Assembly: GCA_007844125.1 (NCBI GenBank)
Contig: CM017561.1
Location: 19,276,170 to 19,340,169 of the forward strand
Source of the DNA: Sinonovacula constricta
Lineage: Eukaryota > Mollusca > Bivalvia > Cardiida > Solecurtidae
Length of the DNA stretch: 64,000 nucleotides
Direction of reading: 5' to 3'
Positions 1-64,000 of the stretch are shown one piece after another. Under the pieces are notes generated by a model. That model had not been told where the DNA came from and made no database searches. It saw only the letters and a list, made by a program, of their open reading frames with translations. The first letter of the stretch is position 1; each line of letters opens with the position of its first letter. Both the position numbers and the translations under genes were made by a program.

Positions 1-360
1 ATGTTCTTATGTTTGGTTCAAGTAATAAGCATATTTAATAGTTGTATCGCATTCTCGGGATTACAATATCATATTATACTGTAATTGATTAATTAATAAA
101 ATGGATTCTGTTCAAGGCGTTAATTGACCGGCACATAAAACGTGATGGTTTTGATTATTTCTGGTCACACCTTGTTACATGTGTTTGAATTCGACGAGAC
201 ATGTTACAGAAGGCGGTGTTGAATGAGTGTTTCGTTACAATGACGAATTTAAAATAAAGATCTGGTACGTGCACGTCTCATTTAATATTTATATCATAAT
301 ATGTTTGTTTTGTTTTTGTTTTTGAAATACAAATGCAGCAAACATTTATAATCATTATAA
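1..360. other. unique AT-rich DNA, nothing recognised
   Basis: No open frame of note, repeat or RNA-like fold was seen. Short T-rich runs occur near 301-330. Confidence 0.5.
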
Positions 361-545
361 CAACGTCCAGCTTTTTGGTGGAGGAAGACCCCAGACAAAT
401 GTCTGAGTCGAACCACCGGCGCACCGCAGGTCAGCTGGAAGACCTTCTCATATAAAGTCCTTCTCCCCGAACGGGACTCGAACCCATGCGATGAGAGGCT
501 AAACAGTCAGAGGCGTTAGAGATACTATGCGAACGCGGCTGCAGA
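361..545 (-). mobile_element. tRNA-derived SINE-like copy
   Basis: On the minus strand a Pol III B-box match, GGGTTCGAGTCCC, lies near 474-486. It is preceded by tRNA-like sequence (about 545-490) and followed by a body that ends in CTGGACGTTG near 361. The body shares several blocks, in the same order, with the copy at 5371-5505: GACCTGC, TGCGCCGG, GGGGTCT and AGCTGGACG. A tRNA-like head plus a shared body is the usual SINE layout. The A box is weak, so the head may be decayed, and no target-site duplication was identified. Animal SINE families with conserved central domains are known, but I do not assign this copy to a named one. Confidence 0.6.
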
Positions 546-2345
546 AATCATATTAAGGAGAGCGAGGGGTCATTGACCACACATGGTTTAAAAGGGACAG
601 ATACGCTCATAAATATATTTTATTTCAATTTGTTTTATCTACTCCGTTCCAGATACTCGTGCCGCTTGTTCCAACCGGCCACAACATTTCTTGCTCCAGC
701 CGGTCAGATAGCATATAGGTAACAGTGACCTTGACCTTTCTCTGGTAAGGTTGTCACAAACACAACATACGATTACCATTGATCCAGTAGTGTTTACAAA
801 CCATCAACAACGGTCTGCCCGTCTTCTCAGACACTCGCTACTTACTCGTATTAACATATTAAAGAGTTTCTTTCTATAACTTGATAACAAAAACAGAAGA
901 CACCAGTGTGGTTCTTTTTCATGCAAACTGACACAAGGCGATTTTAATCTTTGGAATACGTAGCTATCGTTATGTTTGTTTGTTCGTTCCTTTTGTCTGG
1001 AAATGGTGTTTACTTAGACAGATATATTCTTAGAACATAAAATATAATTTCTTGGCATTTTTAATAAATGATCAGCATCGTGAAAATAGCATTAACTGTT
1101 TAAATGTGGTTTGACTATTTTGAATATTGAGTATGTGTGACTATTCAAAGAAATTATGATTCTACCTATTCTTCAGTCAGTTCGATTTGTGTCATTAAAT
1201 TTATAATTCAATTTCAAATTTAAACAAAAAAGTTTCAACTATCGGATTCGAATATCCTAAATACGTTGCTGAATTCTGATATACATGTGTTTAATGTCTT
1301 CAAATGTAGATTTATGTTGTATCAGATACACTAGTAAAAGAAGTTTAAAACACGTCCTTTATTTAGTAAATAAAAGAAAGAACACGTGCAAAACGTGAAT
1401 AAGTCTATTATCTAGTTTTGACAAGTACACGCTGTCATCAGAGTAATGATGATACTGTTACAAGTACAAGTATCTTAGTGACCTAAATGTTCGGAGCTTG
1501 TTCACGATGATGCAGGGAAATACAAGGAAAGAAATAAAGGACACTTATAATACAATATTACAAAACCATGGTGGTTTAATTTTTTTCCATATATATTCTT
1601 TCTTCTAATTGGCATATTTGAGGACAAACGTAGGTACAGAAAGAGCATTGGACTAAACCCAACACGAAGGATGTATACAGTGTCTGTGAATATGTACCTT
1701 TGCAAAACAGTCGTTTGTCCAAGTTACTTTAATCCAGAATGACCTACAGATACTACAAGTCGCCGATACTAGATCTGGTAGTAGTGCTTTAGGTACATCT
1801 AGTTTCAAGGACGAATTTTTTTTTAAATGTGTTCTCATTCAAGGTCACTCTTTATGCCGACGGTTACAGACGGTAGTGTAATGGCCACCCGAAAGATAAA
1901 AACAGACATTTTCAATACCATTACTAGTGTAGTGTGAAGTATTTGCTAGTGTTTGGTCGCCCAACTACGACAAGTTTCTGTTAACAGTGCACAGAAAATA
2001 AAGCGAATAGGCACTAATTTAAACAATGTAAACTGCAACATATGTATCTATGTATCTAGTTGTAAACACACTAATCGTTTTTAATGGATGCAACAGGATA
2101 TGGTTTAATGTATTCCGTCTTAATACTTTCCGGCGTAAAATCGAAACCGTTACGTCATATTTGCCATAAACTGTGTTTTATACGAAACACAGATGTGTTT
2201 ATTTGTCTTGGTCTTTGTCCCTTTTATTTTCAGCAAACTTAGCAAATATTATTTCACTGGAAACATAACAATACAATGAAAGTTTATTAGCCATTTCTCT
2301 TAGGGGTCAGAAAAGTGGAATTACATCTATTACAATGAAGTAAGA
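546..2345. other. unique AT-rich DNA, nothing recognised
   Basis: All open frames are short, stop-rich and unlike any protein I recognise. No repeat family member was identified in this stretch. Confidence 0.5.
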
Positions 2346-2420
2346 GAGTTTCAGCGGTGCAATCAATATAGTTGTGGACTACCATGCACAATGTGCCGGG
2401 TTCGATTTCCACACAAAAAA
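2346..2420 (+). other. weak tRNA-like segment, possible old SINE head
   Basis: A B-box-like GGGTTCGATTTCC occurs at about 2399-2411. It is preceded by about 55 bases without a convincing A box. No cloverleaf could be drawn and no body repeat follows. It may be a decayed tRNA-derived element or chance. Confidence 0.25.
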
Positions 2421-5370
2421 CAAGCATTGATATTTTCTTTCTATGTTTCTTTTTTCTTCATTGGCTCCTATGCTTGCTATCATTATTTTAAACCACGCGC
2501 TATTATACATTTATATTTGGTCTTTCCGAAGGTATGGTTTTACATACAATAAGGTCAGTCGGCCAAACGGTATGGTTTTCTTTTAATCTTGAATACACCT
2601 TTGAAGACAAAAGAAAAGGTCATTAACTCCGAACTAATGTTATCCACGTGATTCCAGCATCCGCCTGTTCAAAAAACGTTATACAGACCTTCGTTCAATT
2701 ATACATAAATACAAGTTTGTTGCATTGTTTGCATATACAATTAAAATCGACCAAGCGACAATCCGCAGATGTTATGACGTCTAACGACCATGTCCCACGT
2801 GTTAACATCCGACCATAAACGACTTTTTTCTATTATTTATTCAACAAACATTTGCATTGAAGCCGAATACAAAATCAGCGTTGTTGTTCAATTATTGAAA
2901 AAAGAAAAAAGAATAAGAAAGGCAGAATTTTACTGATGAATAATTGTAAACGATCATAAAGCTTCACGGAATATCAATGAAGCGGCTGAACAATCTTTTA
3001 CTTATGAATACATTGACTTGATAAACGATGATATTCAAGCTATTAAGTGGGGTAATTCCATGCAAACTGGGTATAATGATAAACATTAGGACAAAAACAA
3101 ATCAGTTCACGTTAGATTTTAAATAAGCAAAGCCGAATTATTTAATTTGTGACTTTAAGAGAGTTCATTTCTATTTTCTCCATCTGTAAGCTTAAATGCT
3201 TCTCTACTTTGTTTGTTAGTTCAGTTTCAAAATATTGAAGAATTTATCGTGTTCCAACATCAATCCTAACCTTACTTTGATCCAAAGTCAATCATGCAAA
3301 TAAAATTGAATAAGATCTATTCAAATTCACATATTTGTAGAATAAATGAAATCACATTATATTTAATTTTACTAAATCTTTATTGGTACCACAGATTATA
3401 AAAAATAAAAAAATAAAAGTAGAAGCGGAATTCAATCTTGGGTGATAAGTGGCTAATAAAAACCACCATAGAGACATTACCGCACTGAAAACATTTGTTT
3501 TTGCGAAATTGAGTTTTCATATCATAATGTGTCTCGGGCTTTGTACATACATATTTTGTTTATTTGGCATTAATTTACATTGTTGTTAACTAACCTACAA
3601 TATTTCGAGCGAAGCCTCTAGATGTGAAATAATGTTGTCGTATGCGTCGAGATTTTAACGTCGTGACGCTGGAATTTGGACGTTTAATGCAAACGTAACT
3701 ACCTCGTTGACGATATGACTTTTAAAATTTATTACACATGCCAGGGAAGGTGTTTGGGATACGAACATAGGTTCGTCAACAAAACAACATCCATTAAACT
3801 GTCCAAATGTCGATAACAATTTACCCTGTGAAACTATGACACATTCGCTTAATAAAAGTATGAACTTGAGTCACCTTGTTTATTCTCATGTGATTGAGAC
3901 ATAGAATTTCTTATGTATCACTTGGTAGTTGGTACTGTCGCATTTGTTATTTTTGTCTCAGATTAAAGTTGAAATCCATGTCATAAATTAGGTTGTCTGC
4001 TATCGCGTCCATTCTTCGGAACCCGCCTGAACTTACCGGTTTTGTGATGGGGGGATGGGGGTGGGAGGACGCACGAGAGAATGACCTTAGGTTCGAACGT
4101 GTTGAAGAATTGATGAAGGCGTCTACTTAAGTATATGCAAATTATGTTTGCACTTATCAAATAGTTACAACAGAAATCCAGTTTAAGCCACAAAGCGCTG
4201 TGACGTAGGTTGTGGTATAGCAAGGTAAATAATAATGCTCGATAACAAACAACAAACATGTTTTCCCAAATTTAGATAAAACAATGACTTTGGTCAACAG
4301 CTACCCAATATAATTCGAATCGTTGACAAATGCATTCATTTGGCCAGCTGCGAAAACGATGTCATTTATTAGAAGGAAAATAAAAATCTCATATTTATCA
4401 AAACACAATACGCCGCAATTACGATAAGGCAACGATAATAAATATAATCTCATATTTTATCAAATAAAATGAAAAAAATGGGTGCCATGTTTTAATTACA
4501 ACGACATAATTGTGAAGCTATGTATATGGTAATTGTACGACAATAATATTTTGCACGCATTTCAAAGGTCGGATTTATCTCACGTCTAGTTCACTTGTAT
4601 GTCAGTCGTAATGTCCTGACATACCTATATACCTCGGCTAGGCCTTATAATGATGCACTTAATATGTTTATAACACGAACTGAAATATAATATTTTGGCT
4701 AACAGCTTTTTTCAAATGTAATTAGATATTTCCAGAGCCAAAGAACAAGACATTAAGACCTAGATCAGTCGGCTCCTGTTGTGAACTAGCGAATCTCTGG
4801 TTAGTTTATGCATCAGTCTGATCAACACGTGCTTAGAAGTTTTAGAGTTAATATGCTGGTTAAATTGTTGACAATTTATCAAACAAAATGGCTTATTACT
4901 TCAATCTTACCGGATGTAACTTCTCACTTGACTAAGTGACCAAAAGAGCGAAACAGATAACTGGTTTACAAAGTAGATGGAGTTTAGATAAAATCGTACA
5001 ACGATCACTGTGTGATCTTAAACCATGACATTGATGATGTACAAATTCAACGCCATGAAATACAGTCATTATACTAGGTGATGATACTATATTTTGATGG
5101 TCTGATAACCATAAGCAATTACAGACAAGACGCTAGATTTAATGGTCCCATATAAATTCCGCTTGTATGTTTAGCAAAATTTAAGCATTGACTAACGATA
5201 GTTTTTGAAGTTCTATGCAAAGGCGACTAATATGACTTCAACTGAATTGCTATAAAGATTTACTTGTAGTTCAAAAGAGCAAAATGGCCGGAACGTCAAA
5301 CAAAGGTGTTCATCGAGAAGGGTGTAGTGATTGTGTTTGAGTTGTCAATACATTCCACTGGGCATTCTGG
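2421..5370. other. unique AT-rich DNA with one G-rich patch
   Basis: No gene was recognised. At 4049-4068 the plus strand carries runs of 6, 5, 3 and 2 G separated by one or two bases, a possible G-quadruplex. The two matches to AATCTCATATTT near 4384 and 4445 are too short to call a repeat. Confidence 0.45.
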
Positions 5371-5505
5371 CGACGTCCAGCTAGTGCTAGTGGTGTAGAC
5401 CCCATATTGTATGGGTAGAACTTCCGGCGCATAGCAGGTTTGCAGGTCGCCGCGACCAGGAATTGAACACCAGCTGTGAGAAGAGTTCAAATGACTGCCC
5501 AAACA
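5371..5505 (-). mobile_element. second SINE-like copy, related to 361-545
   Basis: The minus strand shares an ordered set of blocks with the copy at 361-545, including GACCTGC, TGCGCCGGAAGTTC, GGGGTCT and the terminal AGCTGGACG near 5374-5382. A degenerate B box (GTGTTCAATTCCTGG) lies near 5455-5470. The orientation matches the first copy. Divergence is clearly visible, which suggests an old insertion. The boundaries are approximate. Confidence 0.55.
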
Positions 5506-7690
5506 CTTCTAATATGTTAAAGTTTAGGATTGAAAGCTGCATTAGCTCCTGGTCCAGCTGGAGAGAACAGTCTGTTCCAATCCCACGCCGCGTCAGGCTC
5601 ACCTACATGTATGTTAGACTAAAGTCATAGGACTCGACTAGCTAGTCTAATTGCTAAATGTTGAGGACAATAACAGTAACATGACTTGTAAACGTGCTGC
5701 CATGACAGTATGATAAGCCGAGGTATCGTGCCATGGCATGCTATCACAGCAAAGGCAATATCTGCTTTGAATGAACACGTACTCCGAATGTGTTGAAACA
5801 TGTTTGTGTCAAGAAATGGAATGTAAACCAAACAAAGACATGAAACATACTTCCTAAGGGTTTATTACGCAGATGCCATTTAACGTGATTTAACAACGTG
5901 CTTGGCTAATTATAAATTGCGTGCTATACTTACAATTTAATGAACAAACACGGTACTTTTATTTCAAGTAAGAGTCACGTTTTGCTTTATAAATAATTAT
6001 GATTATTAATTATAATTTAGTATTCAGGGAATCACCGCCAGGAAGCAGTTAAAACAGGTTAATATCGGTGTGTAGCAAGGTTACATAATACAGTCATCGA
6101 AATAAAGGTCATTTGGAAATAACGTATTTATTTTTCAGTTAAAATAGTATTATATTTTTATTATTTAATAAATGATCAAGGCAAGGTTATCCAATTTACC
6201 CTTATCTAGTTCCATGTTTTATTTCACCAGAGTAGAGATTTTATTACAAAATGGAAGTTCACATAGTTCCATTCACGATCTATCTGAAGTAAGGATGGTT
6301 TTAATGCAGGAAACCTGAGAGGAAAAATGAATTGACATAATTAAAATGTTGAAAATTAAGTTTACATACAACTTGTATCTATACGTTTCCATTACATAAT
6401 TACTTAAATATAAATGTAAATACGTATGTAGTTCTTTAGAATGATATACAATGTTCACTTTATTTTAAAGATAAAAGTCTTGTTATTTCTGGGTCATCAG
6501 ACTTATATAATATTACGTTCAAATTAGGTCATTATATTATGGTCTAATCCAGTTTAGTCCAGCAAACACGTGTTTAAAGGTTGATGCCAGACTGAAACTA
6601 CACATCTTTAACAAACAGATGCCAAACACACCTTAGACCGTATCACTTACTTGCCCTAAACATCAACAGAAAATAATATATAATCTAACATAATCATATA
6701 GCAAAAACGTTCGAATAAAAAATAATAGTAGTATTGCTCCCGTGTACTTGTTAACGATAGCACTTTTCCAGTTAAAGCGTTCGGTTTTGTATTCCATGTC
6801 CCTTTATACTTTTATTCTATTATTTCTTACTGTTTTGTCGTTTTTGTTTTGTTTGTATGGCAACAAACTGATTGTTTACGCCATTTAACTGTGGATTTGA
6901 ACATTACAAGTCGTTTCAAGACTTTTCAGCTCGATGTCACGAATAATCCCACAAGGTTTGATATACTGCCAGGTGTTCATGACATGATACCCTATATAAG
7001 GCAGAACTATGTCTGCTTTAAAGGAATACATCGTCAGATAACTGAAAGATTTCTAGGTAGGTCCAGGCAAAATACATATTGCATAAGTAAAGAAAGAAAT
7101 ACTTACTTATACGAATTTTGTTTGAAAAGTATGGGCTGTTTGGGTTTACTGGTCCGTTTGTGTGATTTTTAATTACATAGATATTGCCAGAAAGTCTGTC
7201 AATTGTGCACTCAAACATGAAACAAACTAAAGCGTAAAGCTATTTATTACCCAATAAAAAGTGACCCAGAAAAGCAACATCAAAGTGTTTCGGGTTGTCT
7301 CAAACGACACATCTGTTTTCATTGCAGACAGAAACACAGATGTAGGTAGAGTTTAATATTTCTGAAGTTTACAAAAGTGACACACAAAAAAATGAAAATA
7401 TAACATAGCTCAACAAGGTAAGAATATTTGCATATTAATGTTAGTCAGAACACACCTCGTTATTTCAACGCACTTTTTATGTTGTTTGAATCGTTAGTTT
7501 CATATAGGATATGATAAAACATAGAGATTATTCCCCCAAACAACTTTGTACTTTGTTTTACGTCTAACAATATAAAAATCATTCGGAAGCTCTACTCGTA
7601 CATCATAGGTCATTGTAGAAGATGTATGTAATAAAAAACAACATATCATGCTTTTGTTTCATTTGTGTTGCTTCTTGTTGTTCAAGTTAT
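5506..7690. other. unique AT-rich DNA, nothing recognised
   Basis: Includes a 107-codon open frame at 6849-7172 on the plus strand. It has no recognisable domain, and an unrelated open frame overlaps it on the other strand, so it reads as chance. Confidence 0.45.
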
Positions 7691-7785
7691 TCAACATATA
7701 TTATATTATATTATATTATATTTTGCATTGTATGGCATTATATTGTATTATAATGTATTGTATTGTATTGCATTCCATTGCATCC
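7691..7785 (+). repeat. (TATAT)n and (TATTG)n pentanucleotide microsatellite
   Basis: Consecutive TATAT pentamers grade into TATTG and CATTG pentamers, ending near GCATCC. The gradual change of the pentamer along the tract suggests slippage with point mutation. Confidence 0.85.
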
Positions 7786-8179
7786 TGCCATAACATTAAA
7801 CGTGTATATATTTCTGAGTTACTAAACAATAACATTCGTAGATGTAGAAAAAATAACGATATAATACGACTCTCATAAGTATCAAATTGTAATTATGAAA
7901 TATCATTTATGTTCTTGCACTATAAATACTGAGCTTAAGGTGGACATAATTCATACATTGTTTGGATTTATTTCAGGTTGACATATTATTTACAGCCCAG
8001 TAGATCAAAACTTCTGTCAGTTGTGTGTATGTAAGGTGCAAATACTAAGAAAACACCCATGCGGTCGGATTACGTTACAATTACGCGTTGACGTCTTTCA
8101 ACTTCCGTCAAGTAAAGCGTTTCACCCTTTTGTTTCTCATTATCATGCTATATTCGTTGCTGATAGATCCTAATCAAAC

Positions 8180-8640
8180 GGCTTCTAGTGGCAGTTGGGT
8201 GTTCTGGACGTTGTCGGCTTCCAAAGGGAGTAAGGTGATCTGTACGCTGTTTCCAGTGTGAGTTGGTGCGATCTGGACGCTATTGGCTTCCAGTGGGAGT
8301 TGGTGTGATCTGGACGCTGTCGGCTTCCAGTGGGAGTTGGGTGATCTGGTCGCTGTTTCCATTGGGAGTTGGGTGATCTGTACGCTGTTTCCAGTGTGAG
8401 TTGGTGCGATCTGGACGCTGTTGGCTTCCAGTGGGAGTTGGTGCGATCTGGACGCTCCCGGCTTCCAGTGGGAGTTGGTGCGATCTGGACGCTGTCAGCT
8501 TCCAGTGGGAATATGCGGATCCGGTCGCTGTTTCTAGTGGTAGACGGGCGATCTGGACGCTGTCGGCTTCCAGTGGGAGTAGGGCGACCTGGACGCTGTT
8601 TCCAGTGGTGATCTGGAGTTGTGTGATATAAACGCTCTTA
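8180..8640 (+). repeat. minisatellite alternating ~37-bp and ~32-bp units
   Basis: About 12 copies begin with GATCTGGACGCTG. Measured spacings of that anchor are 33, 37, 36, 32, 33, 37, 37, 36, 32 and 36 bp. Long units contain TTGGCTTCCAGTGGGAG or TCGGCTTCC. Short units go straight from GCTG to TTTCCAGTG and lack about 5 bp. Open frames of 60 to 80 codons on both strands here are by-products of the repeat. Confidence 0.9.
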
Positions 8641-11600
8641 GCCCAAATCTGATCTATTCTTGGAATGCATGATAAGAGTTAGAAACATTATTTTAGATAT
8701 TAGATTAAGATAGATTGTTTGAATATATTCCTTTGTCAAGTCTGCTGTTTCAGAGCTAATATTTTATTTCTCGATAAAGAACTTGTTTCATGTAGGACGT
8801 TACACCTAAAATCATACTTACACACATTCAACAGAGTAAAAATCATGATGTTATATTATACACATCGAGCCTCGTCTATTGAAGCTACAGTAACTGTCTG
8901 GGCTATGATGAATTCTAAATAAACATAACACTACTTTTACCATATAAAATAAATTCAAGTCGATTTTAGACTAACATCATACAGTATTTGTATGTTTCAT
9001 CATTTATGAGGCCTATTTAAGGCATTTTATAAAAAAAACACACAATAACTTCTGTAAGTGACTTAAAGTGTCAAGTGCAATGGACCTGTATTGTCCTGAA
9101 TCTTTTGTACAGCAAGAACAAAGAATTTAACTTAATCCGAGCTATGATTCAGATACAAGTTTACATCTCATTTTTAAAATAAATTTGACATTGTCTGTTT
9201 GGGTTCTATATTTTCCGCTTTGTTTATATTTTATGGTCTCATATTTATTTATTTATTTAATAACTGTCTATTTATTCATGTATCAGCTATGTAATGTCAT
9301 ATCTTTTCACTTTCCCTTTCCGACCTATATTTTCAATCGTTTTAGTTCATAAGATTCTATATATTCTTATAATTCCCCATATTATAACAACAAACACATA
9401 ACACATCTTTAATCTCTAGTTTCGTTGTCTTGCTCTTTATTCTTCACTTAGTAGATTGTTAAATCTCTGTAGTAGACAAACCATGTATATAGGGATGTAT
9501 ACTTTGTGTTTGATTGCTTGTTTGTAAATATATCGTGCTCATCAAAAAAATGGTAGAATAAAACATATTTATCATCTACGTGGCAGAACATTTGTTCACT
9601 TAAGTGAAATCAGTAAAGTTAAAGGTATTTCATTTATTTGTATTAACACTGTTTTGTTTGTTATTAAGAGTTGTGTTACAAGAAATGTTGCGACAAATGA
9701 ACCGTAATCGGAAGAATCATAAACAACAATGATCAAGTTCTAGTATTTAAACAATACACCCAAACACTACACAATTTGTACTTTATCCCAAACTTATCTG
9801 AGTCTAAAGTCTGACATAGTTCCGCAACACTCTTCACCCGTCTGAGCAAATAAGAGCCACTTTGCATTCCTTGATTATCTCACGCAAAGTTTTTTTATCT
9901 GATAATATCGTTGTGAAGTAGCCATTTGGGCAAACAGCGTTTCTTGCCCAGCCAGCCAACAGACCGTCCATTCCCACCGTCCATTCCCACCGTCCTACCT
10001 ATTGCTCTTTCTTCATTTTAGTGTTTGCCCATTTCTCTTAACTCATCTAAGTCTTCACATGAATGCGATACTTCGCAGCTTTGCAAATGCGTTCTAAATC
10101 GCCAGTATTCAATACCTAATAAAGGTAATTTATTTATTTCGATGCGTCTCATTTCAAATAAATAAATGAGTCAGACGCGGATGATGTTGATTATTTAATG
10201 GGTGGTACTGTTTGAGATCAAAGGGCAAGTCCTCGATGACGAGTAGCCAGTATCTTGTGAATTTAGCTGAAATATCGCACAAGTCCAATAATCTCTCCCA
10301 CTTGACCTTTACTGTGTGAAACAACAGCCTTTGTCATGTTTCAGCAACACGAAGTACTACAATACAACACTCGTAACAACAAAAGATATCATTTTCAGTA
10401 AATTAACTCGCGACCCTTTTCTATGAAAATGAAGACACTCTCACTTTGGATTTGTGAATTCAATTGTCTTCCGGGTAGGGGTGAAGTGTATATTTCTTGG
10501 TATGCTGAAAATAACATTTTCTTAAATAATTTAAAAATAAACTTTTTGTATTAACATCACATACATCATCAAATATTTATATATAGTTGCTGTTTTCAAA
10601 TGGACCGCTATTAAAATAGTGATTGAGCAACTCATTTCCAACAAAACGAATCTTTAGTTTGAAAAACGAGAACATAATTAAATATCAACATTTGTTAGTT
10701 ATGTGTATCGTCCCCTACAGTAAATATAAATAACGCATACAACCAATAGTGACGATGTTAATAGACATGCTGTTGGTGATCATTAGGGTGATTTGGGTGA
10801 TGAGATTAAAGTGTGTTGTATCATGCTGGTTGTCCATAAGAACATTTTGTTTACGACGGATACCAATGTTAAAAAGGAGAAACATATAAAGGTCACACAC
10901 ATCTCCCTTTTTCTTCGGATCAAAACGTATAGAAAGAATGTGCGAACTGTAAAGACTATGATTGAACTGGTGTTTATTAAACATGTATCAGCATTTTCAA
11001 CAGCCGCATAGTTGCAGAGGCAAATGACCTCTTCAGGAGCCCCGCGTGTGTAACCTGATGCATTTTTAAGAGCTACACTAGTCAACACGTGGAACAGGTT
11101 CGATCACACCCCTACCCATTCCGCCGCTTTAATATCACAATGAAAAATGGGGAGGGGTATATCTAGAGGAGAACAATGCTCCGAAGTGAAAGATAATGAC
11201 GGAATGTGGTAACACATGTCCTGCATTGATAAACAAAGTCAGGATTGTCAATGAAAATACATAAATGGGATAGGGATTGTATGCTTTCTTTTCAACGAAA
11301 GCTTACGTTCGTACATCTTTTATGCTCTGGTTGCGGGATTTTGTTTTCAATTTGTCCTTGGCGACCTTGTGTGCATCACAGATGGTCGTTGCATAAACAA
11401 GATAGTGCAAGAAAGTGATTGACTTGCAAGTATTTTCACAGAAGTCACGTGTTTAACATGAGGAAGAGTACAGCTCACTAAAATTGAAAGCAATAAATAC
11501 ATGACCTGATGTGTATGGACATCGCGATTTATTCATCTGCATTAAAAGGTTGTCGAATAAAGCATGGCCTGATCATTAGATATTTAAATAGCGTTTACCG

Positions 11601-12795
11601 ATAATCATGTTTTGGGGCATGGATTTTAAACAGGATTAAATGCGCATATCGTTCGTTGACTTGTGTGTATTGTACAAGTCACACGTGTATATGTGTATTT
11701 GTATGTTTATTTTAAATGACATTTACAAGGTTATAACGATTGAAACATATCGATCAAAGCACTGGTGCTATTTTAAGTAATTTCCATAATTATAGAAATT
11801 AATCAGTCCTTGGTTTTGATAATCGTTGTAAAAACACGAAAATAAGGATTAGCGACATGTTTACCTCGATAAAAGGTGTTTTAGATGGCCATAAGTACAT
11901 GCATAAACCCTGAGATGAAAGAAAAACATAAATCTCAGTTTGGTATACAAAAGGAAATCCTTTGGGAGTGAAAACCACATGTTCGTGTTTTTTAAACTGC
12001 CAAACCAATCTCTAATGTTAACGGAAAGGTCGCAATGTGCGATGGTCTGTTAATGTAAACATAAAAACAAGCTGAGGTCTTGATATGGGTTTGTGTGGTT
12101 TTTCCTGTCATAGAAACTAATGAGAATTTAAGAAAATTGATTACAGCTAATATGTCAGTGGTTCTGTGGTTCAATCCTGTTCTAGAAATGAACTCTTTCC
12201 ACGGACCAACGCGAGCAAAAAGGACGAAATTTCTTTAATACATTGTTAATTACTAAGAATCGTTTAACTGTGTATTAACAAATCGTTTTACTAATTCAGT
12301 TTTAATTTCTCAAGCATACTTTTAAAAGAAATGCGTATTAGTTATTATCAGTTATTCGGAGTGAATATTCCCAAATAAACCGCTAAACTCTGCGAAATCT
12401 CTGGATTTTAAATACATGTAAATCGGCCGAGATTGTAAGAAAAGTATTTTTCCTATGTGAAGGTGATTCCTTAACTGTTATCCTGATATTTGCCTATTTA
12501 TAAGGCTTAGGCCTTCAACCATTCCTGCTGGAGCTGTCTGATCAGAATCTACACTTTTTGCTGCTCAGCCTCTCTTTAATACATATATCAGCTTGACATG
12601 TAACATATATATTATTAAGGCAAAGAAAAAAACTAACATTAGTTTTGTACAAAATGTAGCGAGCCAAGGGTTAAACATTGTTAGAATTTAGAAATTTATA
12701 AAAGAAAAACATAATGAAATAACAGGCCGTGTATTTGTTATGTAGAGTACTGACAAGGCAACGTTTACTAATAACTACAGTTAAATGTAAAAATG
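8641..12795. other. unique AT-rich DNA with minor repeats
   Basis: No gene was recognised. Small features are an (ATTT)n run at 9243-9262 and a CCGTCCATTCCCA duplication at about 9965-9990. A GGTTCGATCAC match near 11098-11108 resembles a Pol III B box but has no supporting A box. Overlapping open frames at 10715-11088 look like chance. Confidence 0.45.
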
Positions 12796-12925
12796 TAACG
12801 ATAGCCGATAGAACAATGCTATTGTGAGTTGATATCAAATACCAAACAAGTTCAGTTTATATAACGATAGCCGATAGAACAATGCTATTGTGAGTTGATA
12901 TCAAATACCAAACAAGTTCAGTTTG
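12796..12925 (+). repeat. two-copy tandem duplication, 66-bp period
   Basis: The block starting TAACGATAGCCGATAGAAC at 12796 repeats from 12862, with about 63 identical bases up to CAAGTTCAGTTT. The near identity indicates a recent duplication. Confidence 0.95.
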
Positions 12926-13556
12926 TAAATATTTTGCCAAGAATTTCAAGTGATAGACGCAGTGTCGCGTGTTGGTATTTCATACAACAAAACAAAGTCT
13001 GTTAACCATTGCAGCACTAAGAATATTGTTTAAATTCTTATCTTGGAATTTCACACGAAACGTGTCTTCAGCCTCCATGATAAAATCTGCCCTTGAGGAA
13101 CGAAACGTCATGACATTTTTAATATATTTTTCTGACACATCATTTGACTCTTGTGTTTCTCTCAGTACAAAATTGACTCGGAAAATATGCAGTCGATAAA
13201 CTGACACATTTTTCCTTCTAAATAATACTTTCATTAAAATCTCAGTCACGAGTTACTAGGATCATGAAACCAACATGATAGAAATATGTGTCCTTTTGGA
13301 AAATGCGACAAGAATTTAAAAACAAAAAAATCAATCCTATTAATCGACTAATTTTAAGCCCGCTATATCCGTCATCTGTCGCTTTACTTCAAGTAGATTA
13401 CCGACGTAAAGCGGGTATGTGAAATTGCTTAGTCATTTCTGTAATCAATAACGTTTGAGACAAAGAAAAACCACAAAACTTGATTTAAAGCTGTAGAGGT
13501 TATATAAAAGAAACACAAGAATGTAAACGGTCAAAACAACACAACAAAGAGCCCCG
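12926..13556. other. unique AT-rich DNA
   Basis: Two opposite open frames of 76 and 89 codons overlap at 12969-13249. Neither shows a motif. An 8-bp stem CGCTTTAC/GTAAAGCG lies near 13380-13415. Confidence 0.4.
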
Positions 13557-13591
13557 CCCCCCCCCCCCCCCCCCCCCCCCACACACACACA
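13557..13591 (+). repeat. poly-C tract followed by (CA)n
   Basis: About 24 consecutive C are followed by (CA)5-6. The opposite strand is a long G run and could be hard to sequence accurately. Confidence 0.95.
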
Positions 13592-13599
13592 CTCCACTC

Positions 13600-15362
13600 C
13601 CACCCCGATAAATTTCTGGGTAAATGTTAACCGCAAAAGCCACAAACCTTGTTTACCTCCAGACCCACTGATGGATCAATATTAATCTTCAAATCTCGGG
13701 ATTAAATTAGCTCCAATCAAACCTTTGTTGCATAGCACAGGCTTACGTGCAATACAATGGAGTCTGAAAGCTTTCCTTGCATGTAGATCATGCCATTAAA
13801 ATACATGAAGGCGGATTGCGCGAGGCCGTCTGCAACAAGCTGTTAAAGAACGGGAGCAGAGCGCCAGTAAACCGCGGCTTGTTCCTTGCAAATTCATGGG
13901 CAAGGTCATGGAGTGAAAAAAAATGACTCACGTCTTCGTTCATCGATAAAATGAATTAATATTTAAGACGTAAGTATTAGTTAACATGTGTCAAATGTTT
14001 TCACTCTGTCGGAAATGATATACATTATGGGCATTTATAATTTTTGAAAAATTAATTGTAAGTGCTGTAAAATTAAAAATAGTATCAATAAACAGTAACG
14101 CTCATTTTCCTTCATCAATTATTTCCTATCTGCAAAGGTTCGTTTCTGCTGTTCTAACCATGACAAAAGAATACTGTGGCAACGGTTGCCTGGTATAACT
14201 TCCATCCTTGACCTTGCTAGTACAAATACAGGAAACGCATTCATGAACGTTTCACTTAGCAATTCAAATTTTGTTGACCTTGCAATCGCATTACCTGCAT
14301 TCAGTACAGTTTGTATTGTTCCGATATTGACATGGGAATTAGGGACAAAGCCACATTTTATGCAATATTGACAACCGGTCTGTTGTCACACCTTGATAAC
14401 AAAGACTGAAGAGAATATTGCCATAGAACCCTACAAGGTCATTTCGTACAATACAACAGCACATGTGTCTCATTCGCAACATCTCGGTTGCGACGCCCAG
14501 GGAAAGGAACCAACAGACTACAGATCAGAAAAAAGGCTGTTGACTAAAAGGGATTGTCTTTAAATTATCACTACACAACTATTAAACCTTGCGGTTTCTC
14601 TCTCCTTTCTCTCTGCTTCAAAAGCAAGCCCGGTGTGTATCAACACATGGCGCGAGCTTGGGATAGGTCCCGGGTAGATAGCGCTGATGGTTTTGCACCG
14701 GAAGTATATACACAGGTGGTGCTGTGGCGCGTGGCGGCCATGTGACATTTAAGAAAAAAAATCGATGAAGATTATTTTTAAGATGACACTTTTCTTATCC
14801 AAAGATCTAAATGTAAATTTCTCCTTATTAAACATGTTAGATGCTTTAACTGGGAATGTCTGATGAATTTATATAGAATTTTAAAGTAGTTTAACAAAAT
14901 TGTGATTGAAAAACAAAGAAAGAAAAAGCGAAATGGAAGTTCAAAGCAAGAAAATGGGTATACATGTTATCTGTTCGTAACAAACTAAAAAAAAAGAAGT
15001 AAAAAAAATATACAGAAAAGAACTTTACAAATTAAGTATAGTCAAAAAAACATGTTTTATAAGAACTACATACAGTACTCCTGGTGTTTAGCAAATGTTT
15101 CTATTCCAGTCTGATTTTGAGTATGTGACAGCTGCATGGGGTTTCTTCTTCTTTAAAAATGAACTAGTTCTAAAATATGTCATTCATTAATTACTACATT
15201 AGTCATGGTTAAATTGAAGCAAGAAGGCATATACATATGTTTAGCGTCTGAATGGGAGTTAAACATAATGTCTGTTAACAACTTGAAGGTAATATTAAAA
15301 AAAATCGTTAAAACAAATTGTTTTGTTTATTTTTGTTGCAATTTCGATGTCAGGAGCTCATT
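13600..15362. other. unique AT-rich DNA, nothing recognised
   Basis: Open frames at 14186-14371 and 14554-14748 are short and carry no domain I recognise. A small GC-rich patch at about 14640-14745 holds GGCGGCCATG and a CCCGGG site but no other promoter feature. Confidence 0.4.
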
Positions 15363-15425
15363 TGTGTCTGTTTGCTGTTGTTTTGTGTCTGTTTGCTGTT
15401 GTTTTGTGTCTGTTTGTTGCTGCAT
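15363..15425 (+). repeat. three-copy 21-bp tandem repeat
   Basis: The unit GTGTCTGTTTGCTGTTG plus TTTT occurs about three times. It encodes repeated Cys/Val-rich heptapeptides in two frames, which explains the apparent short open frames at 15205-15535. Confidence 0.85.
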
Positions 15426-15612
15426 TTATGTCTGCTTCTGTGTTGTTTTTTCTCTTGTTGTCGTTACTTTGCTATTTGTTGATGTTCGGTATTGCTGTTA
15501 ATTTCTGGACAGCATGTTTTAAATTAGTACCGTGATTAGTCTGACACATGTTGATATGTTGTTTACTGTTCCGTTTTAAGACTATTCTTCTGTATTAATT
15601 TTGGCTATATAT

Positions 15613-15699
15613 CATGTTCTGTTTATCAATAAGGTTATAAAATAAGTATGCGTGTGACAAATGAATGTATTTGATAACCTTATTATTAAACAGAACATG
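15613..15699. repeat. inverted repeat, 26-bp arms, possible small MITE
   Basis: The left arm at 15613-15638 starts CATGTTCTGTTT. The right arm at 15674-15699 is its reverse complement with 24 of 26 positions paired. Pairing can extend weakly inward through AAATA, and the loop is about 35 bases. The size and symmetry fit a miniature inverted-repeat element or a foldback, but no clear target duplication flanks it. Confidence 0.7.
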
Positions 15700-16495
15700 T
15701 AGACGAACATTAATTCAGGACAGTACTTCTTTTGTAAGGTTTAAAGAAGAAACCACATTCAGCCATGGCCATACATTAGAACTTACCTTTTAGCACTGAC
15801 AAATTATCCGTTCTTAAACACAGACTCTCGATTGTCTTACCTTAAATGACACGTCGTTTTTGTGAGATGAAAGCGACACCATAGCTTTTAAGCCTTACAA
15901 ATTACGTTTTTCTTTTTATGTCATTTAAATTTCTACATTTGAGAGCTTCTTCTGGATTACTTTATGTTTCCACAGCCCATTAAGACCTGTTTTATTTATT
16001 TTTATTTCTCACAATAACTAACATGGTGAGCTTTCAAGCGCATTTTTTATCTTTACTTGCATATACAACACGAAACTCCCTTAATGCCAAATAATTTATA
16101 AAACTAATTAAAAAAGGAAAATTTGAATTTTACATCCTCCACTTTTCTGAGTATTTTTAGATATGCTAATGTAGTATGCACCTCCTTGATATATATATGA
16201 TTGTCTCTATTTCAGAGAATTATCGACGCTGTGTCTTTTTGTAAATAGTTTTTAGTCAATTTTGTCAAGTTAATTTCCGTTTCTTATTTAGAAAATTACA
16301 CGGTGGATAAGCGTTAACTACTAAACTAAGTCCAATACGTGCAAAAACGTTGAACAAATTCTAAGTATGAAAATACACTTGTCCTAACCTTGTTGCACCA
16401 AGTCACTGTCTGTATGTATGTTTATAAGCACATTGGTAAAATGTGCTCACTTGAAATATATGTTCAAAAAGACTAAATAATCGTTAACCACAATA
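15700..16495. other. unique AT-rich DNA, nothing recognised
   Basis: No open frame, repeat or motif of note before the 31-bp array. Confidence 0.45.
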
Positions 16496-16497
16496 AT

Positions 16498-18720
16498 TTA
16501 ACCCCTCTTCATTTAACACTACCACGTGTTACCCCCTCTTCATTTAGCACTACCTCGTGTTACCCCCTCTTCATTTAGCACTACCTCGTGTTACCCCCTC
16601 TTCATTTAGCACTACTTCGTGTTACCCCCTCTTTAATTAGCACTACCTCGGGTTATCCTCTCTTCATTTAACACTACCACGTGTTACCCCCTCTTCATTT
16701 AACACTACCACGTGTTACCCTCTCTTCATTTAACACTACCTTGTGTTACCCCCACTTCATTTAACACTACCACGTGCTACCCCCTCTTCATTTAGCACGA
16801 CCTCGTGTTACCTCCTTGCATTTAACACTACCTCGTGTTACCTCCAATTCATCTAACCCTACCTCGTGTTACCTCTATATTTAACCCTACCTCGTGTTAC
16901 CCCCTCTTCATTTAACACTACTATGTGTTACCCCCTCTTCATTTAACACTACCACGTGTTACCCCCTCTTCATTTAGCACTACCTCGTGTTATCCCCTCT
17001 TCATTTTACACTACCATGTGTTACCCCCTCTTCATTTAACACTACCACGTGCTACCCCCTCTTCATTTAGCACTACCTCGTGTTACCCCCCCCCCTCTTT
17101 ATTTAGCACTACCTCGGGTTATCCCCTCTACATTTAACACTACCACGTGCTACCCCCTCTTTATTTAGCACTACCACGTGTTAACTCCTCTTCATTTAGC
17201 ACTACCACGTGTTACCTCCTCTTCATTTAGCACTACCTCGTGTTACCCCTCTTCATTTAGCACTACCTCGTGTTACCCCCTCTTTATTTAGCACTACCTC
17301 GTGTCACCCCCTCTTTATTTAGCACTACCACGTGTTAACCCCTCTTCATTCAAGACTACCACGTGTTACCCCATCTTCATTAAGCACTACCTCGTGTTAC
17401 CCCCTCTTTATTTAGCACTACCTCGTGTTACCCCCCTCTTTATTTAGCACTACCACGTGTTAACCCCTCTTCATTTAACACTACCACGTGTTACCCCCTC
17501 TTCCTTGAACCCTACCTCTTGTTACCCACTTTTCATTTAACACTACCACGTGTTACCTCCTCTTCATTTAACCCTATCTCTTGTCAACCCCTCTTCAATT
17601 AACCCTACCTCTTGTTATCCCCTCTACATTTAACACTACCTCGTGTTTTCCCCTCTTCACTTAACACTACCATGTGTTACCCCCTCTTCACTTAACACTA
17701 CCACGTGCTACCTCCTCTTCATTTAACCCTACCTCTTGTCACCCCCTCTTCATTTAACACTACCTTGTGTTACCCCCCTCTTCATTTAGCACTAACACGT
17801 GTTACCCTTCTTCATTTAACACTACCACGTGCTACCCCTCTTCCTTGAACCCTACCTCTTGTGATTCTCTCTTCATTTAAAACTACCACGTGTTATCCCC
17901 TTTCCATTTAACACTACCACGTGTTACCCCCTTTTTATTTAGCACTACCACGTGTTACCCCCTTTTCATTTAGCACTACCACGTGTTGACCCCTCTTCAT
18001 TTAACACTACCTCGTGTAACCCCCCCCCCCCATTCACTTAACACTACCATGTGTTACCCCCTCTTCACTTAACACTTAACACTACCACGTGCTACCTCCT
18101 CTTCATTTAACCCTACCTCTTGTCACCCCCTCTTCATTTAACACTACCTTGTGTTACCCCCCTCTTCATTTAGCACTAACACGTGTTACCCTTCTTCATT
18201 TAACACTACCACGTGCTACCCCTCTTCCTTGAACCCTACCTCTTGTGATTCTCTCTTCATTTAAAACTACCACGTGTTATCCCCTTTCCATTTAACACTA
18301 CCACGTGTTACCCCCTTTTTATTTAGCACTACCACGTGTTACCCCCTTTTCATTTAGCACTACCACGTGTTGACCCCTCTTCATTTAACACTTCCTCGTG
18401 TAACCCCCCCATTCACTTAACACTACCTTGTGTTACCTTTCTTCATTTAACTCTACCTCGTGTTGCCCACTCTTCATTGAACCCTACCTCGTGTAACCCC
18501 TTTATTGAATCCTTACTCTTGTTTCCTGTATTTTGTTTCACCTTACCTCGTGCTACCCTCAATCGTTTAACCCTACCTCATGTATGTCACTATTCGTTTA
18601 ACCCTACCCTGTATAACCGTTTAATAATATACTCGTGTTACCCCTGATTCGTTAGTACGCCTGTGTTACTCCCATCCCATTTAAACGTTTAACTCTATAT
18701 TTTTGTTACCCTACATTGTT
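16498..18720 (+). repeat. 31-bp minisatellite, CACGTG-rich, ~70 units
   Basis: The unit is about 31 bp, built on CCTCTTCATTTAGCACTACC followed by (A/T)CGTGTTACCC. Many units read ACCACGTGTTA, so the array holds more than 20 copies of the palindromic E-box CACGTG, alternating with CTCGTG variants. Units after about 18400 are increasingly degenerate. Internal C runs vary in length. Open frames at 16925-17137 and 18336-18647 are repeat by-products. Confidence 0.95.
17640..18400 (+). repeat. ~380-bp higher-order duplication inside the 31-bp array
   Basis: A run of about 12 variant units is repeated in the same order. CATGTGTTACCCCCTCTTCA occurs at 17671 and at 18048, offset 377. ACGTGTTGAC occurs at 17981 and 18365, offset 384. 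The 7-base difference is one extra AACACTT in the second copy. Shared rare variants (CTTGTGATTCTC, TAACACGTG) show block duplication rather than independent unit turnover. Confidence 0.9.
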
Positions 18721-19450
18721 TTGTCCCTTTCTTTTCTGTCACCGTTTTACCGGTTCCTTGCATTACGGTGTGTACAGAATGCTTCTTACTGTCCGCAACT
18801 AACAACAGTTGAGCAAAGTTACTCAATCTAACTCTACAATTAGTGCCTTGTTAGTGAGTGCAAGCTGCGTATCTGCTGAGCGGCAGACAGAACACTATGT
18901 GGGCGAGAAAGAAGGTGGAGCGACCTAGCGTTGCTAAGCAACGAGTGAGACTGCGTGCAATGTGTTACAATACATGCAAATGAACGTACCGTGTTAGGCT
19001 TTTACGGCTCTGGTGAACTCCGTGTTCTCGATGTTCAGAAAACGTAACGCCGAGGGACTACTTTCACTATAACCCATTTCGTCGGTAGCTGTGACCTCGA
19101 TTACCCTGTTGTTACACACGCAGAAAAGACGGATCAGCGGGATGTCGGGTTGGATGGGTAGTGGGTGAAACGGGTAAGCCTATCTGTACAATACCATTAC
19201 AGATAACTTTCAATGTTGCCTAGCATCTGTTTTGAATAAACTGAAAATATGGCGAGTAATGATGGTGCTAGTTTTTACAGTAAATCTTGCTTTATTGTAC
19301 CGGGGCTTGCGTTTTATATGGGCGAATAAAATGTGAAAGCGAGCCCGGGCTTTGATATGAGTCTGAGTTCATTCACATAACCCGCTTGTTTTGACGAGAC
19401 GGCGCTGAAGATCAATAAAACTGTGCTGCAGGTCGAGGACGAGTTAAATA
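18721..19450. other. GC-richer non-coding patch
   Basis: Base composition is visibly less AT-rich than the flanks and there are several CpG-containing words. It contains the X-box at 18930-18942. No open frame of note was seen. A regulatory role is possible but rests only on composition and that one motif. Confidence 0.35.
18930..18942. promoter_or_regulatory. candidate RFX X-box, GTTGCTAAGCAAC
   Basis: A perfect 13-bp palindrome matches the RFX-family X-box consensus (GTTGCC/T, short spacer, GGCAAC or AGCAAC). RFX factors bind such sites in ciliary and other gene promoters in animals. There is no adjacent gene in the window to link it to. Confidence 0.45.
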
Positions 19451-22400
19451 TGTAATGAGAATGGGATAATAAACATTGCTAGGGCCACATCGATGGTTAA
19501 ATAAAGTGGACAGGGATCTTTAAGGATCGGTTTAATCTTTATCCAACCAGCACATTGGAAATAAATAATGTCCCTTGTGAACTGTGTTACGCCTATAAAT
19601 ACTAGTCAAGAAGTCAGAAACCCTACTGATGTATTAAGTCACACTGACATTTTTCTATCAACCCCAGCCATTCATTTTCAATTCATATCAAACTGTAAAA
19701 TACCTGTTCACTATTAATATATTCGAATCTATTTTACGTCTAAATTTAGACCTTCGACTTCAAAGAATTCTAACAGCGCGGGAAAAGGTATACAGCGGGA
19801 ATGCCTTACCCATGAATATCTATAAACATTCAGGTATGTTTTTTTTTACTGCTAGAGCTCAGCACATTTTTGTGGTCGCGAGCAAATCAAGACATGAGCT
19901 TGTTTTTGAGCCCGGGAAAGGCGGGCTCGATGGTTTCTAGCAACACTTAAGTCCGGGTAACGGCTTGTGATATATCTACAACAACGTCCCCAATCGATCG
20001 CATTATGTCAATAAAATATTAGCAAGTGAACTCAAAGGCACGCCGCCCTTATTGACAAATGTGTACACGCAGAGCTGTAGGGGCACATGCACTCAAATCC
20101 TAGCATATGATTTATAATATAGCGCTTGTTCCAGCGTTGTTTGACAATGGGCAGCTGGGAAGAATGTAAACATGCATAAAATTGCATGAACTATTGATCA
20201 ACCTCACTATGTGATAAAAACTGGTTAAATATGATAATAAAAATCATTTCATTGTCCCAGCATATTTGCTCTGGCAACGCAGATAACAGTCTAAGTGCAA
20301 AAATTATTAAATGCATATTTTATCATTAGCATAAGTTTAAAATTGTTTGATTGTTAATTATAAAAATACATAATTATTTAAGTCAGTGCCCGTACATCCA
20401 ACATTAAAACAGTCCTTCTTGTGAAGGGCGACATGTTTACCAAGAGTCCAGGGATCAGATGTAATGTTTTATTTCATTATTTATTGTGCGTTAATAACAT
20501 TGTCTTTGTTTGAATCGCCCACCTGTTAGCACTTAAAACTGTGTATTATCATTCTGTCAGCAACATTTCCATTTTTTGACATGTAATCACAAGAAGGAAA
20601 ACAACTTACACTATACCTACTGTTAAATGGTTTTCTAGTATTGTCGTATAGTGGTGCATGCCACATTTAAAATCCCAAATTTACGACGTTAGTATCAGGG
20701 TAGCAAAGTAGAAATGAGGTGATTCTTTTCTAGAAACTGCGTCCTTTAATTTTTATATTTTTGGTAACATTTGCTTAAATTAATATATTGTTTTCAATAA
20801 TTTTATTACTGCAGTGCGGTTTTAGTGTGTTTTTTCACATCCATGTACAATCTTTACAGTCGTTAATAAGATGTCGTATATATCTATCTTACTCGATCAT
20901 ACATATATATTTGAAATGCTTTACCACATTCCACATATATATAAATCGCACTGATAAATATTTCAGATAATTCTTTTGCAAGACAATGGGGAAAGTATTT
21001 TCAAATCTGAGTGCATGAAAACTTAGTTTTTCTTTGGATGAAGGCGGACATGATGTCGCCAGACTGAAAATGTTTTGTGCACAATCGACTGATTATTGTT
21101 TTTATAACAACACGCCCTCTCGGTTTCAAGCAAACATCCACCGTAGTGTGCAGTGTATGAATCTATTATGTAAGCAGGCGAGTTACTCCCCTTCTTGTTC
21201 AATGCCTCACAGACGAATTTCTTCTCAAATTTGTTTACTGAGCAGAGGAATGTAAATGTTGCATGAATAATGTTCAATATGACCATTAGAGAAAAATCTC
21301 ACTGTTTGAAAAGGAAATGTTCTCTATTGACACTTCAGTATAATACTTCCTTTCATCGAGCGAACAAAGGTGAAAATGCGCGCGAAATATTACTACAAAG
21401 AAATGTACAGCGTTTTACTCCTATCGAAAGAAAAGCGAAATGAGCCTTAAAGCTTTACGGGTCACTAGGTTATGTTTATAAACTTAGCCTCTGATAGCTT
21501 AAATCTGCGAAGTCACTTATTGAGGTGTTGAGTATCTTTGAAATTCAAACCGTACAATCAATTTAGTCCGCCACTTGAAGACCATAGGATTGTAGGAACT
21601 ACTTTCGTCCTCACCCCCACTCCGCGCTAATATTTAGCTTATGACTTACAAGCGAGTAATTATCATGATTTACATTCATAAGATAGTTTGGTCATTGTCA
21701 CCTTTGTGTCTAAGGAATTTCCATCCACAAATCAGACGGTGTTATAATTGCTACCACATCGACAAATAGGACACCTTATACCACCATAGGACAATAAGTC
21801 CTGGGGCGAGATTCCTATCTTATGCTAAAGACAGCCCTTGGAAGCGTTAGACATTTTGTTCCAAATCAGGAAGATAACGGAAGAACGAAATGAGCCGTGT
21901 AGAAAATATCATATTAATTACACTAAGCCGTTAACAATAAATTATCTAACGTTTCACACGCGTGGAATTAAGATTGTTTTGTTTTGTTTGTAGCAGAGCT
22001 ATGCATTGGTTGGCTATCATGTTTTTGAATGGCTATGTTCTGAAATCCCGAAAACAATTGACTTGTTGGCGGGACTACGTTTGTTACTATTATTTACCCA
22101 AGGAAGATTTACCGATTAATTAAGACGCTAAACTGTAACCTATATAACATAACCTACACTATATTTCGCGCATATTTTCTGACTTGCAATCGGGCGATTA
22201 GAATGTAGATACAGGATGCAAGGCAATAAAGTTTCAATTAAATGCTCATTTAATCGCACCTGCTACAAGAACACGCTTATTTTGTCAGAAGCAGACACAC
22301 AGGAAACAGTTGTTTGAATGTATGATGTCTTGAGTAAGCGCATCTGGTAACAGTAACATAGCAGACTACACGTCACTAGCTCATTGCCTTTCGCAGTCAA

Positions 22401-22597
22401 AGGGAAGTAACTGTCGTTACGTAAGTTTTACTTGTAATCTTGTAGATACTTTTTATACTAGTTGCTAACATACCAATTTCCTACTACACTGCTTCACGGA
22501 ATAGGATGGAAAGAACACACCGAGGGACGGAAGAATATCATTATCTAACTATATTGTCTGGTCTTTTGATTCTAACCTTGTTGTTTTATATGATCAT
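19451..22597. other. unique AT-rich DNA, nothing recognised
   Basis: Overlapping open frames at 21023-21286 on both strands have no recognisable domain. Two GAGCCCGGG words (about 19341 and 19909) are not part of a longer repeat that I could find. Confidence 0.45.
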
Positions 22598-22601
22598 TTA
22601 A

Positions 22602-22990
22602 AGGTAGTACTTAGCAGCTTGCCTTTGTCAAATACGTGTAATATCTTACTAATGGTTTGAGGAATTTGGAAATAATATCTTCATACTTTAGTGTAAGTAA
22701 TGACACATTTCAACACTTTCTCAATAGTTAGACAGTACAAATCGTGAATTTAATCTCTCTAAATGTTCATTTATTTCAAATCTATAAAAAGAGAGATGGG
22801 GTTTTCTGCTTAAACTAAGTTATCGACGTCAGAAGGGACTTCCCGGTAGATGATACAATGTAAATGTCAAAAGGAAGTAACCACATGATTTTCAGCATTA
22901 AAAATACCTAACTGTACAGCGTGGCTTGGAAAGAAAATACATTTTTGAAATGACGAATAGCTCAATTAAAACAACAATAACAACACACTA
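22602..22990 (-). mobile_element. TTAA MITE family, diverged copy with one end
   Basis: TTAA at 22598-22601 is followed by AGGTAGTACTTAGCAGCTTG, a diverged match to the family terminus AGGYGGTATCYGACAGTTTG. The interior shares ordered blocks with the reverse complement of the copy at 49698-50908: TCATACTTTAG, TTCAAATCTAT, TTCTGCTTAAA, ATCGACGTCAG, and CTAACTGTACAGCGTGGCT. The far terminus was not found, so the right boundary is approximate. The internal CACGTG of other copies is CACATG here. Confidence 0.7.
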
Positions 22991-23225
22991 TTAAGAATCT
23001 AGTAATAAATATTAAAGCTATTCAATCACAAAGGATAAATACGCATAAGGCTGTGTTTTAAACGGATACACAAACTCGGTTTTAAATACTTGTTACCCTC
23101 TACCGATCCTTGCCGACTTTACACGATATGTGTTCGAGTCTTTTACAAGACCGGGTTAGTAATCCCAAATTGCAACTCGCCTTCGCTCCGAGAAAAGTCA
23201 TGCCCTAGTGTGACAGGGGTATTAT

Positions 23226-23370
23226 AAGAACAGAACAGAACAGAACTTTATCAAGACTTAAAGATTACAGACCACCGTCCATAGAACAACCGACTGGAAC
23301 AAACGTGTGCCTGCTATAAATGAAACATACGTGTACATAAAAATATAGTATTTTATGTAATATTAGTGAA
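23226..23370 (-). mobile_element. possible LINE 3' end with (AACAG)n tail
   Basis: AGAACAGAACAGAACAGAAC at about 23229-23248 resembles the pentameric tail of the LINE remnant at 45347-46345 and would mark a minus-strand 3' end. The adjoining 23320-23368 recurs at 24408-24454 (ATGAAACAYRCGTGTACATA then AT-rich), so it belongs to a dispersed repeat. No coding remnant was recognised upstream. Confidence 0.4.
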
Positions 23371-23850
23371 ATTATAACATTAACAATTTGCTTTGTTGCT
23401 GGTACAAACGGTCAGGTGTAGTTATCTATCGTTGTTATATATCACTCTACAGCACCAGTTTAATATTTGATATCAACCATACTTAAAGACGATATTGTAG
23501 CTGATAGGTGTTGTACATTTAGCTTTTTTTTTCTGTCGGTAAAGACTTTTGTCTTTTATTCCATTTATCTATTACCGTTTTATATCAATAACAAAATTAA
23601 GTATAATCTTTGATATCAGTTATCATTTTCTATAAAATTACCGAGGCTTAGTTCCATTAAAAAATAAAAATACACCATATACCTATGTCAGTATTATGAA
23701 AGAACTGTGGTAACGAGCTTTTGTATTTGTAAACGGATCTTAAACCTATTTCTTGTATGATATAAATATATACATCCAATTTCTGTCACTTTCAACACCC
23801 TGTACTTTGTAAAAGCTACGTGGTCACAGTTTGTCAAAGGATCATCATCG

Positions 23851-23997
23851 GCAGCAGCAACAGCGACAGCAGCAGCGGTAGCAGCAGCAACAGCGGTAGC
23901 AGCAGCAACAGCGACCGCAGCAGCGGTAGCAGCAGCAACAGCGACAGCAGCAGCGGTAGCAGCAGCAACAGCAGCAACAACAGAAGCAACATTAAAC
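23851..23997 (+). repeat. interrupted (AGC)n/(CAG)n trinucleotide tract
   Basis: GCAGCAGCAACAGCGACAGC-type triplets form imperfect ~30-bp modules. All six frames are low complexity (Ser/Asn/Gly, Ala/Val or Leu). No splice context supports an exon, so the open frames at 23694-24056 are treated as by-products. Confidence 0.9.
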
Positions 23998-24407
23998 AAC
24001 ACAGATTTTTATACAATACCTTTCTCGTGCAAATGGATAAAATAAATTATTCTTAGAACTTCGTATATAGAAGGAAAGACTTCATGCAATATCAAATTTC
24101 ATTTGGGTTTCACATGACACTATAGTTTTATGTTTAAAAAAATAGTTTGATTCTTATTATTTTATTATATTTGTAAGAAAATTGATATCTATAACACTAA
24201 TTGATTCCATTAAACAATGGTTTAAGATGATAACAATGAAAACAAAAGTGTATGTTAATACAACAATTTATATGAATATGTGTTTTGGTCAAGTTTCATG
24301 AATGTACAGGACCATTGTAACCCAACATGATGAACAAGTATATTTCGGTGTGTACCCTAGTAATACAACTAGTAATAACAACAATCTTACCTTTCGTATT
24401 TCGTATA

Positions 24408-24454
24408 TGAAACACGCGTGTACATAAAATATTGTATTTTATATAATATTAGTG
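24408..24454 (+). repeat. second copy of a dispersed ~48-bp repeat
   Basis: About 85% identical by eye to 23320-23368. Both copies begin ATGAAACA, carry CGTGTACATAAAA, and end ATAATATTAGTG or its close variant. Confidence 0.65.
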
Positions 24455-25097
24455 GGGAGGGCGGGCTGGATAGTGTAAAAATGCATACATTCTGAACAAA
24501 AAGTACATCAATATAATCCAGCATTTTCTTAAAGCTGACATTCAAATTACGAACATAATGTCGATAAAACAGTGTTTAAATAAACAAGTATTATTCAACT
24601 GTCCGCATTTCAGCTCAGACGTAAACTTAACCGCAGACAGACGCAATTTACACGAATGACTTAAATATTTACAGGAAATGTATTTTTGATTGTTTTTGTA
24701 AAAGGGCATTAAACAGAAAACAACAAACATTGTAAAAATTGTGAAATCTGTAAATAGTTCCGGCTTGCAGCGACGATTCTGCGTAAAGACTTACGAATAC
24801 GATTCGTTGCCTTCGTCACACTTTCATGAAACAAATAAATCTAACTATTGTTTACATCTGTGGGCTATACTTGGACGTTTATCGCCTTATGTTTACACTG
24901 ACTTAGCAGCATATGTTACCATTTACTTGTTTTTAATGGCGTATTGCGTTCTTTACGCCTTAATATTGACGCAAGGAAAAGTTAACTGAAATTTATCTAA
25001 TTTCAGTAGTGACATTGTGCTAGAAAACAAAATAAAAAATATAACATTTACTCAGAAACCATAGTTATAAATAAATAAGATATATGATTATGAAGAC
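24455..25097. other. unique AT-rich DNA, nothing recognised
   Basis: Two opposite open frames (24542-24730 and 24741-24989) show no domain. A short GGGGAGGGCGGGC patch follows the repeat at 24454. Confidence 0.4.
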
Positions 25098-25186
<89 letters not shown>

Positions 25187-25222
25187 CAACAACAACAACA
25201 ATAACAATAATGATAATAATTA
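25098..25222 (+). repeat. (AAT)n microsatellite with (AAC)n end
   Basis: About 28 uninterrupted AAT triplets are followed by about six AAC triplets and imperfect AAT/AAC units. Poly-Ile frames on both strands are by-products. Confidence 0.98.
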
Positions 25223-25865
25223 CAATGTTTTGTTTAATATTTTTGTTGTTGCCCCAAGAGTTCAAATAGTCATTACTAATGCCTTTTGAAGATTTAGGCC
25301 ACTAACCTTTTAGATAATGGTAATTAACAAGTAGAGCACGTTCTCTAACATACAGTTTGAGTAAATATCGTGTATTTCTCATTAATGTAAGCTTCAAACG
25401 AAACTTCTTAACTAAAAAGCAAACTATTAAATAAATAAATAAATAAAACAAAAACATTTCCATGTCAAATCATACTCTGAAATACATACTTATATAATAA
25501 GCGCGTTTGTTAAGATATGGTTTGTCCTTTAAGGTAAATTGATTAATTGAAAAATAATTAAATCACTAAAATGCGCATTAAATAGTGTTCGAAATACTTT
25601 ATTTGTGCGGTAAATGTAAGGAAATTTTACCAACTTTGTATTGATAGTCAGACTCAGTTTGCCGTCGACAATAATATACGTTTGATTTCTATGTTGTGAG
25701 TAATTAATTTTTTTTTATACCAGTTCGACTTATTGCAAGTTCCTTTCCTGTAAGGAAACTGCAAAACCAGACAAAAATGGAAGCTCTATAGACTATGGTA
25801 AGACAAATACTGAGGGTAAACTAAAACTGACCGTATACGGCGCACTACACTATTGTCAGTGCTGG
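25223..25865. other. unique AT-rich DNA with an (AAAT)n run
   Basis: An AAATAAATAAATAAATAAA run lies at about 25429-25447. No gene was recognised. Confidence 0.45.
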
Positions 25866-25960
25866 ATAATGGTAACGGTAATGGTAATGGTAAATGGTAA
25901 CGGTAATGGTAAATGGTAATGGTAACGGTAATGGTAAATGGTAATGGCAAATGGAAATGA
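25866..25960 (+). repeat. (GGTAAT)n hexanucleotide repeat
   Basis: GGTAAT, GGTAAC and GGTAAAT units alternate. It is followed at about 25970 by a GGGGGTGGGGGG run. Confidence 0.9.
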
Positions 25961-26635
25961 AGATTTTAGGGGGTGGGGGGAATAGACATAACTCTGCAAA
26001 GCTAACTTTTGGGTAATCTGCCCATTTTGAAAGAGGTTTCGATTTTGACAGTAATTTAGTAAGCGACATAAACCTTAACATAAAGTTTACACAACGCCAC
26101 CTCAGACGCCGACGCCAACAAGAGTGTAATGACAACAGCTCCACTGTTCTCTTCGAAACTGAAGATAATTATATCCGAACAAAACTATAACACAGTAATT
26201 TGGAAAATATAATGAATCTTAAAAACGATTTTAGGAATTTTGAGAAAAACTATGGTTTTGAGATTTAAGATAAGAGTCTTGTCTCCAAAACGGAAGCTGA
26301 TACCAATGGCTGGAACGTGCGGTTCAGTATAATAATATTATGTTCGCACGTGTCTTTTTGAAACGCCTTAGCAAAAACTGGAAAATAATCAGACAAAGAC
26401 CTAATCACCGTTTTGCTTCTATTGTTTGCGAAACGTGAATAGGCGGAAATTGAAGAAAGCAGACGAATTAAAGGGCGTGGCTAATTCTTGCTCCCATGTG
26501 CGGCAGACTTCAAGAGTTTAGATCAATCAGACTTAAAAACGAATCTAAGATGAATCTTCGACATCTTCGTTTTGTCCCAGATGGTCGATTATTTCTATAA
26601 TAGTTGACTATTATTTTAACATAAATCACAGCCAC
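25961..26635. other. unique DNA, nothing recognised
   Basis: Slightly less AT-rich around 26040-26150. No domain-bearing frame was seen. Confidence 0.4.
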
Positions 26636-26639
26636 TTGG

Positions 26640-26880
26640 ATGCCAAAGGTCAAGACCTTTGGACAACTGACAGTACGGACCTGTGGCTCGTACTGACAAC
26701 AGCTTGGAGCTCGCGTGTCGTTGATAATTCATGTCTTGTAGATATCCATCATCCATCATCGTGTGGGTTCGAGTCCCGGTCAGGACGAAAATTGAATTTA
26801 GAGACTTACGCAGCTGACATAAGATGTCGGTAGTTCTTCCAGACTGCTGTCTGTGGTCGCTCCAATGATTATAATATTGT
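26640..26880 (+). mobile_element. tRNA-like SINE head and possible body
   Basis: A perfect B-box GGGTTCGAGTCCC lies at about 26765-26777. Upstream, CTGTGGCTCGTACTGAC near 26680 is a plausible but imperfect A box. About 100 bases of non-tRNA sequence follow before AT-rich DNA resumes. A tRNA gene is unlikely because the box spacing is too long and no anticodon arm could be drawn. No second copy occurs in the window, so SINE status rests on the Pol III boxes. Confidence 0.45.
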
Positions 26881-27944
26881 CGCTGACAGATATTTTTAAG
26901 TAGCTAAGACATTGAAGAAATGCTGTAGATAAAGGATCACTTATTTATGTCATGAACCTAATCCACTACGTCATAATCAAATTACATTTTTGTTTCACTT
27001 CTGTCATCATAATGATTTTATCTTACCATAAAAAATCATAGTTGTGATGATAAGATATTTATAAGCGATTATTTTGTAAAATTTAAGCAAGCCGTGCATA
27101 TAAAACAATTATTATTGAAAATTTGATTATTGTGTCTACCTCAAATGTTTATTAAACATTAACATAAAAAAGCAAATTGGGCAAAAGTATTTTGTTCCTT
27201 TAGTTATACAATGCTGCAGGTGGTAACTTAGTGTTTACAAGGAATTCGCAAAATAAAGAAAAACAAAGATAACTAAATATCTCCCGACATAAAAACATCT
27301 AACAAAAAAAGAAGCATTATTTGATATGCCCTTAACAACAAGACGTTCTGGGGAAGACGATTTTGTAAAAATAAAGCAACAACGCAGATGACTGGTCGGT
27401 AAAAATATCCACGTGCTTCCTGATTCTTTTAAAACATACCCTTTTTTTTACATATTTCCACTTCTCAAGAGATCGATCAAATTGATAAGTTTGGGTATAG
27501 ATTTCAACCATTGCAGACGATAGCAAATACATACAAATATACGGAATGTTTGGATTTTACCGCTCTGTTAAGCAGGTTGTATTCAAATTACAGGACAATA
27601 CGGCCTCTGTACGGATTATATGTACCGAACCGTTTTGTGAACGCAACGTTACGGATTTCCCATGACCATTTCGTTGCGACCCAGACACAATCGTGACCTG
27701 ATTCTAACTATTTTCCCGCGCTTCTTTGTAGAGCAAGTACTTTTCACAGGCGCTGGTGTGGAATGGCCTGTTATAATAGGCGTGCAGCCCTGAGACAAAA
27801 TAACCTTTTCTGGTTGCTAATCTTAAAGAATGTACCTTAAAGTCTATTGAAGAAATATCGTACTGCAGTCCATATTCACGTGAGAAATACCGCCATTTTG
27901 CTTGTGCTTTTTTTCGTAAGCTTCATTCAAGTAGTGACTTTGGA
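26881..27944. other. unique AT-rich DNA
   Basis: A bulged hairpin formed by TCATCATAATGATTTT and its near complement lies at 27004-27055. No gene was recognised. Confidence 0.4.
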
Positions 27945-27948
27945 TTAA

Positions 27949-28290
27949 AGGTGGTACCGACGGGATATTATTCCCTCATTTAACCAAATATATATTATTT
28001 AACCTGAAAAGATTTCGCAAAATGTTGTCTACTGTTTCCCTACATATATGTGAATAGTGAAGCATAACTTCCCGCTTGCCATTATAAGAGTTTTTATTTC
28101 CTAAACGAGCCACGCTGCACCCCCCCCACTCACCCCCCCCCCCCCCAATAAAGAAGGAAAAACACGTGACTACTTACTTTTTAAGATCACGTTGTGATTC
28201 TGGTCAACCAGGTAATCAGCTCTGACTTCGATATCTATTTCTAGCTGAAATCTATATCCTGAATGCTTATAGGTTAGAAATAAGCGGCAT
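27949..28290 (+). mobile_element. TTAA MITE family, left end and partial body
   Basis: TTAA at 27945-27948 is followed by AGGTGGTACCGACGGGAT, close to the family terminus. Interior blocks match the copy at 35120-35624 in order: CGCAAAATGTTGT, TCCTAAACGAGCCACGCTGCA, CACGTGACTACTTA and ATTTCTAGC. The CAGTTAGC block of other copies is replaced by two poly-C runs at about 28119-28146. No right terminus was found, so the copy is truncated or rearranged. Confidence 0.75.
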
Positions 28291-28979
28291 TTAAAGCAAT
28301 AAATTTAAAGATTTTTATTGGTCTTAATAACCAAAATTATTTTTGAAAAACCTCAAATAGAGAGCTGAAATTTTCGTTTTATCTCTTTAAAATTCTGTTT
28401 AGTTATTGAGAAATTCGTAACCATAATTTGACCCTCACTATAAAGTGTATGCTTCAAGTGAAATTGCAAAGTTAGACTCTCGCATTAGCGAAAACAAATA
28501 ATTCAGTAATAAAGAGTGAAAATGTCAGTGCGGACATTTATTTTGATCATATAACTCATTGTTTGTTTTAAAATACAAAACATATTAAATCAGAATAGTT
28601 AAGAAAAAGAAGAAGACATTAAATCAATTGTTGATTAAGCTTATAGCGACAAAAACATTAAAGTATAACGGGCTGAGGGGATAAGGAGTTAACAGCGTTA
28701 ACAGATTCAATGGCAAAAATACAAAAGCGAATCTATTGTTGTAGTACCTTGTCATATTTCCTTTCGCGAAATCATTTTATACAAGTTTGCTCAAAATGTT
28801 TCTGATTAAAACAGGAAGTTAGAAAGGTATGGTCAGCAGGTGACTTGTATCATGAAATGGGGCTAGATTATCACAGAGTTAATAGCTGCAGTTGTTTGCT
28901 TTCCTAACTGTCCGCACTGCTTGACCAGTCTGTGACCTCATTCACAGCCGTCTGCTGCTACTTATCTGACCTTACACTC
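28291..28979. other. unique AT-rich DNA, nothing recognised
   Basis: No gene or repeat recognised between the MITE fragment and the 39-bp array. Confidence 0.4.
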
Positions 28980-29219
28980 TGGGTGATTGAAACCTTCGAA
29001 TATATCTTTCATTACGACACCGCGTTCTTTAAACCTTCAAATATCATTAATTACGACGGGGGATTATTTAAACATTCGAATATCATTCATTACGACGGGG
29101 GATTGTTTAAACATTCGAATATCGCTCATAACTGCACGGGATTATTTAAACATTCGAATATCGTCCATAACTGCACGGGATTATTTAAACATTCAAATAT
29201 CGTCCATTACGACACGGCC
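28980..29219 (+). repeat. 39-bp minisatellite, ~6 units
   Basis: The unit contains GATTATTTAAACATTCGAAT, then ATCG(T/C)(C/T)CAT, then TACGACGG or AACTGCACGG. Because 39 is a multiple of three, one plus frame (28932-29234) stays open and encodes a 13-residue repeat of the type GLFKHSNIVHNCT. A second frame is also open. Six units and no start context or domain make a real protein unlikely. Confidence 0.9.
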
Positions 29220-29429
29220 TCAGACCAAGTTTGAACGTGTATGCAGATTTTTATTCCAAATATCGGCTACCAACTTGTTTAAGAAGGGCGGAAATTAGAA
29301 CATAAGCTTACACAATTTGTATTTATATTAGTTTAAACCTTTTTGTAGGTTGTACATCTTTAATCTTGCCTGAGGCCATAACCTTTCGTAGTCGATATGG
29401 TGTTCGAAACAATGATCCTACGGTCCAGA

Positions 29430-29695
29430 GTCCATCGCGGCTAGCTGTAGGAACAAAAGTCATTCACAGAACACAGACCTACGGCGGCAGCGTCTAGCTG
29501 TAGGAACTAAAGGCATACACAGAACTAAAGCGACAGCGTCTAGCTGTTGGAACAAAATATATACACAGAACTAAAGCGACAGCGTCTAACTGTTGGGGCT
29601 AAAGGCATACACAGAACTAAAGCGACAGCGTCGAGCTGTTGGGGCTAAAAGCATACACAGAACTACAGAGACAGCGACTAGCTGTTTGAACTTAA
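29430..29695 (+). repeat. 46-bp minisatellite, left part (~6 units)
   Basis: The unit reads GGCATACACAGAACTAAAGC, then GACAGCGTCTAGCTGTTGG, then AACTAAA. The array stops at the TTAA element starting at 29696 and resumes at 31111. The two parts share the same unit, so they are one interrupted array. Confidence 0.92.
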
Positions 29696-30332
29696 AGGCA
29701 TCTCGAAAGGAATGTGGTATCCCACTGAGCCAGGCCCCCACATGCTATGACCAGACCTGCTAATTGCTGGTCATCACTGCAAGGACTCTTTAGCCAACAT
29801 AGTACTAATCTGTCACAGTAATACCTCTGATGGGTTAATGCAAAACTAAATTACATGCTAGTATGGATGTGAGACAGTAGGCTAGTTTTACACAAAGCCA
29901 CAAACATTATTGTTAGTGATAATGTGGGTTGTTTACTATATGATCCCTTACAAATTCTTTATTGCATTAATTACTAGGTGTCAATTTTGTAACTGCAAGA
30001 TTATGTATTTATTTCATAGCTAAATATTTAATTTTGAAAATACATGAGAGATACAAGTTTTAGTATTCAAAATGACTCTGAAGGACATTATTCTGACAAT
30101 GAATGACTTTTAAAATTGCTTTTGTTAGAAACGTTTCGTTACATTTTACAAATCAAAATAAAATATAACTTTAAATATATATGAGAACTAAAAGAATGAA
30201 AGAAATAACAAAATGTATAAGAAATAACAAAATCAACAGACAAAGTAAGAAAGAAAACAAATAAAGATTTACAGTTGTGAATATACCAATTATGCAATCC
30301 AATATATATATATTTAAAACAAATAAAGATTT

Positions 30333-30510
<178 letters not shown>

Positions 30511-30750
30511 TTCCTTTACAAACTGTGAATGACTATGTTCAACCCCCAGATATAGCATACATACACTTGGATCTTGAACAATACCTGTGTGACAGACACA
30601 TCGTTACAGACTGTGGCAGCATTTAACAAAATGTATAAGAAATAACAAAATCAACAGACAAAGTAAGAAAGAAAACAAATAAAGATTTACAGTTGTGAAT
30701 ATACCAATTATGCAATCCAATATATATATATTTAAAACAAATAAAGATTT

Positions 30751-30912
<162 letters not shown>

Positions 30913-31110
30913 TTCCTTTACAAACTGTGAATGACTATGTTCAACCCCCAGATATAGCATACATACACTTGGATCTTGAACAATACCTGTGTGACAGACA
31001 CATCGTTACAGACTGTGGCAGCCTGGCTTATCAGAAAACAGATGCCCTCACATGCTGGGTGGGGCAATAAATGGGGGGGGGGTCACTTATATAAGGCTTT
31101 TGAGATGCCT

Positions 31111-31317
31111 TTAAGGCATACACAGAACTATAGCGACAGCGTCTAGCTGTTGGAGCTGAAGGCATACTCAGAACTATAGCGACAACGTCTAGCTGTTGGA
31201 GCTAAAAGCATACACAGAACTATAGCGACAGCGTCTAGCTGTTGGAGCTGAAGGCATACTCAGAACTATAGCGACAACGTCTAGCTGTTGGAGCTAAAGG
31301 CATACACAGAACTACGG
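31111..31317 (+). repeat. 46-bp minisatellite, right part (~4-5 units)
   Basis: Resumes at the TTAA of the element and continues AAGGCATACACAGAACTATAGC with TCTAGCTGTTGGAGCT units. Right-hand units read GGAGCT where most left-hand units read GGAACT or GGGGCT, so the two halves have begun to diverge or carried different variants originally. Confidence 0.92.
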
Positions 31318-31647
31318 CCGCGCCATCGTTTTGTACGGACAAAAGGCGTCTATGTAGGAAAACCAATGACCTAGACACGTTTTAAACGCAAAGCGTATAT
31401 TTTACAATCTCGGCTCTCTTTCTAACAAAAAACAATGTCCCTTTTTTGTTATTTTTTATCATTGCTAGAGTACATGTATACTTTACAAAAAATCCATTTA
31501 TCTTGATATTTATTTTAAAGTGATAGGTGTCTCAAAAACAAACAAAAAAACAACAACAACAGCAACAACAGCAATAAAACGGCAAATACGCAATCTCATA
31601 TAAACAAAAACAAAGCAAAGGTGAATGGCAACTTTCGCTAGTTTTTT

Positions 31648-31669
31648 AAATGAACATATATGTTCATTT
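31648..31669. repeat. 22-bp perfect palindrome
   Basis: AAATGAACATA is followed directly by its reverse complement. After one mismatch, pairing continues for four more bases on each side. Confidence 0.85.
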
Positions 31670-32645
31670 TAAAAGTCTTCATTGGAAAACAAGTTTCAAC
31701 TATTACGTGTGCCGCCTCCTTCTAAATTATTTAGAGCGCCATTTGAAACACGAGAGCCTAATATTGTGTAGGTTGCTTTCATACAAGTAAATAAAGCCTT
31801 TGCAAAGTGCATTCTTGGTCGATATTCTTAAAAAAAGGGTTAATTTTGAAACATTACCAACAACCCAGACAGAAATCTGCTGAATTATTCACCAGCAATT
31901 AATCAAATTTGGTAAATTGCGACATTTTGTAAATTGATATCGAACCTTTGAATAATAGTCCACCGTTCTAAATGCCCGTTAAGCTATATATTACGTCGAG
32001 TATTTTCATGCAACATGCGGCATGCGAAAATCATGTTAAACTTTCATTGTTCCTTTGTTTGACGTGCACTATACATGCTCCATCATATGGTTGCTTTGTT
32101 TGAATCTTAAATCAGCATGTTCCCGTTGAAACCTTCCTTTGAACAACCGTGATCCGAGCGAGTGGTATAACAAAACATTCAACACTATGCTGACCAAAAG
32201 CTATTTGTGAACAAAGCCAGATACCGTGCAGAATAGTATCACCAAATACTTACCAACTCATGCAGGGGGAATTTTCATGGCTAACTTCCTCCAATACAAA
32301 AATATGATGGCCTTCAAGGCTCATCTTACATCATTGCAAGACTAGGTTAGCAGGTTAGTTGATTTTTCACAGATAAGCACCATAACACGTCATAATTTTC
32401 GATGATCTGTGCAGAAGTTAGATATAATGTTTTGATGTTCATTAAACCGTGATGCAACCATATAAAATCACCTGGTGCCGTGGAAACTGATACGCCCCAC
32501 ATGCCGATTACCATGGTATGCGATACGTCTTGGCTGCGAAACACAATAATCGTGTTCGCGTATATTATGCATATTTGCTGCAATAGTTGTCAAAGAGTTT
32601 AATGGTCTGTGAAATGATTCATTGACTCTTCCTGCAGAAGTTGAA

Positions 32646-32702
32646 AGTGTGTGTGTGCGTGCATGCGTGTGTGCGTGCGTGCCTGCGTGTGTGTGTCTGT
32701 CG
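32646..32702 (+). repeat. (TG)n/(CGTG)n microsatellite
   Basis: GTGTGTGTGTGCGTGCATGC-type alternating purine-pyrimidine sequence with TGCG interruptions. It could adopt Z-DNA under supercoiling. Confidence 0.9.
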
Positions 32703-33600
32703 GATTATAAACAAACATATTTGTTATAAAAACTATGCCTTCCGGATTGCCTGCAATTATGTGCATATTCAAAGAAACTGTATGCGAGTATGACATTATA
32801 CCAGAAGCCTTCATTTATTTAATTTATTTAATTTGATTTGAATGGCATCATGTATGATAGAGCTATCCCATCCCATTGACTCAACAAGAAATAGATCTCT
32901 ATCAAACAAGCGTACTTTAATATCATTAACATGACAATTAATTTCCACAGTGTGGTAAACTGCTATTATTTTACCAAGTTCTCATCCAAATAATATGCCG
33001 GTGACCATAAAAATGTCTAAAAATGCGTGGTAGTCCATTTAATTCGCAGTGTGCGGTATGTCGATGGCTATCAATGCACTAGACATATGCTTTGCCTGAC
33101 TTTCCGTATCCATACCATGAAGAAAATACCATTAAGAGTAACTATGAATCTCAAGTTTCAGAAGAAATCTAAGAAGATAATCCTGTCAATGTATTGAGTT
33201 GTTTGGACCATATCATATGTCGATCGCTGCTCGTGCGGTGGACATCGGGTGTCGTTAACCTCGGCCACCATCTACAATATGTGTGCACTATTCACCCGCT
33301 GTAGCATACATGACCCTTACATTGAAAACATTGTTAAGTTAATTACCGCGTCCTTTTGATAACAATCGCTTAGGACATAGTATCTTATAGTACCATTGTT
33401 AACTTTATCATCCACCGCACGGTGAAACAAGTGACTGGCATTCTCTGCCTGCAGTACTACAAGTTGTACAGACTTGGGTGTTCATGTTTCCCAGGGCATT
33501 GACCTCATAAGTCCGCAATTCTAGAACATGCGTTTGTCTTTGGTCTGTAGATGTTGCTTCTTAGTCCCCGTACCTTTATTGCAGTTTTACTGTCTCAACC

Positions 33601-34260
33601 ACTCTCCTTACTAACATGAGCTAATGAAAATGACAATTCTTACATCGCACCAAGACAGTCTGCGCCGGTCATTCACTCCATGTCCATTCCGATTCGCTTC
33701 TTCCCGTTGGAACAAATGACAATGATGGCGGATTTTAGCGGCTCTGCTTACTGCTTCTGCATATCTTAGAAAGATAAATGTCTTAACTGGCTGCCGTAGA
33801 TGATTAGAGATACGTTTGTTTGGAGCTATATGATGTGACATCAAGGCGTTTCTGTTCATTAACTCGCGAGTCAATTTTCTCCGGCCACTGTGTCATTTAC
33901 CTCTGACGATGGGTTCAAAGTTTTCCGAGTGGCGGTCATGCACGTTCGGACTAAAGGTCAGAGGTCAGTAGCCAGCCAAAGGCATGCAGCTATTGTAGAA
34001 GCGTTAACTTTTTTCAGTTCGCATTGGTTTATTTTTAGTCGTCGACCTCGACTGACCTTTTCCGTGAGAAACTCTGACCGTATAGAGGTCACGAGGACGA
34101 GAGTTTGTTTTCATCTGAGGGCATTGAACTTTTCGAGCAAAGCTGGAAGAGGAAAAAAATAACAACGTATGGCGCGCAAGGCAGTTGGAGCTTCCCGCTG
34201 CTTGCAAACAATGAGATGAAATGGGCAAACGGAAGATAGAAATTATAAGAGGAGGCTGTA
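33601..34260. other. GC-richer non-coding patch with nuclear-receptor-like sites
   Basis: The composition is visibly richer in G+C and CpG than its flanks, and opposite open frames (33611-33874 minus, 33890-34162 plus) overlap without any domain. It holds a perfect DR1 at 33955-33967, GGGTTCAAAG at about 33911, TGACC-type half-sites in CGACCTCGACTGACCTTTT near 34043-34061, and AGGTCA at 34085-34090 region. The pattern suggests an enhancer or promoter, but no transcript evidence exists in sequence alone. Confidence 0.35.
33955..33967 (+). promoter_or_regulatory. perfect DR1, AGGTCAGAGGTCA
   Basis: Two AGGTCA half-sites are separated by one base. This is the classic direct-repeat-1 element bound by RXR, HNF4 and COUP-TF type nuclear receptors. 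Twelve specified bases are unlikely by chance in 64 kb (expectation well below 0.1), and further half-sites lie within about 130 bp. Confidence 0.45.
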
Positions 34261-35115
34261 GCTGTCAGACCGATGGAAGGAAGAAAAGACTTGACTTATT
34301 AGGACTAATTAGAGAAATGATAGCATCTGAATAAATACGGGACACGCCACAAAAAGGGGATACCGTGGGGATATTTGGCCTTATTGCTATATCAGATGCA
34401 GTTTGAAGCTTGTCAATTTTCTTTTATCGAAAAATGATGACCTTTGAACTTGTGCGGCAAAATTTGCAATTTAGTGTGTCTTTCAGTGGATAAATGTTGT
34501 GCTAAAGATAAGTTCCGAATACGGCCATGTTTTGTAATGGATTAGAATCGTCTAGCTCAAAATGTGATTTATATTAAGAACATTGCGTGTTAACGCAAAC
34601 AACAACAACAACATAATTAGTGATCTATCGAGTAGTGTACAAGGGTATGGGCCAAGTTGAAATGCACGAACTTCTAAATACTTTGTCGATGCATTACAAT
34701 TAAGAGTGTAATGTCAAGTTATTTTCATGACAAATTTATAAGAGAAGAAAAAAAATGTATTCAAAATAATTCGAGTTTTATAAGCCAATACACGGCAACG
34801 CCTGGCCTTGAGATCATCATCCGCCCTGTTCAAGTTATAATTACCCGAGAGCTTTAGCCATGTGTAAGTGTTCTAAAATGCACATGTGAACGTTCTTAAA
34901 CTACACTAATACGGATTAATCGTTTAGCTATCATCGTAAAATATACTTCTTTTACAATAAAAACAAGTGAAAATGAATAATATTATCCATACCTTTGCCT
35001 AAAATTCCCTTCTCTTTCAGGTCAACATCTCTTGCTTTCAACGTTTCTCTATAATGTCCAAACGTCCTATCACTGGCCAACTGTACAGGGCATCCTTTGC
35101 TTCCTTTTATTTCCT
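34261..35115. other. unique AT-rich DNA, nothing recognised
   Basis: A short AAC run lies at about 34600-34613. No gene was recognised. Confidence 0.4.
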
Positions 35116-35119
35116 TTAA

Positions 35120-35624
35120 AGGAGGTATCTGACAGTTTGGATCCAGAATGTTTTCATTAAACATCATAGCAAACAATTGCTACCTGTACAGATCTCGCAA
35201 AATGTTGTTTATTTATGTCCTACACCTGTCTGAAAAATCAACCAAAACATCACAATCGTCATTTCAAATATGTATTTCCTATCTAAGCTACGCTGCACAG
35301 TTAGCTTTTTTTTAAAAACTAAGAAAACCACGTGACCACTAATGTTTTAGCTCATCCACATCATCTGCTGTGATGTCAGTGTCTGTTTTTAGCAGGAATC
35401 CCAACCGTTCTTATTTTATAGAATTGAAAAGTGTGAACATTTAAGTTTTGCTTTACGAGTTTCACTGCCCAAAAATTTACATACTGTTGAAAATCGTCAA
35501 AGCTTAGACTAAAGTATGAGTGGTTTTTTTTCTGCAGAAATTGTGTACAACTACTCCAAACAGAGGTCAGATATTGTTGAACATATTAGATATTGGCATA
35601 GTGCCAAATTGTCAGATACCACTT
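35120..35624 (+). mobile_element. TTAA MITE, full-length 505-bp copy
   Basis: TTAA flanks both sides (35116-35119 and 35625-35628). The left end AGGAGGTATCTGACAGTTTGG is the inverted complement, with few mismatches, of the right end CCAAATTGTCAGATACCACTT. There is no transposase. The body aligns along its length with 49698-50908 once the nested LTR there is removed. Shared blocks include ACGCTGCACAGTTAGCT, AAGAAAACCACGTGAC, AAAATCGTCAAAGCTTAG and TTTCTGCAGAAATT. TTAA targets suggest mobilisation by a piggyBac-type transposase, which is inference. Confidence 0.88.
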
Positions 35625-35764
35625 TTAAGTTGTTGTTTTTTTTCAAGTTTTTGTACTTCTTATAGAAAGAATGAAATTGGAAATTTGCATATCTAGTTCA
35701 GCTGGTTCGACCTCTTCAAGCGATCGATTTTTGTGTCCGGCCTGAAGCTTATTAAGAAATTGAT

Positions 35765-35772
35765 TGACGTCA
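35765..35772. promoter_or_regulatory. CRE palindrome TGACGTCA
   Basis: Perfect cAMP-response-element palindrome. About one such 8-mer is expected per 64 kb, so a single site means little. A second lies 157 bp away. Confidence 0.3.
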
Positions 35773-35921
35773 CGTTTTGTTTTACTTAGATGTTGAATGA
35801 TTTTTCTTACTTTCAGCAAATTTGTATGTTTCTTCTCCCGAATCTCCTATATTGGCATCAAGCTCCAACAAAGTGAACACAGGATCCGTTCGGCGGCCAT
35901 TCTGAACGCGGATAACCACAA

Positions 35922-35929
35922 TGACGTCA
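35922..35929. promoter_or_regulatory. second CRE palindrome TGACGTCA
   Basis: Perfect CRE in a CpG-containing, less AT-rich stretch (about 35880-35990). The pairing with 35765-35772 is what makes it worth listing. Confidence 0.3.
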
Positions 35930-36628
35930 TTTTACGTGCTCCATTTCGGAGGGCCGATTATCGATTAAGCATTTTTGGCCCGGGCAAAACGACTAAATTT
36001 TGTTACTATATAGAGTTGTAACATGTGTATTAATAAGACTAGATGATAAAGTCCTATGAGCATTGAAACAAATAGCCTACCAAAATTGAAAAAGCACAGG
36101 ACAAAGGAATTCACATGTAGGCAAACTGTTAAAGTAAGAACAAATCTGTGAAGAGTCAATAAGTACTATTGTAACATTTCACTCTTTTCCCATGTTATTT
36201 ATGTTTAAATCTAGCAAAGTATGAAAATAAGGGATGTATATCCGAGACTTAATAGTTTAAAGGATTCATTGGCATTCAGTTGTCTCATGTATAAGATCAA
36301 AGAAGTACATCAAAAACAATGACAGCTGTCTTTAATGGCGGTCTAACGAAAACAAAATCTGACATATCGTTCAATGAAAGCCAGCACGGACTATCCGCAT
36401 GTTAGTTATAAATGCTGATAACCCACTTTGGTGCTGAATAGGCGAAGACATTCCCTACCTTGAAAAATGTAATAAAAACTACTGGAAGTGAAATAAAATT
36501 ATGATATATTTGACCAATGACCCATTGAGACTTGTCACGGCAAGCTGTAGGGTGTTGACCGTTTGATTAGACATTAATCTTCAATTCTAACCAAGCATGT
36601 TAAACAAATGATTACACGGCTTGATGTA

Positions 36629-39320
36629 CGTTTAAGAATGTTTTAACGGTCCATGTTTAAGTGTACCTTATCATAATGTTTTAACTGTCCATGTTTTAGT
36701 GGACTTTTTCCCAGTGTTTTAACGGTCCATGTTTTAGTTGACCTTATTAAAATCTTCATTATCCATGTTTAGTGGACCCCGTATTCATTTTAAGTGGACC
36801 TTATCAGAATGTTTTAGCTGTCCATGTTTAAGTGGAACTTATCCTAGTGTTTTAACCCTCCATGTTTTAGTGGACCTTATTAAAATGTTTACTATCCATG
36901 TTTAGTGGACCTTATCAGAATGTTTTCGAACCTTATCAGAATGTTTTAACTGTCAATGTTTTAGTGGACCTTATTAGAATGTTTTAACCGTCCATGTTTA
37001 AGTGGACCTTATCCTAGTGTTTTAACCGTCCATGTTTAAGCGGACCTTATCCTAGTGTTTTAACCGTCCATGTTTAAGTGGACCTTATCAGAATGTTTTA
37101 ACTGTCCATGTTTAAGTGGACCTTATCAGAATGTTTTAACTGTCCTTGTTTTAGTGGACCTTATCAGAATGTTTTAACTGTCCATGTTTAAGTGGACCTT
37201 ATCAGAATGTTTTAACTGTCCATGTTTAAGTGGACCTTATCAGAATGCTTTAACTGTCCATGTTTTAGTGGACCTTATCAGAATGTTTTAACTGTCCATG
37301 TTTAAGTGGACCTTATCCTAGTGTTTTAACTGTCCATGTTTTAGTGGACCTTATCAGAATGTTTTAACTGTCCATGTTTTAGTGGACCTTATCAGAATGT
37401 TTTAACTGTCCTTGTTTTAGTGGACCTTATCAGAATGTTTTAACTGTCCATGTTTAAGTGGACCTTATCAGAATGCTTTAACTGTCCATGTTTTAGTGGA
37501 CCTTATCAGAATGTTTTAACTGTCCATGTTTTAGTGGACCGTATCAGAATGTTTTAACTGTCCTTGTTTTAGTAGACCTTATCAGAATGTTTTAACTGTC
37601 CATGTTTAAGTGGACCTTATCCTAGTGTTTTAACTGTCCATGTTTTAGTGGACCTTATCAGAATGTTTTAACTGTCCATGTTTTAGTGGACCTTATCAGA
37701 ATGTTTTAACTGTCCATGTTTTAGTGGACCTTATCAGAATGTTTTAACTGTCCATGTTTTAGTGGACCTTATCAGAATGTTTTAACTGTCCATGTTTTAG
37801 TGGACCTTATCAGAATGTTTTAACTGTCCTTGTTTTAGTGGACCTTATCAGAATGTTTTAACTGTCCATGTTTAAGTGGACCTTATCAGAATGTTTTAAC
37901 TGTCCATGTTTTAGTGGACCTTATCAGAATGTTTTAACTGTCCATGTTTTAGTGGACCTTATCCTAGTGTTTTAACTGTCCATGTTTTAGTGGACCTTAT
38001 CAGAATGTTTTAACTGTCCTTGTTTTAGTGGACCTTATCAGAATGTTTTAACTGTCCTTGTTTTAGTGGACCTTATCAGAATGTTTTAACTGTCCATGTT
38101 TAAGTGGACCTTATCAGAATGTTTTAACTGTCCTTGTTTTAGTGGACCTTATCAGAATGTTTTAACTGTCCATGTTTTAGTGGACCTTATCAGAATGTTT
38201 TAACTGTCCATGTTTTAGTGGACCTTATCAGAATGTTTTAACTGTCCATGTTTTAGTGGACCTTATCAGAATGTTTTAACTGTCCATGTTTTAGTGGACC
38301 TTATCAGAATGTTTTAACTGTCCATGTTTTAGTGGACCTTATCAGAATGTTTTAACTGTCCATGTTTTAGTGGACCTTATCAGAATGTTTTAACTGTCCA
38401 TGTTTAAGTGGACCTTATCCTAGTGTTTTAACTGTCCATGTTTTAGTGGACCTTATCAGAATGTTTTAACTGTCCATGTTTAAGTGGACCTTATCAGAAT
38501 GTTTTAACTGTCCATGTTTAAGTGGACCTTATCAGAATGTTTTAACTGTCCATGTTTAAGTGGACCTTATCAGAATGTTTTAACTGTCCATGTTTTAGTG
38601 GACCTTATCAGAATGTTTTAACTGTCCATGTTTTAGTGGACCTTATCCTAGTGTTTTAACTGTCCATGTTTTAGTGGACCTTATCAGAATGTTTAAACTG
38701 TCCTTGTTTTAGTGGACCTTATCAGAATGTTTTAACTGTCCATGTTTAAGTGGACCTTATCAGAATGCTTTAACTGTCCATGTTTTAGTGGACCTTATCA
38801 GAATGCTTTAACTGTCCATGTTTTAGTGGACCTTATCAGAATGCTTAAACTGTCCATGTTTTAGTGGACCTTATCAGAATGCTTTAACTGTCCATGTTTT
38901 AGTGGACCTTATCAGAATGCTTTAACTGTCCTTGTTTTAGTGGACCTTATCAGAATGTTTTTAATGTCCATGTTTAAGTGGACCTTATCAGAATGCTTTA
39001 TCTGTCCATGTTTAAGTGGACCTTATCAGAATGCTTTAACTGTCCATGTTTTAGTGGACCTTATCAGAATGCTTTAACTGTCCATGTTTTAGTGGACCTT
39101 ATCAGAATGCTTTAACTGTCCTTGCTTTAGTGGACCTTATCAGAATGTTTTAATGTCCATGTTTTAGTGGACCTTATCAGAATGCTTTAACTGTCCATGT
39201 TTAAGTGGACCTTATCAGAATGCTTTAACTGTCCATGTTTTAGTGGACCTTATCAGAATGTTTTTAATGTCCATGTTTAAGTGGACCTTATCAGAATGTT
39301 TTAACTGTCCTTGTTTAATA
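36629..39320 (+). repeat. 38-bp minisatellite, ~70 units
   Basis: The unit reads TTTTAACTGTCCATG, then TTTTAGTGGACCTTATCAG, then AATG. The period is exactly 38 over long stretches (for example TGGACCTTAT at 37801 and 37839). Variants are CCTAGTG for CAGAATG, CCTTG for CCATG, TTTAAG for TTTTAG and GCTTTAAC. The first units (36629-36900) are more diverged and contain partial units. Stops in all frames rule out coding. Confidence 0.97.
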
Positions 39321-41689
39321 TCGACCTGATCACAGTTTTGTATAGATTGTAGGTAATGGAACAGAAACCATGTGATCCAAAATTAAAGATTAATATTACT
39401 GGCTTATATATAGTATATATAAAATGACGTATTTTATAACAGTTTGGAGAGCTATGTATAAGGCTTGAGAAAGATATACGGAATAATTAAACAATACAAA
39501 CACTTTACAATTAAAATATAAAATTAAAAGACTGGTATGATTTTTTTATTTGAAACATTACCATGTATCTAAAATGAAAGAACTGATTGCTCTCAATGAA
39601 ATGCGACAAAAGATTCTCATCAGTTGATCATAATAACCATCAATGCGTTTGAAAAAGTGTAACGTTTTTCTATACATTTGTATACATTTGAACACCTCAA
39701 CTCCCAAGGTCATTGTGTCTTGTTACCTTTCATTTTCACTTTTTGGTATTGTTAGTGATCAGACACTAAGCATGTTGTTAATTTAACAGCTAGATGCATT
39801 TAATGAACCCTTAATAATACAAGTATGATCAAAGAAAAAAAACTAACAATGGTCGTATTTTCACAATGAAACATCATTATTTCCAGCTAGTCTCCAATTT
39901 AATGTCCCCGCATGGTCATTTGTCTTCTGTAATGGTACTTGCTACCATCCAATGTGACCAGGTGGCATTGTTTTAATTGGACACCAAGATGAAAGCGCCG
40001 TGTAGGCGAAAGAAAAAGTACATATCATTATTTTCTCATTTTTATTAATTGCAAATAAGTCTTCAATGTGACGAGGAATGACCTTGGACCATTGGTACAA
40101 AGGCGTCATTGATATTTTATGTTACCAGTCAACAGTCGTCGTATTTTGTATTCCAGCGTGTTTCATGTGACAACTTTGAATTAGAAATATGATATAAATG
40201 GTGCCTAAGTTCTGTTGTATTATCATTTTAATAACAATGATTTTGAATAGTTCAGAGCTCCGCATTTATCATATTATTAAGTCCGACTTCAAATAAATAA
40301 ATCTGGTTTTGTGATATCTATAATTACAAAATTTTACGCTCTAAACAAATACATTTAGAAATCAATCGACAATTATCTTCACAAAATGGCCTTTTCTCGG
40401 AAAAGGTCACTGACCACTGACATTTAGAAGCTCCATCATTATGTTCACACCATGAACCGTTTGTTGAGTGTTTGGTGCCATCCTACTGTTTGTATAAACG
40501 TAGCCATCAGAACACAATTAGGTTTTTGTACTATGGCAACCACAAACAAGCGGCTTTCCTTATACCAGAAAATGTAGATTTGTTTTCAAGGGCTCGTTAT
40601 TTATTTAGCCATTTTCCCAATTGTGAAACCGTGTGTTTACAGTTTGGAACATGATCACGCAAAAAGGTGTCGGAATTTCAGTCATCGTTGACCGATATTT
40701 TTTCCCTCTTTTTTTTCTCTCTCTCCAACAAATGTCAACAAACGCGTGACATACTAGGACTGTTATTGAAATTGTTAATGCTTTCATTAATGCCCCCATA
40801 TGATATTGGGCGTCGTGTTTGCTTAAAGGTCGACGATGAAAAGAAACTTTATATGTATTGTTAAACTGGCCTTCTTTATTAAACTACTTTTTTCGTTTCA
40901 TAAAGTTACCCTGGCGTGTTATGGTTTTTTCTATTTGTTGTAGCTATGAAATATATGATTGACGGGTAAATAATAAGCAATGTCAATTGTTCAATATTAA
41001 AGTGTCACTTTGAATAGGTCTATTCAATTTAACGAGTTGGATACGGTGACCGGGGAATATAATTTCTTTGTTCTTCTATAACCTTTTTCTCACAATTAAC
41101 CTTCGGGCTTCGGCGTAACATTTTTTTTTTTTTTTTTACTTTGGATCTCGATTGATTGGTATTAGTCTTTTGTAGAAATTATGGACATGACAATAGTCTC
41201 CGAGAGAACTCGGTAACCTGACAGTCTATGACATGGGAACTATCAGGATGACGACAGTGCCCGTGGGACAAAATAGGACAAGCAAAAAATCCAGTAATAA
41301 TGGTATCGCATAGATTTAACTCTCTGAGTGGGCGTGGCAAAATTGAGTTATTAAGTGTCCAAGTGTCCCAGCTATAACTTTGCTATTTTTCACAGGTATA
41401 TAATACTGAAAAAGACACGAAGGTGTGTCGTGCATAGTGCACAGCCCACACGGTCAATGTCATTGTCAATGTCAATGTCATACATCCAAACAAATTATTG
41501 GTACATTAAATGCTCCTGCGAAATGCTGCTTTACATTGTCTTTATTTATAGATTAAAAAGAGAATGGCTATTTAAAGCGACGGGTTTTCATGATTAGTTT
41601 TGTCGATTAATTGAGAAAGTGTCCCAAACCGTCTTTGCTCAGAGTACAGTTTGACATTATGTAGAAATGATGCACAGCTTCACCAAACA
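39321..41689. other. unique AT-rich DNA, nothing recognised
   Basis: A T17 run lies at about 41121-41137 and a short TGTCAA hexamer run at 41456-41480. Open frames at 40472-40864 overlap on both strands and carry no domain. Confidence 0.45.
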
Positions 41690-41733
41690 TATTTTACATG
41701 TATTTTATATAAGCAAACTGTTAGATACCACCT
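41690..41733 (+). mobile_element. TTAA MITE family, right terminus only
   Basis: CAAACTGTTAGATACCACCT ends at 41733 and is followed by TTAA (41734-41737), matching the right end of the copy at 50908. Upstream sequence is only loosely similar and no left terminus was found. Confidence 0.6.
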
Positions 41734-41739
41734 TTAAAG

Positions 41740-43915
41740 TGAAATAGTAAGTGCAAGTGAAGTGACCAACGTCAAAAGCAACCTGGACAAGGTATGTATG
41801 AAGTACAAGAGCTGTCTTACGGCTGACACTTACTAAACACGTGCACTAACTGTTTATTAATTCAAACTATAATTCCGTTTAATTACAACGGTATGACCAG
41901 CAAAACTGAATGACTTTGAGGAAAATGTATTGAGGGGAAGGTTAAGCACGATAGGGATTACAAATTTCTTAGTATTACAAAGATATCGCATAGATAATAT
42001 ATATTTCTTACTTCCATGTCCGTAATTATTTGAATAAAGATCGTAATAACCTGTTACGATTGCCGATTCACAAAGTAAAATCTTCTACTTATAGATTTGA
42101 GGCAAAATGCAATAAAATATTGATATTTCTTTTACTCGCATCCTTTTTGTTTCTTTTTGGATGTCAAAATAAGTAATAATAATAACGACCTTGTTTTCTC
42201 GGACATACTTACATTCGGCTTACAACTGTGTTGTTGTTTTGGAGAGAGATAAAGGTATTATCATACTATCAATTCAGTTATCGAAGACGGTCTACTTTTC
42301 AAACAACACAACAATTTAGGTGCGATCTATTTACGCACAACGAGGTTTGTACACGTTGGGAAAACTGGGCCAATTCTCCCTTGAATTACTTCCGTATTTC
42401 GGTCTTGATATTTTAATTCCTCACTGTGTGACGCAGTCACTTGTTTTTATCCCCCCACCCCTTCCTACCCTAATATAGTTTCAGGACAAATGGATTATTA
42501 GGAAAAATGGATTTTTAAAACTTGTCATCAATAGGGAGATCTTTTATCACAGTAAGTGTGGGCTTTAAAGGGCTACACGGATCATGTTAACAGTATTCTT
42601 TGGGCATACAAATCACAAACCCCGCATTGATCTAAACGTTTCAAGATAATGAGGAAGATACGGACCACAATCATCTAGTACGGTAATCGTATGTTTACAT
42701 AGAAAATAAACTATGGCTGAAGTATGTTGTAGTATGATCTATTAAATAAATAGGCGATTCATATTTCACATGAGTTCTCAAAGGTCGGACGCATATTGTC
42801 ATAACATTTGGCGTTTTCTTCTATTTCGAATGTCATTTTGCATGACTAACAGTCATTGCACCTTCTTCTATGTAGAATGTTATGTTCCTCGTTTAATTCC
42901 CTTTGAAGCGATATATATATATAAATGCTCAAAATGGCGGTGCACTGGTTTGTTAAGCTATAACAATTAAAAGTAGCTGAAAAACGTTGTTACGCATTTG
43001 ATTTTTCCAATCTAGAGGCAACACAAAATTTTGAAGGGCATAAAATGTAACATTTGATTTCACTATTTCTCGTGGATCAACACACCTTTACTTTTTGTAA
43101 AAAAAAGCAAATTTTACGAACTTTCACCACGTCGATTTAATATGACTCACAAAATTCTCGACACCTTGTCCGGCCGGCAATGATGACAAATTGCGCTTTG
43201 TCCTATGCTGAAACACAACGATCTCTGTCCATTTTGCTTGTTATGTAAAAATAGATCACGAAGTTTGTAAAGCTTATTCCGTTGAGTTGCTAGTACAAGA
43301 TGACATAAAAGGAAAGGCGGGGGGCATGCCATCATGTTGCGGGATCATCGACAACATAGTCTGACACACTGTCATTGGCCTGCTTCCCTCGTGTCTAGAC
43401 AAAATATCTGTCTTACACACAGCATACCATCGGACCTGAAAGGAAATAGAGATTAAAATAGCTTCTGTCCTGGTCGTAAAATCCTTTGAAGCTTCGATGT
43501 TCGGCAGTTAAAACAATTAAAACAATCGTTTCAAGTCGCATGTCAATATGACCTTATAAACATCTTTGCTTGATGCCAACACGAATGGCAAATTAAATAT
43601 TGCATAAAACTATTACTAGTAAAATGATGATTTCCGCTGATTTCACGTTGTACGTAATTAAAATGTTAATTTAGGCCAATCACCCATCTAATAATGGATC
43701 TTCAAACAGTAGGGCAAGAACTTTTCAGCTCACCTCTGACACGCCAGTGGTTCTAGCCAGACATTTGCCGTTACCTCGCCTAATAGTAACCTTGACATGC
43801 TTCTGTATATAAAAATCAACCAACAAAAATAAATTACAACAATTACAATATATAAATTTGGAAGATATAGAACAAATGGCCAGAAATGTTACAAATGACC
43901 ATCAATTTAAGCAAA

Positions 43916-43955
<40 letters not shown>

Positions 43956-45330
43956 GTTATTATTATTCGTTATTTTTATATTTCGCTATTATTAACATTA
44001 TTACCATATTTATGTGTTAAGGTATAAACGTTGACACATATTTGACCCATATAAGAATATTTATTTAGATATGCTACTTGTTCTGCATTTAACATATTCC
44101 TTTCTATGCTAATATAAAGCTTCCATTACAGTGTAATGAAGCCATCAGTATGAGAACACTGACTAAAGTTAAAGCAATGAAGACGTATGTGTCCTCTCCA
44201 TCAGCCTATAATTATGTCACATGACAACGCACCAATACAGGTATAAACTGGTGCATATGCAAATGTCGAAGCCTTTTAATTAAGCGAAGAAATTGCACAT
44301 TTAAAGTGAACTCAACCAAATGAACTTTCAACTAAAACTTAATAAGAATTTTCTATCTAAAGCAGTATAGAAAGAACTTTTTTTCTTTATAATAATTAAA
44401 TGTTTATGAATAAATTACGTTGTAGTACAGAAACTTTGAAACAGGTATTGGTTGTTGTTGTTTTTTACATAAAAATGCATAGACGTTGTGTTTGTACAAT
44501 GTTTAGTACATGTAAATAACACATTGGATTTGTTTCGCTTTTTAAAATAAAGGTTAACGTGTAGTTAGATGCTTTAGAGACTCTTTTCTCTTTCATACAG
44601 ATTCGGCGATGGGTCTTTATAAAGTTTAAATAGGTAAGTTTGATGAACCATAAATACTTTTTAAAGCCTAATATACCTTAATTTTTACTGTAAAATAAAA
44701 TATAACAAAAGGTATAATATATAGCAACACGCGATATCCAAGCCAGAGGACTCAAGTATGATGGTAAGCACATAACCAACCACGTGACCATAAAGACATG
44801 CTGTTTGAGATGATCGGAAATCTCGACAATTTTTGTAAACCTCGTTGTCCAAAAAAAGTTACTACTTCATTTTTCATTCACCGAGAACATATGTAGAAAA
44901 TACAGAGAAAAAAACAAATTGACAAACGCATTGGAGATTAAATGTACCAAATATTTTACAGAACTAAACGCATCAATTACGTAAGAACATTTTTTGTTAA
45001 ATATTTATTTCTGACATATGAACCCACTGGCAGACATGATATCTAACTACATGTAGTTTAAATGTAAGACTAGAAGGCCAGAGCATGCCTTTTAATAGTT
45101 TGACAAGAAAGCGATGATTTACCTATACGTAGGTCAAAGGGAAAGATGAAGGGCGGTGACAAGCATGGAAAGAATGAAACTGGAGTGATTTATTTCACGA
45201 TTTGTACTGTCTAACAATTGAGCTAGTGATGAAATCGTTTTACTAAGGTTAAAATACGAATTTATTAAGAAATTATGCCCAAATTCCCAAAACAGTTGTT
45301 AAAATATATTGCTACATGTAGTTGCTACAT
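41740..45330. other. unique AT-rich DNA with a (TAT)n microsatellite
   Basis: A (TAT)n tract with CGT interruptions lies at 43917-43975. No gene was recognised. Open frames such as 42228-42416 and 43147-43335 show no domain. Confidence 0.45.
43917..43975 (+). repeat. (TAT)n microsatellite
   Basis: About 13 TAT triplets are followed by two TATTCGT-interrupted segments. Confidence 0.95.
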
Positions 45331-45346
45331 GTAAACTGTCGGATAC
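45331..45346 (+). mobile_element. partial TTAA MITE terminus abutting a LINE tail
   Basis: GTAAACTGTCGGATACT matches the inner part of the family right end (AAACTGTCGGATACCACCT) and then breaks off where the LINE (AACAG)n tail begins. It could be a MITE end interrupted by LINE insertion. The rest of the MITE was not found. Confidence 0.4.
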
Positions 45347-46345
45347 TGAACAGAACAGAACATAGTTTTATTTACATTTGTACTGATGTGCCTCATCGTA
45401 TTATAAATACAATATACAAATATAGTATCTGGTTTAGTTATTAATATGAAAGAGAAGAAATAAAAAAATAACAATATATAAACCTTTTTGTCTGATAGTT
45501 GCCTTATAATTGACATAAAAGAAACAACATAAGAGAATGAACTTTATGTATTATTGACGCTTATGTTCCTTCTTACTAAGGTTGCTTTCTTGATAAAAAA
45601 GCGCGACATTAATAAGTATGTTCTTATCTTTTGAATCAAACAGCAAACACATTTAATATACAGACGGTCTATTATACAAAGCTGAGTTCAGGTTTTTTCT
45701 TCTTAAATCAGTGTATACTGGGCATACACAAACAAAATGAAAGACATCTTCAATGTCTCTGTTATTACATAGGAAACAGTATCTGCTCTCTCTAGATTCA
45801 GGATTTCATGAAAATCGTTCAGTGTGAATTCTTAGAGAATGTGCAGAAATTCTCATTTTGGTAATAAAATGTCTTGAATCATTTGGTAAAATATCCAAGT
45901 ACGGTTCGTAGTTTAGCATGTCCTTTATATTCTTATAAAATCTAATACATCATTACTATTCAATAAGCCATACCATTCTTGTGTAAAAGAGTCAATAAAA
46001 CGTTGTTTAAATACCAGAGGGAATGTTTTCTTATTAATTGAATTTTGATCCTGAAACACTTCTGAAAAACCATATCTGTCAAATAAGATTTTTACATTGT
46101 AAACCCAGTTTAAGCAACCATTTAAACAATCTTCCAAACCTTGTTTATACAATGTTACAGTTATTTTATTTGCAGAATGTATTATTTTACACCAGTACTT
46201 AATAACTTTCATAAAACGAGTAATATATAAAAGGTAGCGTCCAAGTTCTGCATATACAGCTACAGAACTGGTAAAAGAACCGATATTTCATATATTTTAA
46301 CAAAATTTTAAGTGCAGACGTTATAGTTCAAATCTAACGCTAGAG
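45347..46345 (-). pseudogene. LINE retrotransposon 3' end, decayed C-terminal domain
   Basis: Minus-strand translation gives the region downstream of reverse transcriptase seen in invertebrate LINE proteins. In order: VAVYAELGRY (about 46260-46230), MKVIKYWCKII (46212 on), a 95-codon frame to 45925, then after a frameshift LNYEPYLDILPND, MRISAHSLRIHTERF, and a CCHC-type motif. The motif is C-x2-C, nine residues, H-x4-C, with CFLCN, IEDVFHF and CPVY visible at 45722-45778. A TGA stop at 45806-45808 and frameshifts near 45660, 45917 and 46290 break it. An (AACAG)n tail at about 45347-45360 marks the 3' end. Endonuclease and reverse transcriptase are absent, so it is a 5'-truncated dead copy. 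The family comparison is from memory, not a search. Confidence 0.8.
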
Positions 46346-49300
46346 AACGGTTGTGTGCCTTTAAATGTCTAATTGATGACTTTCCTCAAGGTTTGCGGGA
46401 TTTATTGGACCATTTGCATACAAAAGAGGAAACTTAAAATGCTCTCGCACCTGGGAGGTGCACTGAAAATAATCGCCAACATACCATCATTAACAGCGAC
46501 AAAAATAAAACATAAGTGATAGGCTTATTATTCTGCATCGTCATACATTACGCCCAAACAAGGAGGCAGCATTGTTCAAAGAAAATTATCTTTTTTTCCT
46601 CCTTCAAATTAATGATTTATAATTATTAACAATGTTTGTGGTTTTGTCTACCGACGTGTTTGTACTCGACATTAAAAAGTACATGTACACGTCTCGATTT
46701 CGACGCAATACACATACAGTAGGAATAGATTCACGTTTACGAATCCATGTAACACTAATTAGGACTTCAAACAGAACACGTGCGCTCGTTTGTTTGATGT
46801 AATTCAACTCGTAGAGTACATTCGAGTTAGCCCTAACTTGTTCAAATGATGTGTTGGTCTTTGTATTCTGTTTAATGTCTTTTGTAAGATATGTTTGCAG
46901 GTGTCTCAGAATTAAATAACATAAGACAATAGAAGTTAAATTACATTTTCTGTGGGCTTATAATACATTTAACATATTTAAAATATGTATAATGTGCCTT
47001 TTCAAGTACTCTTTTTAGTATAGGTCTTGTCACGAAATGAAGCATAATGATGCTGTATTATAATTTGTAGTTGTGAAAATAATATTTTTTTGTTTGTTTA
47101 TTTTTCCATTTTCTGGAAACGTTCAGTTTTTTCTATCTTCGGTGTTGCCTTCCTCACTTTTGAGACTGTCCGCCATCCTCCGCCATTGTTGTTTACGAAT
47201 TAAGGGTCACGACCAAAGTAAATGCGGGTCAATAACAAATGCGAAACTGATCGAAACATTTCGGTTCGAAATATAGGACCCTCCAGTAATAAAGTATTTG
47301 ATAAATTTTATGATTTGTTTTTTTATTGACTCATTTTAAATAATGTTAACAACTATGGACAAATAACCATTGTATATGCCATATAATGTATCTGAAAAGT
47401 TATTTCCAGCAAATTTGATGATGAAATTCCAAAACCACATATAACTGTAACAATGTCAACGAACTGACTGTCCTAAAACACATTTTCAGATAAAAACATA
47501 TCCTAAAAAATACTTCCGAAATTACATGTAGAGATGTATAAGAAAACAATAGCAGTTGGACTTTTTTTATCTGAACTCACCAACGACCAATCTCATACTT
47601 TTTAAAATATTAAAGTAAACCCGTGTATGTTAATATTTGACACGTGGCTCTATAAAATAAATTGTCAAGTTGAATTGATAAACAATATTTACATTTTTAA
47701 ACTTAATTTAAATATGGTCCGTCTATTTTATTTTATTAATCATATAAGAATTAGTTCAGTGTAAACTCTTTTTGTCTTAAATAATACAATTTAAGTCACA
47801 ATGTCTCCTTCAAATCTTCATGCTTCTGCAAACATGAACATGGGTTTGTTTCGACTTACATATCTTGCCAAGCGTTATTTTGAGGACGAAATAAAAATAC
47901 TCTTATCAATTTGTTTTATAAACCTACATAGTGCATTGATTTAAGATGCTATGAATGATAGAAATCATGTGACAATGTTTCACACCAGGAGTTGCTATAC
48001 CGTCTGCAGTGGTGTAACGCGGCTGTAATTTGATTCCTTTAATCGCAGACGACATCAAAACTAACACCTTTATTCAGGAGCTGGGTATCATGTTTCATAG
48101 TATTGTTAAACGGACATTGACATCGCTTTATCAGAAATTTATATTTGTTCAGTCTAATTTATTTGAGCTGATAAACTGGAAGTAATTATAAAAAAAATGC
48201 AAACTATATATCCTTTGGATCGACGCTTCTTCTGTCTGTGCTTGTTTTGTTCAAATCTGTAAGAATGGAACTGTAAGAATATCTAATCGAGTCTATCAAA
48301 TCGTCTTGTTAACAATGCAGTGGAATGTCACACATAGTAAACTGAGTGAATACATTACTACACATTGATGCCTCCATATAAATAAAGGAACAATTGTCTC
48401 TTTGGCTGTATGATGATATCTTCATTATAAATTCGATGTCTGGCGTTTTGGGGGGTCAGGCACACAAGATGTTCACCTACATTTTAAATCACCACTGCCA
48501 AGTTCTTTTGTTGATACGGATTAATAGCTTTTATGAGCATAATGCCGTCTACAAGAAGATTGTATCGTAACATACGGAGAATATTGAGAATGTATCAAGG
48601 GATGAGACACGTGGCTCAAACTCACATATATCTTGAAAGGAGTTTATACTACGTGTAGGTTATTTAAGTATATAACAAGAACAGTCGTTGATGCAAAGCA
48701 TCAAAGGCGACGCAGAAAAGTGAAGAGGCAGAGATTAAAGCAATATGGGAGCAAGTAACAAAGACATCTGAAAGGTTATGATTTTTATTTTAAAGTTTTC
48801 AGTATACAATAAATCTCGAGAGAAAAAGTATGTATAACCTATATTCCTGAGACCATAAAATGTTTAAAACAAAATAAAAAGCAAAACGCCGACAACAATT
48901 GAAAAGGTTTTCTAAGATGCTACATATGTAGATGTTACAGGTGTCGAAGAAAAAGTTGCAAAATTATTACAATTAACTATAAAACTAAAGCGTACAAGCG
49001 GAAATTGCACATGTGCGGCAGCCTCATATTACAACTAAGTATAGTTCATAGAGGGTTTTTTTTCTCGAACATAGTATGTTTTTTTCTCGGTATCTTTTTG
49101 TTTATTTTCAAAGTTATTTTGAAAGTTACATACACACAAAAATAAATATAAAAATAGATAAATAAAATAGAACGCCGTTTGCGGAATAGGACCCGTATTT
49201 TACCAGGTTTAAAAAGTCCGCAAAACAAACTTTTCCCATGTGCGAATTTCAGTGAGCATTCCAGCGCGTCGCCAATAAAAGTCCTACTTTTTCTGATTTG

Positions 49301-49690
49301 ACACGTAAAAAGTTGTATGCACATATAGTTTCGGGTAAATTTCCAGAAAGTTTGTAAAATTATGGAAATTGAATTCTGTTGCAGTCAGACCTAAATAGTA
49401 ATAATATACTTGTTTTTACACTCCCTTGATTATTGCTTTTATACACTTGCAACATAATGTCCGAAATGCAATATTGTACAAACTCAGTCATTAACGTAAC
49501 TGTTTGGCTTGGGATTGACGCAATAATAAAATACAAATTAAGCGCGCATTAAATGGGTCACTTACGTAAAAAATGGCCAAGTCGCTTTCAAGGCCGAATT
49601 TCCACATTTGAACATTCACATTAAATATATAATTGGATCATATAACATCATATTTTTATAAATAAGTGTTTTTATGTTAAAACAATCATA
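46346..49690. other. unique AT-rich DNA, nothing recognised
   Basis: No gene or repeat family was recognised. Frames at 46604-46807, 47073-47276 and 49046-49324 carry no domain. Confidence 0.45.
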
Positions 49691-49697
49691 GATTTAA

Positions 49698-50908
49698 AGG
49701 CGGTATCCGACAGTTGGGATCAACATATATTTTCATTATATTGTTACGACCGATGTCGCTATTTAAGATTTATTTATACAATGGCACGTTTACTAACGAC
49801 GAAATGGTGTAATAGAAAGAACAAACCAGCAACAAACTAGTACAATAATGTTTTATTTTAACAATTAAATCTATGGCAGTAACAAAATAATAACAGATAT
49901 ATTATACGAAATTTGAGAATGCAAAATAAATGTTAGCTTACAGTTTGTCCCTTTAGGAGGTGTCCCTTTAATAGTCCAATTAATAATCCAACGTCGAATA
50001 ATCCTGAAGAGTTTTTGGTAGAATGTCCTCGTAGATACGCACAGTTGAGATAATCTAAAGGTAAAACAATACACGAATGTAATTAATATAATTCCAAATC
50101 CAACACTTTAATACTTATATCACTGTAGAATATAAGTCAACGTAAGTTTCAACACAGAAAGGTTTGATATAGAAGCTGCAAGTATTTCCAAACTATATGT
50201 CCAAACTTTATGTCCAAACCTAAACGTAATTCGACTAACAAGCCCTTATATAGACCCAAAAGAATTCTAGAACGCAGAGGTCTGCCAGAACAATCAGCGA
50301 AACCCAGTTAAAAATAAACAATTTCATTTTCTAGCATGATCCCTTTTCTTTCTAGCTGTTACGCGAACTGCTACGTCATCATTAATACTACAACGGTAAA
50401 CAAACCCTTAACCTGACTTGCGTAACCTTAAACGCTGGTGTACTACTGTACATAACAATATATTATAATAAACCATTGTCACTTGAACAGATATTGCAAA
50501 TTGCTGTTTATTGATGTCCTACACCTGTCTGACAAGTGAACCATAACGCCGCAATCCATCATTCCAAACATGGCTTTCCTATCTGAGCCACGCTGCACAG
50601 TTAGCTACTTTTACACTAAGAAAACCACGTGACTACTTATGTTTTAGCTGATCCACGTCATCCGCTGTGGCGTCGATGTCTTTTTTTAGCAGAATTCCCA
50701 ATTGTTCTTATTCATAGATTTGAAAATGATGAAGATTTAAGTTTTGATTAACTAGTTTTACTGACGTAAAATTGAGAGATACTGCTGAAAATCGTCAAAG
50801 CTTAGGCTAAAGTATGATTTTTTTCTGCAGAAATTATGTACAAATACCAAAATAAAGATAACATATTGTTACATATATTAGATTTGGGCAAACTGTCGGA
50901 TACCACCT
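49698..50908 (+). mobile_element. TTAA MITE with nested solo LTR
   Basis: TTAA flanks at 49694-49697 and 50909-50912. The left end AGGCGGTATCCGACAGTTGG pairs with the right end CAAACTGTCGGATACCACCT. Removing the nested LTR and one ATAT leaves about 491 bp, close to the 505-bp copy at 35120-35624, and the two align throughout. The LTR lies between ATTTTCATT and the AT-rich start of the MITE right part. The right end lies about 20 bp before the first 24-bp array. Confidence 0.88.
49742..50457 (+). mobile_element. solo LTR, 716 bp
   Basis: It starts TGTTACGACC and ends CATAACA, giving TG...CA ends within a TGTTA/TAACA inverted pair. ATAT directly repeats on both sides (49738-49741, 50458-50461). 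Inside, a TATA-like CCTTATATAGACCC lies at about 50243-50256 and an AATAAA signal at 50313-50318, in the right order for U3-R-U5 on the plus strand. There are no internal genes, primer-binding site or second LTR, so this fits recombination between two LTRs. The sequence start resembles Gypsy-type LTRs, but the superfamily is not proven. Confidence 0.75.
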
Positions 50909-50927
50909 TTAAATTTGTTTATTTATA

Positions 50928-51388
50928 TATTTGTTTTAAGTTGGATATATTTGTTATATGATAGTTGGATATGTTTGTTATATGATAGTTGAATATGTTT
51001 GTTATGATAGTTGAATATGTTTGTTATAAGATAGTTGGATATGTTTGTTATATGATAGTTGAATATGTTTGTTATATGATAGTTGGATATGTTTGTTATA
51101 TGATAGTTGGATATGTTTGTTATATGATAGTTGGATATGTTTGTTATATGATAGTTGGATATGTTTGTTATATGATAGTTGGATATGTTTGTTATATGAT
51201 AGTTGGATATGTTTGTTATATGATAGTTGGATATGTTTGTTATATGATAGTTGATATGTTTGTTATATGATAGTTGGATATTGTTGTGTTATAATAGTTG
51301 GATATGTTTGTTATTATTTGGATATGTTTGTTATATGCTAGTTGGATATGTTTGTTTCTATCATAGTTTTATATTTTGTTATATGATA
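50928..51388 (+). repeat. 24-bp array A, C-free
   Basis: The 24-bp unit has the core GATAGTTGGATATG followed by TTTGTTATAT. About 16-18 units, the first and last few degenerate. The plus strand has no C from 50908 to 51337. Because 24 is a multiple of three, the frame 50989-51270 encodes an octapeptide repeat of the type CYMIVGYV. It lies directly after the MITE right end. Confidence 0.95.
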
Positions 51389-51744
51389 TTGCCTCTGTTT
51401 CTTCTCTGCTCGTTGGCTCTGTTTGTTCTGCTCTTGCCTGTTTGTTCTCTGCTCGTTGGCTCTGTTTGTTCTCTGCTCGTTGGCTCTGTTTGTTCTCCTC
51501 TCGTTGCTCTGTTTGTTCTCTGCTCGTTGGCTCTGTTTGTTCTCGCTCGTTGGCTCTGTTTGGTCTCTGCTCGTTGGCTCTGTTTGTTCTCTGCTCGTTG
51601 GCTCTGTTTGTTCTCTGCTCGTTGGCTCTGTTTGTTCTCTGCTCGTTGGCTCTGTTTGTTCTCCGCTCGTTGCCTCTGTTTGTTCTCTGCTCGTTGGCTC
51701 TGTTTGTTCTCCGCTCGTTGGCTCTGTTTGTTCTCTGCTCGTTG
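51389..51744 (+). repeat. 24-bp array B, A-free, an A-to-C image of array A
   Basis: The 24-bp unit has the core GCTCGTTGGCTCTG followed by TTTGTTCTCT. Compared with array A, all six A positions are C and the other 18 positions are identical. The plus strand has no A for 356 bp. About 15 units; a few lack one to several bases (for example 51430-51440, 51515, 51541). Leu/Phe/Cys-rich frames on the plus strand and a Gln/Arg/Asn-rich minus frame (51379-51822) are by-products. Confidence 0.97.
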
Positions 51745-51775
51745 ATAGTTGGATATGTTTGTTATATGATATTTA
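51745..51775 (+). repeat. residual unit of 24-bp array A
   Basis: After array B the sequence returns to GATAGTTGGATATGTTTGTT and then TATATGATA before unique DNA. Array B is therefore embedded inside array A. Confidence 0.9.
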
Positions 51776-52883
51776 ATAATAAAGCAGTTGTATTTGGGGT
51801 GGTCGCCATAAGACAACCACATCTGTTGTTTTACGCGTGTGATAACATGTTCAAATTATACTTTATTATTTATAATTATTTTCCTAATTTGTGTAGATAT
51901 TTATGTCACATATGAAACTTTGATGTCGACTTTCGTGACTAACTAAAATACACAAACAAGTCACGACATAATTAGCATTGTTTGTTTGCCCTTTAAGATA
52001 TCATTATTTTTTCCCAACAAATTATCCAGTTATGTGATCAAGGGTTGTTTTAATTAACATCATGACTATGTAGTTAGATGAATATTCACATAAAATAACA
52101 AAATAAAAATAAAAACACACAACATTTATAGGTATATAAAGAGAAGTAAATATGAGATTCAAAACAATGCGGGGTATTACTTTTGCCTCGATATATATGG
52201 ATTGAAAGATAAACCCCCAAAACATGTCCTTGTAGATAATATTGAAGATAAACCGTACTGTCATATTCATAGGGCCATATACATTACAGTACACGTTCCT
52301 TTATATAGGTCCTGGTTAGCACTTATCAGAAATCAAACTCTTCAAATACTTTCTTGCCAATGTGTGCTGTTTTTCTGTCAAATTTACATTTGCTGTCTCA
52401 GTTTGCTTTTGAAATTGAAGAAAGTGATTGAAAATGTTATCATCATTTCAGAACATTTTTGCAAACATATCTGTGATCCGATATTATTGCCTACTGTTGG
52501 GCCAATACAGTTTCGGTTTTTGGCCAAAGTCACTGGAGTCCTTTACAAACCTAGGGTGACGCTCCAACATTTACTCAGCATTTAATAATTCTGTTCGAGT
52601 TAATTTACAATACATTCAACATAAAATCATTCCTTTCACCGCAAAATAGAAAAATGAAACATATACGTTTCCTAATCAAACTATTATTATTCTATTTATA
52701 TTGGGATGTGTATAACAAGAACATATCTACAAGTAATTGGCCCCAGTTATGTGATCTGTATTGTTTTGGTATACATCTTTTGTACCTTTGTATTCGGGAC
52801 ATTGATCTTGATGTTGAGTAATCTTCGTACGTGTGCTTCTTGCCCATACTGTCTGTAGTCCGTTTCATATGCTGTCGTATTTG
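51776..52883. other. unique AT-rich DNA
   Basis: A 127-codon plus frame at 52202-52585 has no recognisable domain and AT-driven composition, so it is not called a gene. Confidence 0.4.
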
Positions 52884-55400
52884 ATACCAATATCTGGTCG
52901 TAGAATGACGCTGACACCAATATCTGGTCGTAGAATGACGCTAACACCCAAATCTGGTCGTAGAATGGCGCTGACACCAATATCTGATCGTAGAATGGCG
53001 CTGACACCAGTATCTGATTGTAGAATGACGCTGACACCAGTATCTGGTCGTAGAATGGGTCTGACACCAATATCAGGTCGTAGAATGACGCTGACACCAG
53101 TATCTGATCGTAGAATGACGCTGACACCAGTATCTGGTCGTAGAATGGGTCTGACACCAATATCAGGTCGTAAAATGACGCTGACACCAATATCTGGTCG
53201 TTGAATGGCGCTGACACCAATATCTTGTCGTAGAACGACGCTGACACCAATATCTGGTCGTTGAATGGCGCTGACACCAATATCTTGTCGTAGAATGACG
53301 CTGACACCAATATCTGGTCGTTGAATGGCGCTGACACCAATATCTTGTCGTAGAATGGCGCTGACACCAGTATCTGGTCCTAGAATGACGATGACACCAA
53401 TATCTGGTCGTAGAATGACGCTAACACCAATATCTGATCGTTGAATGGCGCTGACACCAATATCTGATCGTAGAATGGCGCTGACACCAATATCTGGTCG
53501 TAGAATGGCGCTGACACCAATATCTGATCGTAGAATGACGCTGACACCAATATCTGATCGTAGAATGGCGCTGACACCAATATCTTGTCGTAGAATGGCG
53601 CTGACACCAATATCTGGTTCTAGATTGGCGCTGACACCAATATCTGGCCGTAGAATGGTGCTGACACTAATATCTGGTCGTAGAATGGCGCTAACACCAA
53701 TATCTTGTCGTAGAATGGGGCTAACACCAATATCTGATCGTAGAATGGCGCTGACACCAATATCTGGCCGTAGAATGACGCTGACACCAATATCTGGTTC
53801 TAGATTGGCGCTGACACCAATATCTGGCCGTAGAATGGTGCTGACATTAATATCTGGTCGTAGAATGACGCTGACACCAATATCTGGTCGTAGAATGTCG
53901 CTAACACCAATATCTAATCGTAGAATGTCGCTAACACCAATATCTGATCGTAGAATGGCGCTGACACCAATATCTGGTCGTAGAATGACGCTGACACCAA
54001 TATCAGGTCGTAGAATGGCGCTGACACCAGTATCTGATCGTAGAATGACGCTGACACCAGTATCTGGTCGTAGAATGGGTCTGACACCAATATCAGGTCG
54101 TAGAATGGCGCTGACACCAGTATCTGATCGTAGAATGACGCTGACACCAGTATCTGGTCGTAGAATGGGTCTGACAGCAATATCAGGTCGTAGAATGACG
54201 CTGACACCAATATCTGGTCGTTGAATGGCGCTGACACCAATATCTTGTCGTAGAACGACGCTGACACCAATATCTGGTCGTTGAATGGCGCTGACACCAA
54301 TATCTTGTCGTAGAATGACGCTGACACCAATATCTGGTCGTTGAATGGCGCTGACACCAATATCTTGTCGTAGAATGGCGCTGACACCAATATCTGGTCC
54401 TAGAATGACGATGACACTAATATCTGGTCGTAGAATGACGCTAACACCAATATCTGATCGTAGAATGGTGCTGACACTAATATCTGGTCGTAGAATGGCG
54501 CTAACAACAATATCTTGTCGTAGAATGGGGCTAACACCAATATCTGATCGTAGAATGGCGCTGACACCAATATCTGGCCGTAGAATGACGCTGACACCAA
54601 TATCTGGTTCTAGATTGGCGCTGACACCAATATCTGGCCGTAGAATGGTGCTGACATTAATATCTGGTCGTAGAATGACGCTGACACCAATATCTGGTCG
54701 TAGAATGTCGCTAACACCAATATCTAATCGTAGAATGTCGCTAACACCAATATCTGATCGTAGAATGGCGCTGACACCAATATCTGGTCGTAGAATGACG
54801 CTGACACCAATATCAGGTCGTAGAATGGCGCTGACACCAATATCTGGTCGTAGAATGACGATGACACCAATATCTGGTCGTAGAATGACGCTAACACCAA
54901 TATCTGGTCGTAGAATGTCGCTAACACCAATATCTGATCGTAGAATGGCACTGACACCAATATCTGATCGTAGAATGACGCTGACACCAATATCTGATCG
55001 TAGAATGGGGCTAACACCAATATCTGATCGTAGAATGGCGCAGACACCAATATCTTGTCGTAGAATGGCGCTGACACCAATATCTGGTTCTAGATTGGCG
55101 CTGACACCAATATCTGGCCGTAGAATGGTGCTGACACTAATATCTGGTCGTAGAATGGCGCTAACACCAATATCTTGTCGTAGAATGGGGCTAACACCAA
55201 TATCTGATCGTAGAATGGCGCTGACACCAATATCTGGCCGTAGAATGACGCTGACACCAATATCTGGTTCTAGATTGGCGCTGACACCAATATCTGGCCG
55301 TAGAATGACGCTGACACCAATATCAGGTCGTAGAATGGCGGTGACACCAATATCTGGTTCTAGATTGGCGCTGACACCAATATCTGGTCCTAGAATGGCG
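52884..55400 (+). repeat. 30-bp minisatellite, 84 units, no indels
   Basis: The unit reads TATCTGGTCGTAGAATGGCG then CTGACACCAA. TATC recurs every 30 bp from 52891 to 55381 without a single length change, although most units carry substitutions. Recurrent variants are GATCG, TTGTCG, AGGTCG, GGCCG, GGTTCTAGATT and GTTGAATGG. The last unit ends 5 to 8 bp before the MITE at 55409. Confidence 0.98.
52981..55330 (+). repeat. higher-order duplications within the 30-bp array
   Basis: Blocks of variant units recur: TATCTTGTCGTAGAACGACG at 53221 and 54241 (offset 1020, 34 units); the GGTTCTAGATT block at 53791 and 54601 (offset 810, 27 units); and the block at 53611 again at 55081 (offset 1470, 49 units). 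The change from 1020 to 810 reflects loss of 7 units (about 53451-53660) from the second block. Confidence 0.9.
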
Positions 55401-55408
55401 TCGTTCAA

Positions 55409-55832
55409 GGGTGGCATCCAACTGTTTGTCTTCACCAATTATACGCATTCCTTAATTGAAAGGATTTCTGCAAAAAGTCCAATCTAAGTCAAACAAAAGA
55501 TTATAGAAATCGTGAACTAAATCAATCTGCATGTCCATTCTTTATAAAACTTTAAATAAGCATGATTGTGATTTCTGCTAAAAATTAACATCGACGTCAG
55601 ATTACATAAAGTGAAGGGTCACGTGGTTTTCTTTAAAAATAACTAACTGTGCAGCGATGCTTTGATTGGAAATACCTATTTGTAATGACGAATGGTCTGT
55701 TCTGCTTCTTTTTTTTCCACATAGATGTAGGACATCAATACTCAGCATTTTGCGAGAAACTTTTCAGGCAACAATAATTGATTTGGTTCTTTGAGAGAAA
55801 AAAAATCTGATCCAAACTATTGGATACCGCCT
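55409..55832 (-). mobile_element. TTAA MITE, 424-bp copy abutting the 30-bp array
   Basis: The left end GGGTGGCATCCAACTGTTTG and right end CCAAACTATTGGATACCGCCT match the family termini. The flanks are TCAA (55405-55408) and TTAC (55833-55836), each one base from TTAA. The body is the reverse complement of the 35120 and 49698 copies, with shared TTTCTGCTAAAAA, ACATCGACGTCAG, GTCACGTGGTTTTCTT, CTAACTGTGCAGCG and TGTAGGACATCAATA. Confidence 0.85.
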
Positions 55833-55836
55833 TTAC

Positions 55837-56302
55837 AGGAAGAAGTCCATTTGTTACCTTTCTGCACCATTGTCTTCATCAGACTATGTCGTCCCTTATA
55901 AAGAACAAACCTTGTCGCTATGGTGATCCAGAAGCATTTACCTGTGTGCACGTAGCGGTGTAACCATACAAAGCTCGCGTCATTAACAATCAAATACTGA
56001 GTAGGTCCACCAAAGAAAAATTAAATGCTAACAAGTTTCTATTTTAGTCGTACCGCCATTTCATCCAACCGGAAACGGTGTCAACATTCAAATACAGATT
56101 CCAGCAGAAGCAGAAAGAGTAATAGCGGAATTTCTTTCATATGAGTCAGGTCCGTACGTAAAGGTCTTGAGACACAAGACGTTCAGAAAGGACATCTTAC
56201 ACTTCATTAACGTTTCATGAAATGTTATATTTGACAAATGATACATGTATCTGTCAATTATAACCAAGCTATCATGACATCAAAGTTACTTGTCAGAATT
56301 TT
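55837..56302. other. unique DNA, nothing recognised
   Basis: No gene or repeat recognised. Slightly less AT-rich at 55860-55980. Confidence 0.4.
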
Positions 56303-56368
56303 ATACTAGCTTTCGACTTGCATCGGTTTGCACGTCGGCGACTCTTACCGCTCGGCCACGGACGTCCC
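56303..56368 (-). other. tRNA-like fragment (Ser/Leu type 5' half)
   Basis: The minus strand reads GGACGTCCGTGGCCGAGCGG then TAAGAGTCGCC. TGGCCGAGCGG is an exact Pol III A-box match (TRGCNNAGYNGG) and resembles the D-arm of type II tRNAs. No B box or T-arm follows, so it is not a working tRNA gene. It could be a tRNA pseudogene or a SINE head. Confidence 0.5.
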
Positions 56369-56546
56369 ATTTTGCAAGTGTATATTAGACTGTAAATAAC
56401 TTTAAGGGTGACTGTAGAACAAAGGTTGGAAGCATATGAGACAAAAGCACAATGGATTTGAATATAAATAGATCTGGAAGATGTGTTTTCCGCTAAAAAA
56501 CGAAATTGTTTGATTTTATTCAGTTTTGCAGAATGCCCGTGCTGTA

Positions 56547-58370
56547 GTATTCGAGTACAATATACAACTGGGCGACCATGTGGTAAAGTCTGAGTATCTA
56601 GTACAATTGAGCGACCATGTGGTAGAGTCTGAGTACCATGTACAACTGAGCGACCATGTGGCAGAGTCTGAGTACCATGTACAATTGGGCGACCATGTGG
56701 TAGAGTCAGAGTACCATGTACAATTGGGCGACCATGTGGTAGAGTCTGAGTACCATGTACAATTGGGCGACCATGTGGTAGAGTCTGAGTACCATGTACA
56801 ATTGTGCGACCATGTGGTAGAGTCTGAGTACCATGCACAACTGGGCGACCATGTGGTAGAATCTGAGTACCATGCACGGCTGGGCGACCATGTGGTAGAG
56901 TCTAAGTACCATGCACAACTGGGCGACCATGTGGTAGAGTCTGAGTACCATGCACAACTGGGCAACCATGTGGTAGAATCTGAGTACCATGCACAACTGG
57001 GCGACCATGTGGTAGAGTCTGAGTATCATGTACAACTGAGTGACCATGTGGTAGAGTCTGAGAAACATGCACAACTGGGGCGACCATGTGGCAGAGTCTG
57101 AGTACCATGTAGAATTGGGCGACTATGTGGTAGAGTCTGAGTACCATGCACAACAGGACGACCATGTGGTAGAGTCTGAGTACCATGTACAACAGGGCGA
57201 CCATATGGTAGAGTCTGAGTACCATGCACAACTGGGCGACCATGTGGTAGAGTCTGCGTACCATGTACAACAGGGCGACCATGTGGTAGGGTCTGAGTAC
57301 CATGTACAACAGGGCTACTATGTGGCAAAGTCTGGGTACCATGCACAAATGGCGACCATGTGGTAGATTCTGAGTACCTAGTTCAACAGGGCGACCATGA
57401 GGTAGAGTCTGAGTACCACGTACAACAGGGCGACCATGTGGCAGGGTCTGAATACCATGTACAATTGGGCGACCATGTGGTAGAGTCTGAGTACCTAGTT
57501 CAACAGGGCGACCATGTCTTAGAGTCTGAGTACCACGTACAACAGGGCGACCATATTGTAGAGTCTGAGTACCATGCACAACTGGGCGACCATGTGGTAG
57601 AGTCTGAGTACCATGTACAACAGGGCGACCATGTGGTAGAGTCTGAGTTCCATGTACAACTAGGGCGACCATGTGGCAGGGTCTGAGTACCTAGTTCAAT
57701 TGGGCGACCATGTGGTAGAGTCTGAGTACCTTGTTCAACAGGGCGACCATGTCGTAGAGTATGAGTGCCACGTACAACAGGGCGACCATATTGTAGAGTC
57801 TGGGTACCATGCACAACTGGGCGACCATGTGGTAGAGCCTGAGTACCATGTAAAAAGGGGCGACCATGTGGAAGAGTCTAAGTACCATGTAAAAAGGGGC
57901 GACCATGTGGAAGAGTCTGAGTACCATGCACAACTGGGTGACCATGTGGAAGAGTCTGAGTACCATGTACAACAGGGCGACCATGTGGAAGAGTCTAAGT
58001 ACCATGTACAATTGGGCGACCATGTGGTAGAGTCTGAGTACCATGTACAACTGAGCGACCATGTGGTAGAGTCTGAGTTCCATGTACAACAGGGCGACCA
58101 TGTGGTAGAGTCTGAGTTCCATGTACAAAGGGGCGTCCATATGGTAGAGTCTGAGTACCATGCACAACTGGGCGACCATGTGATAGAGTCTGAGTACCAT
58201 GTACAACTGAGCGACCATGTGGTAGAGTCTGAGTTCCATGTACAAAGGGGCGTCCATATGGTAGAGTCTGAGTACCATGCACAACTGGGCGACCATGTGA
58301 TAGAGTCTGAGTACCATGTACAACAGGGCGACCATGTGGAAGAGTCTGAGTATCATGAACAAAGGGGCGT
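56547..58370 (+). repeat. 39-bp minisatellite, ~46 units
   Basis: The unit reads ACCATGTGGTAGAGTCTGAG, then TACCATGTACAACTGGGCG. 39 is a multiple of three, so long frames exist on both strands. The plus strand encodes a 13-residue repeat of the type HVVESEYHVQLGD. That frame is broken by three single-base length changes near 57077 (extra G), 57347 (lost base) and 57661 (extra G), giving four consecutive plus frames between 56526 and 58401. Minus frames encode VHGTQTLPHGRPV-type repeats. I treat all as by-products. Confidence 0.96.
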
Positions 58371-61243
58371 CTTAGTCATTTTTGCTCCTTCGGCTACTTA
58401 GCCTCTCATCACGTGTATGCAAGCCCCATTTAAACGACTTAATGAGACCATGTTTTCCAAAATAACTTGTGGTGCAGGGCTGGTTCTAACAAAATGTTTG
58501 TTTGGAATATTCTTCCACCAAAAACAGTTGGACATCGCTTTAATGACCATTGTTGCCGTAGCGATACATTTTTAAAAATACAATTTGCAACTTCTTATAT
58601 TAGGAAGAAGCAAACCAGCAGACGCTTCTTATGACATGTTTTATTGAAACAACGCTCATCTGCATTTAATTTATAATTAATAAGATGTTTACAATATAGG
58701 AGGACTTAACGATGACTTGAAGATAACAGATAAACCCCTTCAGATGAAGTCTTAGTAGAACTAACGTTGTGTCTGGACAATCTTAATTTCAATTAACAGT
58801 GTCGCTTGAAAACAAAAGTGCAGGAACATCGTATCTAGATGGTCGGGGTGCCTTGCTCTCACTGGGGCAATAGGTGAATTAGGCAAACAGATGAGCATTC
58901 TGGCCCATTTTTAGAAACATGTCTAATGAAATTGGGTATCTTTTGAGAAACAAAATATGTAAGTACTTGCCTTCAGTAGTAGAAACTACAAAGCTACAAA
59001 TATTTGTTAAATACAATTCAGTTGGCTTAGAGTTTAAATAAAACAACCCTTACCAGTCCTCTATTATGTTGATTAAGGCGTATTAATTGACGTTGTGTCA
59101 ACTAAAAACCATCTGAGTTTGTCTCTAGAGACTTAAAGTCTTTACGTCTCGGACGTCAAATGCGAACACTTAATGAGCAAAAAAAAGTAGTGCCAACCTC
59201 AAAAACTCTAAGACAGAAGGATCTATTTTTCTCATTATGTCCGAAACATACTTACTGTAAAAACGTTAAATTAAGGATCAGTACAAAATTCATGTATAAC
59301 ATCGGTGCTACAGTACGTAGTTGTAATTTGCAAGTTTATCAACAGGTGAAAATCAAGTAGATTTTACATGTCTCCCAAAGAGACATTTGAAAGGTTTTAA
59401 GAGGTTTTTTGGGATAATTGTATTTATGTGCATCTAACATTACAAACAATCTGCTTTAATACAATGTGATTATCATAATTGATATAGATAAAAAAAAACC
59501 TCTTTTCATCATATAATTAGGTAAATGATAACATATCATATAAACCGGTGGTCAATCGCTTGCCAGATTCGGTACCTAACGAAAACGGAAATCTTCATGG
59601 TGCATGAAAATAGATAAGGAATGTGTGAAAATCAAGTTTTTCTAGGTTTCTAATATCCTTATATGAAATAGGTAATACATAAATGTATAAATTAAAAATA
59701 AAAATTGCGAAGAACCAGAAACAATTTGACCTAACCAACAGATGTATATTTCGTTTCGTGTATTTGATATCGGCAAGTCTCTGATTCCTCAGTTTATTGA
59801 AGATCTATCAGCTGGTTCTTGGTCGACATCGCCATAATCATTATATCTGTGTCGTACGTCTTACTTGCTAATACGTAACAAAAACGACCTTCATCACTGG
59901 TCGAAATATATTTTTTCCTTTTTCGCATGCCCCCCCCCCCTCGCCCCGCTCCCCACCCCCGCCCCCACGCGCTCCCTAAAAAATGAACCTTGTCCCTCCA
60001 ACCCCAGACATGTTACAGCTGTGCAGGTCATATGGATGACTCGTCACATCTTTTAGACAAAACATGGGCCTATTTTCACCGTAATGACTAAGTGTATCCT
60101 CTTTATTATTTTTGTTGTTTTTTTTTTTCTGTGGGGTTTTCTGAGGGTTTTTTTTCCATTTTCATTTAATATAGGTCAGTATGTCAGACAGACAGATTAG
60201 TTGGGAGACGTCTTATTGCCTAATTATTTGTTCTGGTGTTTTTTATAATTCGACAGGTGGGCTCCATTGTTTGTGTTGCTTTTGACGTTTCGACCCCACA
60301 TTGTTGATTACGAATCGACTCGGGCACTTTGAGGTCTGTGTACGTTTGGGTATGACACAACAGATGACCTTGTAAGCATTTACTTCAGTTTTACCGGTTG
60401 GCAACAACAGTTAGATTTTGTCATCAATTATGTTTAACATCTTCCTGTTAAATAACTTTATAATGAGCATAGTTTGTGTAGCATTTAACACATATATATT
60501 ATTATAACAACGACGAAATGGAGATTAAATCAAAATCATCTCATTGTACTACAATTCGTAGCATAAAACATCTATAAACTTTATGTGTTGCAATAAATGT
60601 TAAGTGTGTCAAGGTGAAAAATGTGTTACATAAGTTCTTAACATAAACATACAATAATTACAGTGAACATATTATAATCAATGATAAAGAAATCCAGGAA
60701 TAAAGATGGCAAAAACGAACGTCTTGGCAATTATGTATTGAAATGTCTATGTTTAAATCATTAATAATCAATTTTGTTGTGTATTCTTTTGAATAACCAA
60801 TTTACGTGATCGACTATGTGTCTGTGCAAAATATTATGAATATGTGTATTGTTTTGGCTGAGTAATAAAAATCAATTTCCAGCAGTTGTGTAGGACATGA
60901 TGCACAACACCACTTGATCCTTTATTCACCATCTTTAAATAAAATGCCTGTCAAATATCACAACGCGCTTCGATCGATAATTAGCTACAAATTGCTTCAG
61001 GGGTTTGAAGGTCAGGTCAAGTTGACAGGTAAACGCAGGAAAATATGTCATACAAGTATCAAATATATAGTAAGTAGACCAATTTCTAAAAGCAGCATTT
61101 TGAGTGACGGTGTAAACATTTGTACGGAAAAGTCGTATAGTGTTTCAGTTCCAACAAGCTTATTGTTCGGGTAAAAGATACATAGTTTAAACTAAATCCT
61201 CACCAACGCCACATATCTTTCGATATATGTTGTTTATGTTGGT
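58371..61243. other. unique AT-rich DNA with a C-rich run
   Basis: A C-rich stretch of C11 then TCGCCCCGCTCCCC lies at 59930-59977. T-rich runs lie near 60117-60155. Frames at 59160-59360, 59865-60056 and 60914-61174 show no domain. Confidence 0.45.
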
Positions 61244-61290
61244 TTGACGTGGGTTGATATCTAACGGATCACATGAATTCATCCAGTCTA

Positions 61291-63424
61291 TAAGATTGAC
61301 GACAGTTGGTTGGCTAGATTGACGACAGTTGGTTGGCTGGATTGACGACAGTTTGTTAGTTGGCTAGATTGACGACAGTTGGTTAGTTGGCTAGATTGAC
61401 GACAGTTGGTTAATTGGCTAGATTGACGACAGTTAGTTAGTTGGCTAGATTGACGACAGTTGGTTAGTTGGATAGATTGACGACAGTTAGTTAGTTGGCA
61501 AGATTGACGACAGTTGGTTGGCTAGATTGACGACAGTTGGTTGACTAGATTGACGACATTTGGTTGGCTAGATTGACGACAGTTGGTTGGCTAGATTGAC
61601 GGCAGTTGGTTGACTAGATTGACGACATTTGGTTGGCTAGATTGACGACAGTTGGTTGGCTAGATTGGCGACAGTTGGTTGGCTAGATTGACGACAGTTG
61701 GTTGGCTAGATTGACGAACAGTTGGTTGGCTAGATTGACGACATTTGGTTGGCTAGATTGACGACAGTTGGTTGGCTAGATTGACGACAGTTGGTTGGCT
61801 AGATTGACGACATTTGGTTGGCTAGATTGGCGACAGTTGGTTGGCTAGATTGACGACAGTTGGTTGGCTAGATTGACGACAGTTGGTTGGCTAGATTGAC
61901 GCAGTTGGTTGGCTAGATTGACGACATTTGGTTGGCTAGATTGACGACATTTGGTTGGCTAGATTGGCGACAGTTGGTTGGCTAGATTGACGACAGTTGG
62001 TTGGCTAGATTGACGACAGTTGGTTGGCTAGATTGACGACATTTGGTTGGCTAGATTGACGACAGTTGGTTGGCTAGATTGACAACAGTTGGTTGGCTAG
62101 ATTGACGACAGTTGGTTGGCTAGATTGACGACAGTTGGTTGGCTAGATTGACGACAGTTGGTTGGCTAGATTGACGACAGTTGGTTGGCTAGATTGACGA
62201 CAGTTGGTTGGCTAGATTGACGACAGTTGGTTGGCTAGATTGACGACCGTTGGTTGGCTGGAATTTGACGACATTTGGTTGGGCTAGATTGACGACAGTT
62301 GGTTGGCTAAGAATTGACGACAGTTGGTTTGGCTTAGATTTGACGACAGTCTGGTTGGCTAGAATTGACGACAGGTTGGTTGGCTAGATTTGCGACAGTT
62401 GAGTTGGCTAGATTGACGACAGTTGGTTTGGCTAGATTTGACGACAGTTGGTTGACTAGATTGACCGACAGTTGGTTCGCTAGAGTTGGACGACAGTGGT
62501 TGGCCTAGATTTGACGGACAGTTGGTTGGCTAGCATTGACGGACAGTTGGTTGGCCTAGATTGACACCAGTTGGTTTGACTAGATTGACGACAGTTTGAG
62601 TTCGGCTAGATTGACGACAGTTGGTTGGCTCCGATTGACGACAGTTGGTTGGCTACGATTATGGACAGTTGGTTGTCTAGATTGACAGACATTTGGTTGG
62701 GCTAGATTGACGACAGTTGCTTGGCTAGATTGCCGACAGTTGGTTGGCTAATTGACGACAGTTGGTTGGCTAGATTGACATGACGTTGGTTGGCTAGATT
62801 GACGACAGTTGGTTGGCTAGATTGACGACAGTTGGTTGGCTAGATTGACGACATTTGGTTGGCTAGATTGACGAAAGTTGGTTGACTAGATTGGCGACAG
62901 TTGGTTGGCTAGATTGACGACAGTTGGTTGGCTAGATTGACGACAGTTGGTTGGCTAGATTGACGACAGTTGGTTGGCTAGATTGACGACGTTGGTTGGC
63001 TAGATTGACGCAGTTGGTTGGCTAGATTGACGACAGTTGGTTGGCTAGATTGACGACAGTTGGTTGGCTAGATTGACGACAGTTGGTTGGCTAGATTGAC
63101 GACAGTTGGTTGGCTAGATTGACGACAGTTGGTTGGCTAGATTGGCGACAGTTGGTTGGCTAGATTGGCGACAGTTGGTTGGCTAGATTGACGACAGTTG
63201 GTTGGCTAGATTGACGACAGTTGGTTGGCTAGATTGGCGACAGTTGGTTGGCTAGATTGACGACAGTTGGTTGGCTAGATTGACGACAGTTGGTTGGCTA
63301 GATTGGCGACAGTTGGTTGGCTAGATTGACGACAGTTGGTTGGCTAGATTGACGACAGTTGGTTGGCTAGATTGGCGACAGTTGGTTGGCTAGATTGACG
63401 ACAGTTGGTTGGCTAGATTGACGT
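61291..63424 (+). repeat. 23-bp minisatellite, ~90 units
   Basis: The unit reads GATTGACGACAGTTGG then TTGGCTA. Early units (about 61335-61500) include a 27-bp form with an extra TTAG. Common variants are ACATTTGG for ACAGTTGG and GGCGAC for GACGAC. The period is not a multiple of three and no long frame results. A 12-bp word, TTGACGTGGGTT, flanks the array on both sides (61244-61255 and 63418-63429). Confidence 0.97.
62250..62785 (+). other. indel-rich patch inside the 23-bp array
   Basis: Within these ~535 bp nearly every unit carries a one-base insertion, deletion or miscall (GGAATTTGACG, GGGCTAG, GGCTTAGATTTG, CAGTCTGG, GACCGACAG, GGACAG). Units on both sides are almost perfect. The abrupt edges point to unpolished long-read sequence rather than biology. 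Confidence 0.75.
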
Positions 63425-63429
63425 GGGTT

Positions 63430-64000
63430 ATTTTACTCTACCAACCACATCAAAACACCAAATGCGTTCTGTGCATTAACAGTCCAGTCAACACATGGTA
63501 TCTGGGACTAACTTGGTAATCAAACTACTTCTTCATAATTGCACAAAACATCCCTAAGAAAACATTTGTTAAAGACATCTAAGTTCAATATACATGTATA
63601 TCAAACTAGTAGTGTAAACTGCAAGATAGTGGTTTGTGTTAGGAAGACAAGCGTAAAGACAACCCGAAAGGCAGACAGGCATGCAGGCAAGCATGTAGGC
63701 AGACAGACAGACAGAGAGACATGGTGTCAGACAAACAGACACACATTAACGCACCTGCACAAATAGATAGAAAACGAACAGACAGAAAAGGCAGACATAT
63801 ATGCATGGTGACATATCCAGAGAGCTCAACAGCCAACGTACATAAAGCAAGGAAATCAATTGTTCTACAAAAATACTGTAGGAATGATGTTTCAGTCAAA
63901 AATAATTGTGTTACGCTTATCCGCCATCAGCTTGTGCTAAAGTACAACGCAAATACATCATTACATGAGTACATAAAAATAGCATCTATCGAAAGAAAAA
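63430..64000. other. unique AT-rich DNA with a (GACA)n-like tract
   Basis: GCAGACAGGCATGCAGGCAA to CAGACAGACAGACAGAGAGA at about 63670-63752 is a tetranucleotide-type repeat. It produces overlapping Cys/Leu/Ser and Lys/His/Arg-rich frames at 63539-63899. Nothing else was recognised. Confidence 0.6.

Follow-up and report, generated by a model that had tools for sequence, protein, structure and literature searches.

A nested minisatellite block in which each A of the adjoining 24-bp unit is written C

In yeast, uracil that replaces thymine is excised by Ung1, and Rev1 with Pol zeta then inserts mainly C, giving A>C (T>G) changes (PMC6063437, PMC6420880). In the available passages of these papers, the change is A:T to C:G, as at the locus described here, and it is strand-specific if the uracil lies in one strand; it differs in having been scored at a reporter stop codon and not at every A of a tract. 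Kataegis, as described in the available parts of two reports (PMC6786661, PMC8850194), also changes one base class along one strand of a tract, but the APOBEC clusters change cytosines, whereas the changes here are at A, if the array that contains A is the older one. A technical likeness comes from nanopore sequencing of telomeres, where an array is written as a second array beside the true repeat, according to strand (Tan et al. 2022, PMC9414165). The passages of that report at hand give TTAGGG read as TTAAAA, and CCCTAA read as CCCTGG or CTTCTT; at this locus, by contrast, the change is from A to C, the unit has 24 bp and the borders are fixed. Minisatellites with nested sub-arrays resemble the locus in their common period, local homogenisation and degenerate edges. 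Other sub-arrays of the same genome differ from it: three adjacent diverged sister arrays of 26–27 bp (L022:8521-9998) carry mixed substitutions and follow no complete one-letter rule, and they serve as the contrast of ordinary sub-arrays. APOBEC mutation clusters are incomplete. Diversity-generating retroelements, which need a reverse transcriptase and a template repeat, limit mutation to template adenines, a likeness to the present case, but convert A to any base, which is a difference. We found no report of the tract-wide rewriting of a whole base class on one strand in a literature search that covered mostly titles and the openings of abstracts. A search combining hypermutation, tandem repeats and A-to-C transversion returned no literature, and the titles and abstract openings retrieved for cytosine-replaced minisatellites, A-to-C clustered mutation and adjacent minisatellite arrays held nothing relevant. 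To our knowledge, no natural process turns every A in even 24–48 bases into C.

The window, which is the whole stretch of 64,000 nucleotides that was analysed, corresponds to contig C7:19276170-19340169 in a 1.22-Gb assembly of 177 contigs. It contains a minisatellite, array A (50930-51388), with the 24-bp unit TTTGTTATATGATAGTTGGATATG, and directly beside it a second minisatellite, array B (51389-51744), with the 24-bp unit TTTGTTCTCTGCTCGTTGGCTCTG. In both, the copies stand head to tail at a single locus, with a TRF period of 24, copy numbers of 20.7 and 15.1, and a lag-24 identity of up to 1.0. The features of the locus are as follows.

50930..51388, plus strand: array A, 24-bp minisatellite; seven consecutive perfect units at 51068-51235, degenerate from about 51259 to 51388
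51327..51350, plus strand: array-A unit with one A-to-C change at rule position 12; the sole partial unit among 24 near-full units
51351..51397, plus strand: degenerate transition with isolated C at 51358 and 51362 and the border unit at its end; partly read directly
51389..51744, plus strand: array B, unit A with each A written C, 356 bases; 15.1 copies (TRF)
51745..51775, plus strand: array-A sequence after B, about 1.3 units; partly read directly

The two units differ at positions 7, 9, 12, 14, 20 and 22, and every one of these differences is A>C. Comparison of the units confirmed the claim of the earlier note that all six A positions are C in array B and that the other 18 positions are the same. 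When the 12 one-letter rules were applied on both strands, A>C alone left no difference between the units, with six differences remaining under the next best rule. In its 356 bases, block B has 176 T, 95 C and 85 G but no A, which agrees with the A-free 356 bp described earlier; no A-free run in the window is longer, the next longest having 63 bases. Array A had been described as free of C for 430 bp. A run of this length exists (50908-51337, with 124 bases for the next longest in the window), but it includes about 20 bases of the left flank, and array A itself extends to 51388, with three C in its final 51 bases, which are degenerate. A long run that lacks one letter is not special on its own: a 25-bp array on contig C18 (about 21.78 Mb; stretches L003-L008), several kilobases long, continues for up to 1656 bases without a G on its plus strand. 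The relation between units A and B is exact, and ordinary divergence is unlikely to have produced it.

Array-A units are found on both sides of B, so that B is nested in array A, and the earlier observation that array A resumes after B holds. At the right junction of B, the phase of the units is broken and about 16 bases are missing. The A-to-C replacement, which had been called complete, is nearly so. Among the 24 near-full units, 12 have A at all six positions, 11 have C at all six and one has a single C (51327-51350, near the left border); none carries two to five of the six changes. The border unit at 51375-51397, which lies outside this tally, is split, with four A letters followed by two C letters. 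Perfect B units are located at 51441-51488 and 51512-51535. The lag-24 identity is 0.98–1.0 in the bins starting at 51045-51165 and 0.92–1.0 in those starting at 51549-51669, and is lower in between; as this measure falls with single-base length changes, and some B units have 23 bases, the trough inside B is due in part to indels and not to divergence of letters. The plainly degenerate stretch from about 51259 to 51440 contains the letter switch and separates the perfect array-A units from the regular part of B, which suggests two blocks that were amplified separately. A coding function was also considered, but searches for tRNA (ARAGORN, bacterial code) and in Rfam gave no match, and neither did Pfam, which was run on 10 of the 70 open stretches that reach 85 aa or more. 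Secondary structure was considered as a cause and set aside, 120-base pieces from both strands of A and B folding no better than shuffles. Four inverted pairs surround the locus. In two of them, one arm falls within the degenerate end of array A and its partner about 700–770 bases further on (85–86% complementarity, in AT-rich DNA); they were given no weight.

The variants within the two blocks bear on how many units were converted. The eight substitutions in 50930-51350 are to A (five), T (two) and C (one); the eight in B are to C (six), T (one) and G (one), with none to A. Both blocks vary at positions 10 and 19, where array A has changes to A and B has changes to C; one dinucleotide deletion and one G deletion are likewise common to both. 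Under uniform models, at least two shared substitution types have P of about 0.03 and at least two shared deletion types P of about 0.05; these values depend on hand-picked variant types, those of array A taken from its interior, and slippage would raise the P for deletions. The absence of A among the five distinct B substitution types is weak on its own (P 0.12–0.16). Once C is relettered, only two of the eight B haplotypes are present exactly in array A, one of them being the consensus. The alignment of relettered B with A scores 597 (334/353 columns); B without relettering scores 172, and the best of the other rules gives 199. The possibility that B duplicates one particular stretch of array A was discarded, since a shuffled order of units scored as well in 31 of 300 trials. 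There is modest support that some variants of B resemble array-A variants with A written C, and more than one unit may therefore have been converted. The regular repeats of B agree with the earlier proposal that a single unit changed and was amplified afterwards; the B variants that resemble relettered variants of array A agree with it less well. The evidence leans towards a conversion that hit a patch already holding variants.

When the assembly was searched with up to three mismatches, all 11 matches of unit B and 13 of the 17 matches of unit A were located at this locus (all counts are lower bounds). The remaining four matches of unit A are isolated and have three mismatches each; reversed-pattern controls give three and five. 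At this threshold, the 1.22-Gb assembly contains no further array of either unit, and B therefore probably arose in place. A 450-base query from array A gave 37 matches in its own genome, some of them inside the locus. The best match outside, the 25-bp array on C18, was rejected as a relative; its edit distance to unit A is 7, which 22 of 200 shuffles equalled. A scan of viral contigs with the translated block confirmed no relative.

Our statements on frequency rest on a sample of 264 kb, consisting of the window and 200 kb from a single chromosome, in 20 stretches of which 18 were spread over its length and two adjoin the window. The search for other shadow arrays suggested in the earlier note was run on this sample and yielded simple-sequence cases and nothing else. 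The test for one-letter relations covered 79 arrays and 4943 two-unit windows, using wide flanks and eased thresholds; a version with short flanks missed all cases, this locus included. Of its 39 flags, 29 belong to this locus, nine to a poly-A run in a AGAAAGAG-type array and one to a position beside a T-rich simple repeat, and no second non-trivial relettered array was flagged among the 79 arrays in 264 kb. A 14-base pair in sampled stretch L024, flagged by the consensus-level test, was no better than shuffles. The same stretch has, near 5303-5348, a poly-A run of about 46 inside a AGAAAGAG-type array.

The explanation that we tentatively prefer, while keeping considerable doubt, is that a short patch of array A underwent A-to-C conversion on one strand and was amplified later, with uracil chemistry as the best fit. 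Array B would be genuine, a nested block belonging to the same minisatellite as array A. In a patch of one to a few array-A units, each A of the plus strand would have become C, the conversion taking place on one strand in a single event or a close series. The patch would then have multiplied to about 15 units by the usual expansion of tandem repeats. In the minus strand, uracil would have been built in where thymine belongs, and its removal by uracil-DNA glycosylase would have left abasic sites, opposite which a Rev1-type polymerase would have inserted C. The change observed, A>C (T>G) on one strand, at six of six unit positions and with no A left in the block, has the direction expected from uracil, abasic sites and Rev1. 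Because abasic sites receive a C opposite them in this pathway, the lean of the B variants to C might have the same origin. A>C also results when 8-oxo-dGTP is misinserted opposite A. The letter rule in the assembly, the degenerate zone and, as far as the search reached, the confinement of both arrays to this locus are direct observations on which the explanation builds. We infer that the sequence is correct, that conversion preceded amplification and that the chemistry was of this kind; array A is assumed to be the older state from its position on both sides of B. A wider form of the event, in which the whole tract was rewritten at once, would need several minus-strand units loaded with uracil, excision of all of it and a Rev1-like insertion of C opposite each gap, followed by amplification. 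We regard this form as improbable.

Both broad options of the earlier note, a base-specific process and an artefact, still stand, and the artefact is a serious rival to patch conversion. The true sequence would be array A throughout, and a stretch of it would have been relettered during base-calling or consensus building because of similar instrument signals. A change that is total, limited to one letter and strand-specific has the look of a labelling error. According to the passages available of two papers, nanopore base-callers write telomere repeats as different ones, depending on the strand, because the current profiles are alike (PMC9414165), and an AAGGG repeat is partly called AAGG (PMC9606279). 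As array A is without C over 430 bases, a caller would have little local contrast between A and C; a mixed consensus could account for the garbled stretch that precedes B, and relettering would fit the B variants that look like array-A variants. Against a signal-based error, B has fixed borders in a consensus of many reads. Identical 24-bp units flank the switch, so an error of this type should not start and stop at fixed places in the consensus. The letter switch also sits in a degenerate zone, with a phase break at the right junction, and the C18 array, which likewise lacks one letter, is free of relettered blocks in six overlapping stretches (longest A-free run 13 bases, longest T-free run 18). 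Nanopore-only consensus usually shortens long homopolymers, but here they are kept: the window has a run of 24 C, and the 200 kb include C/G runs of 22, 23 and 27 as well as a single A/T run of 46. The number of A/T runs above 9 drops in the same 200 kb, which points weakly towards a nanopore consensus; overall, the homopolymer lengths lean against a nanopore-only one. An A-to-C repeat error was absent from the passages of the nanopore literature that were examined, and no telomere arrays were present at 13 ends of 11 contigs. We think an artefact possible but doubtful.

Stepwise divergence would make B an ordinary sister sub-array, in which six substitutions occurred one by one, all from A to C by chance, and the intermediates were lost in homogenisation. 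Homogenisation does remove intermediate repeat units, and a unit with a single A-to-C change persists near the left border of B. Diverged sister sub-arrays also occur in this genome. The 264-kb sample holds 44 near pairs of arrays with like period, of which 21 seem to be homologous; 11 of the 21, this locus among them, lie at 12–40% divergence. Under a uniform model, the probability that six random substitutions fall on exactly the six A and are all to C is 1.0e-8 per diverged pair, or 1.2e-7 if any of the 12 one-letter rules is allowed. Scaled to the genome, the 11 pairs become about 5e4, a rough figure since several derive from one array. On these figures, chance would produce about 5e-4 to 6e-3 cases genome-wide, well below one; this expectation applies to one genome and would rise if more genomes were screened, and we regard it as an order of magnitude only, because the pairs are non-independent and the uniform model is crude. 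Moreover, A-to-C is normally among the rarer substitutions, and near-full units with two to five changes have left no trace among the 24. Stepwise divergence is thus an unlikely origin of B.

If the sequence is correct, the locus is a record of a mutation event that changed every base of a single class along one strand, throughout a tract, and it would offer a natural test case for how a large genome bypasses DNA loaded with uracil. Should the block prove to be an artefact, it shows that relettering of whole repeat blocks can find its way into an assembly whose contigs reach 97 Mb and be taken for biology. The raw reads deserve inspection before any biological claim is made.

The window is rich in minisatellites, with further arrays at 16498-18500, 36930-39316, 56553-58369 and 61293-63423 (31, 38, 39 and 23 bp, respectively; about 47 to 90 copies). 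A 30-bp array with 84 copies is located at 52882-55400 and has open frames of 857 aa on the minus strand and 380 aa on the plus strand. As its period is a multiple of three, these long frames on both strands are probably a by-product of the repeat. The run of 24 C is at 13557-13580. Two AT runs of 116 and 100 bases are found at 30340-30500 and 30760-30900, both inside a 402-bp direct duplication; the first lies between inverted copies of the same 20-odd bases (ATACCAATTATGCAATCCAATAT), in a cruciform-like arrangement.
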